This document shows positions 1-64,000 of a stretch of 64,000 nt of DNA, piece after piece. Positions within the stretch are counted from its first letter, which is position 1, and each line of letters begins with the position of its first letter. The stretch lies in the NCBI GenBank assembly GCA_003116975.1, contig BGKB01000001.1, positions 496,001 to 560,000 on the forward strand, in the 5' to 3' direction. The notes beneath the pieces were generated by a model. That model did no database searches. It saw only the letters and a list, made by a program, of their open reading frames with translations, and was not told the DNA's origin. Made by a program: the position numbers and the translations under genes. Source of the stretch: Aurantiochytrium sp. KH105 (lineage: Eukaryota; Sar; Bigyra; Thraustochytrida; Thraustochytriidae).

Positions 1-51
1 ACTGGCGCTTACTTTGCTCAGGCTGATATGGTACGTTTCAAGAGCGCGTAA
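1..51 (+). CDS. possible 3' end of a gene cut by the left edge
   Basis: Frame 1 reads 16 codons from the window edge and stops at TAA 49-51; the other two plus frames give no obviously protein-like text. The short tail ends in FKSA. Sixteen codons are far too few to assign a family, so this could be chance. It is listed only because a gene may be truncated here. Confidence 0.15.
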   Translation, partial: TGAYFAQADMVRFKSA

Positions 52-1311
52 ATTGACGTGTGATCCGGCGCATACATTAACAGAGGCTAACGTTTTTATT
101 TCGTTCTAATTTTCGACAGCGCGAGTTCGACCGCAGCCCGGACGCGACGCCGCAGCGACGATGGGCGAAGCGTGGCGTCGACCCACGGACGCTTGAGTAG
201 ATGTAGCTTTTCCGTCCTCGTTCTCTCTCGTATGCCTCTCTTTAGGAATGAGTTTGGGAGAGCCCTTTGCCGGATCTCTGCTTTCGCTCTGCCTACCATA
301 CACAGTTTCACCTTAAAACAACTCGCCTCTTTTTGAGCGCGTTCTTGTACGAATTGCGCTTCGCGAAGATAAGATCAGATAAGATTAAGAAAACCTATCT
401 CACGTCGCTATAGATTTCTCGAGCATTGAGACAGTCAGAGGGTGCTGACATTGAGTGCTTCTTTCCTTGCTCCATCTTTCTTTTTTCTTTTCTTTTTTAC
501 AAAAGCAGCAGTGAAGAGTTAGTTGCCTCAACCTTTTTAAGCGTTCTAACGCGATCTGACGAGCCAGCTTGCTTGTGGGAATTTGTTTGTTGCACTAAAG
601 TTGATCGTCGTGAGTGTCGATCAACAACTTGAAGTGATCGCACACCATCTTCTTTCCTTTCTTCGTTTGTATGGAAAACTTCCCGCGGTAGCCCACTGCA
701 ATGCCTGCAGAAAGACGAAGATGAAAATGAGATGAGTTCCCTTCTACTTTTGCAAAAACCGGAGCTGCGCTTGTGCAACATGTACGCAGACAACAGAAAT
801 TGTGCTTACGAAATGCGCAAACCAAACTTTAGACATTCCACGCCTCTGAAACGTGCACGCCAAGAAAATCAGTGAGTCGGTTGCAAATGCGCACAAGTCC
901 AAAAAGGAACAAGCCGAAACAAGACTTGAGCTTTCGGGATGTTCAGGCCAGGCCTTCGGAAATTTGTGATTCGTATCGACGCTTCGCGACATCAAAAATC
1001 AAGTCTGCAGAAAGGGGGGGGGGGTTCATGGACCGATCTTCGTCTCTGCTACTCAAAAAGAGCATTGTAAAGACTGCAAATAAATCCCATGGCACGAGTG
1101 CATAGAGAGAAACAAGCTTGCATCAAGAAAATGCAGTAAGTAGATCAACCAAAGCGCCAATCCTTGCATCTGCGAGGCCAACATCACCTCCAGGCTGTAA
1201 AAGAAAGGCATGCCCTATTGCATGAAGAAGGAGGAGAGAAATATGATGACGAAGGAAGGGAGGAAAAGCATGCAGAAAATGCAAAAAGGCGGCAACAATC
1301 AATCACTCCGA
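52..1311. other. intergenic, no convincing gene
   Basis: About 1.26 kb of lower-GC sequence with pyrimidine-rich stretches (for example 470-505) and a run of ten G at 1015-1024. Open frames are at most 98 codons, mostly lack ATG starts and have no recognisable domain. The right part should hold the 3' UTR of the minus-strand RPL23A gene. Confidence 0.5.
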
Positions 1312-2195
1312 TTAGATAATTCCAATGCGGTTGGCAATCTCGAGCGCGTCCTGCTCCTGGGTGAGCTTGACGTAGGCCTTCTTCTTGCCGTCCGGGCGGA
1401 TAAGGGTGTTCACCTTCTCAGCCTGGATCTCGTAGAGCTCCTTGACAGCGGCGCGGATCTGGCGCTTGTTGGCGAGCACATCGACGAGGAAGACGAGGGT
1501 GTTGTGGTCCTCAATCTTCTTCATGGCGGCCTCAGTCGACAATGGCGAGCGGATAATACGGTACTTGTCCATCTTGGGGACCTTGGTGAGGGGGGCGCTC
1601 TTGCGGGTGTACGTGGGCGCCTTGGGGGTGCGCTTGGTGTACGGCCGGTAAAAATGCGGCTTAGTCCGCATCTTCACCGACTTGGTGCTGGTCGTGCCGC
1701 GCTGGGCATTGGCGGCCTTTTGGGCCTTGGACTTCTGTTCTGCGTAGTCTCAAATCAGATTTCACGCATGCGTGTTAGCGAAAGCAATCGATTCATCGCG
1801 TACACATCATGAAGGATATTCGTTCTCGTCAGTCATCTTGTCGATTCACAATTTCTAGTTCCTCGCCATTCACTTCCCGCCTCCTCCGTATCCAGACGGC
1901 AGCTCAAAGCGGCATGAAGCACGTCACAACGACGTCGTCTGCCGTTCTTCAGACGCTCCACCTCCGCGCGCGACCTCCACGCTCGCTCGCTCGCAGCCTG
2001 CAAAGCAAGCAGCGAGGCGCGTCGCCGCGTCCAGCCAGCCACGGCTGTCCGTCATTCTCTCATTCGCTCTTCGCGCCGCCGCTGCCGCCGCCGCTGCCGC
2101 CGCGGCTGCAGCCGCAGCTGCTGCTCTCTCCCGCTCGCGAGCGAGGGCCACCTCCCGCCGCTCGCCTCCCCCGCGCCGCACGTACCGCGCGCCAT
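1312..2195 (-). CDS. RPL23A: 60S ribosomal protein L23a (uL23), two exons
   Basis: Structural protein of the large ribosomal subunit near the peptide exit tunnel. Exon 2 (1748-1312) carries a complete uL23 core: [21 protein letters not shown], the [15 protein letters not shown] loop, and the C-terminal ANRIGII. In frame upstream, a stop lies just before an acceptor (tttgag at 1754-1749). The only start found that restores the frame is a ten-base exon at 2195-2186 (ATGGCGCGCG) ending at a GTACGT donor. Joining gives [20 protein letters not shown] and then the core, 148 residues in total, the usual size for this family. The 437-base intron (2185-1749) is very GC-rich. The gene diverges from LSM7. 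Exon 1 is deduced from splice signals and reading frame, not from transcript data. Confidence 0.93.
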
Positions 2196-2741
2196 CGTGC
2201 CGGTGATGAGCTGCGTCTCCGTCGAGTGCTTCTGGTCTGCTTGCGGCTCCTCCTCCCTCTCCCTCTCGCCGCCGCTCTCTCTGCTTGCGCCGGATGAATG
2301 GGCGCCGGCGCCTTCCGGCCTATCAACCGGCCTATCTGCGCCGCGCCCTCCGCTCGCCCGCCGCGCGCGCCCCTCCTACGGCCTGGCTACGCGATTCCCC
2401 AGGACCGCGGCGCCCACGCCGGCGCGAACTAGGGCTCCCGGGAGTCCGGCGCGTGCCGGCGCCGGAAAAGGGCGCGGGGCGGAGGGGAGGTGGAACGGAA
2501 CGGGACGGATTGGAACGGGGGAGGGAACGAGAGCGGAACGGAGAGGGAACGCGGGCGGATAGGCCGGGAGGCGGCGGGAATAGGCCGGTTCGGCTGAGCG
2601 ATACTGTTTTGGGGGAGGGAGTCGGGCAGAGCGGAGAAGACGCGCGAGAGCGAGGCGGCGAGGCGGCGAGGCGAGGCGGAAGCGGCAGCAGCAGCGGGAG
2701 AAGTCGCACCCTTGGATAGGCCGGGCCCGTGGAAATACACC
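2196..2741. promoter_or_regulatory. bidirectional promoter region RPL23A / LSM7
   Basis: This 546-base spacer separates the start codons of two divergent housekeeping genes. It is extremely GC-rich, with GGAAC/GGAACG-type repeats around 2490-2560 and GGCGAGGCGGCGAGGCGAGG around 2657-2680. No clear TATA box is visible. A shared promoter is inferred from the head-to-head layout. Confidence 0.5.
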
Positions 2742-3524
2742 ATGGTACGTGCGCGGGCGAGCGAAGAACGTCGGCCGGGATGGATTTGAAATTAGCAAGC
2801 GAGTATCTCCGTGCCCAGGATACGCGACGAGCGCCGGGGCGTGTGAAAAAGGCGAGCGGGCAGCTGAGCGAAGAGAATAGAGAGAAAGCGCTGCAAGTTG
2901 TGCGTATGCCAGAGTAGCAACTCTCTGTGCGAACATGGATTCGGATAGAAAATGTCCGGCGCGTGCGCGACACGAGACGTTAAAACGTTGCCATGGTGCC
3001 ACGGACGCATGCATACAGGTGTGAGCGAGTGAGCGAGCGAGCTAGCGAATGTTGAGAACTGACTGCTTGGCAACACACAACAGCAACGACGAGATATTCT
3101 TGACCTCAAGGACCATGTCAATAAAAAGGTTCACGTTAGGTTTCAAGGCGGTCGCGAAGGTAAGCTTGAGCATCTGGCTGGCGTGCCGCGCGCAGAATGA
3201 AAAAGAAAGGACCTCGGAATAAGTAAAACGCTAACGAACGCCCGCGGACCCTTTGCCATCGCAGTTGTCGGTACTCTCAAGGGCTATGATCAGCTCGTGA
3301 ATATTGTGCTCGAAGACACCGTAGAGTTCATGCGCGACCCCGAAGACCCAAGCCTGACTACAAACGAGACTCGCGCCTTGGGCCTGGTTGTCTGCCGTGG
3401 TAACTCGGTCATGCTCGTTTGCCCCGCAGAGGGTTACGTTAAGACCACGTCTCCTTTCGAGCAGCAACAGCAAGATCAGGAAGAACAAAATGACAGCGGA
3501 GCGGCACCTGAGGCCTCGAGCTAG
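2742..3524 (+). CDS. LSM7: U6 snRNA-associated Sm-like protein LSm7, three exons
   Basis: Component of the Lsm2-8 (nuclear, U6 snRNA) and Lsm1-7 (cytoplasmic, mRNA decay) rings. The exons fit at 2742-2744 (the ATG alone), 3084-3159 and 3265-3524, giving 112 residues. Exon 2 encodes RRDILDLKDHVNKKVHVRFQ (Sm1). Exon 3 gives GTLKGYDQLVNIVLEDTVEF and then the Sm2 block LGLVVCRGNSVMLVCP. All junctions are GT-AG: GTACGT at 2745 with CAG at 3081-3083, and GTAAGC at 3160 with GCAG at 3261-3264. The frame is kept at each join. The first intron follows the start codon directly. The C-terminus is a Gln/Glu-rich tail slightly longer than in animals. The gene converges on the DUF924-TilS gene downstream. 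Confidence 0.93.
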
Positions 3525-3892
3525 AAGATTGGGTTTTCTTCTCTTTTCAAACATGGCCAAGCTTGATCTTTCTGTCAAACGCCAAGCAAAGTCTTTAGCA
3601 CCATGATGCGTGCTTCAACTGCACTCGTCTGTTTCTATAAGTTACCTCTCCTTTTTTTTTCTTCCTTGTTTTTTATTTTGAAAAAAAAACAAACGAAAGG
3701 GGCGTGGCTGCAATAACGTATCAACACACCTCGAAGATTGCAACGTCATATCTATTCGTTCTGGTGGACCACGTGCATGCGTCAATCAGTTAGAAGGGCG
3801 AACGACTTAGGCCTATCTTCTCATTTTGACGTCTCTTTTTCTCTCTTTCTGCATGCATGCACAAGTGTCTCGAGTCCAAAACTAATTGAGAA
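3525..3892. other. 3' spacer between convergent genes
   Basis: This 368-base AT-richer spacer holds the 3' UTRs of LSM7 (+) and the TilS-like gene (-). It has T-rich and A-rich runs at 3651-3690. No gene is seen. Confidence 0.6.
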
Positions 3893-6088
3893 TCACGACG
3901 ACGTCGCCAGCTCAATCTTCACATGAACAAATCCATCGCTTGTGTCTCCGTGCGTTGTTGCTGTGGACTTGACAGAGCCGTTTTCGAGCGCATCAGCGTT
4001 GATGACGATGGGTAACATTGCCCTTAACTTGCGGTCAGCGCCTCGGAAAAAATCAATCTTGCGCCCATATTGCGGGCACGGCACATATGATGCGGAAAAA
4101 GGCAATGTATAGCGCAAGTGCCCATTCATCATCCAGGCGCGTAGATCAAAGGAAGAGTCTGGCGCGCCAGCTTCACTTGCGCGTTCCACACTGACGCGAA
4201 ATGGCCCAAATAAGTGCGATTTGCCATCGGGAAGCAGGCTCAGAAGGCCGGCGTCCTTCTCTCCATGTTTTCGTGAATAGAGCTGCCAAAAGCCGTCCTC
4301 TTGCAAAGCGCTCTCGCGCGCTGGGGCGTCTGGAAGCTCGCGGAAAATGCACAAGGCCGACCCTTCATCATATAGCAAGCTCGGGTTTTGAAAGCGAAGT
4401 TCGAGCCATCTGCACTTGTCTTGCTGATTCTTTCCGCGAAATTTGCGCGATCGTAGCAAGTCCGTGAGTCGTGCAATGGGCTGCTCGCGAATGGCGCCAG
4501 CTTGCAAATGGTGGCATACATGGCGCAAGGCGTAGCGCCAGAAGAAGAACGGGCGATCCAGCAGACCGGGCGTGGTGAGTGGGATCCAGGCGCCAAGACG
4601 ACCAAAGGTGATGGAGTTCCAGAAGGGCTCAAAGATCTCGCTCCGTAGCATGGCGTTCACCTCGTCGGATTGCGCAGCCAGGGAACTGAGCGATGATCCA
4701 AAGCCTGCGCCGTAGACAAGCCCAAGCGCGGGCCAAAGCCGATTGCGCAGCTTGCCTCGTGTTGACCAGCGAGGCGTCGTATCCTTGAACCAAGGAACCC
4801 CGTACTTGCGCGCAAAGGTGTAAATGCCGCCCTTGTTCAGTGACAAGAGTGGGCGCCATACGCGCACGCCCTCCACCGTACTTTCGGGTGTCATACCTGA
4901 TAGGTCGAGCACACTGGCACCTTTCATGGCGTTGCTCACGACATTCTCCTGCACGTCGCCCTGATGGTGGCCAAACATGATGGCCGCACGCCCATCGTTA
5001 TGGCCTTCCATGGCGCGCCGGTATGCATCGTAGCGCATTGCGCGCGACTTCTTCTCATACTCGTCGCGGGGCGTCACGCCGCGTCGCACCGCAGTAATGG
5101 CTGTGACCTCACAAGTGATGCCATGTGCAAGACACCAGCGCTTGACGAGATCGGCCTCGGCACCGCTCTCCGGCCGATTACCATAGTCAATGTGGACAGC
5201 CACGACTCTATGACGTGGCTTGGCCAGCTGCGCATCGGCATCGTCGACGCGGCGCTTCTTGCGCGCGCGCAATGCAAAGCCTCGGGGCAAACGCGCATAA
5301 GCCGCGAGACATGCTGCAATGACCATGCTGTCAACGCCGCCGGAAAGGGAGATGAAGAGGTCGTCGCCTTCGTTGACTCGCTCGTCGAGGAAGCCGGACA
5401 CGAGAGCAAACACACGGTCCTTGGCGATCAAAGCAAGGCGATCTTCATCCAGACAAGTCTCCACCTGGTCGACCATTTCGGGTTCCTCGAGAATATCAGC
5501 GTCTGAGATACCGTCTCGAGGAGCACTCGAACCCAGGACATCCGAGGCCGCCGTGGCTGTGTCGAAGCGCTCCAGGGCTGTCATGTGCGCTGCTTCATCG
5601 TCTTGGCGTTCGTCTCCCTTTGCTTTAAGCAAGTCTCGAATTTCCGTGCAGGCCGGATCCGTGGGCATACGTTTGAGAAAGTGACGCAGCGGGAGAGCAA
5701 GGAAACAGAACTCTGCAGCGCGCAAATGTCGGTCGAGGCCGCGATCGAAGGCTACACGCGCGTATCGAACGGCCTCTCGGGTGCAGGCATCAATTTCCTC
5801 TTCGTGGCCTCGGAGTAAATGTCGTGAGACCTGGTCAAGAACCACCACGATGGCGAGCATTTCTCTTGCCGAGGCCCTTGGTCGCGTCCATTGTTGGACG
5901 AGGGAGCTTGAGGGATCGCGGGCGAGAGGCAGCAGTTCACCAAGTTCTTTTCTCACGAGAGCGTCTGCCTGGTCTCGGAGTGCGTCATCGGACGCGAACC
6001 ATAGCTCGCGTCGTTTCTGTGTGAGATCGCTGGCGGTATTGTTGCCAAACCATAGCTCGAGCACCTTTTCTGGGTCCTTTTCGTCCAT
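3893..6088 (-). CDS. DUF924 domain fused to TilS-like tRNA(Ile)-lysidine synthase domain
   Basis: A 731-residue protein read from ATG 6088 (MDEKDPEKVLELWFG); an upstream in-frame extension has only a GTG. Residues 1 to about 190 match the DUF924 family: ELWF, a VLDQVSRHLLRGHEE block, and FCFLALPLRHF near the end. Residues about 235-500 are an N-type ATP pyrophosphatase of the TilS type: PP-loop SGGVDS at 249-254, VHIDYGNR, FGHHQGDVQENV and RNRLWPAL. TilS converts C34 of a tRNA(Ile) to lysidine so that it reads AUA, in bacteria and some organelles. The rest (to 731) is a divergent C-terminal region. No obvious presequence precedes DUF924, so an organelle location is unproven. DUF924 has no established biochemical role. 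The substrate of the fused enzyme is inferred from the family only. Confidence 0.85.
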   Translation of the reverse strand: MDEKDPEKVLELWFGNNTASDLTQKRRELWFASDDALRDQADALVRKELGELLPLARDPSSSLVQQWTRPRASAREMLAIVVVLDQVSRHLLRGHEEEIDACTREAVRYARVAFDRGLDRHLRAAEFCFLALPLRHFLKRMPTDPACTEIRDLLKAKGDERQDDEAAHMTALERFDTATAASDVLGSSAPRDGISDADILEEPEMVDQVETCLDEDRLALIAKDRVFALVSGFLDERVNEGDDLFISLSGGVDSMVIAACLAAYARLPRGFALRARKKRRVDDADAQLAKPRHRVVAVHIDYGNRPESGAEADLVKRWCLAHGITCEVTAITAVRRGVTPRDEYEKKSRAMRYDAYRRAMEGHNDGRAAIMFGHHQGDVQENVVSNAMKGASVLDLSGMTPESTVEGVRVWRPLLSLNKGGIYTFARKYGVPWFKDTTPRWSTRGKLRNRLWPALGLVYGAGFGSSLSSLAAQSDEVNAMLRSEIFEPFWNSITFGRLGAWIPLTTPGLLDRPFFFWRYALRHVCHHLQAGAIREQPIARLTDLLRSRKFRGKNQQDKCRWLELRFQNPSLLYDEGSALCIFRELPDAPARESALQEDGFWQLYSRKHGEKDAGLLSLLPDGKSHLFGPFRVSVERASEAGAPDSSFDLRAWMMNGHLRYTLPFSASYVPCPQYGRKIDFFRGADRKLRAMLPIVINADALENGSVKSTATTHGDTSDGFVHVKIELATSS

Positions 6089-7339
6089 GTTCCTTTTTGT
6101 TTTACAAATACTTGGCACCACGTGTCCGCGTGGTCTCCTTACGCCTGAAAGCCCTTCGCGCGCTTTCTTTCCTGACGTTGAGCTTATTTCCTTGTGCAGG
6201 TTTCGCGAGCCTGTGGAGCAGATCAGAACAGTACAGGCCTAGGACCTCGGTCGAGCAGGCTTGCGCCTCCCTCCGAAACCCCCCTCCTCCGCCTCCGGCG
6301 GGATCTCGCTGCTACGATGGCGTTCTCTTGGCCTCGCTTTTCCCTGCTTCCGTGGTGATTCTGGCTCGTCTCAGTCTCGGTCTCTGTCTCGGTTTCGGTC
6401 TTGGTCTTGGTGGTGGCCGCGCTGGGCCGGCAATGCGAGGGTCCCGGTCCTTCTTTCCCGTACCACAGATACTCGCACGTTGGCCGATAAAGTCATTTGC
6501 ACCGCAGCTCCGGCACTGCACAAATCGCGCCGCAAGTCCGCTATCCCCCTTTGAAGCCACTAGCGCCCAAGGAAAAGCGGCTTTTTTTTTAGCTTTTTTT
6601 TTTCCAGCGCCATCATCCGTGGTGCAGCCGCACCGCAACCACCTCCAGAGCGCGCGCATCCTCAGCCCTCATCGTCTTCTGCTTCATGATATCTTCTCCG
6701 CGCAAAGCGTGCTGCTAGCCCCACGCCCGCTAGCTGCAGCTGGCGTGTCTGGCCGGGCCCTCCATCTCCGCCTGGGCCAGCATCTGCAGCAGGTTCACGT
6801 GCATGCCCTACGTTCTTGTGCTTTCTTTCTTTCCTTCTTTCTTTCCTTCTTTCTTTCCTTCTTTCCTTCTTTCCTTCTTTCATTCTTTCTTGTGCTCACC
6901 TGCTTGTGCCTTGGCCCTGCTTGCCTTCACGTAGCGCATGTTCTAGCAGAGAGCAGCTGGAGCGAGCTCGCTTGAACCAAATTCGAATCCAAGCGCCGCG
7001 CGCACGAGGCAGCGACGCAGCGACGCCCGCGCAGACAGCGGCGCGAGCGAGGAGCGGCGCGGCGCGGACGCGGAGCGCGCGGCGCGGCGCGGCGCGGCGC
7101 GGCGCAGCGCAGCGCGGCGAGCAGCCCGGCGCCGGCAGCTCGCTCGCTCGGCAGCGCCGGCCTGGCCTGGTCTGGCCTGGCGGGGCCGCGTCGCCGTCCG
7201 AGGCCTGGAAGGAAGGAAGCAAGCAAGCAAGAAAAGCGGCGACGCGACGCGACGCGACGCGGCGGGCGGGCGGGCGAGGCGAGGCGAGGCGGGCGCGGAG
7301 AGCAGGTCGCTCGGCGGCGCGGCGGCGCAGCGCGGGAGG
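6089..7339. other. divergent promoter region, no firm gene
   Basis: About 1.25 kb lies between the start codons of the TilS-like gene (-) and PFKFB (+). It has a CTTT/CCTT tract (6821-6891), GGCGC tandem runs (7056-7115) and GACGC/GGCGG runs (7228-7290), and is strongly GC-rich toward PFKFB. Some minus-strand fragments (6312-6659, 6662-6883) look mildly protein-like but show no known domain and are not called as genes. Confidence 0.5.
6821..6891 (+). repeat. CTTT/CCTT microsatellite
   Basis: About 70 bases of pure pyrimidine built from CTTT and CCTT units on the plus strand, about 450 bases upstream of the PFKFB start codon. Such polypurine/polypyrimidine tracts can vary in length or adopt unusual structure. 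Confidence 0.9.
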
Positions 7340-8803
7340 ATGGAGGTCTCGAACAGCACGACGAGCCTGGTCGGGTACGACCACCTGGTCGCCAATGTGG
7401 ACAACCCAGAACCGCAGGCGGAGATGCCGACCTTGTACAACAATGGCGACAAGTACGTGATCGCGCTGGTGGGCCTGCCGGCGACGGGCAAGACCTACCT
7501 CGCGCGGAGACTGAGCCAATACTTGCAGTTCTTCCACGGGTCGGACACCAAGGTCTTCAACGTGGGCAACTACAGACGCAAGCTCGTTGGCGCCAAATCG
7601 CCGCACACGTTCTTCGACCCATCCAATGAAGAGTTTGTCAAGCTTCGCGACCAGTGCGCGCAAGAGGCCATGGACGACCTTATTAAGTGGCTCGAGGGCT
7701 CCGACTTTAGGTCGCGCGTGGCCATTTACGACGCGACGAACACGACGCGTCAGCGGCGTACCTGGATCTGCGACCAGCTCAAGACCTCGCTCGAGTCCGT
7801 CCACAAGGTCATCTTCGTCGAGAGCGTGATTCGCAACGAGGAGCTTGTCGAAGGAAACGTCCGTGAGACCAAACTGAGCATGCCCGACTATGAAGGCATG
7901 GACCCCGATGAGGCCGTGACCGACTTTATGCAGCGTATCGAACACTACCGTTCGGCGTACGAGCCTATTACCGAGGAGAACAGCGAGGATCGCTCCCTAT
8001 CCTGGATCAAAATGATCGATGCCGGCCGTTCCATCTCCATGAACCACATTTCTGGCTTTTTGCCTGGCCGCATCGTCCAGTTTCTCATGAACCTGCACAC
8101 AACGCCACGCACCATCTATCTGTCCCGCCACGGGCAATCCCAGTACAATGTATTGGGCAAGATTGGTGGTGACTCTCAGCTCAGTGAGAGCGGCGAACAG
8201 TACGCCAAAGAGCTTGCCAAGTTCGTGCACACCGAGATTCTCGGCCTTGATGAGGATGGCAACTTTAAGGACCCCGAGAATCGCGTGGTGCCGCACGCAC
8301 GTCTTTTCACGAGCTCACTGCGCCGCACGCAGCTCACTGCGCGCCACATTGTCCACCATAAGTGCGACGATGGGTGGATTGTGATGCGCCCGCGCATCTG
8401 CTCGAGCCTGTCAGAGATTCATGCTGGTGCTTTTGATGGCTTCACCTACAAGGAAATCGAGGAGAAGGCCCCCGAAGAGTTCAACCGTCGCTCGGATGAC
8501 AAGCTTGGCTACCGCTATCCTCGCGGAGAGTCGTACCTTGACGTCATTGCGCGTCTCGACCCGATTATCCATGAGGTCGAGCGGCAGCGTGACCCAATTC
8601 TCATTGTCGGCCACCAAGGCATTCTTCGCATCATTTATGCTTACTTTGTGGGCGACACGCGCGAGAACGCCCCCTTTGTATCCATTCCGCTCAATACAGT
8701 CATCAAGCTCACGCCACGCACCTACAGCTGCGATGTCGAGCGATTTTCACTCAACAAGGGTCACTCTGCTTCGGACGGCGACCACGAGCCGCCTTCGCAT
8801 TGA
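7340..8803 (+). CDS. PFKFB: 6-phosphofructo-2-kinase / fructose-2,6-bisphosphatase, bifunctional
   Basis: A 487-residue cytosolic enzyme that makes and breaks fructose 2,6-bisphosphate, the allosteric switch between glycolysis and gluconeogenesis. The N-terminal kinase half has Walker A GLPATGKT (45-52), the fructose-6-phosphate segment FNVGNYRRK and the NVRETKLSMPDYEGMD block. The C-terminal histidine-phosphatase half has SRHG with the phospho-accepting His264, the general acid Glu359 in SEIHAG, and His425 in GHQG. Both active sites therefore look intact. The end TVIKLTPRTYSC matches the family. The length is close to the animal enzymes (about 470), with no large regulatory extension. The ATG at 7340 lies in a GC-rich leader and the coding region has no intron. 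It converges on KRI1. Confidence 0.97.
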   Translation: MEVSNSTTSLVGYDHLVANVDNPEPQAEMPTLYNNGDKYVIALVGLPATGKTYLARRLSQYLQFFHGSDTKVFNVGNYRRKLVGAKSPHTFFDPSNEEFVKLRDQCAQEAMDDLIKWLEGSDFRSRVAIYDATNTTRQRRTWICDQLKTSLESVHKVIFVESVIRNEELVEGNVRETKLSMPDYEGMDPDEAVTDFMQRIEHYRSAYEPITEENSEDRSLSWIKMIDAGRSISMNHISGFLPGRIVQFLMNLHTTPRTIYLSRHGQSQYNVLGKIGGDSQLSESGEQYAKELAKFVHTEILGLDEDGNFKDPENRVVPHARLFTSSLRRTQLTARHIVHHKCDDGWIVMRPRICSSLSEIHAGAFDGFTYKEIEEKAPEEFNRRSDDKLGYRYPRGESYLDVIARLDPIIHEVERQRDPILIVGHQGILRIIYAYFVGDTRENAPFVSIPLNTVIKLTPRTYSCDVERFSLNKGHSASDGDHEPPSH

Positions 8804-9143
8804 CTACATCCGTGAGACTGCTGCACTGTTTGGTTTTTCTTTCTATTCGTTTCCTTTTCGAAGCCTTCGCCCCTTTATCTCTCTCTTTCACCACCGGAAA
8901 ACCCCACGATTGGGTTGTTCGGCAAGGTTCCCAAGTTTGTCGTGAATCCACTTCTCAAGGGCTCCCTGCTACCTCTTGTGAGCCACGTGCAACGCGCAGC
9001 GGCATCTATTTGTTCGTGGCAAAGGGCGCTTGTCCGTGTGTCGCGACTGAGAGGAGAGGAAAAAGTGATGAAAAGAAAGCTCAGGTTTGGATATATTTTT
9101 AGTTATGTGGTCTTCTTTTCTGGTCAGGCAAGCTAGGCGACGC
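8804..9143. other. 3' spacer between convergent genes
   Basis: This 340-base spacer holds the 3' UTRs of PFKFB (+) and KRI1 (-). It is T-rich just after the PFKFB stop. No gene or RNA is recognised. Confidence 0.6.
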
Positions 9144-11543
9144 CTAGTCTTCGCCATCATTTGTCTTCTTGCGCTTCCGACGCCGCTTCTTTTTGGACTT
9201 CTTCTCCTTACCGCCGTCGTTGTCGTCATCGTCGTTGTCGTTATCCTTGCGGTCAACGCCACGCGAGTCCTCGTCTTTGGGAGCTTTATCTTCAGCATCA
9301 TTACTAGGATCTTCATCACCATCGCCGTCGCCGTCGCCATCACCTTCGCCCTTGTGCTTACGCTTGCGTTTGCGCTTCTTGCTCTTCTTCTTGCTCTTCT
9401 TCTCTTCTCCCTCGTCATCTTCGTCATCCTTCTTGTCACGTGGGACGGCACTCTTGGCCTCGGCGTCTTTGTCGAGATTGTCATTGTCATCATCAAAGGC
9501 TCCATCGGCGGCACTCTCGGCATCGGAGTCTTCGGCCTCTGCACTGAGTTTCTTCGCCTTGCGACGCTCACGCTTCTTCTTCTTTTCCTTTCTCTGCGTG
9601 AGTCCCGCTTCGCGAGCACGAAGTGCCTCGCGAAAACGACGGCGATGCTTGCCCGTTGCAATCCATTCCTTTTCTACGTATGGCGCCATGCGCTTGATGG
9701 ATACAAAGCTGTTGAGAAGATCCTCATCCGCAAAGAGGATTTCAGCAGTCGTTAAACCGTACGAGTTCGGTGTGACCTTGCGGTATTTGAAACGGGTCTT
9801 GATGTCGCCACCAATGACGTCATCATAGTCCATCTTGTACAGTTCGTCATTGATGACCTTGCCCTTGAGATCGGCCACGGAGACGGCCTTACCTCCAGCA
9901 GCTAGTGCCTTTTCACGTTTCTTCTTCCTCCTTCTCTCGGCTTCATCCATCTCCTCCTCTTCCTTGAGGGCAGCCTGTGTCGATGGGTCATCTTCTGGTC
10001 GTTCCACGATTTTGACGTTGTCATCATCATCATCCTCATCATCATCATCATCGTCGTCATCTCTAGTCGCGCCACCCGTCTTGGCTCCGTCATCATCATC
10101 GTCTTCATCTTCGTCGCCACCAACATCGCCAAAGAGCTTCTTCTCAGCGTCCACGTCGCCTGTGGCCTCAAAACCCTCGTCCTCTTCATCGTAGTAGGCG
10201 TCATTAAACATTGCCGCCATCTTGCGATCGAATTCTTCGGGATCAAAATCGCCATCAAGATCTTCGGGCTTGAGAACCAGCTTAGCATCGCCGGAAAGCC
10301 CAGCCATCTCGATAGACTTCTCGAGACGCTTTTCTAATTCCTTTCGCTTGAGGTTCTTCAAGCGACGAAGCTCTTCCTTGCGACGCTCCTTTTCTTCTTG
10401 CTTGCGCTGGCGCTTGGCGTCACGTTGACGCTTCCGTGAGCTCTCCTTGCGACGCACCGAAGAATGTGGGTCAAAGGTAGTTTCCATGAGCTCAGTACTG
10501 CCAGGCTCCTCGTGGCGAAAGTTGTACTTGGCTTCGAAGCGATCGGCAGCCTCGAGGGCTTCCTCGTCTTCTTCGTCGTCGTCATCCTCGCCCCCTTCAC
10601 CTCCGTCTGCACCCTCCCTGTTGGCTGCATCGGCAAACGCAGCACCGCTTCCATCCTGATCTGCCCAGGTCTGGTTGAGGAAGAAGCTTCGCAGGAAGGC
10701 CTCGTCCTTGTCCTTTGCTGGCTCTTTAAAGAATGTTTCGAGCAAATCAACGTCTTCCTTGCGCGCTTTGCGCATGCGCGGGTCGCGCTTGGCCAAGGTA
10801 GACATGTAACGCTTGAAGTTATCCTCTTCAGCCTCAAGTTCCTCCTTTGTCTTTTCCTTTTTGCGCAGCACGTCAGCATCTTCATCGTCATCAGAATCCG
10901 AATCGTCCGCGGCAGACAAACCGCGAGAAGCTTGCGCCTTGAACGCGTCCTTGAGTCGTCTCTGCTCGGCATTGTACGTGGGCACCGTCTCGGTGTCCAT
11001 GGTATGAGCTTTCTCCTCGGTGTCCGAATCCTCGAAGACTTGAGAGGCGTCGCCATTCTCGGTCTGCTTCAGGACTTGCTGGCGCACGAGATCCTTGTAG
11101 CGCAAGCCCTTTTCCTTTTTGTCCTCTTTCTTGTCCTTTTTCTTCTTCTTGGACTTGGAAGCCTTCGCTTTCATCTCCTCCTTTTCATCATCATCATCGT
11201 CGTCGTCATCGTCGTCATCACCATCATCACTGCTCTTTTGCTCGGCGCTACCCTTCTCGAAGGGCTTAAATTTTTCGTCGTAAATGCGCTTGTCCTTGTT
11301 GTGAATCATCGAGATGGTTTTCATGATGTCAAAGTCGAGCTTGGGCGTGAGGGCGTTGGCGTACTCGTCCTCGGACTCATCGTCGTCATCCGAGTCTGAG
11401 TCGGCATCTTTATTCAACAGGCCCGAGCGCTCAGCGCGCAGAAGATCAGCCTTGCGATTTTTCTCCTCGAACTCCTTGGCGAACCGCTTGTTCACCTTGA
11501 GCTGGAGCTCCTCGCCGTCGCTGTCGCTGGCGCTCTCGTCCAT
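9144..11543 (-). CDS. KRI1: KRI1-like nucleolar ribosome biogenesis factor
   Basis: A 799-residue, highly charged nucleolar protein; yeast Kri1 acts in 40S subunit assembly with Krr1. The start is taken as ATG 11543 (MDESASDSDGEELQLKVNKRFA) because this is where Kri1 homology begins; 23 upstream codons are probably leader. Visible blocks are ITMIHNKDKRIYD-like text near residue 75, the central KDEAFLRSFFLNQTWAD segment, and the C-terminal YKMDYDDVIGGDIKTRFKYR followed by the LTTAEILFADEDLLNSFV block, the family signature. Between them are long Asp/Glu runs and Lys/Arg-rich nuclear-localisation-like stretches. The C-terminal ~150 residues are an extra basic/acidic tail. No intron. Confidence 0.92.
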   Translation of the reverse strand: MDESASDSDGEELQLKVNKRFAKEFEEKNRKADLLRAERSGLLNKDADSDSDDDDESEDEYANALTPKLDFDIMKTISMIHNKDKRIYDEKFKPFEKGSAEQKSSDDGDDDDDDDDDDDEKEEMKAKASKSKKKKKDKKEDKKEKGLRYKDLVRQQVLKQTENGDASQVFEDSDTEEKAHTMDTETVPTYNAEQRRLKDAFKAQASRGLSAADDSDSDDDEDADVLRKKEKTKEELEAEEDNFKRYMSTLAKRDPRMRKARKEDVDLLETFFKEPAKDKDEAFLRSFFLNQTWADQDGSGAAFADAANREGADGGEGGEDDDDEEDEEALEAADRFEAKYNFRHEEPGSTELMETTFDPHSSVRRKESSRKRQRDAKRQRKQEEKERRKEELRRLKNLKRKELEKRLEKSIEMAGLSGDAKLVLKPEDLDGDFDPEEFDRKMAAMFNDAYYDEEDEGFEATGDVDAEKKLFGDVGGDEDEDDDDDGAKTGGATRDDDDDDDDEDDDDDNVKIVERPEDDPSTQAALKEEEEMDEAERRRKKKREKALAAGGKAVSVADLKGKVINDELYKMDYDDVIGGDIKTRFKYRKVTPNSYGLTTAEILFADEDLLNSFVSIKRMAPYVEKEWIATGKHRRRFREALRAREAGLTQRKEKKKKRERRKAKKLSAEAEDSDAESAADGAFDDDNDNLDKDAEAKSAVPRDKKDDEDDEGEEKKSKKKSKKRKRKRKHKGEGDGDGDGDGDEDPSNDAEDKAPKDEDSRGVDRKDNDNDDDDNDGGKEKKSKKKRRRKRKKTNDGED

Positions 11544-12771
11544 GGTGGCCGCTGCTCGACGCCCAGCCCAAGGCACCACTGCCCGCCGCTCTCTCGGAGG
11601 GCGGAGACGCAAGCGAGCCCACGAGTCGCGCCGCCCTGCACCGCTTTGCCTCGAGCCGCGCGCGAGGAGCGCCGCGCCGATCGCGAATTATTGGGCCCAG
11701 AACCGCGCGGAATCGCAGGCGGCAGGCGGCCAAGCAGGGCCAGAACGTGTGGCTCCGGCGACGGCATCTCGCGCTCGAGCCGAGGCGGCAAACCCGCAAG
11801 CGCGGGCCGCGCGAGGCCAGGCGGGCCAGGCGAGGTGAGTGGACGCGCGCGAGAGCGGGCGGGAGCGTCGAGGAGAGGCGGACGGACCTCCTTCCTCTCG
11901 CGCACGCTCGTGCATGGTGGCGAGAGGCGGAGGGGGGCAGGACGCGCGCGGCGAGGGGCCAGATCCGAGGACGATACTATGCAACATGATGCTGCGCGAC
12001 GTGCTGGTGATGCAGTGCTTGCCGTGGGCGTGCATTGGAGATTAATATTCGGAGGATTCTGGCTGGAGAGCTGGAGAGCTCTTGATGTTCGGGCTGCTGG
12101 GTCTCATGGGCCACGTTCCTTGTTTCAGATGAGGTCGAGGACGCGAGTCAGGACACGACCGCGATTACTGAGCTGCTTCAGGTGTCCCTTGAGAGAGTCG
12201 AGTCAAGAGAGAGGAGATACCTTTGCGCTGGCAAATTTCGAACTCGAAAACTGACAGCAACTTGCAAACGAGCAGACTTTTTGTATCGTTCCAGCATGAC
12301 GTTACATTGTTAGTTCTCAGGTAGTATGTTTGTGTTTTCAATCAAAAGCCAGGACTTTCAGGTCCTAGTTTGACAAAGAAATGCATCTGCTGAGGTTTTT
12401 GTAGATGTAAACTTGTAAATATCCATTGGAGACTCGATCTCTGGTTTTTCTTGGTCAAGAGGTAAAATTTGGTTCTTGCGCATCTAGCAGCTTGTGATCT
12501 GCGAGTCAAGCCTTGAAAAACGAAACACCAAAGCACAAAAGTTAAGTGCGCTTTACTATAATTCTCTTTCGTTATAGACTTATACTTTGGCGCGAAGGGA
12601 ATGCTTACCAGTAACAGCAAGTAATCGTTGAAAGACACAAAAATAGACACTACAATTTAGCTCGCGAGACAGTTGCAAGCGTTCATATTCAGATTTGATG
12701 TGACCTTTAGAGAAAGACAGACCATGCCACATCAACAATCTCGCCGAATGCACGTCGGACAACATTTTGAC
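11544..12771. other. intergenic: KRI1 promoter and Na/Pi gene 3' region
   Basis: The half next to KRI1 (to about 12000) is very GC-rich and typical of promoters in this window. The second half (12230-12700) is AT-richer and probably holds the 3' UTR of the cotransporter. Plus-strand open frames here are Arg/Ala-rich composition artefacts with no domain. Confidence 0.5.
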
Positions 12772-14451
12772 TTAGGCAGACGGGGTGATCTTGCCCTCAT
12801 CCGTCTCATCACGGCCGAACTTCTCGCCGAGGAACTCGCGACCGCCCTTGCGCCAGTACCAGTAGAAGATGCCGATGTGGGCGATGATGAAGAAGAGAAG
12901 ACCAATGACGCCACCAGCGAGGCCACCGCCACCCATGGTGATGCCGATGCTCACACCCAGGAAGAAGCCAGGGTACACGAGGAAGAGCATGAAGATGTAA
13001 AAGATGGGGAAGGCCTTGAAGAGAGCAGCGAGGTCACCAAGACGGCGAGCGGCGCCAACGGGAATCTGGCGGACCTTGGGAATCGGGTAGAACATGATCA
13101 CACCAAAGACGTTGAAGAGCACGTGGGCCATGGCGAGCTGAAATCCAGCGGCGCTGGAGCCAACGAGCGAGGCCAGCACGCCAGTGAGAGTCGTTCCAAT
13201 GTTAGCTCCGAGCGTGAGCGGGAGCATGCCCTCGAGAGTGAGCGTGCCCATGGCGACGAGCGGGGTGAGAGTCGAGGTGGTGATCGACGACGACTGCACA
13301 AAGACGGTGATGCCGCAGCCAACAAGGATGGCGAGGTAGCCGTTCATGTTGAGAGCCTTCTGGAGAACCTCCTCGGCCGTACCGCGAACAGCAATGCCAA
13401 GAAGCTTGACCATGGCGAGGAGAGAGACAATGAGCATGACGAGAGAGAGAAGAAGAGTCACCCAGCCGGCAGACGTCTGCATGCCAGCATCGTAGAACAC
13501 ACCAGCCTTGTTGAGCTTGTAGCTGTCAAAGTGCTCCTGGGCGGCCGTGAGGATGGTCGAGTTGACGCCGATCACTTCCGTTCCGATGTCGTACGTGCAG
13601 TACTCGAACTTGGCCTTGGCCTTCTTGGAAGCCGTGACAGTCTCGTTGGTCTCATCGTCAATCCAGGTGTCACCACAGTTGGTCTCGAAGACAGCAAGGC
13701 CGCTCTTGGCGCAGCGCTTCTGCGAGAACTTGTGCGCGTGGCACTCCATGGCACCTTCGTCCTCATAGCAGAGGAAGTCCTGGCAGAGCTCGAGCGACGG
13801 GCGGCCGTACGCAAAGTCCTTGATGACGTCCTTGTCGACGGAGATGATGCGCTTCGAGATCTCGGCCGTGATGATCTTGAGGGGGCCCTCCCACTTCTCG
13901 CAGTTGTCGCCGGTGCAAGCGGTAAAGCTCTTGGCGATAGCCTCCGTGATGAGGAAGAGGATGCCACCGTTGCCGCCGTTGATGGCCGAAGAGATGGCCT
14001 CGACAGGCAGCCAGAAGCACACGTTCATGTAGTTGAACATGTCGTGGACGGTGGCGCCGGAAAAGCCACGGCGGTACTGCTCCTTGTCACCGACAAAGCC
14101 GAGCGACACAATCGTGTTGGTCACCGAGGTACCGATGTTGGCGCCGAAGACCATGGGGATACCGGTGGAGACTTCGAGGACACCAGCGCCAGCAGCGGCG
14201 ACAATGATGGAGGTGGTGGTGGACGAAGACTGCACGAGGACGGTGGCGAGGATACCGACCATGAGGCCGGCGATCGGGTTGGAGACGGCGCTGAAGAGCG
14301 TACCGGCGGAGTCACCGGCGATGACCTTGAAGCCATCGCCGAGAAGGGCGAGGCCGACGAGGAACCAGTAGAGAAAGAAGAGCACGCCGACAAAGAGGCC
14401 AAAGCCCTTGGCGACGCCCTGGGGCGTAATGTTGGCTAGGATGTTGGCCAT
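12772..14451 (-). CDS. Na+/phosphate cotransporter, SLC34-like (copy 1)
   Basis: A 559-residue polytopic membrane protein of the Na/Pi-II cotransporter family (PF02690), expected to import inorganic phosphate with Na+. It has the two inverted repeats of the family: ATVLVQSSSTTTSIIVAAAG followed by VFGANIGTSVTNTIVS, and VFVQSSSITTSTLTPLVAMG followed by TLGANIGTTLTG. The QSSS motifs form the substrate site in SLC34. A long Cys-containing loop (about residues 170-280) separates the halves and should face outward. The C-terminus is short and charged. It starts at ATG 14451 with no intron. A second copy over 90% identical lies at 19341-21017 in the same orientation, with the SCLY-AlaX gene between them. 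Confidence 0.93.
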   Translation of the reverse strand: MANILANITPQGVAKGFGLFVGVLFFLYWFLVGLALLGDGFKVIAGDSAGTLFSAVSNPIAGLMVGILATVLVQSSSTTTSIIVAAAGAGVLEVSTGIPMVFGANIGTSVTNTIVSLGFVGDKEQYRRGFSGATVHDMFNYMNVCFWLPVEAISSAINGGNGGILFLITEAIAKSFTACTGDNCEKWEGPLKIITAEISKRIISVDKDVIKDFAYGRPSLELCQDFLCYEDEGAMECHAHKFSQKRCAKSGLAVFETNCGDTWIDDETNETVTASKKAKAKFEYCTYDIGTEVIGVNSTILTAAQEHFDSYKLNKAGVFYDAGMQTSAGWVTLLLSLVMLIVSLLAMVKLLGIAVRGTAEEVLQKALNMNGYLAILVGCGITVFVQSSSITTSTLTPLVAMGTLTLEGMLPLTLGANIGTTLTGVLASLVGSSAAGFQLAMAHVLFNVFGVIMFYPIPKVRQIPVGAARRLGDLAALFKAFPIFYIFMLFLVYPGFFLGVSIGITMGGGGLAGGVIGLLFFIIAHIGIFYWYWRKGGREFLGEKFGRDETDEGKITPSA

Positions 14452-14513
14452 GATGCTAGGTTGCTTTCCGCTGAGCTGGGCTGCTGTTGCTCACTTGGTC
14501 ACTTGCTTGCTTT

Positions 14514-14544
<31 letters not shown>

Positions 14545-16448
14545 TGAGGTTTGGGGTTTTGGTTTTGCTTCGGATGTTTCGGGTCTGCTCGAGGCTGATC
14601 ATCGGTCGCTGCCGTGCCGCCGCCGCTGCTGCTGCATTCGACGTCGCGGTAATGTATGGCCGTAAGCCGCGACCGGGCCTCGAGTCATATAAATTCCTTT
14701 TGGGGGTCCTTTCGCATCTTCTAGTGTGCTCGACAGTGCACATAGTAGCGATCGGAGCTCGCGCGAGTGCACCGATTCACCTGATTGTGGTGCTTCACTG
14801 TGCAGGCTCTGAAACTTGGGCCTTTGCAAATGGGAGACGATTCGACACTGATTTCATCGGCCAGCGGCTAGGGGCAGAGTAGTCCACAGCCAGTGAGAAA
14901 GAGGGGCCGACCATCATCTCTCTTGCAACCTCTCCTAGCATTCTGCGCCACTCATTCTTCGACGTGCGCAACCAAAGGACAAAGCGTCAAGAGGCTCTTC
15001 GCGCGGCAGGCCGCTGCTACCGGCCGCAAACAGGAAAGGCTGCATGCAGCCTGGTTGGTGTCGATCGAATAGTCTAACTAACTTTTCGAAATTTTGGTAC
15101 TTGCAGTGGCTTTCCCGGGAGATGAGTGCCCTTCGCCCACACGACAAGGCGAGACGGGACAAGACGCCATAGCAATAGCATGTGCCTCTGTCAGTGTCGC
15201 GGGCGGCCATCCGCCGACCACGCAATTCTTCTTGCTCGTCTACTTCTCCTGCTTCGCCTCTCCCTACCGCACGTGCAAGACGAGGCAGCGTGACAGACCG
15301 CGCCTTGCACCCGAGAACAAACCTGCCTCCCCCTCCGAGCCGCTCGGCCACGCGGTCCCCGGCGAGGCGCGCATCATGTTGCGTCCGCCGCCGCCATCGT
15401 CCCCACCCGCGCCTTGTGCACGCGCTGCTGCTGCCTCCAGTTAGGTTGCGGAGCGCCTGCTTCCAACAACGCGCACTTCGAATCTTCTCCACACTTGGCG
15501 TTCAAGCTACGGCCAACATCAAGCGGACGCGGCGGCGGACGCGGAGGCCGTCGTGCCACCACTCTACGGACGGGGGAAAGGGGCTCTTCGCCGCCGTCGC
15601 TCCGTGCGGAGGTCTGCATCATTCTAGTTTGTTCGAGCAACTTCATCTGCGAGGCTGCCTACCCGGACGGTGCTGTGCTTGCTTAGCTGTGGCTGCTCGC
15701 CAGCCAGCTGCCGAAGAAAGCTAGAGAGCTGGTTGGGAACGCAACTCTGGCATTGAATTTTCCCGCTCTTGCTGAGCGCCAAGTACCAGCTTGTGTACCA
15801 TAAGTTCGCGCCGCAGCCGCAGCCGCAACCGCAACCGCAACCGCGTGTGCGCCGCGCGAGCTCCGCCACTGACGCGAAAGACTGCGAAATATGAAGCAGA
15901 CGCATCCGTCCGCGCACTTGCACATGGACGTTGAATCTCTCCAGCGCGGGACAACGCGGTTGTGCAAGGTTGCAATTCGAGAGAACAAGACGGGGCTCGA
16001 ACTTCGAAAAACTGACGGATACAAGCCGCACCGCACGCAGGCTCGTTGATGCGTCCAAGCACGCAGGCTCTTTTGTCCTGTTGCACAAACCACAGCTCGA
16101 CGAGCTAGCTTGCTCAAATACAGCGACCTTGTCAACACGGAATACGACACCCTATTTGAAACGAATGGCCATGGCTTTGGAGTAGATTCGCAAGTGTCGT
16201 CTCGTGTGCAGCGCAATTGCAGCAGCAGAGCGCAGTGGTAACGTGAGGCCTGAGTGCACAGCAACCATTCACTACGAGTCTATCCCCTGGCCGCAAGAGA
16301 GGATTCACTGGTCCGTCACCACCGCATGGTATGCGCGTGTTCCAGGTCAAGGCCTGACAGATGGGAACGAGAAAGAGTGTGCAAGATAATGGGCTTTACA
16401 TCCAAGTCAGTCAATTGATGGCTTTCGTTCCACGGTTTTCTTTAGCTA
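14452..16448. other. intergenic, about 2 kb, no convincing gene
   Basis: It holds the 5' region of cotransporter copy 1, with a CTTG tetranucleotide array at about 14505-14545 and a TATAAA-like string near 14687 on the plus strand. It also holds the 3' region of the SCLY-AlaX gene. A CCGCAG/CCGCAA hexamer array lies at about 15808-15845. Open frames (up to 193 codons) are Arg/Ala/Cys-rich with no domain. Confidence 0.45.
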
Positions 16449-18957
16449 TTACTCTTCGTCGTCAACCGCATATGATATGCGAAGATTGCCCTTTTTGCTC
16501 TGCAGCTTGCGAATGCGCACGGCGCCAATTTCGCTGGTGTTCTTGACGTGTGTGCCTCCGCATGGGCAGCCTCGATCACCGCCAACGAGAACAAGGCGGA
16601 TATCTTTGGCATCGTCGATGCCATCAGACGACGGGGCAAGACCGTCGAGGCAGTACTCGCCGGCCTCGGCAATGCGAGTTTGCAAAACGCGAGTGGGGAT
16701 GGCCTGTTGAATGAGAGCGTTGGCATGCTTCTCAACAGCATCTTGAAGAGCGGCGCGCTCCGCGGCAGGTACAGAGCCTGCATAATCGACTGATGGACCA
16801 GAAGGAAAGTGATACCCCTTGCTGGGGAGCAGAGAGCAACCAGCCAGGCGCATGGCTTGGTCGAGAACATGTCCCGCGCTGTGAATGCGCGCGTGAAATC
16901 GGCGCTTTCGCTCGTCAATGACGAGATTCACCTGGCTTCCGACAACAATCGCCGAAGGTTGCGATCCCTGGAATTCTCCAAGGTGCCGAACGCACCCATT
17001 GGCATCTTTCTCGACGTGGTCCACAACAAATCGCGCCCCGGACGCGACGTCGATGATTTCGCCAACATCGGAAGGCTGGCCGCCGCCCTGTGGGTGGAAA
17101 ATCGTCGCGTTCAGAATGATGCAGAAACGCTCGTTCGTCGGGGTGGAGGGATCATCAGTCTTCGGTGCAGACTCAACGGCTTCGACCTTGAGCACTTGCG
17201 CATCGTCCATCTTGAAGCAATGCGTGTCGTCCATATATGCGAGACGCGTGGGCGGCGTAGAGCCTTGAAGATCAGCATCAGATTCACTGTCAGGTTCAGG
17301 GCCGCGTGCTTCTGACGTTGAAAGCGTAACCACCGCATCGACAACCGCTTTGGCCGCCACCGAGACATCTTCCGGGGTGGAGAAACGACCCACCGAGAGG
17401 CGTAACGTGCCTGGAGCAAACGCTGGCTCGAGCCCCATCGCAGAGAGTACGTGCGAGGTTTTGACGCCTCCAGTATGGCACGCAGCACCAGCACTACAAG
17501 AGACGTCACGAGCAAGGCGTTCGAGCAAGCTTGGGCTTTCGATGTCTTTGAATGAGATGGAAAGTGTGTTCGGCAAGCGCTCGGAAGGATGGCCGTTCAC
17601 TTTGGTTTCTACGCCAACTTTTGCGCATCCGTCTTCGATGGCTTTCTGCAAATTGTCTCGCAGTTTTGCGAGGTGGGGGCCTTCAGCATCGATGCCTTCC
17701 CGAACGAGTTGGCAAGCGCGACCCAGAGCGGTGGCAAGAAGGACGTTTTCCGTTCCTGCGCGAAGACCTCGTTCATGCGATGCGCCGAGCATGAACTTGG
17801 CTAAACGCGCGTCTACCCCTTTGCGAATATAGAGTGCGCCGATGCCCTTGGGGCCGTAAATTTTGTGTCCTGCGAGTGTCTGCAGTGTAAAGAAATGCGT
17901 CAAAGTCGTATGATTTTAGGGGGGGGGGGGGGGGGGGGGGTAAAAGCAGGTAATGGTCAAGCGAAACAGCGTTAGATTGCGAGGCGGAGAGAAACACTGG
18001 AAATTATCATCCTGCTGGCGATGATTGAGCGATGGTTCGAAAATATAAACGTACCAACATGTCGACCCCGAGGTCCTGAACATCGACAGGGATTTTTCCC
18101 ACGGCCTGACTTGCGTCTGTGTGAACAAGCACTCGGTCTCCGTGGGGTCCAGCCCGCAAACCTTGGACAATATCCTTGATTGGCTGCAGCGAACCAACTT
18201 CGTTGTTTGCAAGCATGATGGTCACGAGAACCGTCTTTTCTGTAACAGCGTCAATGACCTCTTTCGCGCTCACACGGCACGTTCCGTCCACAGGAACAGT
18301 TGTACTGGCGAATCTGTGCCGTTCCACCATGTACTTGATCGTGTCACTGACTGCGACGTGCTCGACCGCGCTAGTGACGACATGGTCTGGGGCTTCTCCA
18401 CTGTTAGACGTAGTTCCCTTTTCTTGCGAGTCCTGGAAGTCGAATCTGGCTGCCCACAGAGCACCTTGGATCGCATGATTGATGGACTCTGTTCCACCAC
18501 TCGTAAAGAGGATCTCTGTGGGATCTTGCGCATTGATGGCCTCCGCAACTTGCGTGCGTGCGCGTTCTAGCAAAGTTTTCGCCGACGTCCCGTACACATG
18601 TCCAGAGGATGGGTTTCTGTAGTAGCAGCACGAGTCGCGCCAACGAGGCGGTAGATGACGGAAGCATGAGCGTAAGCACGAGCACACGTGTTAGAGACCT
18701 ATTCTCCAACTACCTCCTCTTATCCTCTTTTCTTCTTTGCCAAGTTTTGCGGTCGCCCGTGGTTGGGTCCTCGCCAAGCCATGCCAAACCAAACGCCATC
18801 CCAAACTTTAGCAGACTTTGCGCACTTACCCCCACGCGAGTTCCGGCGCAAGTACCTCAGCGGGGTCATGGCGCGTCTGCAGCAGGCTTGCCGCGCTCGC
18901 ACAGACCTCGGGTGCAAGCGGAGTCGTCGCGTTGTAGTCCAAGTACACTGGCGCCAT
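16449..18957 (-). CDS. selenocysteine lyase/cysteine desulfurase fused to AlaX tRNA-editing domain, three exons
   Basis: Exons 18957-18830, 18616-18055 and 17879-16449 join in frame to 706 residues. Introns 18829-18617 (GTAAGT donor) and 18054-17880 (GTACGT) are GT-AG. The N-terminal ~430 residues are a PLP-dependent class V aminotransferase: VYLDYNATTPLAPEV, WGNPSSGHVYG across the first junction, LFTSGGTESINHAI, VHTDASQAVGK, and LAGHKIYGPKG with the PLP lysine. The catalytic Cys lies in SAGAACHTG, closer to selenocysteine lyase (SCLY) than to NifS/IscS. Such enzymes release Se or S plus alanine. The C-terminal ~230 residues are an AlaX-type aminoacyl-tRNA deacylase: HPQGGGQPSDVGEI, HSAGH (HxxxH) and CGGTH (CxxxH), so all four zinc ligands are present. 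AlaX hydrolyses Ser- or Gly-tRNA(Ala). No targeting peptide is obvious. The joint function is inference. Confidence 0.9.
17919..17940 (+). repeat. 22-base poly-G run inside an intron
   Basis: A run of 22 G on the plus strand reads as poly-C on the transcribed strand, about 40 bases before the acceptor of SCLY-AlaX intron 2. It would extend the polypyrimidine tract. Length may be uncertain because homopolymers are error-prone. Confidence 0.9.
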
Positions 18958-19340
18958 CTTTGATCCTTTTGTGGCTCTGCTTGCCACACCGCGTGACACG
19001 TTGCAAAGGCGGCCTTTGCGGCAAGTTTTGCCGCACCCTTGATCCCACGCAAGCAGGCAAATACGCACGCAAGCACGCACGCAACTCCAATAAAGAGGTA
19101 ACGTGCGTATACAGCTTGGGAAGCATAGCTTCATGCCAACTCATCGTGTTTTCGAAGAAGCTCAACATGATGATGCTTGAGCTTGTTGTTGAGGAATGAA
19201 CACGCTGTGGACAACATTTAGCAAAAGTAGAAGGCAAAGCAAATGAACGAAGAAGACAAAGATAGACACTACTAAAGACAACAAAGGACATCAGGCTCAA
19301 GGCAGCTGCAATTTCTTGCAAGCCACGAAAGAGAAAAGGT
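18958..19340. other. spacer between SCLY-AlaX start and cotransporter copy 2 stop
   Basis: This 383-base stretch contains a degenerate AAGCACGCACGC array (19060-19085) and AT-richer sequence at 19140-19335. It must hold both the SCLY-AlaX promoter and the cotransporter 3' UTR. No gene is seen. Confidence 0.5.
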
Positions 19341-21017
19341 TTAGGCAGACGGGGTGATCTTGCCCTCATTCTCCTCATCACGGCCGAACTTCTCGCCGAG
19401 GAACTCGCGACCGCCCTTGCGCCAGTACCAGTAGAAGATGCCGATGTGGGCGATGATGAAGAAGAGAAGACCAATGACGCCACCAGCGAGGCCACCGCCA
19501 CCCATGGTGATGCCGATGCTCACACCCAGGAAGAAGCCAGGGTACACGAGGAAGAGCATGAAGATGTAAAAGATGGGGAAGGCCTTGAAGAGAGCAGCGA
19601 GGTCACCAAGACGGCGAGCGGCGCCAATGGGAATCTGGCGGACCTTGGGAATCGGGTAGAAGAGAACCACGCCAAAGACGTTGAAGAGCACGTGGGCCAT
19701 GGCGAGCTGGAAGCCATTGGCGCTGTCACCGACGAGCGAGGCCAGAATACCCGTGAGGGTGGTTCCCAGGTTGGCACCGAGCGTGAGCGGGAGCATGCCC
19801 TCGAGAGTGAGCGTGCCCATGGCGACGAGCGGGGTGAGAGTCGAGGTGGTGATCGACGATGACTGCACAAACATGGTCACACCGCAGCCAACAAGGATGG
19901 CGAGGTAGCCGTTCATGTTGAGAGCCTTCTGGAGGACCTCCTCAGCGGCGCCGCGAACAGCAATGCCAAGAAGCTTGACCATGGCAAGGAGAGAGACAAT
20001 GAGCATGACGAGAGAGAGAAGAAGAGTCACCCAGCCGGCAGACGTCTGCATGCCAGCATCGTAGAACACACCAGCCTTGTTGAGCTTGTAGCTGTCAAAG
20101 TGCTGCTGAGCGGCCGTGAGGATGGTTGAGTTGACGCCGATCACATCCGTACCGCTGTCGTACGTGCAGTACTCGAACTTGGCCTTGGCCTTCTTGGAAG
20201 CCGTGACAGTCTCGTTGGTCTCATCGTCAATCCAGGTGTCACCGCAGTTGGTCTCGAAGACAGCAAGGCCGCTGGAGGCGCAGCGCTTCTGCGAGAACTT
20301 GTGCGCGTGGCACTCCATGACACCTTCGTCCTCATAGCAGAGGAAGTCCTGGCAGAGCTCGAGCGACGGGCGGCCGTACGCAAAGTCCTTGATGACGTCC
20401 TTGTCGACGGAGATGATGCGCTTCGAGATCTCGGCAGTGATGACCTTGAGGGGGCCCTCCCAGTCCTCGCAACCAGACGACGAGGTCGCCTCGTCACAGG
20501 CCTCGAAGCTCTTGGCGATAGCCTCAGTGATGAGGAACATGATACCACCGTTGCCGCCGTTGATGGCCGAAGAGATGGCCTCAAGGGGCAGCCACAGGCA
20601 CACGTTCATGTAGTTGAACATGTCGTGGACGGTGGCGCCCGCAAAGCCGCGGCGGTACTGCTCCTTGTCACCGACAAAGCCGAGCGACACAATCGTGTTG
20701 GTCACCGAGGTACCGATGTTGGCGCCGAAGACCATGGGGATACCGGTGGAGACTTTGAGGACACCAGCGCCAGCAGCGGCGACGATGATAGAGGTGGTGG
20801 TGGACGAAGACTGCACGAGGACGGTGGCAAGGATACCGACCATGAGGCCGGCGACCGGGTTGGAGACGGCGCTGAAGAGAGTACCGGCGGAGTCACCGGC
20901 GATGACCTTGAAGCCATCGCCGAGAAGGGCGAGGCCGACGAGGAACCAGTAGAGAAAGAAGAGCACGCCGACAAAGAGGCCAAAGCCCTTGGCGACGCCC
21001 TGAGGCGTGAAAGCCAT
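19341..21017 (-). CDS. Na+/phosphate cotransporter, SLC34-like (copy 2)
   Basis: A 558-residue paralogue of the 12772-14451 gene with the same architecture and both QSSS repeats. Differences cluster at the extreme N-terminus (MAFTPQG versus MANILANITPQG), in the large loop (CDEATSSSGCEDWEG versus CTGDNCEKWEG) and in conservative I/V/L swaps within membrane segments. Long stretches are almost identical even at synonymous sites, which points to recent duplication or gene conversion. Similarity continues about 25-40 bases into the 5' leader (GGTTGCTTTCCG) and starts near the stop codon on the 3' side. It starts at ATG 21017 with no intron. Differential expression or affinity is possible but not shown by sequence. 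Confidence 0.93.
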   Translation of the reverse strand: MAFTPQGVAKGFGLFVGVLFFLYWFLVGLALLGDGFKVIAGDSAGTLFSAVSNPVAGLMVGILATVLVQSSSTTTSIIVAAAGAGVLKVSTGIPMVFGANIGTSVTNTIVSLGFVGDKEQYRRGFAGATVHDMFNYMNVCLWLPLEAISSAINGGNGGIMFLITEAIAKSFEACDEATSSSGCEDWEGPLKVITAEISKRIISVDKDVIKDFAYGRPSLELCQDFLCYEDEGVMECHAHKFSQKRCASSGLAVFETNCGDTWIDDETNETVTASKKAKAKFEYCTYDSGTDVIGVNSTILTAAQQHFDSYKLNKAGVFYDAGMQTSAGWVTLLLSLVMLIVSLLAMVKLLGIAVRGAAEEVLQKALNMNGYLAILVGCGVTMFVQSSSITTSTLTPLVAMGTLTLEGMLPLTLGANLGTTLTGILASLVGDSANGFQLAMAHVLFNVFGVVLFYPIPKVRQIPIGAARRLGDLAALFKAFPIFYIFMLFLVYPGFFLGVSIGITMGGGGLAGGVIGLLFFIIAHIGIFYWYWRKGGREFLGEKFGRDEENEGKITPSA

Positions 21018-21102
21018 GTTGCTGGGTTGCTTTCCGACGAGCTAGGCTGCTTATGCTTGCTTGTTTGCTTGCTAGTTGCTAGCTTGGAGCTTGCGTTTTG
21101 GT

Positions 21103-21185
21103 TTTGCTGCTTCTTCTGGGTTCGGGGTTTGCTGCTTCTTCTGGGTTCGGGGTTTGCTGCTTCTTCTGGGTTCGGGGTTTGCTGC
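21103..21185 (+). repeat. 25-bp tandem repeat, 3.3 copies
   Basis: Unit TTTGCTGCTTCTTCTGGGTT plus CGGGG, repeated without a mismatch at 21103-21127, 21128-21152 and 21153-21177, then a partial TTTGCTGC. It lies 86-168 bases upstream of the start codon of cotransporter copy 2, and copy 1 has no equivalent array. Confidence 0.95.
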
Positions 21186-24027
21186 GCGCTGATGGCCGGG
21201 TGTCGGCCGGGCGACGACTGCTTGCATGGATTGCAGACACATTGATTCTTAATCATCGCTTCGAGTCGCGCCTTCCAGGTAGAAGGCAGCCTGACGGGGC
21301 AGCGTGCACACGGACAGAGGCGGCGTCAGAGTGAGCACGCATTTCTTGGACCCATCCCCTCATGTTGCGCCTTGCAAATCAACAAAATTCGTCATTCGCT
21401 GCGAACGTGCACGCAAGCCTCTTCACCGCCCTCCCTACGGGGTGTAGGAAGTGCACGCGCGAGCCTCTCGGGGGGTTTGCGAGCGAGAGAGAAGATGCCG
21501 ATAGCGGGCAGCCGTCCGCTGCTGCTGGCAGTCGTCCGGCCGCAGCCGGCCGGCCCTGCGCGGCCCAACTCCGCCCTGCGTTCGCCAGGACTCGGCTGGG
21601 CGGGGCCGGAGGCGTGGTCTAGCTCGGGCTGATCGATGGCCCGGAATGAAAAAGAGAGCGCAGCAGAGACCGGAAAAGAAAATGAAAGCGAATACGAGTC
21701 GTGCTGCACGCACTGCACGCGCTGCACGCGCTGGCGCAAGCAACGGCAAGCAACAGCAACAGCCAAAGCAAGCCGCACCCGCGAGTAGCGACGCGGCGGC
21801 GCGCGCTGGCTGGCGGTCAAGCGGGTGGAAGGGAGAGGGGGGAGGAGGGCGAGACAAGGCGCCAAGGCACGAGTTATGTACCGACTCACAGCAAGATGGC
21901 CCGAAAAGAAATGCAAAGAAAAGGAAGAAAGCAAATGGACGGATGGAGGACTTGGACGGAAAAAATGTCGAGTCGAGGGGCACATAAACCTCCGAGGACC
22001 GGGAGAAAAAAGGCAAAGCGAGCAAGGGACGGCCCGCGAGACACCGCCAATCCTACGGACAACAATCCTGGCCGCGGCAGCGGCTGGCTGCGCGCGAAGC
22101 GATGCGAAATTCCCGTCCAGAGCGAAGAAAGCCCAAGTTTTGGCGATCTCTTGTGCAAACATCGCCAGCCGCACGTGCACCCACAGCAAGATTCGTCGCG
22201 GAGAGGGCGGGGAATCTTGCTTTCCCACAGTAGCAAGAGCGAATCTTGATCGCCAGAGGCGGTCCAGGGCGAGAGGGCGGGAGTGACCCCTCCGGAGGCG
22301 TGGCGGACCGCGGACGGAGGGGAGCGAAAGGTTCAGGATGGGGGTGCGGAGGATGTCCTTTAGAGAGCGTAAAGCGCGCGCTCGGTGGCGCCAACCATCG
22401 AGCTCCCGATTCGCGTACCGAGCAACGTGACAAGACACCCTCTGGAGCCACGATCCTGACGCAAAAGGAGAGGGCGGGCTGAAGCTGGCAGCTGCCAACT
22501 GCAGCAGCCAGGGCCCACGCGGATCGAAGATCGTGATCGGAACATTTGTCGGGGCATCGCAAGATGAGCGACGCTTCTCCCGGGACGATCTTCGCGATCG
22601 CTGCAACCATTTATTTATTTCTGCGGAGGCCAGCCAGGCTAGGTATAGTATGCCTTCTCTGGAGACATCACGACTTTCGTCAACGCTGCATTGACAGAGA
22701 GAGCAGGCCACGCCAAACCAGCCAGAACAAACAAACCGGACCCTGCCATGATAAACTGCAGAGAAAGTGCGTCCAGATGCTGGTGAAGATGCGGCCATTG
22801 AGGGCAAGAAGCTGCTGCTGCTCCTGCTGCTGCTGCTCCTGGCTGCCTGGCTGGCAGCAGCAGTGGGAGGTGCTTTCTTCACTTGCGGCCGCAGCCGCCA
22901 GCTGCACTACAGCCAACTGTCGCGGCCATTTATGGTGCGTCGTGGGGACGCCCACAGCGGCCCAGCGAAGACCCCAAAGAGGAATGTTCGAGCTGGCCGG
23001 AGTTGGGCTGCAGTTAGCCTGTATGCAGCGGCCGCTACGGGCCACTCATTGCCGTAAAAGACGGCGGCAGACTCGCTGCAGCTGCCGGGACGGACGGCTC
23101 GTCGGAACCGATGCAACTCGACCTGGCTGCCATCGACTCGCCGTGCACAAGCCGACTCTAGAAGGCTCGGCACGACCGTCGGAGCGAGCTATAGCCAGGC
23201 TCAGGTATGTCTACGTGTGACGCGACGCTGTCCCGGTCTCGGAAAGCCGCTCCTCGTGCCACCTTCCTTCCTCTAGTGGGGTGTTCGCGTCTCCTTGACC
23301 CGCGGCAAAATATGAGAACGAATCTTCACACGTGCACGATCAGGCACGCGCGGCGCAAGCCCGTTGTCGACCATCCATCGAGGAGACCATCCCGTGTATG
23401 GTATGACTAGTCGATGAAGATGAAGCAGACCAGCACATTGCATCTTCGCCGGCGCGAAAACAGAGGGCTTTTGGGCCAAGAAATGCGAGAGCGAGCGGTC
23501 TTGGCGCGGCTGCGGATGAGTGGACGTGCACCCGGACAGCTAAGGTCTTGATTGGACGGAGAAATTTCAGTTTTGCTTCCAAAAAAGGCCAATTCGTCCG
23601 CCAGAGATCCAAGCTCTTGTTCGCGCATTGCACGCAGCTGCAGCTGCAGTGAAATGCTTTTTGCGAAGTGCACCACCAGCGTGCACCGCTCCCGGTCGCC
23701 AGCCTTGTTCAGCGGGCTCGTGCACCTGGCAGTGGCTGGTGAGCTAGATGCGAAACGTGCAGCACCAGGCAATTGCAATAACTTTGCGCGACCGCGAAAA
23801 AATAGTTGCATTTGCATTGGCGAGTGTGGCTGACAAGGTGGAAGCGCCTGGTGGCTTCGTTCATGCCGGAGTCTGACCGAAGGTTCACTTTCCAATTCCG
23901 TTGCTGCTGTCTTTGATGCGAGCGAAAGTCGTGCCATTGAGCAAGCAACCAAGCAAGCAAGCTCTTGCTTACGTGCTACTCAAGAGATTGCTGCTCTTTC
24001 CCAAAGGCCATTTCGCCGTTTCGTGAT

Positions 24028-24223
24028 GGGCGGCGAAGCGCTCTTATTTGGCCCCACAAGCAAGCAAGCAAGCAAGCAGGCTCTTGCTTGCTACTGAGCC
24101 TGCTTGCTTGCTTGCTTTGCTTGCTTGCTACTCCTACTCATTGCTACTCCTTCCGTTTTGGAAAAGGCGGCGAAGCGCGCTCTTGAGAGTGGTCTCTTTT
24201 GTAAACGGCGGCGAAGCGCTCTC
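24028..24223 (+). promoter_or_regulatory. three repeated GGCGGCGAAGCGC boxes upstream of glucosylceramidase
   Basis: GGCGGCGAAGCGCTCTT-type boxes occur at about 24029-24045, 24166-24184 (one GC longer) and 24207-24223, each preceded by a CCGTTT- or GTAAAC-like string. They lie 80-280 bases before the start codon. Repetition in an otherwise unconserved spacer suggests protein binding sites or a small tandem duplication. A role is inference. Confidence 0.4.
24062..24117 (+). repeat. perfect inverted repeat, 22-bp arms, 12-base loop
   Basis: The left arm 24062-24083 (AAGCAAGCAAGCAAGCAGGC plus TC) is the exact reverse complement of 24096-24117. The loop is TTGCTTGCTACT. It is about 190 bases upstream of the glucosylceramidase ATG and could form a hairpin or cruciform. 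Confidence 0.9.
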
Positions 24224-24305
24224 GGTCCCCCACTGCCTCGTATAGTATCCAGTATGACTCTGGGTCGCTCTGGGTCCATGGAAAAATCCAAAGATAGTAC
24301 TACAA

Positions 24306-26195
24306 ATGATGGCACTCATCGCGCTGGCGACGGTGGGCTTGCTCGTGCAAGCGCACGGGGCGCCGAGCTGCGAGGCGCACGCGTTCCAAGCCGGGACTGC
24401 CTGCGCGTGCAACGCGAGCTTTTGCGATGAGATCGCCCTCGAGTGGCTCGATCGCATAGCGCCCGAAACCTCTGTCGTGTTTACAAGTAACGCAGAAGGC
24501 TTGCGCCTCGAGGCGTCTACGCTGCGCGTAGAGGATGAGCGAGAGGAAGCAGGAGCCGCAAACTCGGATGCACAGACTTTCCATGTACAAATCTTATCTC
24601 GAGACCAGGATGCCCAGGAAATGATCGGCTTCGGGGGCGCCTTTACAGACGCTGCCGCCTTTGTGCTGGGCTCACTCTCCAATGCGACGCGCGCCAAGGC
24701 TTTACACGCTTATTTTTCACGCTCAAAGGGCGCACGGTATTCGCTAGGACGCGTCCCCATTGGTAGCAGCGATTTCTCGCGCCAATCGTATTCGCTCATG
24801 GAAAACGCTTCTGCACCTTTTGCCCTTCGCGATGACCGTGGCCTCGATGGCTTAGACTACAAGCTCGACCTCATCTTGGATGCACTGGCTATCATTCGCG
24901 ACACCTCGGATCAACAATCTGCACACTCATCACAAGAGGACGGTCTTCGTGTCTTCGGCTCCGTGTGGTCTGCGCCGCCGTGGTGGAAAACGTGCGCACG
25001 GCCACCTGCCCCTGCGAGTGTCAACATGTGTGGTACAACGTGGGTCGATCGCATCCTCCAAAGACCGCCAGAGCCAAGCTATTTGCTTGGTGGTCTTGAC
25101 GCCTCTGATTCAACCCGGATGGCTTATGCAGGCTACATTGTCAACTTCCTCTCGGTTTATGCCAACGCCGGGGTGGATCTTTGGGGCCTTACCGCACAGA
25201 ATGAGCCTCTCGGAAATCCTACTGGTAACAAGTGGGAGAACACCAACTATGAGCCGTCTGATCTTGCGAGCTTTATTGAGAATTTCCTGGGACCCGCCGT
25301 CCGCGCCGCCTTTCCGCGCACCAAGATTATGACTGGAGATGATCAATTTGGTGATCTTTTGGAGCACGCGCGATTCGCCAACGCCTCAGCCTTCATTGAT
25401 GGCGTCGCTTTTCATTGGTACCAATCCCTTGCTGCTCGTATCGAGGATTCGCGCCCGCTGCCAGGTCAGATCGCAGGAGGAGGTGCCAATGTTGGTCTTG
25501 CGTTTGAACGTTTTAGCATGCTGAACAGGAATTTGTATGGCGCCTCGCAATTTCTTCTCGCCACAGAAGCCTGCAATGGATACATGGATAATACGGCTCA
25601 TCCCGGATCGTGGGCGCGTGGCTATGCATACTTGCGTGACATTATACACCAGGTTAATAATGGTGCTGCCGGCTGGACCGATTGGAATTTGGCTCTTGAT
25701 ATGCGTGGAGGTCCAAATCATGCCGGTAACTTTGTGGATGCTCCCATTCTCGTTGACGCCACACGTGATGTCTTTTACAAGCAACCCATGTACTATGCAA
25801 TGGCGCACGTTTCAGCGTTTGTTCCGCCAGGCGCCACGCGCGTGCGTCTTGATGGCGTTGATGGCTCTTTCCTCGGACGAGGTCGTGCCCTCGAGGCAGC
25901 AGCCTTTCGGTTCGGCAAAGGATCCGATACACGCTGTGTGCTTGTTCTTGCCAACGATGACATGGGCATCACGTGGCCGCTCCGCACGTCAACGCTTCGT
26001 CCTCGGACTGTATCCTTGCACATTGGGAAGGGGCGCTCTTTGCTCGTCGAAATTCGCCCCAACGAGTGGAAGACGATTGTTTTCTCGTGTCCTCCGGAAC
26101 CTTTGGCCAAGTTTACTCTTACCGACAACACCCAGAAAGATAGCTTGAGGAAGTCTCGTGACTCTTCTGCAAGCATGGCGGTGGAGAAGTCATAA
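24306..26195 (+). CDS. GBA1: glucosylceramidase-like glycoside hydrolase, GH30
   Basis: A 629-residue secreted or lysosomal enzyme expected to cleave glucose from glucosylceramide or related sterol/sphingolipid glucosides. An N-terminal signal peptide (MMALIALATVGLLVQAHGAP) is followed by a Cys-rich segment. The GH30 (beta/alpha)8 barrel shows IGFGGAFTDAAAF, YSLGRVPIGSSDFS, SVWSAPPWWK, the acid/base Glu300 in TAQNEP and the nucleophile Glu421 in LATEACNG. It then has WTDWNLALDMRGGPNH and the C-terminal beta-sandwich with FYKQPMYYAMAHVSAFVPPG. Several N-x-S/T sites are present. The last ~40 residues are a family-unlike tail. The first in-frame ATG is used, and no intron is needed. An AATAAA polyadenylation-like signal lies at 26207-26212. 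It converges on the SYLF gene. Confidence 0.95.
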   Translation: MMALIALATVGLLVQAHGAPSCEAHAFQAGTACACNASFCDEIALEWLDRIAPETSVVFTSNAEGLRLEASTLRVEDEREEAGAANSDAQTFHVQILSRDQDAQEMIGFGGAFTDAAAFVLGSLSNATRAKALHAYFSRSKGARYSLGRVPIGSSDFSRQSYSLMENASAPFALRDDRGLDGLDYKLDLILDALAIIRDTSDQQSAHSSQEDGLRVFGSVWSAPPWWKTCARPPAPASVNMCGTTWVDRILQRPPEPSYLLGGLDASDSTRMAYAGYIVNFLSVYANAGVDLWGLTAQNEPLGNPTGNKWENTNYEPSDLASFIENFLGPAVRAAFPRTKIMTGDDQFGDLLEHARFANASAFIDGVAFHWYQSLAARIEDSRPLPGQIAGGGANVGLAFERFSMLNRNLYGASQFLLATEACNGYMDNTAHPGSWARGYAYLRDIIHQVNNGAAGWTDWNLALDMRGGPNHAGNFVDAPILVDATRDVFYKQPMYYAMAHVSAFVPPGATRVRLDGVDGSFLGRGRALEAAAFRFGKGSDTRCVLVLANDDMGITWPLRTSTLRPRTVSLHIGKGRSLLVEIRPNEWKTIVFSCPPEPLAKFTLTDNTQKDSLRKSRDSSASMAVEKS

Positions 26196-26322
26196 AAGAA
26201 TGAATGAATAAAATGATTGAAGTTAGCTTTGGGGTTTTCTTGATGTATTGATGTGGTGCAGTGTTGTTGAATATTCTTTCTCTCTTTCTTTCCTTCTTCT
26301 TCCTTTGTTGTTTTTCTTGTTC

Positions 26323-27702
26323 TTATACGGCAAAGTCAAAGGAGTTAACCCGCTCGCGCGAGCCAACCTCGTTCGGAGGCATATCCGACGGCGGCTTTGG
26401 CGAGTATTTCGGGCTCTGGCCGAATGCTGAGGACGAAGACGACGAGGAAGAAGAGGTAGAGGCGAGATTGGCGGCGTCCGAATTCCACGGAGAACTCTGT
26501 TGATCAGGGTACCCGGTTGCCCCGAGATCTCTCCCCGAACCGAGGTCCGTCCCAGATCCGCCCATCAGCGCCAAACCCTGAGCAGAGCCCTCCGAGTCCC
26601 AGCCGCCAAGGCTCGAGCCTCGGCTGCGCAAAGACAAGTTTGACATGACGGAGCTGCGCCGCGACGAGACGGACATGGAAGCGGTGCGCGAAACCAACGA
26701 GGGGTCTAGTTGGCCGAGTTGTCCGAAGGGGGCAGATTCGTCGAGCGGAAAGTGATCCTCGCCGTGCAATCCGAGGGGTTGGCCACGATCTGAAGCTGTG
26801 CTGCCCGAGGGAGCCCAGGCGCCGTGCTCGCTCGACATGGACTCGGATGGCATGCGTCGGGTCTCCATGGCGTTGACACCGTAATCGTGCTGCTGTTGCT
26901 GTTGTTGTAGCTGTTGCTGCTGCTGCCAGGAACGCTTGACCGGGTCAGAGGTTTCAGCTCCCGACCCAGAACCTGTAGCGTTCTCGCCTTCGGAGTCCTT
27001 CTCGAGCAGACACGCGTACGCAGGAAGCCGGGCGGCCACATCAAAGTGTGCGCGCAGCTTGTCGTGCATCATGCCCACCAGAGAAGCGCGTTCCGCCGTG
27101 AGCTCGGCTTGATTCGAGAAAATGCTCGCTGCCGACGCCGAACGGCTGGTGTAGAACTTTGTGTTGCTCGAATCGCGCACGCGAAGGACCGGGTTCTCAA
27201 TATGCACAGAAAAGAGCCGTCCATCACAAATACCAAAAGAGAAGTTGTCATCATCGCGCAGCATGTCTGGGCGCTCGGAAAGAGCCTCTGTGAAACGCGT
27301 CACACCGCTGTCCGAGTTTTCCACGAGGACGCCCTTTTTCAGCTTGTTGGTCTCGTCTGAAAAACCGGTTTGTCCGTAGAGTTCAAAGCTGTGGACCACC
27401 TCAACATCGGAGATAACGAGCAAGATATCGGAGCGGTCCACACGGGGCAGCTTGCCCCAGTACACGTCGCCTTTGGCCATGCTCACGGCGACGGGGTTGG
27501 ACCACTCTTCCTTGCCGAGTCTCTTCACAAAGATGCCCACGCTGGTGGTCGTGCTTTGCTTTCCGCGGGGCAGTTTCCGGAAAAACACGATGGCCCGCGT
27601 GTTGACCATGACGCTCGGCGGAAGCACCGCCAGGTCCTTCATCAGCTCCGTCAGCCGGAACGACTTGACGCACCGCTGCACCTGCTCCTTGATGGTGGAC
27701 AT
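26323..27702 (-). CDS. divergent SYLF (Ysc84-like) domain protein with poly-Q linker
   Basis: Read from ATG 27702 (MSTIKEQVQRCVKSFRLTEL), 459 residues. Residues about 15-210 resemble the SYLF lipid-binding domain of Ysc84/SH3YL1: LPPSVMVNTRAIVFFRKLPR, VGIFVKR followed by EEWSNPVAVSM, DILLVISDVEVVHSF, and FSFGICDGRLFSVHIENPVL followed by NTKFYTSR. These proteins bind phosphoinositides and act in endocytosis and actin regulation. The match is remote, so the call is tentative. The C-terminal half is low complexity: a Gln tract near residue 275-290, then Ser/Gly/Met-rich text ending in SFDFAV. No SH3 or FYVE domain is present. Its start lies in the 1.25-kb divergent region shared with PNGase. Confidence 0.65.
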   Translation of the reverse strand: MSTIKEQVQRCVKSFRLTELMKDLAVLPPSVMVNTRAIVFFRKLPRGKQSTTTSVGIFVKRLGKEEWSNPVAVSMAKGDVYWGKLPRVDRSDILLVISDVEVVHSFELYGQTGFSDETNKLKKGVLVENSDSGVTRFTEALSERPDMLRDDDNFSFGICDGRLFSVHIENPVLRVRDSSNTKFYTSRSASAASIFSNQAELTAERASLVGMMHDKLRAHFDVAARLPAYACLLEKDSEGENATGSGSGAETSDPVKRSWQQQQQLQQQQQQHDYGVNAMETRRMPSESMSSEHGAWAPSGSTASDRGQPLGLHGEDHFPLDESAPFGQLGQLDPSLVSRTASMSVSSRRSSVMSNLSLRSRGSSLGGWDSEGSAQGLALMGGSGTDLGSGRDLGATGYPDQQSSPWNSDAANLASTSSSSSSSSSAFGQSPKYSPKPPSDMPPNEVGSRERVNSFDFAV

Positions 27703-28953
27703 CTTGCGCTGCGCCCCCAAGCTCAAGCCCAAATTCTACGCACGCTCGTACGTGCGTGTCTGCGTGCGTGCGTGCGTGCGTCTCTCCGTCCTCAGAAGCG
27801 AAGCGCGCCGCGGCCTTTTCAGCTTCTGCCCTGCGTCGCTGCCCTGCTCGAGCCCGCGCGCGAAGGCGTCTTCGTCCTGCTGCTGCTGCGGCTCGATCGA
27901 GCCTCTTTCTGCGGAGCTTCGCGCCCCTGCCGGGCGCCGCCAACGGAGCGCGGCCGAGCGGCGCGCGCTGTGCGCGAGCGCGAGCGCGAGCGAGCGAGCG
28001 AGCGAGCGACCGGGCGGGCGGGCGGACAAGCGCGAGCGGCGCGGAGCGAGGCGGCGCGGCGTGAGACTCGACTCGCGGGGGCGCCGCCTTTGCGATTCTG
28101 ATTCTGCCTGCGCTTCTGTTCCTCCTGCTTCTTCTTCTCCTGCTTCTTCCGCTTCTTTCCTTTCCTCCGAGTTCTTATCTTCTTTCGTTTCCAGTTCCTG
28201 TCGATCTCGAATTCGGTGCTCCGCCCCTGTTGCGGGGAAAGCGGCCCTTGCGACACGAGCTGCAGCTGCAAAAGTGGCTGGCCAAGGTGGGAAAACGCAG
28301 CCTCGCGCACGTGCCGAAGACGCTCGGTGCGGCTGCTGCGCGTGGATTGCGGCGGGGATGGGCTGTCAAGCAAGAAAGCGCTGTGGAGGTCTGCGGTCAT
28401 TATGACGTGGAGAACGAAACGAAGGAGTGAGGCCGAGTCGATGTGATGGATCCGAGAGTGCCGTTGACGAAGGTGCGGCGCGGACCTTGAAGCAGGATCT
28501 GCGGCGACGTGCTGTCGCTGCGAGAGTATTGCAGCTGCAGCCAGCAGAAGGCGTAACGAATGTCGGCTGGGTTGGGCTGTATGGCAAGCTGGCAAGCTGG
28601 CAAGCTGCAGCAGCTGTCTTCGATTGTCTTGTTGGGCGGCGTTCGGCGGCGGTCCACTGCCACGCCACGTGCACACGATGATCATCGAGCAGTCAATCGA
28701 GCGAGCCGCAGACGATCGTCGTCTTGCTGATCAGACGACGAGTGCGTGCGTGCGAGCGAGCGTGCATGCACGTGCCGAGCGGCTTAAGGTAAAAAATTGC
28801 GAGCCTGAAGGCGCGCTGATGGCCGGGCATGCATGCATGCATGCATGCATGCATGCACACAAAGGATGTGCAAGTTGTCGGGTATTTGACGACATCACCA
28901 AAACCCTGTGACGAAGAAGACGAAGTCGCCGCGTGCAGAGCGCGGCCGCGACC
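27703..28953. other. divergent promoter region SYLF / PNGase
   Basis: About 1.25 kb, with GTGC repeats (27755-27780), a GAGCGC/GAGC array followed by GGGC (27975-28025) and a GCAT tetranucleotide run (28827-28857). Plus-strand frames here are Arg/Ala/Ser shadows. No gene is supported. Confidence 0.5.
28827..28857 (+). repeat. GCAT tetranucleotide microsatellite
   Basis: Nearly eight uninterrupted GCAT units. The unit is self-complementary, so the tract can fold on itself. It lies about 100 bases upstream of the PNGase start codon. Confidence 0.95.
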
Positions 28954-29955
28954 ATGGCGGACGGCGCGCAAGAGTTCGCGGGGAGGCTGCGAGGGGGGCG
29001 CAGCACGCGCGCCCGGCACGAAGATGCCGCGCTACAGGCCCGTGCGGCCGCGGCAGTGCCGGCGCGGGAGATGGCCGCGAAACTGGGCTTGCAGCAAACA
29101 CCGCCCGCGGAGAGCGACGAGTCCGCCGGGCAGAGGACGCAGTGGGCCCTGGGGTGGGCCCAGCGGCTTGGCGCAGAGGACAGAGACCGTCTGCTGATGG
29201 AGCTCATGCGATGGTTCAAGCACGATTTCTTCAAGTGGGCCGGCAAACTGCCGTGTCCAGGGTGCGAGAGTGATGACACGCACTGTCTGCGGGGCACCGA
29301 GCCTCTCGATCATGAGCGCGCAGATCTTGCAGGTCGCGTCGAAATCCACGAGTGCAAAGCTTGCGGCGCCGAATTTCGCTTCCCGCGTTATAATTGTCCG
29401 GGCAAGCTCCTCGAAACGCGTCTGGGACGGTGCGGTGAGTGGGCAAACTGCTTCGGACTCTTGCTCCGTGCCCTCGGCTTTGAGGCGCGATACGTGCTCG
29501 ATTGGACCGACCACGTGTGGTGCGAGGTCTGGAGCGACCGCGTTTCCCGCTGGGTGCATTGCGACTGCTGCGAGGGTCCTGGCACCATCGATTCTCCCCT
29601 CATGTATGAGGCGGGCTGGGGCAAGAAGCTCAACTATATTGTCGCCTTTGCTCCGGACCACGTCGTGGACGTCACACGGCGTTATACACAGGATTTTGAG
29701 GCGCTCAAGCCTCGACGCAATGCCGCCTCGGAGACTGTTATCGAAACGCTCATCTTTGACGCGCACCGCCAGGCCGCGCGCACCGCCACTTCGTCTGATG
29801 CCACGGTGACGCGTACACGCCTCCTCATGGAGCAGTTCTCTTTTATGGACGCTGCCAATCGGGATCTCAAGGATGCCGAGCAGCAGGGCCGCGTCTCTGG
29901 CGAAGCTGAATGGAAGCGGCTTCGTGGCGAGGATGGCGCTGGAGCGGCGTCATGA
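28954..29955 (+). CDS. PNG1: cytosolic peptide:N-glycanase (transglutaminase-like core)
   Basis: A 333-residue deglycosylating amidase that removes N-glycans from misfolded ER-exported glycoproteins during ERAD. The start is ATG 28954 (MADGAQEF). Two CxxC pairs (LPCPGCES and HECKACGAEF) form the structural zinc site. The transglutaminase-fold triad is Cys160 in GRCGEWANCF, His187 in WTDHVWCEVWS and Asp204 in WVHCDCCEGP, all intact. The C-terminal Y-NYIVAF block and the VVDVTRRYTQDF segment match the family. There is no PUB domain and no PAW domain, so it resembles the short yeast-type enzyme (about 360 residues) rather than animal NGLY1. No intron. It converges on the DUF2779 gene 163 bases away. 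Confidence 0.95.
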   Translation: MADGAQEFAGRLRGGRSTRARHEDAALQARAAAAVPAREMAAKLGLQQTPPAESDESAGQRTQWALGWAQRLGAEDRDRLLMELMRWFKHDFFKWAGKLPCPGCESDDTHCLRGTEPLDHERADLAGRVEIHECKACGAEFRFPRYNCPGKLLETRLGRCGEWANCFGLLLRALGFEARYVLDWTDHVWCEVWSDRVSRWVHCDCCEGPGTIDSPLMYEAGWGKKLNYIVAFAPDHVVDVTRRYTQDFEALKPRRNAASETVIETLIFDAHRQAARTATSSDATVTRTRLLMEQFSFMDAANRDLKDAEQQGRVSGEAEWKRLRGEDGAGAAS

Positions 29956-30118
29956 GTACAAACGTAAAGGTGTTGCTGGGAAGCTGCGCAAATGCATGCA
30001 AGCGAGAGAGAAAAAGACACCGACTCAAGCTCATCTCATCACAAAAAGCAAAAGGGACAAAAGGCAAGGACAAGGATTGCAAGAAATGAAATGAAGGCAT
30101 CATGTTTGTTCTTGTGAG

Positions 30119-32068
30119 CTAGCTCGATGAAATAGCTTCTTGTGCTCTCACCCCGAGAGCACTATTTTCTCGAGCGCGGACGAACGCCGTGTCGTCCAAA
30201 GACAGGTATTCGATTAGCTCAACGAGTGCAAAGGTATCCTTGGCGCAGTATCGCACAAGGTCCGCTGCCAGCGCCTCGCGTTGCTTCGCCGATGTATTCT
30301 CTTTATTGTAAATGAACCAAGCAATTTGGGCGTCTTGCCCGTTAGAGACGGCCCCGCCATCCATGTATCTCACCTCGGAATTTGGAATGCCCTTGACCAC
30401 GGCCTTGAGCGAGAACGACCCCATCTGTTCTGGCGCATAATAGTGCTCTTTGCAGAGCTTGAGCGTGCAAACCATCCGAGACTGAACTTTTCGGAGCGCT
30501 TCTTTGATGTCCTTGCACGAAGGGTGGTTGGCCAGCTTCTTGAGGACTGAGCGCTCGGCCGCAATTGAGTGCACAAAGATTGGCCCTTCCTTCCCGACAG
30601 CCTCGAGCAAGGAGTCTGCAAATCGACGATGTACATTGTCCAGATCAAACGAGAGAAAAGAGGCTCCACCGTCCAATGAAGGTGTCTCGCCTGGACTCGA
30701 CCATTTGTGCACGGACCACTGAAAGGGAATTGAGTCTCTTGGTGTTGAGCCTGCGAGGACTGGAACAATCTGCTGCACCGTCTCAAAGTCCATACTATAG
30801 CGCGGCCATGGCAATGAGCACAGCATTGGTCTGACCTTTGCGCTCCGCACAGCAATATTTTTTTCGTGCGCTCGGTGAATTGTCCTATGCAAGGGCGTTT
30901 TCAAGCTTTTTGCTGGAACGTCTCGCAAATCAGCGATGCCTTTTGCAGCAAATTCCTTGCTTAGAACGCGCCCGGTGTTAGGGAGAATGCGGACAGGAAT
31001 CTCGGCTTCCGGATGAATGTGTCGTTCGCATTGCTCTAAAAACTCGCAAGGAAACGGTTTGTTGCAGTGCGATCCGACCTCGACCTCTGGACAAGATGCG
31101 TCCCCGTCTAAAATGTGCTCGTGCATCCATGCAATCTCCTCTTTGATGGCGAGAAATCTTGCGCGTGTTTCGTCGCTCGTTTTCTCATTGGTTTTACTTT
31201 CATTGGCACTCAGCGGCAAGTCGTCCTCATCCGAGCAAGGTGAAAGTGGCAATGTAGTCAAGGTAAAGAGGCCTTTGTAACGCTCTTGGTCCGTGAGTGC
31301 TGGGTCCGCTTTTGGCAGCTTGAATTCGCCGTTGATGCTCGCCAGCGAGGCCTTGCGCAGATCGACGCTGCCATCTCGACGGATCACGTACGATTGCACC
31401 GCCAAATCCATGAGATGGTCCTCGCGTACGGAGGAAGAAGACTTGACCTCGATGAGGTCCCAGGTATAATCGTCCTCAGGAGCGCGTTCGAGAACATCGG
31501 CTCGCACAAGGACCCCATCGACCTCAAAGGTCGCCTCGTAGATTCTCTGCACGTCGGGATCACAGAGCGCCTCGTACGTGGCTGCGAGGGCTTTGTTCAT
31601 GCTCCGGTATGAGCTGAGGTCTACGCCCGGTCCAAAGTACGTGGGCACGAAGCGTTGCAGCCGCTCGCCCACGGCCAGCGGGAAGCTCGCGCTCTCCTCC
31701 ACTGCTGGTGGTTCGTGGACCAAAAGCCATGCTCGCTTGCGGCAGCGCAGGCTGCCCATCACCAGCGTCTTGTTCAGTCTCCTCGTGAACGACTGCATGC
31801 CCCTTGGGCGCGAGAAGCACGTCTCCTCGGGCAACCGAGAGCGAGAGAAGCAGCCTGCGCGCCGAGGTCGCGAAGTATTCTGGTTCGTATACCTCTTTGC
31901 CGAGCCGAGCGAAATCTCGCTTCTTACACGAGGACAACGCAATGCGGGATGAATCAGTTGTCTCCGAGACGGTTCGCACGAGCCTCTGAATTGCCGCAAG
32001 CGCTGCCGCGTCGTCATCCCAGCCAGCAGCAGGTCATGGCGCCGGTCTCCCGCACAGACTAGGAGCAT
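30119..32068 (-). CDS. DUF2779 nuclease: PD-(D/E)XK domain, Cys cluster, DEDD-type exonuclease-like domain
   Basis: The frame runs from the first in-frame ATG (32068; 649 residues), but family similarity begins only at ATG 31798 (MQSFTRRLNKTLVMGSLRCR), which would give 559 residues. From 31798: a RecB-like PD-(D/E)XK nuclease with VRADVL, WDLIEVKSSS near residue 115 and the LAVQSYVI helix; then four cysteines (ASC, HCNKPFPCEFLEQC), as in Fe-S nucleases; then DUF2779 from about 330, an RNase-H-fold exonuclease with YSMDFET, IFVHSIAAERSVLKKL, MVCTLKLCKEHYY and VRYCAKDTFALVELI. This architecture is typical of bacteria, where its role is unknown. In a eukaryotic window it suggests horizontal transfer. 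The Arg-rich 90-residue extension could be a presequence or mis-framed. Neighbours give no functional clue. Confidence 0.8.
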   Translation of the reverse strand: MLLVCAGDRRHDLLLAGMTTRQRLRQFRGSCEPSRRQLIHPALRCPRVRSEISLGSAKRYTNQNTSRPRRAGCFSRSRLPEETCFSRPRGMQSFTRRLNKTLVMGSLRCRKRAWLLVHEPPAVEESASFPLAVGERLQRFVPTYFGPGVDLSSYRSMNKALAATYEALCDPDVQRIYEATFEVDGVLVRADVLERAPEDDYTWDLIEVKSSSSVREDHLMDLAVQSYVIRRDGSVDLRKASLASINGEFKLPKADPALTDQERYKGLFTLTTLPLSPCSDEDDLPLSANESKTNEKTSDETRARFLAIKEEIAWMHEHILDGDASCPEVEVGSHCNKPFPCEFLEQCERHIHPEAEIPVRILPNTGRVLSKEFAAKGIADLRDVPAKSLKTPLHRTIHRAHEKNIAVRSAKVRPMLCSLPWPRYSMDFETVQQIVPVLAGSTPRDSIPFQWSVHKWSSPGETPSLDGGASFLSFDLDNVHRRFADSLLEAVGKEGPIFVHSIAAERSVLKKLANHPSCKDIKEALRKVQSRMVCTLKLCKEHYYAPEQMGSFSLKAVVKGIPNSEVRYMDGGAVSNGQDAQIAWFIYNKENTSAKQREALAADLVRYCAKDTFALVELIEYLSLDDTAFVRARENSALGVRAQEAISSS

Positions 32069-32787
32069 GGCGATAAGCTGAGACGACCATGTCGTCTCCG
32101 TCCGCTTCACACAAGCCCATCCATGACACGCCTCAACGTTTTCATTGTACTACACGACTACGCATGCTATACCATACCATAGCCACATGCCACAGCCATG
32201 GCACAGGCGGTCGCATCGAATAGGTCCACCATGGCCAGCCGAGAATGTGACGTTGCCATAAAAAGCTGACCATCGCACCAAGCCAAGCCAAGCCAAGCCA
32301 AGCCAAGCCAAGCCAAGCCAAGCCAAGCCAAGCCAAGCCAAGCCGAGCTAAGCCGGCGTTCGTAAAAATCCGGCCTTTGGACAACCTTTGGGAGAAGAAT
32401 TGTTCCGGCAACGCTTGCCGCGTGGGGGAAGGCTTGAGCTTTACAGGGAAGCTTTGCGTCGTCATCGTCAGCATCACGAGGCTGCTGCAGCTGCTGCTGA
32501 ATGCTGCATTGCTGGTGCATGCAACAGCCGCAGCCGCTGTCACGCTGTGCGTCTCGCGCGTCGCCTGACCTTGAGCAGCGCAGCTGCTGCAGCTGCTGGC
32601 AGAGCTGAACTGCGAGAGGATGTACAGTAAAATGCATCGCGCTGTCATGTCATGTGGCAAGCACAAAGATGGTAGCAGAGCGAAGCAAATCCGGATTGTC
32701 GCACTGCGTTGCAGAAAGCTTTCAGTAGGCAACAGTGCGTAGCAGTACGTACGTAGAAAGGTGACTGAGCGGCATTTCTGCGCGAAG
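32069..32787. other. divergent promoter region DUF2779 / SDR 1
   Basis: About 720 bases holding a pure AGCCA pentanucleotide array (32279-32345), CTG/CAG-rich strings at 32480-32610, and no supported gene. Short frames across the array are repeat artefacts. Confidence 0.5.
32279..32345 (+). repeat. AGCCA pentanucleotide array
   Basis: Twelve perfect AGCCA units fill 32281-32340, with partial units at both ends. It lies about 440 bases upstream of the SDR 1 start codon and 210-270 bases upstream of the DUF2779 ATG used here. Confidence 0.97.
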
Positions 32788-33486
32788 ATGACAAAACTCG
32801 CCGTCGTTGTAGGCGCCTCGCGCGGCGTGGGCTTGGGGCTGGCCAAGCGCCTCGCCAAGGAGGAGTACCGCGTGATTGGGACGTGCCGCAGCGTACCCGA
32901 GGAATTGCAGGGTGATGCGGCGCCCTTTCAAGTGGTCGAGGGCATCGACGTCGCAGAAGACGCGTGCGTAGACAAGCTGCGAGAAGCCCTTGCCAAAGAA
33001 TCGCGCATTGATCTCCTCGTCTTCAATGCCGGCGTCAACACTGACATCGGCAATGACATCGACAGCGTGGACAAGCTTAGTCTTGACGGCGCCCTTAAGC
33101 AAATGAACACGAACTGCCTTGGCGCTGCGCGCACGATGAAAGCCCTCGGCGAAAAGCTTGGCGAAGGAAGCAAGGTTATCCTCGTGAGCTCGCGCTACGG
33201 GTCCATCGAAGACAACGGCAGCGTCGGGGGTGATCACGGCTACCGCATGTCGAAAACCGCCCTCAACATGCTCGGCAAGTGCCTTAGTCTCGAGTATGCT
33301 CCCAAGGGTATCGTTCTTGCGCTCTTGCATCCAGGTCTTGTGTCTACGGAGATGACGAGTTTCCACAAGGATGGCATCTCTGTGGAGGAGTCGGTCGAGG
33401 GCTTTATGCAGCGCATCAGCACTCTGTCCAAGGAGCAGCATGGCCACTTTCTTCACGCCGTTTCTGGAGAAGAGCTGCCTTGGTAG
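32788..33486 (+). CDS. short-chain dehydrogenase/reductase (copy 1)
   Basis: A 232-residue single-domain Rossmann enzyme using NAD(P)(H). It has the cofactor motif GASRGVG near residue 9, VFNAG at the middle of the fold, the catalytic Ser region ILVSSRYGS, and Tyr-Lys in YRMSK. The set matches classical SDRs of the C-factor (CsgA)/sniffer-like group. The substrate cannot be told. The start is ATG 32788 (MTKLAVVVG), where the fold begins. A paralogue follows 324 bases downstream on the same strand. The ends GEELPW and GEVLPW are shared. No intron. Confidence 0.92.
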   Translation: MTKLAVVVGASRGVGLGLAKRLAKEEYRVIGTCRSVPEELQGDAAPFQVVEGIDVAEDACVDKLREALAKESRIDLLVFNAGVNTDIGNDIDSVDKLSLDGALKQMNTNCLGAARTMKALGEKLGEGSKVILVSSRYGSIEDNGSVGGDHGYRMSKTALNMLGKCLSLEYAPKGIVLALLHPGLVSTEMTSFHKDGISVEESVEGFMQRISTLSKEQHGHFLHAVSGEELPW

Positions 33487-33810
33487 AACGATCCGTCGCG
33501 GAGCGGATCGCCCGTGGAGCTTTCTGAGACACACAAAATTATCTACTCGTTTTTCATCACATCACCCTTTGTTGTTGTTTTTCTTGAAAGGCGCCCGAAG
33601 GCGCCCATTGTTCCGGTCACAAGATCAAAAGCACACTGGCACCGGCTGAGTCGCAGCCTCTGGCAGAGCAGAAATACTGATTAGGCCCGAGCGCGCAGCA
33701 GCGGCAGTAGCAGCAGAGCGTGGCGTGGGCGAGGGCGTGGGCATGGGCGTGCGAGCTCTGGCGCCTTCTTCACAAAGTCTGTGAGTTAGCGAACGAGAAG
33801 CTTGAGCGAG
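33487..33810. other. spacer between tandem SDR genes
   Basis: This 324-base spacer holds the 3' UTR of copy 1 and the promoter of copy 2, with a GTGGGC/GGGCGTGGGC-rich patch at 33722-33755. No gene. Confidence 0.55.
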
Positions 33811-34503
33811 ATGAAGGGACTCGCCGTCGTAGTGGGCGCCTCGCGCGGCGTGGGCTTGGGGCTGGCCAAGCGCCTCGCCAAGGAGGACTACCGCGTGATT
33901 GGGACGTGCCGTAGCGTGCCAGAGGAGCTGCAAGGCGACGCTGCGCCTTTCCAGGTCGTCAAAGATGTTGACGTTGCAGAAGATGCTTGCGTGGACACTT
34001 TGCGCCAAGGACTTGCGGGCGAGGACCATATCGATCTCCTGGTCTTCAACGCTGGAATCGGCGAGCCCGAGTGGGGCGTTGACCGTGTGGCCAACGTCAA
34101 GCTTGACGTTGCCGCGCGGCAAATGAACGTCAACGCCTTTGGCGCCGTGCGCACCCTGCAAGCGCTTGGTGACAAACTAGGCAAAGGTAGCAAGGTCCTT
34201 CTTGTGACGTCCCGCGTTGGTTCCGTTGCAGACAATGGATCGGGCGGCAACCACGGATATCGTATGTCCAAGGCGGCGCTCAACATCCTTGGTATGAATC
34301 TCAGTCACGAGTTTGGACCCAAGGGAGTCATTGTGACGCTTGTGCATCCGGGGCTCGTGTCCACGAGCATGACAGGATTCACGTCTTCTGGCATTTCGGT
34401 CGATGAGTCTGTCGATGGCTTCATGAAGCGCATCGACACTCTATCTTCAAAGGACCAGGGTTCTTTTCTCCATGCCGTCACCGGTGAGGTCCTGCCTTGG
34501 TGA
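33811..34503 (+). CDS. short-chain dehydrogenase/reductase (copy 2)
   Basis: A 230-residue paralogue of 32788-33486, starting at ATG 33811 (MKGLAVVVG). It keeps GASRGVG, VFNAG, LLVTSRVGS and YRMSK, so it should be active. The two proteins are nearly identical over the first ~35 residues and diverge clearly afterwards (for example IGEPEWGVDRVANVKLD versus VNTDIGNDIDSVDKLSL). This suggests tandem duplication with later homogenisation of the 5' end. The substrate is unknown. No intron. Confidence 0.92.
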   Translation: MKGLAVVVGASRGVGLGLAKRLAKEDYRVIGTCRSVPEELQGDAAPFQVVKDVDVAEDACVDTLRQGLAGEDHIDLLVFNAGIGEPEWGVDRVANVKLDVAARQMNVNAFGAVRTLQALGDKLGKGSKVLLVTSRVGSVADNGSGGNHGYRMSKAALNILGMNLSHEFGPKGVIVTLVHPGLVSTSMTGFTSSGISVDESVDGFMKRIDTLSSKDQGSFLHAVTGEVLPW

Positions 34504-35154
34504 GTTAGTAAGCCTTTCAACCTTTGCTTTCAACACCGAAAAATTGCTAAAGGTTTTCACCACCTCTTTTACTTTCCTTGCCTCGCCTTGCCCTGTTTCG
34601 CCTTGTCTTGTCATCAGTCAGTCCGTCAGTCAGTCAAATGCCGGTGAACGCGGTCGCGCCATCGGCCAGGGAAAGGTCCGCATTTACTTGCTTGCAACCC
34701 GACGGGTAACCTAACCTTCTTGCCCCGTTAACTTCTCCACGATCCGAAGAATCATCTGGCCGCGCGCAGCTGCCCCCAGCGAAGTCATCTGCTCGCGTCG
34801 CAGCCTTGCAGCGCACAGCCGCCGCCGCGACCGGCACGCGACGCCTGCAAGCAAGGCGGCGATCGCAGCGCAGGATGCTATCTATGCTTGCGCGCAGCGG
34901 GCACAGACCCCGGCAAAGCACGAGCCGCTTTTGTCGCGTCTCTCGAGGTCACCGCAGACCTGCAAAGCCTGCCGCCCGCGGCTTGTGCAACGCGCAGCGG
35001 CGGCGACGCGCGGCGCGGCGACGCGGCGCGGCGCGGAGCAGCGCGGGCGCGCGAGCGAGCGAGGGCGCGCGAGCGACGGGCGGGCGCGCGGAGGCAGGAG
35101 CGCGGCGGCGCGGCGGACGCGCGCGCGCGCGCGGTCGGGCGGTCGGTTGGCGCC
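34504..35154. other. promoter region of the SAP30-PHD gene
   Basis: 650 bases, with CAGTC units at 34614-34636 and, nearer the gene, GCGGCGACGC and GCGAGC arrays and a CG dinucleotide run at about 35119-35132. Frames are Arg/Ala artefacts; no separate gene is supported. Confidence 0.5.
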
Positions 35155-35917
35155 ATGTACGGGCAGCTGCTGCGGCACTCGAACAAGCGCAAGAAGGAGG
35201 TGCAGCTGCTGCCGCGCGAGCTCGACAGGTACCCGCGGTCCGTGCGCGCGGACTTCAGGGCGTGCGAGGTAAGTCTTGCCGCGGAGAGACCCCGGCCGGC
35301 GGCCCGGCGGGCGGCCGCGCGGGCCCGAAGGGAGCGAGGTGAGGCGGGGAAGAAAGAGGAGGAGGACTGACGCGCCGGGACGTCTGTGACTATGTGTGCG
35401 TGTCTGCGGCGACGACGCACAGCCGTCGACGCTGCGCAAGTACGCCAAGCGGTACAGCCTGGACGTGCGCGATGGGTCGTCGACGACGGAACTCGCGAGC
35501 ATCGTGGGCAGACACTACGCGTCGCACCTGGACGTGGCCGAGGACGAGGTGATCCACCGCTTTGTCAAGTACACGCACAACTATCAAGAGGAGATGAACC
35601 AGAAACGCATCCGGCGCGAAAAGGAGGCGCGGCGCCGCGGTGCAAGGTCCACCTTTGGCGGTCGCCAGTACGAGAGCGACACCGAATCCACAGAACAGCC
35701 CAAACTTTACTGCGTCTGCAACCGGCCCTCCTTTGGCGAGATGATCGGCTGTGACGACGATGACTGCAAGATCGAATGGTTTCACGTCGGATGCGTTGAT
35801 GTCACGCCCGACGCTCTCAGCACAGGCGCAAAGTGGTTTTGTCCGAGCTGCCGTGCCAAGCGTGCAGACGAAAGGGCGGCCGAGATGGCCAAAGCCCGTG
35901 CGAAGCGTAAGTTCTGA
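35155..35917 (+). CDS. SAP30-like Sin3-binding domain fused to ING-type PHD finger, two exons
   Basis: Exons 35155-35268 and 35423-35917 join in phase 0 (GTAAGT donor at 35269, CACAG acceptor) to 202 residues. Residues about 28-95 resemble the C-terminal Sin3-interaction domain of SAP30 ([40 protein letters not shown]). A basic linker follows, then a PHD finger at about 134-181 with all eight zinc ligands (Cys4-His-Cys3) and the ING signature [12 protein letters not shown] followed by IEWFHVGCV; the Tyr and Trp of the H3K4me3 aromatic cage are present. SAP30 and ING1/2 are separate subunits of the Sin3-HDAC complex in animals and fungi. The fused protein would link methyl-histone reading to Sin3 recruitment. 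The PHD call is firm; the SAP30 call is a remote match. Nuclear location is expected. Confidence 0.85.
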
Positions 35918-36102
35918 AAGAGCCCACCTCCCCCCCCCCCCCAGATTAAAAAACACTTCTTCCCACCGCCACCATCATCGTCAAGCAAAGCAATGCCAAG
36001 CAAAGCAAAGATTCCAAGCCAGTCCATGCTCGGAAACATTGATCACATGGCACAACGAATCCAAACCAAAAAAAAAGAAGAGGTTTCAAAGACCCAGCGC
36101 AG

Positions 36103-36570
36103 ATGAAGCGTGCAAAATCTGCTCGCGGCCCTGCAATCATTCCAATAGGAAAAAATGTATTTACTGACCTGATTCACCACATTGAAGAACGCAAGGAACT
36201 TGAGGTGGAACCTGTAAAGCATCTCGTGCGCCCCAGCTCAGCTTCGTCCTCCACTACTTCGGGGGCGGCCTCCGTCACACAGGACGCCGACACGATCTCG
36301 CCGACGGGCAGCACCAAGGGGGGTATCACATATGCGGCCATGATTGGATTTGCGCTGGAAGGCTTGGACGGACAGACAGGAACCTTTCGGGCCATTTGCG
36401 ATCGTATCGAGGAGCGTTTCGCAGACAATCTCAACTGGAAGCCAGAATCAGAAAACCGGAGGACGCCTGTGTGGAAGTCCTCGGTTCGTAAGATCCTCAT
36501 TTCACATAATCGTTTCCGCCGAATTGAGCCCGCGGAGCCTGGGCAGGCACATGTGTTTGCATTTCGGTGA
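36103..36570 (+). CDS. forkhead-like winged-helix protein
   Basis: A 155-residue protein from ATG 36103 (MKRAKSARGPAIIPIG). Residues about 70-142 have forkhead-like order and spacing: ITYAAMIGFALE (helix 1, compare YSYAALI-A-AL), FRAICDRIEERFADN (helix 2) and PVWKSSVRKILISHNRFRRI (recognition helix, compare GWKNSIRHNLS-N-CF). The N-terminal 60 residues are basic then Ser/Thr-rich, without a known domain. It lies only 185 bases downstream of the SAP30-PHD stop, same strand, but with its own ATG and an A-rich leader, so it is treated as a separate gene. DNA binding is inferred. Another winged-helix family such as linker-histone-like is possible. Confidence 0.7.
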   Translation: MKRAKSARGPAIIPIGKNVFTDLIHHIEERKELEVEPVKHLVRPSSASSSTTSGAASVTQDADTISPTGSTKGGITYAAMIGFALEGLDGQTGTFRAICDRIEERFADNLNWKPESENRRTPVWKSSVRKILISHNRFRRIEPAEPGQAHVFAFR

Positions 36571-37102
36571 CCATTCATTCGTTCGTTCTTCGTTCGTTCG
36601 TTCATTCACCCATCCATGCATTCTTTCTCCCGCTCAAATTGATAATGGGGGGAGGCTTCCCTTCTGTCTAGTCTGGCCCGCGCCGCCACAAGCTGTTCCA
36701 AAGAATGTCGCCGCCTCGTGATGTTTTTTTTTTTCTCTTTCCCCCCTTTTCCCCCCTTCTCATTCGTTTCAATCTTTTCTCATCCATGACAAGCTAAGAA
36801 TCAAGTCTTTTTTTTCTCTGCTCAGCCTTTCTCTTGCTTCACTGTCAAGCAACGCATTAACATGTAAGAGTCTTGCCTCTATTCATGTAAGTGTGGTATT
36901 CAACATCGGTCTGATCGCGCATCAGCACATCCAAACTTATAAAATTGTCATATTTTTCTTTACACACTCGGGAAGAGAGCACAGCTCCTCTACCCCTTCC
37001 TCGTTTTCGAGAGTCAAATCCTTGCCTGTCGCCTCTTCCCCTGCAAAGCGAGCAGCAATGCATTATGTCGTCTCAAGTCATGTTATGTCATGACACCTTT
37101 CG
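36571..37102. other. 3' spacer between convergent genes
   Basis: This 532-base spacer is AT-rich relative to the neighbours. It has TTCG/TTCA repeats (36577-36607), T/C-rich runs at 36724-36760, and no gene. It holds the 3' UTRs of the winged-helix gene (+) and the GNAT gene (-). Confidence 0.6.
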
Positions 37103-37942
37103 TCAACACGCCGAGCCTAACAAGCTGGACGCCTCGCTCTCGCGCCACATGAGCCAAATGGTCAACACCGGCACCTTGGTGACGCTACCCACCTCGTCCG
37201 GGAAAAATCGCTCCTGGCAAATACTGGAAAATCCTTGTCGCTGATAGAAACCGACTGTTTCCGACTCGGTCACGACTGCCAGAATGGGCAAGGAGGCCTC
37301 CTCGGCTTCCTCGGCGAGCTTGTCCAACATGGCTGCTGCAAGACCTTGGCCTTGCGACGCACCACGCACGAAAAAGTGCTCCACGCACAGATAGTCGCGC
37401 TTGGGCGCGCTCGAGGCCTTGAGCCTCTCCAGCCACTGCTCGAACTTGTAATTGCGCAGAAACCCCGTCAGTCCGAGCTTGACAAAGTACGGGATCCCAC
37501 CCGCTTCGACCACGTCAAAGACCCCGGGCCGCGCGTCGCGCGTCGAGTAAACTGACGCCAGACAGGTGGCGCGCGGCACGCGCGATCGCTCGTCGCGGTC
37601 CTCGCAGTCCACAAAGTATCTCGACCTGCCATACGCCTCGTTGAGCCGCAGCTGCACCTCGAAGAGGTCTTCGAGCATCCTGCGCCGCCACCGCTCCGGG
37701 CCGCAATACAGAAAGGCGTACAGCGCGTTGTGCGTGAAGAGCGCCGCGAAGATGCGCGCCACGTCCCTGCGCACGGGCGCCGGCATGGCGCGGTGCAGCT
37801 CCGTCTCGCCCTGGTCGAGGCCCACCTGGCGGCCCACCACCAGGTCCGCCAGGACGAGCTGGTCGCGCCATGCCCGCTGCAGCTTCCGCGCCAGCAGCCA
37901 CGCGAGCAGCGCCGCGCACGCGGCCCCCAGGCCGCGCCGCAT
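37103..37942 (-). CDS. GNAT-family N-acetyltransferase with N-terminal membrane anchor
   Basis: 279 residues from ATG 37942. The start, with LGAACAALLAWLLARKL, is a hydrophobic signal-anchor-like segment followed by basic residues. The C-terminal half carries the GNAT acetyl-CoA fold: a beta strand LCVEHFFVRG, the pyrophosphate-binding loop ASQGQGLAAAMLD (Q/R-x-x-G-x-G/A variant QGQGLA) and the terminal TESETVGFYQRQGFS block. The acceptor substrate cannot be predicted. A membrane-attached acetyltransferase facing the cytosol is the simplest reading. Coding GC is very high at the 5' end. It diverges from the PEPTT-repeat gene. Confidence 0.85.
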   Translation of the reverse strand: MRRGLGAACAALLAWLLARKLQRAWRDQLVLADLVVGRQVGLDQGETELHRAMPAPVRRDVARIFAALFTHNALYAFLYCGPERWRRRMLEDLFEVQLRLNEAYGRSRYFVDCEDRDERSRVPRATCLASVYSTRDARPGVFDVVEAGGIPYFVKLGLTGFLRNYKFEQWLERLKASSAPKRDYLCVEHFFVRGASQGQGLAAAMLDKLAEEAEEASLPILAVVTESETVGFYQRQGFSSICQERFFPDEVGSVTKVPVLTIWLMWRESEASSLLGSAC

Positions 37943-39079
37943 CCCGCCCGCCGCCCGTCGCGGCTCCGCTCCGCCCGCGCACGCGCCCGCGCCCGCGACC
38001 TCGGCGACGCCGTTCTGGTGCGCGGCGAGCGGCGCATCGCCCGAGGCGGACCTCCGCGCCGGGCTTTCCGCGGGGGCGCCCCGGGACTCTTCTTTTCCCC
38101 GGCGCGCGCCGCCCGCTACTGCCCCCGGGCGTCACTTCCCTCGACGCACGCAGCGTGCCCCCCTGCGACCGCGTCTTACGTCGCCCTTGGGGGTACTTGG
38201 CGAACGTTTCACGATCGGTGTTTTCTGGAGGAGGGGGGGTGAGGAGGGAAGAAAGAGGATTTAGCGGAAGAGAAACCTGCAGTGCCCCGGGACCCTAAAC
38301 AGGACTGTCTGTGCCTGGCTCAGAACCCGCGCCCCGCGCCGCGCAGCTGCCGCTCCAGCGCAGCCGCCTGCTCCCCGCGCGGCCGCTGCTCTCCTGCCGC
38401 CGCACGCCCGGCGCCCCCGCCTCCCGCCGCGACGGCGGCCGAGCCGAGCCAACGAGTTGGCGGAGCGAGCCTGCGGGCCCAGCTCGCGGCGCTCTCATCG
38501 GCATCTCCATCGTGGGACGCGCAAAAGCGACCCAGCGCGAGCTTAAAACGCCGCGCAGCGCGAGCATAAAACGCAGCGCAGTGCGGCGCAGAGCACAGCA
38601 CAGCACAGCAAGAGCAGAGCACACAAGAGCAGCGAAGAGCAAGAGCACAGCAGCCAGAGCACAGTAAGGGCAGAGCACAGCGGAGCAGCAGGAGTCCTTT
38701 GCCTTTTTTTTATTGGGCGGCTAGTACGTACCGCGCACGTGCACAGAGTCCGGCAGCAGCGGCTGTCGAGCAGACCCGGTTGGGCGGCGACGTGCAGGTG
38801 TCTGCAAGCTCGCGAGCGAGAGGCGAGGCCAAGCGAGGGCCAAGCGAGGCCAAAAGCGAGACGAGAGGTGGCTGGCGACGCTTGGCGTGGCGTCGGGGTG
38901 AGGGAAGTCGAGAGCGCCTGGGTTTGATTGACCGATTGATTGGTCGATTGACTCAGTGAGGTGAACGAGCAGACGGCCTTCGCGCACGCTTGCCGACAGC
39001 GAGGAATACTCGGACGGAGGAGAGAAGGAGAGAAACGGATTGGGAGAGAAGGAAAGTCGAGGACCAGACCATCAACACC
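37943..39079. other. divergent promoter region GNAT / PEPTT protein
   Basis: About 1.14 kb. The GNAT side is very GC-rich. An AGAGCACAGC-type degenerate array covers 38585-38685, and GATTGATTGGTCGATTGA lies at 38931-38950. No supported gene; frames are Arg/Ala/Ser artefacts. Confidence 0.5.
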
Positions 39080-39661
39080 ATGCATCTCAACGAGCCGCGA
39101 CGAAGGCGTCTCTCACGAAAGTCGCTCTCGGCGCTAGCGGTACCCGTCGCAAAACCACAGGAAAATATCACGAGGAAGCCCATCTTCTGGCTCGCGACCA
39201 TCACGTATGCGCTCCTTTGGGTCGGCGTGATCGCGCTCACCGTCAGCTTCCTCGTCGGCTACGAGGAAATCCCCGTCTCGCCGACAGAGCTACTCGTCGA
39301 TGAAAGTGGAGATTATTGCGGTACTCTCGGGGAGAACTGCAACTTTCAAGCTACGGACAAACCAACTTACGCGCCAACGCCTTTCCCTACGACCCCAACG
39401 CAGTCGAGCGCCCCCACCGCAGCTCCCCCTACGCGGAAACCGACCACGCTCGAGCCTACGCCGGAGCCTACCATGCCCACACCCGAGCCTACCACGCCGG
39501 AGCCTACCACGCCGGAGCCTACCACGCCAGAGCCTACCACGCCGGAGCCTACCACACCAGAGCCTACCACACCAGAGCCTACCACACCAGAGCCTACCAC
39601 GCCGGAACCCACGCCAGAGTCTGAACCCAAGAACCCGAATGCAAACCCGAATGCAAACTAG
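39080..39661 (+). CDS. single-pass membrane protein with PEPTT-repeat tail
   Basis: 193 residues from ATG 39080 (MHLNEPRRRRLSRKSLSALA). An upstream in-frame extension lacks homology and starts in a purine-rich leader. A basic N-terminus precedes one transmembrane helix (IFWLATITYALLWVGVIALT, then VSFLVG), suggesting type II topology. A short region with two cysteines (DYCGTLGENCNF) follows, then a Pro/Thr/Glu stalk with eight 15-base units encoding EPTTP. Such Thr/Pro repeats are often O-glycosylated at cell surfaces. No enzymatic domain is visible and no family is recognised. Confidence 0.75.
   Translation: MHLNEPRRRRLSRKSLSALAVPVAKPQENITRKPIFWLATITYALLWVGVIALTVSFLVGYEEIPVSPTELLVDESGDYCGTLGENCNFQATDKPTYAPTPFPTTPTQSSAPTAAPPTRKPTTLEPTPEPTMPTPEPTTPEPTTPEPTTPEPTTPEPTTPEPTTPEPTTPEPTTPEPTPESEPKNPNANPNAN
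39485..39604 (+). repeat. 15-bp minisatellite coding EPTTP, eight copies
   Basis: Unit GAGCCTACCACGCCG with G/A changes at two third positions, at 39485, 39500, 39515 and so on every 15 bases to 39604. The frame is preserved, so copy number can change without frameshift. Confidence 0.97.
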
Positions 39662-40117
39662 GCTTGAGGCTCGGGCATCATGTTAGCTTGCTATCTCCAT
39701 GTGTTACTTGCTTCACTCAGCCCCGAACAAACCCGTCGCGGCCTTCATGCTTTGCACGTCGCGCACGTCAAAGGACTGGCTACGAGGTGAATTGCAAACT
39801 CGTTTGCGTTGACCGCAAACTCGCTCGCTCGCTCGCCAAAGTATTTGTTACTGCTCGAAGGAGCGGTTGGTGATGCACTTCCTACTTCATCTCATTCAGT
39901 GGATGGAGGGCATTTCTTCTTTGCGCCGTTGTTTGATCTCATTACTATTCCAATATATTTTGCCCGGGTCTGGGCCAGGTCAGTCTGCCCCATCTTGAAC
40001 GTTGCATCCTTGTATCTTGTCAAAATGTGGCGGCGGTGCAGATCCAATACAGTCTTGTTCTCTTCCATCGCTTCATCTTTGCGCCGCCAAGTCATAGTCT
40101 TGGTGCCAAAATCAAAG
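39662..40117. other. 3' spacer between convergent genes
   Basis: This 456-base spacer is AT-richer and holds the 3' UTRs of the PEPTT gene (+) and the CNB kinase (-). No gene or RNA is recognised. Confidence 0.6.
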
Positions 40118-43100
40118 TTAGGTTGCTGCTTCGTCTGCGCCCTTCTTGCTTGCCTGCTCATTCGTCTTTGTATCTCCTCCGGTTGCTGCCGTTGCCGTCG
40201 CTGCTGCTGCTGCTGCTGCTGCCTTCGTCTTTTGCGCCTGCTCCTTGGCTACATGAACCTTTTGCATGGCTTGCTCCATCGTCGCAGCAAAGGAGTCCGA
40301 CATGTCAAATCGTACATTACCAGCGCGTCGCTCGAGCTCGTTCATGGGGATCGTACGACGCGCATGGCGTCGTAGTTGCTGCGAAACAAAATCATGGTCC
40401 TCGATCAGGAGCTCCAAGGTTCGCCTGGGAATGCGGGAAACGACCGTGTTACGCCGCGTGCAAACCGCCGACACATTATACTTGGCTCCCGTTAGAATTT
40501 GCTCCAGGCCAGTCGTGTCGCCAGGCGTCAAGTACTGGCGTTTCGCCAAACAACCCGGCGGGCGATCTGGGGCCAGAAATCCCTCCATGCGGGTGACAGC
40601 CCAGCCGGCCTCTGAACCCTTGCGCTGCTCTGCAGTCTCAGCAACTTCATCTTCGGTATCCACTTTGCGCTCGTAGCGCTCCAAGAGGGCGTACTTGCCT
40701 TCGCACAGTTCAAGACCCCCGCGATGCACCATATAGATCGCTTCAATGTCCTCACCGGCACGAAACAGGAGGTCCCCGGGCTGCAGGATGAGCCGTGTCA
40801 CGCCCCCGAGCTCGGCATGCTCCTTTGGTGAAGGGTGCTTCTCGGACGCGAACTTGCGAATTTCGTCCTTGAGAACCTCCTCTGACGCCTTGGGAATCCC
40901 GGCCCCGGTCTGCTTGTCGCGATCAATAAATTGGTTGAGTGGCGCAAAGCTGTCGTCTTCCTCTACATCGCGCTCAATCATCCCCATCGTTGCGCTGATG
41001 CCTTGTCGCACGCGGCGTTTCTCGAGTTCTTCCTTGCGTTTGTACTCGTGTGCGCGGGTTCGTCGCGCGCGTTTGTCCTCCTTGGCCAACTTCAGAAGAT
41101 TTCGCACCCAACGATGCTGACGAAGTCGCATCGCCAGGAAGACGGCCTTTCCGAAAGTCGTCGAGCCGTCTCCGACGAGAGCAAAAAAGTCCTCGCGCGG
41201 CAGAGCGAGAACCTCCGCGTCGCTCACGCACCGAACCGTTGTAGCATGCACTGGAACGTTTTCCATCAGAGACTGTTCGCCGAAATGGTCGCCAGGTCCA
41301 AGCTGGGCCAGGCTCAGAATCTTACCAGACTCCGAAGTGTACTCGATCGAGACTGATCCCGTGTCTACAATGTAAAAGTGCGTTGGGGCCTCGCCCTTTT
41401 TGAAAATGACGTCGCCCGCACGCAATTTTCGCCGTTCCATGCGCCCCACGGACTCTCCAAACTCTTCGAAAGCCGCCACGTGCTGGCTCATCATGTCGTC
41501 TGATATGGTTTCGTACTGCACTTGATTATCCCGCAACTCGGGTACGCCAAAGGGTGGCGCAGGAGGACCGCGCCAGCTTCGATACCAGCTCAGAGGGTTA
41601 ACCCAATCGAGCGCATAAGATGCTGCGCGGCCGGTGGCGTGCAGAGCCCGTCTTGCCTGGGTCCCTTGCGCCCCATCATCCGAATTGCCAGCTTTCGATG
41701 CACCAGTGCTCTTGGTTTTGATGTCACTATCGCTGTCGCTGTCGCTGTCGCTGTCGCTGTCGTCGTCATCATCATCGTCATCGCTGTCATTTTCTCTGCC
41801 GCTGTCACCATCGCCATCGCCATCGCCATCAGACGCGCCGTCTTGCTCGTTTGACGGTCCTGGTCGCACGGCACCAGCAACGGCGCATTCGGGAAGATCC
41901 TCGCGGAGAAGAAGAGGAAGGAGTTGCGGCTCGCTCACACCACGCTCAATATCGGCAATTTGCGACTGCCAGAATTCCTTGCGCGCCTGAATCAGATTCT
42001 CCAGATAAAAGCGAAAGACAGGCTCCTCACGCCGCATACGCGTCAACTCGTCCATTGGAATACCTACGACCGTCACGGGCGTGATACACTTGGCCGTGCT
42101 GTACCGCGTGCCGCCACCACCAGTGGCTGCAGAGGTCCCGATGAGATCTCCAGGACCTCGTTCCGCTAGCTTGACGGCCATATCCTCGGCGCCGCGCGCG
42201 CGGCTCGAGGGGGCACTCGTGTTGCTGCCCACAAAGCCCTCGCGAATCAAGTACATGTAGTCTGCGCGCTCTCCTTGATGAAAGAGGACTTGACCCGGGG
42301 AAAGATACTTGACCACCAGGCCTCGCGGTCGCAGATACTCGACGAGGCCATGCAAACGTTTGGCCTGCTGTTTCATGGCGACCCGGAATATGACCTCGTT
42401 CAATGCAGGCGAGCCCGCAAGGGCGCCGAGAAACATGTCTTTCGGGACAAAGAGCACCTCGGAAGGTTTTGTACACCGCACGGTGGCACTGCGTCGCTTC
42501 TGACCTTGGACAAGGGCCGCCTCACCAAAGATCGAGCCTGGTTCCAGGTACGCGTACGAGTAGTGGTCCTGCGCGGGACCGCCCTTCTCGTCCGTCTTGC
42601 CAGTCGCGGCCTCCTCGCCGCCCTCGCCCTCTGACGATTTTCCTTCACTGGGTTCTGGTGATGGAACAAGAGGCAAGGTCCGGCGGCTTGCCTCGGCAAT
42701 AGCCGCTTCGTCATCGTCTTCCTCCTTGTATTCCAGACGGGCCTTGCCATTCAAGAGAACGTAAAAGCCCTGAGGAATGGAGCCTTGTCGGAACACACAC
42801 TCGCCAGCCTTGAAGGAGCGCGTCACACAGTCGAGCTTGCGAAGGTATGCCTTGAACTCGTCAAAGTTGATGCCATCCTCCGGGTCTGTATTTTTCGGTT
42901 TTTCGTCACCATGACGAACATGGTATGAAACGACAACCTCGTCCTCCGCCTCGTCACCCGTCACGCGCAACAGGCGCTCCACGGCATCGGGGCATAGCAG
43001 ACCGCGCTCTGTAAGCTCAAACATGTTGAAAGCGTCTGAAAAGAGCCGCTCCGAAGTAATGTCGTTCTCATGCTGCCCGGAGGACAGCTTTTCGTACACA

Positions 43101-45022
43101 GCGCGGCCCTGAACGCCCACGGCCATGAGCAAAACGCGCGCAAAGGCCTCGCCAGTGCGCTGCGAAGAAAAGGGTTTGAGACGACCGTCGGCATCGGCCT
43201 CGAGACGACGATCCACTTCGGTGTCGCGCACCACGCGATAGCCCTGCTGGGTCCAGCTCGTCGGCAGTGTTTCGTCAAAGTCGGCTTCGTCCGCGCCAGA
43301 TCCTTGCTGACTCGATTTCCTTCGTTTTTTGCGACGCAGCAGAAATGGGTGCTCAAGCACGTCCCGCGAAGTGAAGCGTGTCTCTGGGTTCGGGTCAAGA
43401 AGCCCACGAATAAGGTCCTTGGCGTCGTCGGAGAGGCGCAAGATATCGCCGTGAATGTCAAAACGGAATTTGCCCTTGAGGATGGCGCGCGCCATGTCGC
43501 GCTCATTTCCCCGGCCCTGCGGGTCAAAGGGATGGCAGCCGAGCAGCATAATGTACAAGACGATGCCCAGCGCCCACATGTCGCAGGCGCGTGGATCGGA
43601 GCGGACGACATCGCGATCTACATCGCTGAGATTGCGACCATCCTTTCCGACAACACTGGCCACCTGCTCGGGGGACCAGTATGCGAGCGTGCCAACGCGC
43701 GAGCCCTTGTCCCCGCGGACCATGGAGAGCTGGCCGGCAACCTCGCTAATTTTCGCTGCCATACCAAAGTCAATGATGCGACACTCGTCGACTGACTTTT
43801 TCGAGGCAAAGACCAGGTTCTCTGGCTTGATGTCCAAATGCACGTAGCCGCACTTGTGAATATGCTCCAAGGCTGAAGCTACATGCGCCATGAGCGTGCT
43901 TGCCGAATCTTCCACAAACGGACCATTCGTGATGAGGTGGTCCAGAATCTCTCCGCCCTCGCACAGCTCCGTCACTACATAGTACTTTCCGCAGCAGTAC
44001 ATGACGTCAATCAGGTGAATAATGTTATCATGGCCGCGAACGCGACGAAGCACCTCGATTTCTTCTAAGAGCGCCTCGGCAGACATGGCCGTGTGAGGTA
44101 CGACCTTCATGGCGACCTTTCGGCCGGTGGATCGATCAAGTGCGCGCACGACGCGACCATATGCCCCCTTGCCGATGACCTGCATCTGGTTGCGGTGCTT
44201 ACGGGCTTGGCCGTTGCCGCCAGCTTGTTTGTCTTGGCGTTTCTTGCTTTTGGTCGCAGCCTTTTGCAGCTTTGGGCTACTCCCCCGAGCCGAACTGCTG
44301 GGTTGCACGTCTTCTATCCTCTGGCCATTTTCGTCATGCTTACCGCCTGCGACGTCCTCAAAAGGTGGCATGTCCTCGGTGTCGTCCTCGTCGATCAACA
44401 TGGCTGGCTCTGCGCTTGGGATTTCGTCCGTGTCGGCGTTGGCAGGCGCGGTTTCGAGGTCAGCCTCGTCAAAGGCGTAGCGGAGCATCAGGGCCGCGGG
44501 CGTGATTTGCTCGCCAACAGAGAACGCCTCAATCGTCACAGCTGCACCTGCGCTCCCGCTCGTACTGAAGCGCCGGCTCACCTCCACTTGGGGAACGGAA
44601 AGGTATGCGCGTGACGCAATTTGATCTTTGCCATCTTGCGAGACAAGGTACAGGGATCCCATGGCCGCGCCTGCGGACGCGATGAGAAGGCCGATCGACA
44701 TGGTTTTTGCCGTGATGATAGGCACATTCCGCGCGTCAAACGACTGCGAGCGATGCGGCCCGTGCCGATAAAAGCCATCCTTGGCGCCCTGGGCGTCAGG
44801 ACGCGCCGCGCCGCCGCTATTTCCGCTATTTCCGCTCGAGCCGCCGCTGGCAGAGCCACCGCCGTGGGGCCGGTTTGGCTCGGAACTGCACAGTCCCCGC
44901 GCGGCGGCGGCGCGCGCCAGGCCAAAGGCCGCTGGCGCCTGTGCGCGCCGGGCTCGCGTCGGGCTCGCGAGGCCGGCGCGCGCCGCGACGAGCAGGACCC
45001 CCGGCGAGCGTCGCCCGCGCAT
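40118..45022 (-). CDS. protein kinase with four cyclic-nucleotide-binding-type domains, mitochondrial-like N-terminus
   Basis: 1634 residues from ATG 45022, the first ATG of the open frame. The N-terminus is Arg/Ala-rich and free of acids (MRGRRSPGVLLVAARAGLAS), like a mitochondrial presequence, and a hydrophobic segment (SIGLLIASAGAAMGSLYLV) follows near residue 110. A Ser/Thr kinase domain spans about 280-560: IGKGAYGRVV, AMKVV, HLDIKPEN, DFGMA and YWSPEQV. The catalytic loop has HLD instead of HRD. Four CNB folds follow (about 730-840, 890-1010, 1195-1290, 1405-1545). Only the first has the full phosphate-binding signature (FGEAALVQ followed by RRSATV). The third keeps FGE but lacks the Arg; the second and fourth are degenerate. 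An Asp/Ser tract lies near 1070-1100. Order kinase-then-CNB is opposite to classical PKG. Effector and location are inference. Confidence 0.85.
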   Translation of the reverse strand: MRGRRSPGVLLVAARAGLASPTRARRAQAPAAFGLARAAAARGLCSSEPNRPHGGGSASGGSSGNSGNSGGAARPDAQGAKDGFYRHGPHRSQSFDARNVPIITAKTMSIGLLIASAGAAMGSLYLVSQDGKDQIASRAYLSVPQVEVSRRFSTSGSAGAAVTIEAFSVGEQITPAALMLRYAFDEADLETAPANADTDEIPSAEPAMLIDEDDTEDMPPFEDVAGGKHDENGQRIEDVQPSSSARGSSPKLQKAATKSKKRQDKQAGGNGQARKHRNQMQVIGKGAYGRVVRALDRSTGRKVAMKVVPHTAMSAEALLEEIEVLRRVRGHDNIIHLIDVMYCCGKYYVVTELCEGGEILDHLITNGPFVEDSASTLMAHVASALEHIHKCGYVHLDIKPENLVFASKKSVDECRIIDFGMAAKISEVAGQLSMVRGDKGSRVGTLAYWSPEQVASVVGKDGRNLSDVDRDVVRSDPRACDMWALGIVLYIMLLGCHPFDPQGRGNERDMARAILKGKFRFDIHGDILRLSDDAKDLIRGLLDPNPETRFTSRDVLEHPFLLRRKKRRKSSQQGSGADEADFDETLPTSWTQQGYRVVRDTEVDRRLEADADGRLKPFSSQRTGEAFARVLLMAVGVQGRAVYEKLSSGQHENDITSERLFSDAFNMFELTERGLLCPDAVERLLRVTGDEAEDEVVVSYHVRHGDEKPKNTDPEDGINFDEFKAYLRKLDCVTRSFKAGECVFRQGSIPQGFYVLLNGKARLEYKEEDDDEAAIAEASRRTLPLVPSPEPSEGKSSEGEGGEEAATGKTDEKGGPAQDHYSYAYLEPGSIFGEAALVQGQKRRSATVRCTKPSEVLFVPKDMFLGALAGSPALNEVIFRVAMKQQAKRLHGLVEYLRPRGLVVKYLSPGQVLFHQGERADYMYLIREGFVGSNTSAPSSRARGAEDMAVKLAERGPGDLIGTSAATGGGGTRYSTAKCITPVTVVGIPMDELTRMRREEPVFRFYLENLIQARKEFWQSQIADIERGVSEPQLLPLLLREDLPECAVAGAVRPGPSNEQDGASDGDGDGDGDSGRENDSDDDDDDDDSDSDSDSDSDSDIKTKSTGASKAGNSDDGAQGTQARRALHATGRAASYALDWVNPLSWYRSWRGPPAPPFGVPELRDNQVQYETISDDMMSQHVAAFEEFGESVGRMERRKLRAGDVIFKKGEAPTHFYIVDTGSVSIEYTSESGKILSLAQLGPGDHFGEQSLMENVPVHATTVRCVSDAEVLALPREDFFALVGDGSTTFGKAVFLAMRLRQHRWVRNLLKLAKEDKRARRTRAHEYKRKEELEKRRVRQGISATMGMIERDVEEDDSFAPLNQFIDRDKQTGAGIPKASEEVLKDEIRKFASEKHPSPKEHAELGGVTRLILQPGDLLFRAGEDIEAIYMVHRGGLELCEGKYALLERYERKVDTEDEVAETAEQRKGSEAGWAVTRMEGFLAPDRPPGCLAKRQYLTPGDTTGLEQILTGAKYNVSAVCTRRNTVVSRIPRRTLELLIEDHDFVSQQLRRHARRTIPMNELERRAGNVRFDMSDSFAATMEQAMQKVHVAKEQAQKTKAAAAAAAATATAATGGDTKTNEQASKKGADEAAT

Positions 45023-45249
45023 GGTCGCGACGCGCGGCCTCTCCCGCGGACGCCTCCCTCTCCGGCGGGACGCCGCGCTGCAGCCGCCCGTGCTCGCGCG
45101 CGCCGACCGACCGCGCCGCCGCGCCGCGATGGAGAAATGAAATCGCGCGGATCTGGTCTGGTCAATCTTCTGCGAGGCCTTCCGACTTCCTTCGCTCTTT
45201 CCTCTCTCTGACTGGAGCCTAGGCGCAAACGCAGAGAAATAACTAGGAC

Positions 45250-45283
<34 letters not shown>

Positions 45284-45640
45284 CCGTACGCGCTGCCGCT
45301 CGGCAAGAGGAAAAAGAGCTCGCGCCAGGGAAAGGACAAGGGGATGCTTTGGCTGGAGAAGAGGACCTGGAGGCAGGAATGGAGAAATGGTTGGATCGCT
45401 TCTGGTTTGGAGACACGGGAGAGAGAGATTCGGAGTTGCAGGGCAATGTGTCGAGGCAGAGGCGGATTTGCAGCGCGAAGAGGCAAGTGTCGTCTTGAAA
45501 ATCGCACGATGCAAGAGATCATAACGTCCAAGTGTAAGGTAAGCTACATTGCTAAAGGTAGTCTAAGGGGGTAAAGGAGGAAGGGCGGCGCGCAAAATTG
45601 TTTGCGAATGTGATTGATGCACCGGCCAGCGCGCTTGCGT
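45023..45640. other. kinase promoter and serine dehydratase 3' region
   Basis: 618 bases. The kinase open frame continues upstream without an ATG. A GACGAG hexamer array lies at about 45250-45283. No separate gene is supported. Confidence 0.5.
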
Positions 45641-46609
45641 TCACTCGGTCGGAAGCGTCGTGGACCACTCCTGGAGCAGGTCGAGCGAAACAGATGAACC
45701 TCCGCAAACAATAATTCCAACACGAGCGTCCTTGTCAAAGGTCTGACGAAGCGCAGCGGCAATCGTGGCACCGCAAGCAGGTTCGACGAGAACGCGATGC
45801 TCATCCGCAAGAAGCTTGCACGCCTCGACAGCCTCTCGGTCAGAGACGAGCTGGCTCTCGCATCCAGCGGGGTGCTCCTTGGCAAAACGCACAGAGTCCT
45901 CCGACACGCAGAGTGCACCAAGAGTAGTAGCAATCGTGGTGATCTCATCAATGCGTTTCGGTTCCCCGGCCTCCAGGGCCGCCGCGAAGGAGGCAGCACC
46001 ATGGGTCTCGGCAGCAATCACACGCGTCTTGGACGTCCAGGGCTCCCCGAGCCTCTCGAGACCGTGCAGGACACCGGCAATGAGACCGCCGCCACCAACA
46101 CTTACGGCGATGGCGTCGAGGGGGCCCTTGCCATCTCCGCCCTCGGGGTCATCGAGCTGTTCGGCGATCTCCATAATCATTGACGAATGGCCTTCCCATA
46201 GCTTGGGGTGATCGAATGGCGGGACGTACGCGGCCTCGGGGTCCTCGTCGCAGATCTTGCGCGCGTGCGCGTCCGCGCCATTCCAGTTGTCGCCTACGAT
46301 ATTCACCTCCGCGCCGACATCCTTGATGCGCTCGACCATGAGCGCCTTTGTCGTGGACGGCACGATGATCTGTGCCTTCATGCCAAGCTGCCGAGCGCAG
46401 TACGCCGCGCTAAGGCCCGCATTGCCGCCCGAGGAGCACACGATGCGTTTCTTGCCCTCGTCGCGAAGGTGCTTGAGCAGGTGCGCCATGCCGCGGTGCT
46501 TGAAGGACCCGGACGGCTGCGCGCACTCCATCTTGAGCCAGACGGAGGCGACGCCCATCTTGCGTGCCAGCGCCGGCGACTCCACCAGCGGCGTGCGAGC
46601 GGCCGCCAT
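45641..46609 (-). CDS. SDS: L-serine/L-threonine dehydratase, PLP-dependent
   Basis: 322 residues, close to mammalian SDS (328). It deaminates serine to pyruvate (and threonine to 2-oxobutyrate) in the cytosol. The start is ATG 46609 (MAAARTPLVESPAL) at the homology boundary; upstream codons of the same frame are GC artefacts. Visible are the PLP lysine Lys37 in PSGSFKHRG, the phosphate and substrate loop SSGGNAGLS, the PLP-phosphate glycine loop SVGGGGLIAG, the VEPACGAT segment and the C-terminal VCGGSSVSLDLL strand. There is no ACT domain, so it is not biosynthetic threonine deaminase. No intron. Confidence 0.94.
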   Translation of the reverse strand: MAAARTPLVESPALARKMGVASVWLKMECAQPSGSFKHRGMAHLLKHLRDEGKKRIVCSSGGNAGLSAAYCARQLGMKAQIIVPSTTKALMVERIKDVGAEVNIVGDNWNGADAHARKICDEDPEAAYVPPFDHPKLWEGHSSMIMEIAEQLDDPEGGDGKGPLDAIAVSVGGGGLIAGVLHGLERLGEPWTSKTRVIAAETHGAASFAAALEAGEPKRIDEITTIATTLGALCVSEDSVRFAKEHPAGCESQLVSDREAVEACKLLADEHRVLVEPACGATIAAALRQTFDKDARVGIIVCGGSSVSLDLLQEWSTTLPTE

Positions 46610-47509
46610 CCTGCCTAGCTCGCTGGCTCGCTTGCTTGCTGTCTGCGCGCGTGGTCCAACGCGGCAGGCTGCGATCGAAGCGGTTCTGGTGTTCTTGACT
46701 TTACCACCCCCTGCAGCCAACTCTTGCTCTCGCCGGCCGGGAGCGGGAACAACGCTTCCTCTCCTTGCAGTGCGCGCGCTCGCTTGCAGGGACAGCTTGC
46801 TCGTTTGCTTGTCTAGGCCTGGCTGGCTGGCCGCCCGTCGATCAATCGATCGATCGATCGATCGATCAATTGCTCTAATCGCAATCGCTCTGTCGCGGTC
46901 AGTCAATGCACGCCCACACTTGGGTCGACCACTATGCACGCGCTGCTTGCCTGCTTGCTTCAGCTGGTCCTGGATGCCGGGGACGAGGCCGCGCGCGCTC
47001 TTGGCTTTGCGATGGCGTCGATGCGGGTCTGCTGGCGCCGGCCGGTGGCGAGGGCGAAGGCGAAGAGGCCGGCGACGCGAGGAGGAGCAGCTGCAGAGAG
47101 ACGTACGCACGTCCAGGTCCCACGCCGACACACATGCGCTGCTCGCGCGGCGGTGCCAGAGGCGGCGGACGGATTGCTGAGTGCGCCCGATGGGCAGGCA
47201 GGCAGGCGCACTTTCTAGAAGCCCACCCCGGCTGGAGGTAGTAGGAAGGGCGGTTCGAGCGAGCACGCGCCGCGCACGCACGCTTTGGTCGCGGCATTCT
47301 GCGAATGGTGCCGACTGGCTGCCTGAATGCCTGAATGCCTGGCCATTTTCGCGAAGTCACGAGGATGAGGATGAGGATGATGTTATGATAATGATACTTA
47401 CGACGATGATGATGATGATGATGATGTATAGGCCTACCTAGGCCCAGAATGATGTGATGAGGAACGCCGGCCTGAAGACGCTGTTGGGCCGAGAAAATTT
47501 GTGCGACCT
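46610..47509. other. intergenic: SDS 5' region and dynein 3' region
   Basis: 900 bases with an ATCG self-complementary array (about 46841-46871), CTTG units, and an ATG/GAT trinucleotide run (47405-47426). Minus-strand codons continuous with SDS are low-complexity Arg/Ala/Ser. No gene. Confidence 0.5.
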
Positions 47510-50500
47510 TTAGTCGTCGAGAGCACAGAGCATAGCGACGCCGCGCTTGATCCAAAAGGGTGCAGGCTGGTCGCGCACTGGCAAATTCAGGAACATGACA
47601 AAGTTGCTCGAGTGACCCGTCGTCGCGAGCACACCACGACGCTCGGAAGTCTTGTACACAGGGCACTCGTAGTCATCCGTCGCAACGATCTGCGAGACCT
47701 CCGTTGGGAGTAGCTTGATGCACGGCATCGCCACAAAGAGCTCCTTGGGACGCGAGTCCACCAGCACACGCCCTTCATCTTCCCAACCAGCGCCCTGCAA
47801 GTGCAAACCAGTAATGTAGTGGCCATCGTCGAGCCGAGCCGAGCAGTCCATGTCGCGAGGAAGAACCTCATTCGTGTACTTGATGAGATCAATGGCAACC
47901 TTGTGCTTGCGAGCAAAGTTCTGACGCACACCCGTCGTGAAACCTGGAATCCAGAAGAGATAGGAGATCACAACAACCGCAGGCGTGCCGTCATCCAGCC
48001 ACTTGTTGAAAAATGAAAGACGGTCCAGCAAATCATTGACCCAAGATGACAAGGGCTTCAAACTGGGATAGGCAGCGCGAGACCACATTTCCGGAACGAG
48101 CATATTCGTCATTGAGTTGCCCATGGCCTCGAGTTCGCTGCTCATGACCACGAGACCGCGAATGGCCAACTGCACGTCCTTGAGGGACCTCTTGACGACG
48201 GCCAAAAGGTTGTTAAATCGCTCGAGCTCCTGGCGCAGCGTCGAGTTCATCGACTCTTCGTAAAGAACCGGGAAACGCACCGCGGCTACTTCGAGATCAA
48301 ACAAATCGGGGATGCGCTTCTCAATGTCACTCGAGAGCTCATTGAGCTGCTCGGCCCATGACATGCCCTCGCCACCGCTCGTGCGCGGCTGAAGTTCGAG
48401 CGCTGCCACCATGAGGGCGTTCGTACTGGTGATAGCCGTTGTGATCTCTGCGTTTTCATGCAAACCAAAGACCTCGGGCATCTCCGTAAACGGCAACTGG
48501 TTGATGTACTCCAGATAGCTATCCATGTCGCCATCAGGTGGCGCGAAGTAGATGCCTGATGGACTGAAGCGGTGACTGTCCTCAAGAATAGGAGGCTTGT
48601 AAAAGTCAGCCACAATCGTATCCAAACACCGTCTGTCCTTGTCGTCGGTAACACGACCACCATAGTTACAGCTGGACGTCAGGTAGTGCAACATAGCCCA
48701 AGGGATTTGCTCATACTCGTTGAGGAAGAGATGAAGCTGATCCAGCGAGATACGCTGATCACTGGCAGAAAACTCGTATGGGATGTTCCATCCAAGTGGA
48801 CCAAACTTGCATCGCTCACGCACAAGCGCGTGCAGGAAGGCAATACCAAAGCACATCTTGTGAAAGGCCTCTGGTTTGAGGCAGGAGTCAAACCAGTCGC
48901 GGTCAAGGGCCGCGTACGAGCCCTTGAGGTTGGCACGTAGACCCTTTGGCGGCTCGAGGGTCATCTTGATGCCGTTCTGGAGGACCGATACGGGAAACTC
49001 CTTGCACGGTAACGCCGTGAGCCACAGCCGAAAGTCTTCGTGAACCACATCGGGATGCAAGTCTTCCACAATCTTCTCAAGCATTTCAAACCATGAAGGC
49101 ATGACGTGCAGATTCTCAAGGGCCACCCAGCCTCCCTTGTCGACAGCCTCTGCAATAGAGCGTTCAGCAATAGGACCCTGACCCTGTCCCATCGACACCG
49201 AGTACAGCTTCTGGTCCATGCCGAGCTCTTCCGCCACGCGAATGAGCTCCGTCATGGCGTCGGCACCAGGCGTGAGCACAAAAAGAAGTGGCGTCGTGCA
49301 CGAGGAGTCCCTGTATCCTGCGCCGAGATCGAAGGGAGGCGGTTCGATGAAGCGCTGTCCAATCTTGGCCATAATGAACTCCATGAGGGCTGGGACCACC
49401 TTGTCGAGCCGAATGCAGCGCAGAAGGAGGAGCTGCTGGAACTGGTCGAAGCGTTCGCTGTACTTTTCGCGAATCAATTGCAACGGGTCCTGGGCATTTG
49501 AAACACTCTCCCAAAAGGAAAGCTCGCTTTCGACTTCCTCATGGAAGTGCGGAAACACACCGTTGGGGATGTCGTGCAGCGCGAGAAGGTCGGCCCAACA
49601 TTTGTCCGAGAGAAAGCTGTTCTCACTGTCCGGATTGGGCCGCGACAAGTCGACCGCAGTTGAACCCGTGAGGAAGAAGCGCAGCTCGCCCGGATCCATC
49701 TCGTCGCGCAGCTGGAGCATCTTGATACATAGCAGAAAACTAAAGAGCAGCTTGTCCTTCTCGAAAAGGCTGCGACAGACATTGTCGTAGAGGATCTCTG
49801 CAAAGGTGTCGGTCAGCGCCTTGAGCCGATCGTTCAAGTTGCTTCCCTTGGCCGCGCGATCGATGGCGAGATTGTAAAGGTTCGCATACCAGTCAAGACT
49901 GAATTGATACATCGGATCCACACCCGCCAAATCGGCAACGCAAAAGAACAAGTTCGACGAAACCTTGGCGACAGGCACATACCCAGCGCGCGTGTTGTTG
50001 ATCTTAATGGCCGTCTTCTCTGCAATGGCCACTTGCTTCATGATCTGGTCAGAGGTGGCCTTTGACTCGGACAGCGTGTTGATGAGGACCTCATCATCGA
50101 GGATATTACCCTCCGCCTTGGCGAGCAGCTCGAGAATCTTGTCCTCTAGTTCCTTGAGAATGCGCTTGTTCTCGGCATCCTCCACGACAAGCTGCTCGCG
50201 CTGAGCTTCCAGCTCGGGCGTCTCACGACGCACCGTGATACCAAGCATTTGATCCTTGAGGCCCTCCTCGTTGGCCACAAAATTAATCAACGTCACCTTG
50301 ACGACTGTCTCGGGCGAGTAGTGAGGGTTGCGAAGTTTGGTGGTCATGTAGAAGCGAAAGCGGTCGTCGTACTCGACAATGTTGTCACCGAGCTGCATGG
50401 TCTTGGACCCACCCTTGTTGACAATCTGCTTGGTAAGCACTGGCTCGAGAATTGGGTCCAAGTTTTCGCCAACATTCTCGAGGAGAACAGGAAGACCAAA

Positions 50501-53500
50501 CGAAATGGCATTCTCTAGATTGCGCACAAAGTCCGATTGTGTCTGCTTGATGACCTTCAAGCCGTTATCAGCCTCCACGTTGCGCACCCAGCGATTCGCC
50601 TGACCCTGCGGATCAATCATGAGAGGCCAGCGGTTCGAGGCGTACAGCATAATGGCGTTGTCAATCGAAAAACCGTCATTTGGCAGCTTCGCAATGGTCC
50701 ATGCACGAATCTTCACGGGCTCACCAAGCGTCTGGTTCAGTGAAAACGGCTCTGTGGACGGAATGGAGTTTTGCGCGAGCTGACTCGCCCATTCTTCGAT
50801 GCACGAGGATCGATACGACTGCGTGAACACACCAAGGTAGGCGATCACGCCCGAAGAGAGCAGAATATCTCCCACGGCATTCTCGTACTGTACCCCGAGA
50901 TCTGCAACAAATTGCGTCCAGCGGGTCTTCTCACCTCCGAGACCGCCGATGAGACGCGAGGCGCGGTCAAGCTTTGTGGCACAATCCGCGACCTGCTGCT
51001 CGAGAGCCTCTTTTTTATCCATGGTGTCCTGCAGCTCATTCTGCAGCATTTGCAGGTTGTCCAGCACGGCCTGCAACTCGGCTTGCTTGGCCTGCAGCAT
51101 GCCCATAGCCTCGGCAAGGTCAGCGTTGGCTTTGGCGAGAGCAGCACGTTTTGGCGCCACGACGCGAGCGATGCGCTCGTACACTACCATGGCATGCACC
51201 CACTTACACAGTCCAGCAGCGGCAACTGAAGACTTTTTGATGACTTCGGGTCGGAAATCGTCGCGCTCACAGAAGGGCTTGACCTTATTGATGACCTCCT
51301 CAGAAATATTGTCCTTGTCGTATTCGACGAGACGCTGAAGGAAGCGCGGGTCGTTGAGGAGTTCCTTCTTTGCGGGCTCCCAATAGTCGTCGACCTTGCC
51401 CTTTCCGTTCGGGTTCGGGACCTTGCGTGGCTTGACCCCCATCATGATGCACACTGCCTCGAGAGTGAGCTTTACACCGGCAGGCGGGGTCTTGAGCGAC
51501 TTGACCTCAGTAATGTCGTTCTTGCTCAGCGTCGAGAGAGCCTTGACGGCGCCTTCCAAGGCCGGGATGGCCTCGGCAAGCATCTCCTCGCACTCTGCCT
51601 TATCCTTTTCGCACGAGGCAGCCTGTTCTTTGGCTTGCGCCTCATCCCGCTGCACGATCTCCTTTTGCTGATCGGCTTCCTTCTGCTTGCCCTGGACCAT
51701 TTCCAGCTTGGCGTCAGTCTCCTTTTGAGCAATCACCAGCTTGGGCTGTAGCGCCTCCAGCTCTTGACGCATTTCTGCAACCTGTTCGGCGGTTTCCTGA
51801 AGCTTTTGCAGACCGTTGGCATAGCGCGAGCGCTTTTCTGAAATCATCGTTCGCTGCTTCTCAATGAGCGTCTTAAAGGTATTGATGAGCTCGAGGTAAG
51901 AGGTCGGCGTCACATAGTAGTAGCGGCCCATCTCTTCCAGGAAGCGTTCGGCCATGCGTGATGTACGCTGCTGCATGTCCACACAAACATCGACAATGCC
52001 TGTCTTGAGCGCATCGTCGAGCTCAATTGCACTCAAAAAGTGATGCGCCACACTCAGCAGAGCATCCTTGGGCCACTCTGTGAACCAGTCAATCGCGCAG
52101 CAATTGACCAGCGAGGGGAAGCGCCGCAGACGGTCGCGGAAAGAGTCGCCGACAGGCGAAAAGGCCAAGACCACGTGCAGGTTCTGCCGGCATCGCTTGA
52201 CGAAGAACTGCATGACCTCGGCCTGCGTATTCAGCTCCAAGCCAAGCTTCTCTGCCACGGGTCGCACAGACTCTACAATCTCAGTCTGATCCTCCATGTT
52301 AAAGAGGTTAGGCACTTCGCCAGTATTAAGGATATTGTTAATATCCTCGACGAAACCTTCGTTCACCACCTGCGTATCGGCGAAGAGAAAGACCGTTTGC
52401 TTTCCCTCGACGCCGGCCATCTTGAGCATGCGCCGCAAATCATCATGCCATTCAGGCATGCCGTACACCTTTGAAATCTCGATTTGAAAGAGCACCTGCT
52501 CGTTGAGCGAAACAGCGAGCGTCGTGAGCGACTTGCGGCCTGAACCGCCAACGCCGACCAAGAGCGCGTTACCCAGAGGCTGGCACAACACACGGCTGAT
52601 GCGGGCAACGTGCTCGATGGCGTTCATAAAAAGCACAAGGTTCATCTTCTTGGACGACATGTTGTTGTAGTCGACAAGGTAGCCTTCCATGACCTCCTTG
52701 AGGGTGGCCATGTCGTCGAGCTCGTCGTACACGCGCGATTCCACGAGCTGTGTAGGATCAATGAAGTTGCCGTAAATGAGCGGGCGATTGCGCGGCGCGA
52801 TCTTTGACCAGTCCGCGCTGTAGTGTTCTGACACCTTACCACCGAGCGCCTCGTCGAACCAGCTGCGGTCCTCCTCGTTGATGAGGCGATCCTTGAAGAC
52901 GCGCATGCATTCGTGACCCCATATGCGAACGAGCTGGTTCGTTTCCTTGATGCGATCCGCGCTGCCCATGCAAATACCTTGAAAGACCTTACTCAGATCA
53001 CGCAAGTTAAAAGTGTAATGCGACTTGGCCGGCGTTGGAAGCATGTCCTCGGCGATCTGCTTGTAGAGGGCAATAGTGGAAGACACCACGCTGGGAACCA
53101 CGGCTTTGATCTTTGGCCCAAAGGGCTTGGCAAACCACTCCATGATGGTTCCGAAAATAACCGCTAGTGAGCTCGCTTCGAACGGCAGGAGATTAAGCAT
53201 CGAGTAGTGGCGCACGTAGCGCTGAGTGATCTGCGTACGACCACCACCAGGCGGGCCCATGGCAGCGACAAATTGAATGTCAATGAGCTTGCGGAAGGTC
53301 TTTTCCTTGCGATCGTACCACCCGGTGTGGTCCATGTACTGGCGCAAGATTTCGATGGGAGGCTGGGCGCCATAGACCTCCTTGGCGGGCATGTTGAGAT
53401 CATCGACCATGATCACGATGCGTTTGCCAATGGGTGGACCGAAGATGCCCTTTCGCCGCTTGTCCAGCTTGCCGTCAATGATGTCCTGCGTCTGGTTGGC

Positions 53501-56500
53501 GCTGGTCTGCGCACTAAAGTTGATGAACATGGGCTTGTACACATTTTGGTCCAAGGCCTTGAGCAAGACGTTTTGCACACTGACCGTCTTACCCGTTCCT
53601 GTGGAACCTGTGACGAGTACTGGCTGCGTGTGTTCTACGAGGCGCTGGATGATCCACTCGTTGCGCGTGGTGTCCACCGTGGGGACGAGAATGTCCTGAT
53701 ACTGGGTATCAGACCCAGGCATGAAACGGGGCGTAATGTCCATCCACGGAGTCCAAAGTCCCTTGTCGCAGAAGAAGACATAGTCAAAGATACTACCCTG
53801 ATCAAAGGGCATTGGCGTGCGCAACTCGCGCGGCTCGTTCATAGCATCCTTGTACGCTGGGTTCTTGAGGACAAATTGCTCCCATGCGGGCTGGCCCTCC
53901 ATCATGCCAGTGATGAGTCGCTTCAGATAGTTGTCGAGGATCTGACGGCCACGCTCATCCGTGACGCCGCCGACTGCCCAGATGAGTGCAAAGAGAAAGG
54001 CACCCTCGACGACGCGAAGCGGATCTTTCGGGGGTTCCTTGTCCTTGGTGTTGGCTGGCTGAAAGGGGTCAAACAACGTGCTCGACATGAGGCGGAGGAC
54101 CGATGCGCACAGCTCGCTATCCGTGATGGGCGTGGGGATGGCACATACATCGCGGAGCTGAAAGACAAAGGGCTCAAAGTACGCTTCAAAAAGTGTCATG
54201 ACCTCGGTCGGCGCGCCACATTCCGCCAAAAGCAACGGCATACGGTTCACCCACGAACGCACGAGCGGGCGCCAGCCAAGACGCTTTTGTTCGAGGAAGA
54301 CCATACCGACGCGAGACACAGTGGCAGGACTAGCCTCCTCGAGGTCCTCAGGCTCGAACATCATGGTCATGCGCGCAGACATCTTGACAATCTCACCACT
54401 CTGCAGACACAGCTTCTTGTTATCGTCAAGCACAGTGTTCATATCCTCAATCCACACAGCATCGACGGGACCGTCAAACATGATCCACTGACGGTCCTCG
54501 GTGGTGTCCTTGGAGGCATTGCGGTACGTGACAGCCAGAATGCCATCCGTCCACTCATGAGTGTTTTCATCGAATGAACCATAGAGCTGGCCCTGCGTGA
54601 TAGACTTCGGATTCATGGTGTGGATGCGAACAGTGCCTTCGAACTTGGGGTCGTCTTGGATCCGTGACATGGCCTTGGCCAGCGTGTGCGTCACGCACGT
54701 TTTTCCGGAAAAAGTCTCTCCGACAACCATGAGTCCGTGACGCACCATCACGGTCTCGTAGAGCTGGATGACGGCGCGCAGAAACGGCTCGTCCGGCTGG
54801 AGATTATCGTCCTCGCAGACATCGCGAATAGCTTGCATAAGCGTGCGGTAGTCTGGCGTGGGCAGCTCCACGCCAGGGAAAAGATCCGAAGTGATACCCT
54901 TGAAGAGAGGGATATCAGCCGTATTGAACTTTGGCAAGTTGACGTCGGTGACGGCAGAGAGCACAATCATTGCTTCGGTCCACACGTCTCCGAGATCCTG
55001 ACGCAGCTTACCGGCACGCACAAGAATAGAAAAGACGGCACGCATACCGTAATCGTAGTGCTTTTGTGAACTGAGCTGTTCAGAGCACAGAATTAACACC
55101 TGGGTGAGCTTGCGTGCAAGGTTGCGGTTGTCCGCAAAGCCAAAGGAGAAGAGCTTGATTTCGGCAATGAGGGCATAGTCGGGAACCATCATTGCACAGG
55201 GGCGAAAGAGGGCCTGCAAGTTATCGGGCAGTTCCTGACGACCAGCGTAACCAGGGTTCATGGTAATGAAGGAGTTTGCATCAGGATTCAGCGTCAAGGT
55301 AGAGCCCTCGAAATCGAAGCGCTTGGCACGCGCACGTTTTGCCTTGACGATTGTGAGGATCTGCTGAGCGATCACAGAAAGCACCTCGAGCTCGATGCGG
55401 TTGAACTCATCAAAACAGGCCCACGCACCTGCCTGCGCAATGCCTTTGAAGAACTTGGCCATGGCAAGATAATCGAGACCATCGGAGCAGTTGAAGACGA
55501 CACACTGTTTGGCAATTGCCTTGGAAAGATCCTTGGTGGTTTCGGTCTTGCCGGTACCGGCGGGTCCGGCAGGAGCTCCACCGTACAGGAGAGAGACAGC
55601 GCCCATGAGCGTGCGGTAGCAGCGATCGGTAAGCGGGGTAATAATGAGTCGGGAGCTGTTTCCGAGGTACTCGTAGGCATAGAGCTGCGTGGCGTTGAGG
55701 ATGCGTACCACCATATTGTTTGGATCCTTACCGTATCGGCCAAAGTCATCATCGTGAAGCTCCCAATAGTATCGGAGCTGCGCCATCCACTCGAATTCGT
55801 TGGGATCGCTGACTCCCTTTTCCGCCATCTCGGCCACCACGTCCCGCTGATGCACATCAATGACGGAAAGAGCACCAAGGGTCGTGCGCTCCATCTTGCT
55901 CAGTTTGCCTCGTACTAAGTGGACAATTTGCAGCAACTGCTGGTTGAGCTGCTCCGTGTAGTGCTCGAGACGCCCAGCCTTGATAGCCGTGGTGACCTCC
56001 TTGGTCCAGAAGAGCTGACTAGCGTTGAGAACAACCTGACCGGGCCAGGAAATCACCCACTTGGCACGCTCCGGGTTGACGTCGAGATTCTCCATTACAG
56101 GATACTCGCTTGCGGCAGCCTGCAAGATTTCTTTGACCGTGATGCGCATGGACATTTCAAAGTCGCTGAGCCAAAGCTCGACGTTACCCTTGTTCGGGCC
56201 TGAGTTAGGGTCGACAACGATGGACAGGTCAACGATTTCGCCTTCGTTCGACACGAGTCGGGGAATACGCAAATCGTCGCTGCCGCCAACAATAAAGGGT
56301 TCTCCACGAGGCGGGTTCTGTTCTTCGGGCGGAACCATGTCCTTGCCGAAAACGACCTGGCCGACGCCCTCGAAACACTTTTGCAGAAAGGGCTGCACGG
56401 CTTGTGGATCCTTAGTCTGAGACACGATTTCCAAGAGCTCATCGTTACTCAGGAAGAAGAATCGAGCAAAGGACATGCGTTTAACCTCGAGGTAGTCATT

Positions 56501-59500
56501 GAGCCCCTTTTGAATCTGGTCGAGACGTTCGTTGGCCTGTTTGAAGCGGTCCACGAGCGTATCATCGTTGGTCGTGTTCATGACGCTTGGCGACTCGTTA
56601 ATCTTGCCCAAGACCTTGCGCCAGACACCGTCCACAGAGTTGAAGCGCCGGCCCTCCGTGGGCATCTGGCGCATGATATCGTCCGAGCCAAAGATAGGCT
56701 CCAGATACATCCATGCGCGCTGGCACTTGAGCATTTCGTCAATGAGTGTTTGAATGTACATGAGTCTTTTCTCCCACTGGATCGCCTTGTGTTTGATCGG
56801 TTTGATATAAGGGCTTCCCACCATGGTCTGAATCTTGACAATGTGGTCGTCGAGGAGGGCAATGACGTCATCCGTACCCTTGATGACAAAGGTGCCCGTG
56901 TTTTTATACTCCATTGTGGAGAAGTCAATGCCGTTCCACTCGGCGGCCATGGCCTCAATGTTCTTTTCGAGGGCAAACTCCTTTTCGGCCTTGACAGTGA
57001 TGGTTTCGACCTCCTCCATGCGGTCCATGATGTTGAGATCAATGAGGCGTTGAAGCGTGAGGTCATTGGGGCTGATCTCTTCTTGAATGAGCTCACCGAG
57101 CGCGTTCCAATGACGTTCGCGCAGCGCCGGACTTGCGAGCGCACGAATAAGAGGCATGTAGCTCTTGAAGGCGTCCGAGTCCTGGCGCAGACGGCCCGCA
57201 ATCTCGGCTGCACCTTCATTGTCCGAGCCGAAGGTCTTCATCAAACGATACGATGTTGTCCACCATTCCGTGACTTGCTTCTCAACCTCATCGCCGTTGA
57301 CATCGGAAAAGGGACCCGTGAGCCACTCCTTGGTGGAAGAGATAAAGTCCGCAGACATGGTCCATAGCTGAAAGAAGGGATCGAATTGCTTTTTGCAAAG
57401 GTCTAGCGTCGGGTAGTCACCCGTGTCGAACCCAAATGCGCGGTCACGAAGATTAAAGTTGGCAATCTGCTCAGCAGCTTGGTTCAATTTCTCCTCAATC
57501 GAGTACGCCTCGGAGACAATATCGTGGAGCTTCTCGTAGTCGTCATGCTTTTCAAATGCTTCCACCTCGAGGGCGTACTGGTCGAGAGCGCGGTCGAACT
57601 CCTCCTTTTCACGAGCGAGCGTTTCAATCATAGCGACCTTGTCCACCTCGAGCGCACGCATTGTGGCGGCTTGGGCGGCCAGAATACGATTCGGCCACAA
57701 TTTGAGACTCCACGAAAGCTGAAAGGCCTCGGCAGGAATTTGGCATCCAAACTCCTCAAGCATTTCGTTCCAGCTATGTACGTCAGCGACAGCATCTGCC
57801 AGACCTTCCATCCGCACCTTTGCGTCCTCGATGAACTCTTCGAGATCGACGAGCTCGATTTCATTCTTGGGCTTGGTGGCGATGCGCTGGAGAATACGCT
57901 CGTACTCTTCCGTGAGGGCCTCGGCACGATCGTTTTGGATCTCGAGGAGGTAGTCTGCAAACGCGTCGATCTGCTCCTTGGCGCGCGCTGCAATCTCCTC
58001 CTTGATGGAGACCGTCTGAAGCAAAAAGGATCCGCAGACCTCCTCGTGGTAGGTTTCCACCATGACGGCGTGCATGGCTTCATGGAATTTGGCGATTTCG
58101 GCTCGAAACTCTTCGCGTGAGATAGGAACCTCTACGAGCTCGTCGCTTTCCTCCTCCTCTTCAGCCTCTTCCTCCTCTTCGCCCTCTTCGTCTTCGTCGT
58201 CTCCATCGTCGTCCCCGCCCGAGATTTTGGGTCCGTCGTTGTTTGCTTTGTCTGACGGCGCACTGCCGCTGGCCTCGTCGCCGTTCTCTGCGTCGCCGCC
58301 TTCTTCCTCCGCGGCAGCGGCCGCTGCTTCGGCGGCGAGCTGCTGGGCCTTGAGCTCCTTCTTGGAGACGAGCTTGGGCTGCGAAAAAGCCTCGACATGA
58401 GTCTCGGGGTCTTCGCGCAAGAGCTGCAGATAACGATCGTACGAGGCTGCGATGCGAAGCGTGGCGTCAAAATCTGCGCGCAGGAACGCAGCGACTTCCC
58501 CACGGACCTTTTTCAGGCACGCATTGACCTTGGCGACCATGGGGCTCTCAGACTCGTTGACGCGAACGGGATCGTCAATGTAGAGTAGTGGCTTGGGTGT
58601 GAGCTCGTGCAATGAGAGAAGCTCATGATCCACGGTATTGAGACCGCGAACGGCTGCAATGACCTTGTCCACGACTGCTTGTGCGGCGTCAGCAACTTCA
58701 TCAAAAGAAGGCGTAACCGTGATGGCCTCGTCAACCTCGTGCAGTTCAACACGCAAGAACGCAGCTGTGTCGCGCAGCGCAGGATTCTTGGACGCGGAGT
58801 TGAAGATTCGCGACCACTCATGCAGCGAGCGTAGGACCAGTTCTTGGAGCTGAAAGGCCATCTGGATCTGAAAGCGAAGGAGCACTTTGGCCGTGTCAGA
58901 TGTTCGAATGACCTCGAGATCGTTTTCGTAGAAATTGTAGTCGCTGGCGAGGTTGTCGAGCATATTGTTTGCGACGCCCTGCCACCAATTTCTCTGCAGC
59001 CGGAGCGCCAGATGGCTGCAGTGTTCGACCTGACGGTCCACAAAATCGGTCAAGGAGAAAGCGTTCTTGGATGCTGGGTCCGCCAAGCTTGTGTCAATCA
59101 TGAGAGCTCGACCAAACTCGTCGCGCCACGTATCCTCGAGCCACGAGACGGTGACAGCCATGCCGCTGGTTCCCGACCAGTGCGCATGGCTGATGACATC
59201 GTGAGCGTTTGTGTAGTCGGTAGTCTCTGGAGGAAGCTGCAGCTTTCCATATCGTGGAGCAGGTTGTCGAGCCGGAAAGGGCGGGAGCTTGAGTTCCTGC
59301 ATGCGCTGCCGCGTCTCTTCGTCGCGACGAGAGACTTCGCGCAGAATGATCTTTTGCATTGTGCTAACGTAGAGGAGGTCCACATCTTCGACAAGACCTC
59401 GCGTGAGGGCCAATTTCGCCTGTTCATAGGTATGGGGCAGGTCAATCTCGTGCTGCTGGCGTTCAAGACGCGCCGTTGCAAGATGATAGATTTGTTCCCA

Positions 59501-60379
59501 CACAGGTTCTGAGAGAGGTGCAATTTCCTCGGCATCTTGACGCGACGCAAAGTATTCGAGTCGCACCATTGCCTTGGAGAGTTCGCGAAGATCAGTGCAG
59601 GTCTGAAGTCGTTCCCAAAAGGTGGGTTCGTGCTCGGCGTCGAAGATGAGGTTGAGGCGCTTGACCCATTTCGATTTGCCGTTGCAGCGAAATACAATTT
59701 CGTACTGCAACCGTGCTGGATCGTAGGATAGAATGTCACACGGCGCCCATGTCCACTCACCATCCATGTACAGCCGCGAACGCCCTGAAGTACAACGCTC
59801 AAGCCACTCCTGGGGCGAGAACTTTTCAAAGTCTGAGTTGTCGAAAAGCTCGAGGGGCACCTTGCTCTGATCGAGACGAAGGAAATCCTCGTCCTCGAGT
59901 CCGCGTTTCTCGAGCTCCTCTTCATGGCGTCGGCGCTCTTCGATCGCCTGGCGTGTTTTGGACTCCTCCGCGGCGCGCTCGTCCCGGAGCGAGCGATGTT
60001 TGCGCAACTCTGAGGGAAAGGGCCGGATTTCCTCTTCGCCCCGTGCCAAGGGTCGTGCTCGGGACTCTTGATTACTATATCTCGCTTTCCACCTTCGAGG
60101 AATGTTGTTGTGGTCGAGCATGTCGTCTTCTCGGATGCCTTCGAGACCTTTTTCGGAATCGCTTCCGGCTTTACCATGCTGGAGCCTCTTTTTCTTTCTG
60201 GACGAGGCGCCACTTCTTTTTGCATGCTGCGGAGGACTCATGCTGCCGTCTTCGCCGAGTACAGGCAGCGAGGTCATGGAGGTCGACCCTGTCAGTCGTT
60301 CTTGCGTGCTCTGCAGCTCGGCATTTGACCGCGCGCGACGAATTTTTTCGTCACGCTCGGACCCGTTCCCGTGGAGCAT
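47510..60379 (-). CDS. axonemal dynein heavy chain, probably DNAH1-like inner-arm class
   Basis: 4289 residues in one uninterrupted frame from ATG 60379. The force-generating ATPase subunit of ciliary/flagellar dynein. A basic/acidic N-terminal tail and linker (to about 1550) is followed by six AAA modules. P-loops: AAA1 GPAGTGKTETTKD (about 1605) with FDEFNR Walker B, AAA2 GETFSGKT (about 1884), AAA3 GSTGTGKT (about 2254), AAA4 GVGGSGRK (about 2606). The coiled-coil stalk and microtubule-binding domain lie at about 2830-3120, followed by AAA5/6 and the C-terminal domain, with TTGHSSNFV and PFWIKRGVAMLC at the very end. The N-terminal block VPLELFDNSDFEKFSPQEWL and the length fit DNAH1 best among single-headed inner arms; the subclass is uncertain. 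An acidic Glu/Asp/Gly insertion sits in the tail near residues 690-750. Confidence 0.93.
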   Translation of the reverse strand: MLHGNGSERDEKIRRARSNAELQSTQERLTGSTSMTSLPVLGEDGSMSPPQHAKRSGASSRKKKRLQHGKAGSDSEKGLEGIREDDMLDHNNIPRRWKARYSNQESRARPLARGEEEIRPFPSELRKHRSLRDERAAEESKTRQAIEERRRHEEELEKRGLEDEDFLRLDQSKVPLELFDNSDFEKFSPQEWLERCTSGRSRLYMDGEWTWAPCDILSYDPARLQYEIVFRCNGKSKWVKRLNLIFDAEHEPTFWERLQTCTDLRELSKAMVRLEYFASRQDAEEIAPLSEPVWEQIYHLATARLERQQHEIDLPHTYEQAKLALTRGLVEDVDLLYVSTMQKIILREVSRRDEETRQRMQELKLPPFPARQPAPRYGKLQLPPETTDYTNAHDVISHAHWSGTSGMAVTVSWLEDTWRDEFGRALMIDTSLADPASKNAFSLTDFVDRQVEHCSHLALRLQRNWWQGVANNMLDNLASDYNFYENDLEVIRTSDTAKVLLRFQIQMAFQLQELVLRSLHEWSRIFNSASKNPALRDTAAFLRVELHEVDEAITVTPSFDEVADAAQAVVDKVIAAVRGLNTVDHELLSLHELTPKPLLYIDDPVRVNESESPMVAKVNACLKKVRGEVAAFLRADFDATLRIAASYDRYLQLLREDPETHVEAFSQPKLVSKKELKAQQLAAEAAAAAAEEEGGDAENGDEASGSAPSDKANNDGPKISGGDDDGDDEDEEGEEEEEAEEEEESDELVEVPISREEFRAEIAKFHEAMHAVMVETYHEEVCGSFLLQTVSIKEEIAARAKEQIDAFADYLLEIQNDRAEALTEEYERILQRIATKPKNEIELVDLEEFIEDAKVRMEGLADAVADVHSWNEMLEEFGCQIPAEAFQLSWSLKLWPNRILAAQAATMRALEVDKVAMIETLAREKEEFDRALDQYALEVEAFEKHDDYEKLHDIVSEAYSIEEKLNQAAEQIANFNLRDRAFGFDTGDYPTLDLCKKQFDPFFQLWTMSADFISSTKEWLTGPFSDVNGDEVEKQVTEWWTTSYRLMKTFGSDNEGAAEIAGRLRQDSDAFKSYMPLIRALASPALRERHWNALGELIQEEISPNDLTLQRLIDLNIMDRMEEVETITVKAEKEFALEKNIEAMAAEWNGIDFSTMEYKNTGTFVIKGTDDVIALLDDHIVKIQTMVGSPYIKPIKHKAIQWEKRLMYIQTLIDEMLKCQRAWMYLEPIFGSDDIMRQMPTEGRRFNSVDGVWRKVLGKINESPSVMNTTNDDTLVDRFKQANERLDQIQKGLNDYLEVKRMSFARFFFLSNDELLEIVSQTKDPQAVQPFLQKCFEGVGQVVFGKDMVPPEEQNPPRGEPFIVGGSDDLRIPRLVSNEGEIVDLSIVVDPNSGPNKGNVELWLSDFEMSMRITVKEILQAAASEYPVMENLDVNPERAKWVISWPGQVVLNASQLFWTKEVTTAIKAGRLEHYTEQLNQQLLQIVHLVRGKLSKMERTTLGALSVIDVHQRDVVAEMAEKGVSDPNEFEWMAQLRYYWELHDDDFGRYGKDPNNMVVRILNATQLYAYEYLGNSSRLIITPLTDRCYRTLMGAVSLLYGGAPAGPAGTGKTETTKDLSKAIAKQCVVFNCSDGLDYLAMAKFFKGIAQAGAWACFDEFNRIELEVLSVIAQQILTIVKAKRARAKRFDFEGSTLTLNPDANSFITMNPGYAGRQELPDNLQALFRPCAMMVPDYALIAEIKLFSFGFADNRNLARKLTQVLILCSEQLSSQKHYDYGMRAVFSILVRAGKLRQDLGDVWTEAMIVLSAVTDVNLPKFNTADIPLFKGITSDLFPGVELPTPDYRTLMQAIRDVCEDDNLQPDEPFLRAVIQLYETVMVRHGLMVVGETFSGKTCVTHTLAKAMSRIQDDPKFEGTVRIHTMNPKSITQGQLYGSFDENTHEWTDGILAVTYRNASKDTTEDRQWIMFDGPVDAVWIEDMNTVLDDNKKLCLQSGEIVKMSARMTMMFEPEDLEEASPATVSRVGMVFLEQKRLGWRPLVRSWVNRMPLLLAECGAPTEVMTLFEAYFEPFVFQLRDVCAIPTPITDSELCASVLRLMSSTLFDPFQPANTKDKEPPKDPLRVVEGAFLFALIWAVGGVTDERGRQILDNYLKRLITGMMEGQPAWEQFVLKNPAYKDAMNEPRELRTPMPFDQGSIFDYVFFCDKGLWTPWMDITPRFMPGSDTQYQDILVPTVDTTRNEWIIQRLVEHTQPVLVTGSTGTGKTVSVQNVLLKALDQNVYKPMFINFSAQTSANQTQDIIDGKLDKRRKGIFGPPIGKRIVIMVDDLNMPAKEVYGAQPPIEILRQYMDHTGWYDRKEKTFRKLIDIQFVAAMGPPGGGRTQITQRYVRHYSMLNLLPFEASSLAVIFGTIMEWFAKPFGPKIKAVVPSVVSSTIALYKQIAEDMLPTPAKSHYTFNLRDLSKVFQGICMGSADRIKETNQLVRIWGHECMRVFKDRLINEEDRSWFDEALGGKVSEHYSADWSKIAPRNRPLIYGNFIDPTQLVESRVYDELDDMATLKEVMEGYLVDYNNMSSKKMNLVLFMNAIEHVARISRVLCQPLGNALLVGVGGSGRKSLTTLAVSLNEQVLFQIEISKVYGMPEWHDDLRRMLKMAGVEGKQTVFLFADTQVVNEGFVEDINNILNTGEVPNLFNMEDQTEIVESVRPVAEKLGLELNTQAEVMQFFVKRCRQNLHVVLAFSPVGDSFRDRLRRFPSLVNCCAIDWFTEWPKDALLSVAHHFLSAIELDDALKTGIVDVCVDMQQRTSRMAERFLEEMGRYYYVTPTSYLELINTFKTLIEKQRTMISEKRSRYANGLQKLQETAEQVAEMRQELEALQPKLVIAQKETDAKLEMVQGKQKEADQQKEIVQRDEAQAKEQAASCEKDKAECEEMLAEAIPALEGAVKALSTLSKNDITEVKSLKTPPAGVKLTLEAVCIMMGVKPRKVPNPNGKGKVDDYWEPAKKELLNDPRFLQRLVEYDKDNISEEVINKVKPFCERDDFRPEVIKKSSVAAAGLCKWVHAMVVYERIARVVAPKRAALAKANADLAEAMGMLQAKQAELQAVLDNLQMLQNELQDTMDKKEALEQQVADCATKLDRASRLIGGLGGEKTRWTQFVADLGVQYENAVGDILLSSGVIAYLGVFTQSYRSSCIEEWASQLAQNSIPSTEPFSLNQTLGEPVKIRAWTIAKLPNDGFSIDNAIMLYASNRWPLMIDPQGQANRWVRNVEADNGLKVIKQTQSDFVRNLENAISFGLPVLLENVGENLDPILEPVLTKQIVNKGGSKTMQLGDNIVEYDDRFRFYMTTKLRNPHYSPETVVKVTLINFVANEEGLKDQMLGITVRRETPELEAQREQLVVEDAENKRILKELEDKILELLAKAEGNILDDEVLINTLSESKATSDQIMKQVAIAEKTAIKINNTRAGYVPVAKVSSNLFFCVADLAGVDPMYQFSLDWYANLYNLAIDRAAKGSNLNDRLKALTDTFAEILYDNVCRSLFEKDKLLFSFLLCIKMLQLRDEMDPGELRFFLTGSTAVDLSRPNPDSENSFLSDKCWADLLALHDIPNGVFPHFHEEVESELSFWESVSNAQDPLQLIREKYSERFDQFQQLLLLRCIRLDKVVPALMEFIMAKIGQRFIEPPPFDLGAGYRDSSCTTPLLFVLTPGADAMTELIRVAEELGMDQKLYSVSMGQGQGPIAERSIAEAVDKGGWVALENLHVMPSWFEMLEKIVEDLHPDVVHEDFRLWLTALPCKEFPVSVLQNGIKMTLEPPKGLRANLKGSYAALDRDWFDSCLKPEAFHKMCFGIAFLHALVRERCKFGPLGWNIPYEFSASDQRISLDQLHLFLNEYEQIPWAMLHYLTSSCNYGGRVTDDKDRRCLDTIVADFYKPPILEDSHRFSPSGIYFAPPDGDMDSYLEYINQLPFTEMPEVFGLHENAEITTAITSTNALMVAALELQPRTSGGEGMSWAEQLNELSSDIEKRIPDLFDLEVAAVRFPVLYEESMNSTLRQELERFNNLLAVVKRSLKDVQLAIRGLVVMSSELEAMGNSMTNMLVPEMWSRAAYPSLKPLSSWVNDLLDRLSFFNKWLDDGTPAVVVISYLFWIPGFTTGVRQNFARKHKVAIDLIKYTNEVLPRDMDCSARLDDGHYITGLHLQGAGWEDEGRVLVDSRPKELFVAMPCIKLLPTEVSQIVATDDYECPVYKTSERRGVLATTGHSSNFVMFLNLPVRDQPAPFWIKRGVAMLCALDD

Positions 60380-61421
60380 GGTGAGTCAGGTAGTCGCTTG
60401 TATTGCTTCTTTGCCGCTGCTCAAGGCGACGACGGACGACTTGGTCCTGTGCACAGGTCTAAGTATCACCGTCGCAATGGCCAAGGTCGTGGCCGTCGTC
60501 GTCTCGCAAGTGCCGTTGTCCTTTCTTTGCCTCTCGTCAAGCAAAAACCGTGTCCGCAGCGGCTGCTTCTGCGAAGCACTTCTTGCTCGCGCAGTCGTCG
60601 GCGAGGTTGCAGCCTCTGCTTCGGCGCTACAGCTGCCACCACCGCTACCGCCGCCGTCGTCGTCGCCGACGCCGACGCCGCCTCGGCTCGGCTCCGTTTG
60701 TTTTGCACTCACCAAATTGGGAGGTCTTGTTTCATGCACCAAGTCCGTAGGTGCGTGCCGGCCTTGCGCAGGAGTCGCAGCAACAACAGCAGCAAAAACC
60801 CTCAGAGCTGTTCTCGCTTCCCCGCTCCCGCTCACTCTCTCACGCACACGGCGTGCCTGCTCTGCTCGCTCGCCTCGGCCCAGGCCCGCACCGCGCACGG
60901 AGGAATCAACGGATGCATGTCCTGCGCACACCCCGCGCCGACCCTGACCGGCCCGGTTAGGTTTGCACGGGACGGCCGCTGGGAGTCCCCCCCCCTCCCT
61001 CCCTCTCCCTCCGGCCGCCGCCGCTGCGCTGCGCGTTGACGATCATGACATCGACATTGCGCTTTCCGCTCGCGGCGGCGGCAATACTCTCTCTCTCTCT
61101 CGCGCGCGGTGCGCGGCGTGCGCGGGGCGAGCGGAGCTGCGCGCGAGGGCGGGCGCGGCACCTGCGATCGCGAGGCCGGGCAAGGCGAGGCAAGGCGATA
61201 GAGTCGAGATTGGGAGGCGCTGCAGCTGGTCGCGGCGCCAGGTGGCGCGAGCAAGCCCAGCCAGCCCGGGCTCAACTCGGCTCGTCGCGGCTGCGCGCAA
61301 GGAGGACCCGCGCGTCGAGGACGTAGAGGGCAAGGGCCGTGCGCAGAGAGGGCCGTGCGCAGAGAGGGCCGTGCGCAGAGAGGGCCGTGCGCAGAGAGGG
61401 CCGAGCTGGAGACGAGCGAGG
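60380..61421. other. divergent promoter region dynein / Oxa1-like gene
   Basis: 1.04 kb, GC-rich, with CTCTCTCTCTCTC at 61089-61101 and a 16-bp minisatellite next to the Oxa1-like start. Frames in this region (for example 60102-60947) are Arg/Ser/Ala/Leu artefacts. No gene is supported. Confidence 0.5.
61334..61403 (+). repeat. 16-bp minisatellite, 4.4 copies
   Basis: Unit GGGCCGTGCGCAGAGA at 61334, 61350, 61366 and 61382 with no mismatch, then partial GGGCCG. It ends about 20 bases before the ATG of the insertase gene, so it lies in the presumed 5' leader. Confidence 0.97.
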
Positions 61422-62798
61422 ATGCAGACGCACCTGGCGAGCTTGCGTCAGACCCTGCGGAAGACGTCGGCCAGCGCGGGAAGGAGGGGAAGCCTTCTTG
61501 CACCAGCGCTGAGGCCAGGCGCCACCTCGGAATGGAGAATCCTGCATCAAGGCGTGCGACCCTTTTCTGCATCGTTTCGGAATGATGATTCTGGAGCAGA
61601 AAGTGGAACACTCGCTGATCCGAGACACCCTGTCAAGACTCAAAAAATGGCACAGCCTTTGCAGAATGGTCTAGCTAGCTTCGTGAGTGCCATGCAGCAT
61701 AGCGCGGGGAGCGCAAGTGCAGTGAACACTTCCGGACCTTCTACAGACACGGACAAGGGCTCGGTGCTGGCCGCGGCCAGTGGACCCGTGTCATCAGTTT
61801 CGCCTCCGCTGCAAGTGGCCCAGGCTGGATTGTTTGGGCTGCATGGCCTTCTTGGGGGACCATGGTGGCTGACGATCGTTTCGGGGTCTCTCTTCCTGCG
61901 AACAAGTTTGGTTCCCGTTACGATTTGGCAAATGAAAACAACCCGTCGAATGCTCGGTGGCCCCGTCGCGGGCCATATGCAGCATCTTGGCAAGTTGTTC
62001 ACGAAGGAGCTGCAGGAGCCAGGGGCAAATCGCGTGAGGCTTGCTCAGCTCTACGTCCAGGGCGTGCGGGCCATTTTTCGCAAGTTCAACGTGAAGCCAA
62101 TCGCACTCTTTGCCGTGCCATTAACGCAGATAGCTACACTGCTGACCTTTGTGTACGCCACACGGCATCTGGTGATGCACGGAGCTCTTGACCTGTCTGA
62201 CCAAGGTGCACTGTGGTTTATGGATTTGAGTGCAAAGGATACCACAATGCTTCTGCCCCTTGTTGCGGTTTCACTGTCCTATACGACCCTTGAACGGTCG
62301 TTTGGGCGCACCGTGCAAGTTCCTGGCCAGCCTGTCTCCGTGACTGCCGGTGACGTTGTGCGTGAGGTTTTACAGGCGATGCTAGTATTTGGTTTCCCCT
62401 TTATTGCGCAACTTCCAAGCGGAATCTTCATGTACTGGATCCCATCTTCGGCCTTTGGATTCTGCCAAAACACTCTTCTCAAGCTTCCTTCTGTACGCGC
62501 GGCACTCGGACTTACCGATCCTCCTCGTCTCAACGCTACACCAATTGTTCAGCAGGTGCCCAAGTCGGCTGTCGTTTCGAAGCATCGCCCAACCTCATCT
62601 GCGTCTGGTGCGTCGCGATCCCAAGACGCAGGTGTTAGTGGCCAGAATGAGTTTCGTTCGTCATCCGCTGCTTCGCAGACAGCAACATCAGACGCAAACT
62701 CCGCTCCACCATCATCATCTTCTTCTTCTTCCTCCTCTTCCTCTTCCTCTTCGCCTTCGTCTTCGTCGTCGTCATCATCTTCTTCTTCTCCGTTATAG
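61422..62798 (+). CDS. Oxa1/YidC/Cox18-family mitochondrial membrane insertase
   Basis: 458 residues from ATG 61422 (MQTHLASLRQTLRKTSASAG), an Arg/Ser-rich, acid-poor start fitting a mitochondrial presequence. The insertase core spans about 130-375: WWLTIVSGSLFLRTSLVPVT with the intramembrane Arg, IWQMKTTRRM, IALFAVPLTQIATLLTF, LWFMDLSAKD followed by TMLLPLVAVSLSY, and FGFPFIAQLPSGIFMYWIPS (last helix). LWFMDL corresponds to the LWFPDLT block of the family. It inserts respiratory-chain subunits into the inner membrane. Oxa1 versus Cox18 cannot be decided. The C-terminus is a Ser-rich tail ending in two near-pure Ser runs, unlike the basic ribosome-binding tail of Oxa1. No intron. Confidence 0.88.
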   Translation: MQTHLASLRQTLRKTSASAGRRGSLLAPALRPGATSEWRILHQGVRPFSASFRNDDSGAESGTLADPRHPVKTQKMAQPLQNGLASFVSAMQHSAGSASAVNTSGPSTDTDKGSVLAAASGPVSSVSPPLQVAQAGLFGLHGLLGGPWWLTIVSGSLFLRTSLVPVTIWQMKTTRRMLGGPVAGHMQHLGKLFTKELQEPGANRVRLAQLYVQGVRAIFRKFNVKPIALFAVPLTQIATLLTFVYATRHLVMHGALDLSDQGALWFMDLSAKDTTMLLPLVAVSLSYTTLERSFGRTVQVPGQPVSVTAGDVVREVLQAMLVFGFPFIAQLPSGIFMYWIPSSAFGFCQNTLLKLPSVRAALGLTDPPRLNATPIVQQVPKSAVVSKHRPTSSASGASRSQDAGVSGQNEFRSSSAASQTATSDANSAPPSSSSSSSSSSSSSSPSSSSSSSSSSSPL

Positions 62799-63518
62799 TA
62801 GTCCTAACGTTGGAAGTTTGAAATCATCACTGTAACAGGTATAACTATAACTCGGCTTTTCCTTTTTATTTCTCCTCCTCCTACTTCTCCAGCTTCTCCG
62901 TTGACAGAAGTGAGTTCCTTGACTTGATGTCAGGCCTGCTGTGAACTGACCAAGTGGGTTGGTGGTCATCTTGACCGTCATCATCGGACAATCTTGACAT
63001 TGAGAGAGTCTTATCGTTGCACTTCGTGCACGATAACTCTTAACGGATCGATCCTTCTTTTGAATACTGCCAGTGATAAGCAGCGGGGATCGTCGTCCCA
63101 GGCGATCATCCATTGATCCATCGATTCACAGCATCGGAGGCCAGCGGCATGCAAAGAGGAAGGAACGCATGCGCGGCTTGCAGCTAATCAGCATTACGTA
63201 GGCATGTTCTCACCGGCGAGATAGAAAGGAGTAAGAGAATTCTATCGCTGCCTGGCTTCTTCTTCTTCTTCTTCTTCTTCTTCTTCTTCTTCTTCTTCTT
63301 CTTCTTCTTCTTCTTCTTCTTCTTCTTCTTCTGGTGAACGCGGGCAAGGCCGAGAAGGCGGCCGGCCGTACGGGCGGCCGGCGAGCCAATCGATTGAAGC
63401 AATAGCTTGCCGGCGGATAAGGCGCCGTCCGCCACCCGCCGCCCTGGAGATCGTGGCTTTTATAATACCGCACACCGAGGCCGCCAAGAGCAAATAAGGA
63501 TTGCGTTGCGTGCAAACG
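62799..63518. other. intergenic, with a long CTT array
   Basis: 720 bases: AT-richer 3' UTR of the insertase gene, an inverted stretch near 63010-63045 (AGAGTCTTATCG and CGATAACTCT), a CTT array, then the presumed leader of the Cys-rich gene. No gene. Confidence 0.5.
63256..63332 (+). repeat. CTT/GAA trinucleotide microsatellite, about 25 units
   Basis: Seventy-seven bases of uninterrupted CTT on the plus strand (GAA on the minus). It is a mirror-symmetric polypurine/polypyrimidine tract able to form triplex DNA. It lies about 190 bases upstream of the ATG at 63519. Confidence 0.97.
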
Positions 63519-64000
63519 ATGTTCAGGCCTCTCACGATCGACTACGAAGGTGCCCTACCAGGAGAGCGCTCACGCCGTCAAAAAAGGGATTATCAGGCGT
63601 GTGGTTGCCCAAGGGGAAGAGCATGTTCGTGCGATGCCAACCCGGAAAAGATGCAGCACTCTTTAGCTTATTGCGGCAAATGTGACAATTGCTTGCGCAA
63701 CCAACACAGTTTACAACGAACAGGACGCATGGGCAAAAGGCGATGCAGAGACCCTCCCTTTAATGAGAATGCAATTATTCGTGTGCGCGTCGGTCGCGCC
63801 ATTGTCAAGTTGCGCCGAGAACAGCTGGATTTTTTTCAAAAACAGTCACCCACTCTCGTACGGCAATCCTCAAAGTCATCAACCTACAAGCTTTGTAAGA
63901 CGTCCGATTCCCATGGAGACAATGTCGATTCAAACAAAACAACTGTGCTGGTGCAGGATGAAAACCCCAGATCCACCGAGTCTGAAAATAGAAAGGGCGG
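63519..64000 (+). CDS. unrecognised Cys-rich protein, 5' part, cut by the right edge
   Basis: From ATG 63519 the frame stays open for 160 codons plus two bases to the window end, with no stop. It begins MFRPLTIDYEGALPGERSRR. Residues about 29-75 hold closely spaced cysteines (ACGCPRGRACSC, then YCGKCDNCLRNQ, then RRC), a pattern that could bind zinc. A basic segment IIRVRVGRAIVKLRREQLDF follows, then a Ser/Lys/Asp-rich polar stretch. Codon use is less GC-biased than in neighbouring genes. I recognise no family. A nuclear or nucleic-acid-binding role is only a guess from the basic, Cys-rich character. Confidence 0.55.
   Translation, partial: MFRPLTIDYEGALPGERSRRQKRDYQACGCPRGRACSCDANPEKMQHSLAYCGKCDNCLRNQHSLQRTGRMGKRRCRDPPFNENAIIRVRVGRAIVKLRREQLDFFQKQSPTLVRQSSKSSTYKLCKTSDSHGDNVDSNKTTVLVQDENPRSTESENRKG

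Follow-up and report, generated by a model that had tools for sequence, protein, structure and literature searches.

What is the product of a minus-strand locus of Aurantiochytrium sp. KH105 in which a selenocysteine lyase-like enzyme appears to run on into a tRNA-editing domain of the AlaX type? We addressed this question in a window of 64,000 nucleotides, the whole stretch of DNA that was analysed, taken from an assembly of 76 Mb in 367 contigs. By sequence, both halves look like known kinds of enzyme, and it is their union that occurs in none of the prokaryotic loci examined.

Gene structure and the second copy

The fusion gene lies on the minus strand at 18957-16449 and consists of three exons and two GT-AG introns, with the splice sites GTAAGTGC...TACTACAG and GTACGTTT...CACTGCAG. 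As a sequence-only reading of this DNA had claimed, a PLP lyase and an AlaX domain are joined in one spliced frame: exons 1-3 together encode 706 aa without an internal stop, and the exon 3 frame alone holds Pfam domains of both enzymes, all above their cut-offs (Aminotran_5 61.6, tRNA-synt_2c 35.4 and tRNA_SAD 38.1 bits). The protein is laid out as a class V PLP lyase (residues 1-417), an acidic linker (418-440) and an AlaX-M-type domain (about 441-706). The parts of the gene are as follows.

18830..18957, minus strand: exon 1, which holds the start codon (18957-18955) and aligns to the second copy with 0 gap columns
18617..18829, minus strand: intron 1, GT-AG, 85.4% identity between copies
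18055..18616, minus strand: exon 2, PLP domain, Aminotran_5 106.6 bits
17880..18054, minus strand: intron 2, GT-AG, holding a run of 22 G on the plus strand
16449..17879, minus strand: exon 3, end of the PLP domain, linker, AlaX domain and stop, both Pfam domains lying in a single open frame
17250..17318, minus strand: acidic linker (residues 418-440), in which the copies differ by 6 bp in frame

A second copy of the gene on contig 26 encodes 704 aa with an identical architecture. Between the copies, exons 1, 2 and 3 are 96.1, 97.0 and 96.1% identical and introns 1 and 2 are 85.4 and 89.6% identical; the six exonic gap columns form a single in-frame block within the linker, and the introns contain 26 gap columns. 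The dN/dS ratio is 0.116 for the whole protein, 0.079 for the PLP part (1-417) and 0.115 for the AlaX part (441-706). Purifying selection acts on both halves. Judged from DNA alone, the exon/intron divergence pattern and the low dN/dS are what a translated two-domain gene should show.

A stop or frameshift between the halves, which the sequence-only reading had named as evidence against a fusion, is absent from the assembly. It is very unlikely that the locus yields two proteins through an internal start or alternative ends, the fusion then existing only as a reading of the gene model. Both copies do have a methionine (in YMDD) close to where the AlaX part starts, but exon 3 is open across the join in both and the indel in the linker is in frame.

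Upstream of the methionine at 18957 the frame stays open for 61 codons. Since this stretch differs between the copies by frame-changing indels, the start at 18957 is preferred, and an N-terminal extension serving as a presequence was rejected. Since no N-terminal extension is conserved, the protein is probably cytosolic. By eye, the start at 18957 has a good Kozak look.

Several minor features of the region were observed. The 22-G run in intron 2 (17919-17940 of the window) is shorter and interrupted in the second copy. Most genes looked at are present twice, on separate contigs that differ by 6-9% in the region compared, and these paired copies would represent two haplotypes or a hybrid. Two similar long minus-strand frames (12775-14490 and 19344-21041 of the window) are sodium/phosphate-cotransporter-like by eye and apparently a tandem pair.

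The AlaX half and its relatives

The C-terminal half carries the motifs listed below, so that the HxxxH and CxxxH motifs described earlier as intact are indeed present (H563/H567 and C670/H674).

16452..17249, minus strand: AlaX domain (residues 441-706; the model starts at residue 438, position 17258), from Pfam, model and Foldseek
17067..17087, minus strand: glycine motif GGGQPSD, residues 495-501, its GG, Q and D columns invariant in 32 rows
16869..16883, minus strand: HxxxH, H563 and H567, each His invariant across the 32 rows, in a stretch not used as a search pattern
16548..16562, minus strand: CxxxH, C670 and H674 (CGGTH), invariant in 32 rows

The alignment contains the fusion and 31 other rows, taken from 80 loci (L086 was dropped for a stop), and has 17 invariant columns, including the HxxxH pair, GG, Q, D and CGGTHVKN, the last of which was itself a search pattern for the AlaX rows and is thus invariant partly by selection. 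An AlphaFold2 model of the AlaX half has a mean pLDDT of 91.3. In a Foldseek search it matches AlaX-M (2e1b) with a target-normalised TM of 0.84 and a Clostridium homologue (3kew) with 0.83, and it also matches AlaRS editing domains. The predicted structure thus shows the N-domain and editing-domain fold of AlaX-M. The AlaX query also matched "Pizza" designs, which was taken as chance.

Compared with AlaX-M proteins (2e1b, 9iuw), the AlaX half shares the predicted fold, the glycine motif, HxxxH and CxxxH. Those proteins are chains of about 215 residues, whereas the domain described here follows a lyase in one protein, as its C-terminal half, and is of the KGYHFP subfamily. The NCBIfam AlaXM model, which was built for prokaryotic proteins, gives the AlaX half 99.9 bits, below its cut-off of 300.

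In a 34-row tree the AlaX half groups with L032 (Micrarchaeota) and L033 (Patescibacteria) at 100/100. The AlaRS domain of the own genome and an own-genome protein on C88/C59, which we take to be an AARSD1-like AlaX, fall apart from it, the latter on a long branch that the tree program flagged as unsure. The AARSD1-like protein likewise contains tRNA-synt_2c and tRNA_SAD with HxxxH and CxxxH, but is 29% identical, sits on a different long branch and has no lyase domain in its frame. An orthology of the fusion AlaX with AARSD1 is unsupported, the AARSD1-like row standing elsewhere in the tree.

A subfamily profile built from the fusion AlaX, L032 and L033 exceeds 180 bits, a cut that we set ourselves, in 6 of 239, 1 of 398 and 2 of 301 genomes, where one of the six and one of the two are profile members themselves. 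Among the matches listed, the others reach at most 108 bits in the 239- and 398-genome sets; the matches listed for the 301-genome set are those with E values up to 1e-40. The fusion AlaX belongs to a KGYHFP-motif subfamily that is rare in the genomes searched.

One member of this subfamily, matching the profile at 188 bits, is found in a patescibacterium (L179:7353-10361), where a class II (D, K, N) synthetase domain, a LysRS by eye, is joined to DUF2000 and AlaX in a frame of 1002 aa. As in the fusion, AlaX is C-terminal in a multidomain protein, but the partner is synthetase-like rather than a lyase. Because the domain also stands behind a LysRS-like-DUF2000 protein, the KGYHFP AlaX domain may simply be prone to fusion.

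We then asked whether the lyase-AlaX union occurs elsewhere. Among the AlaX-like loci examined, the 80 best of 547 relatives with flanks of up to 6 kb on each side, no lyase-AlaX fusion or neighbourhood was found; the match in L061, the sole desulfurase-holding locus of the 80, is AlaRS in an iscS cluster when read by eye. None of the nine KGYHFP-subfamily loci contains a desulfurase within the 3 to 20 kb searched per locus, a local absence. Conversely, the 51 loci retrieved with the PLP half, each of about 4 kb or less, contain no AlaX, and none of four lyase matches in viral_contigs extends into the AlaX part. The union of class V and tRNA_SAD domains, for which the sequence-only reading had proposed an architecture search, was met in none of the prokaryotic loci examined, the own genome being the eukaryote covered. 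That reading had also known of no characterised protein with this arrangement, which agrees with what we found in these loci and in the open-licence papers searched, where no earlier report of the pairing was met. The fusion may nevertheless be common in a protist group or known in other databases.

Family placement of the lyase half

The PLP lysine and cysteine motifs noted earlier are both present in the N-terminal half (K236 in LAGHK and C364 in AACH).

17862..17864, minus strand: Lys236, PLP lysine, in LAGHK, a lysine in all 39 aligned rows
17478..17480, minus strand: Cys364, catalytic cysteine (human C388), in AACH, followed by His365 (human H389), from motif and alignment
18355..18357, minus strand: Val130, at the position of human SCLY Asp146, from the alignment

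The lyase half is 38.5% identical to human SCLY, 36.9% to human NFS1 and up to 39% to the bacterial lyases of a first set, and on these sequence comparisons identity alone does not separate the SCLY from the NFS1 family. In a 25-row tree, from which seven weak or partial rows had been left out beforehand, it groups with mammalian SCLY (support 75/77). The 39 rows of a larger tree were hand-picked: 16 came from the 32 earlier rows and 23 from the 51 new loci, and many of its bacterial lyases had been fetched for their resemblance to the query. Here an NFS1-containing group of 15 rows splits off at 94/98, and the remaining 24 rows include the fusion, SCLY and each of the six SelD-fused rows. Placement of the lyase half as an NFS1 paralogue was rejected in both trees (p-AU 0.004 with 25 rows and 4e-10 with 39 rows). 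In the 39-row tree the fusion and mammalian SCLY group at 79/66 with one bacterial row, L187, inside; a strict clade of fusion and SCLY was not rejected (p-AU 0.167). One exclusive clade of the fusion, SCLY and the SelD-fused lyases was rejected (p-AU 2e-15).

The row inside this group allows a different function to be considered for the lyase half, namely some other C-S or C-Se cleavage, as in ergothioneine or selenoneine synthesis, since L187 adjoins an ORF that resembles EgtD by eye. We consider this highly improbable, as it depends on one locus and on a likeness judged by eye, against which SelD is present in 6 of the 51 loci fetched with the PLP half.

Residues were compared in the same 39 rows. 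A histidine directly follows the catalytic cysteine in 24/24 rows outside the NFS1-containing group and in 0/15 inside it, and a long insert before the active-site histidine is shared by the fusion and both SCLY rows and occurs in 0/36 of the remaining rows. The fusion thus resembles SCLY (human 3gzc, rat 3a9x) as a class V PLP lyase with the PLP lysine, the Cys-His pair and the long insert. It differs in its C-terminal AlaX domain, in Ala233 at the position of human V256 (H389 is kept) and in Val130, found in both gene copies, in place of Asp146; its clade support with SCLY is weak. The selenium specificity of human SCLY is attributed to Asp146 (PMC3266270). The six SelD-fused rows have Pro at this position.

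The closest bacterial relatives found, 54, 52, 51 and 50% identical, are the four best-scoring in 119 genomes of the phylum of an acidobacterium (L047), and all four are open frames of 748-767 aa that run on into SelD, with AIRS and AIRS_C confirmed by Pfam in one of them (L181). Two of the three best lyase relatives in 400 genomes of Chloroflexi (the phylum of L075) are also SelD-fused, and the single match at the cut-off used in 398 genomes of the phylum of a betaproteobacterium (L059) is a locus without SelD. Six bacterial lyase-SelD fusions were observed (L181, L182, L183, L184, L212 and L214). This fusion type (NifS-SelD, or NifS-SPS) is already in print, with two prokaryotic instances named (PMC4561486). 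It shares with our protein a lyase of up to 54% identity, a C-terminal fused partner, and Ala and His at the V256 and H389 positions (6/6), but its partner is SelD, not AlaX.

The own genome contains the selenocysteine machinery. Two tRNA-Sec genes score 73.5 and 70.2 bits over a cut-off of 47, which 5 of 14 control genomes also pass, and a third match lies below it (42.4); ARAGORN gives the anticodon tca. SelD scores 276 bits (cut-off 125, passed by 2 of 14 controls) and SecS 407.7 bits (cut-off 21.1). With tRNA-Sec, SelD and SecS all above their cut-offs, the organism appears to use selenocysteine. The SelD genes form long open frames on contigs C78 and C170 (L142 and L143), both of which also carry tRNA-Sec. 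In L142 a part that is flavin/NADH-dehydrogenase-like by eye precedes SelD in the open frame, a fusion type that is in print (PMC4561486).

When the PLP half was compared with the own genome (10/10 candidates scored), the eight matches were the fusion exons, in two copies, and, also in two copies, a gene that we take to be NFS1. A Pfam search of the genome scored 12 of 36 candidates, and a further SCLY is possible.

Because grouping with NFS1 is rejected, the relatives are partly SelD-fused and the genome has the selenocysteine machinery, a selenocysteine lyase is favoured over a cysteine desulfurase of the mitochondrial type. This identity is better supported but not proven, since support for a link to mammalian SCLY is weak (79/66) and Asp146 is replaced by Val. 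Of the earlier label "selenocysteine lyase/cysteine desulfurase", the SCLY side has thus gained, and the lyase half would stand apart from NFS1, on the selenocysteine-lyase/SelD-linked side of the family.

The missing Asp146 is also what could be expected if the lyase half served tRNA thiolation as a cysteine desulfurase and the AlaX half acted mainly to hold the tRNA, and the own genome does have a class V domain and a PP-loop ATPase in one frame (Aminotran_5 + ATP_bind_3). We nevertheless regard this as quite unlikely: the AlaX catalytic motifs are kept, that half is under selection, and the PLP half falls outside the NFS1-containing group. In a motif search of 17 loci with flanks of about 1.5 kb, SelD-fused loci being left out, an MnmA-like ORF was beside 0/15 loci outside that group and adjoins L206, which is inside it.

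Proposed function of the fusion

We then propose that this nuclear gene encodes a single bifunctional, probably cytosolic protein, in which a selenium/cysteine lyase is tethered to a Ser/Gly-tRNA(Ala) deacylase. We consider this reading probable as a whole; the activities, substrates, location and reason for the tether are putative. The N-terminal half would cleave selenocysteine, and perhaps also cysteine, to yield alanine and a Cys364-bound selenide or sulfide, and the selenide would feed selenophosphate synthesis. The C-terminal half would act as an AlaX-M-type zinc deacylase that hydrolyses Ser- and Gly-tRNA(Ala). These are the substrates of AlaX-M and AlaX-L, which read G3:U70, AlaX-S being without tRNA specificity (PMC11295145). 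The two reactions would be chemically independent, giving two activities on one chain, and tethering would most likely ensure that they are co-expressed and co-localised within a single translation-associated protein.

Enzymes whose genes are fused are often functional partners. The fusion may for this reason offer a link that can be tested between selenium/cysteine metabolism and tRNA proofreading, and it does so in a genome that has selenocysteine machinery. The coupling put forward by the sequence-only reading, through the alanine produced or through channelling of S or Se near tRNA, would be speculative.

It is tempting to speculate that the tether is functional, the AlaX half freeing Sec, Cys or Ser from mischarged tRNA and the lyase destroying the freed Sec or Cys, so that proofreading and salvage become one process. 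Purifying selection on both halves and the selenocysteine machinery in the genome are in line with this idea, and editing domains do become attached to Cys/Sec-type chemistry, as in the bacterial union of SepRS with a Thr editing domain (PMC8762117). However, AlaX-M and AlaX-L are reported to read G3:U70, while the own-genome tRNA-Sec, paired by eye, has G3:C70 and discriminator G; tRNA-Sec is thus not an expected AlaX substrate. A functional tether of this kind seems doubtful. We give little credence to a putative proofreading-salvage enzyme that would strip Ser, Cys or Sec from tRNA, destroy free Cys or Sec and pass the selenium back to SelD. If it were true, translation quality control and selenium recycling would physically be one process. 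We therefore retain the bifunctional lyase-deacylase with independent reactions as the preferred reading.

In the same genome, another lyase-type domain was observed joined to what may be a tRNA-modifying domain. At C64:284873-286153 (L021), one long frame encodes both a class V PLP domain and a PP-loop ATPase (ATP_bind_3, TtcA-like by eye); L021 also has a copy on C295, the second domain having been scanned in C64.
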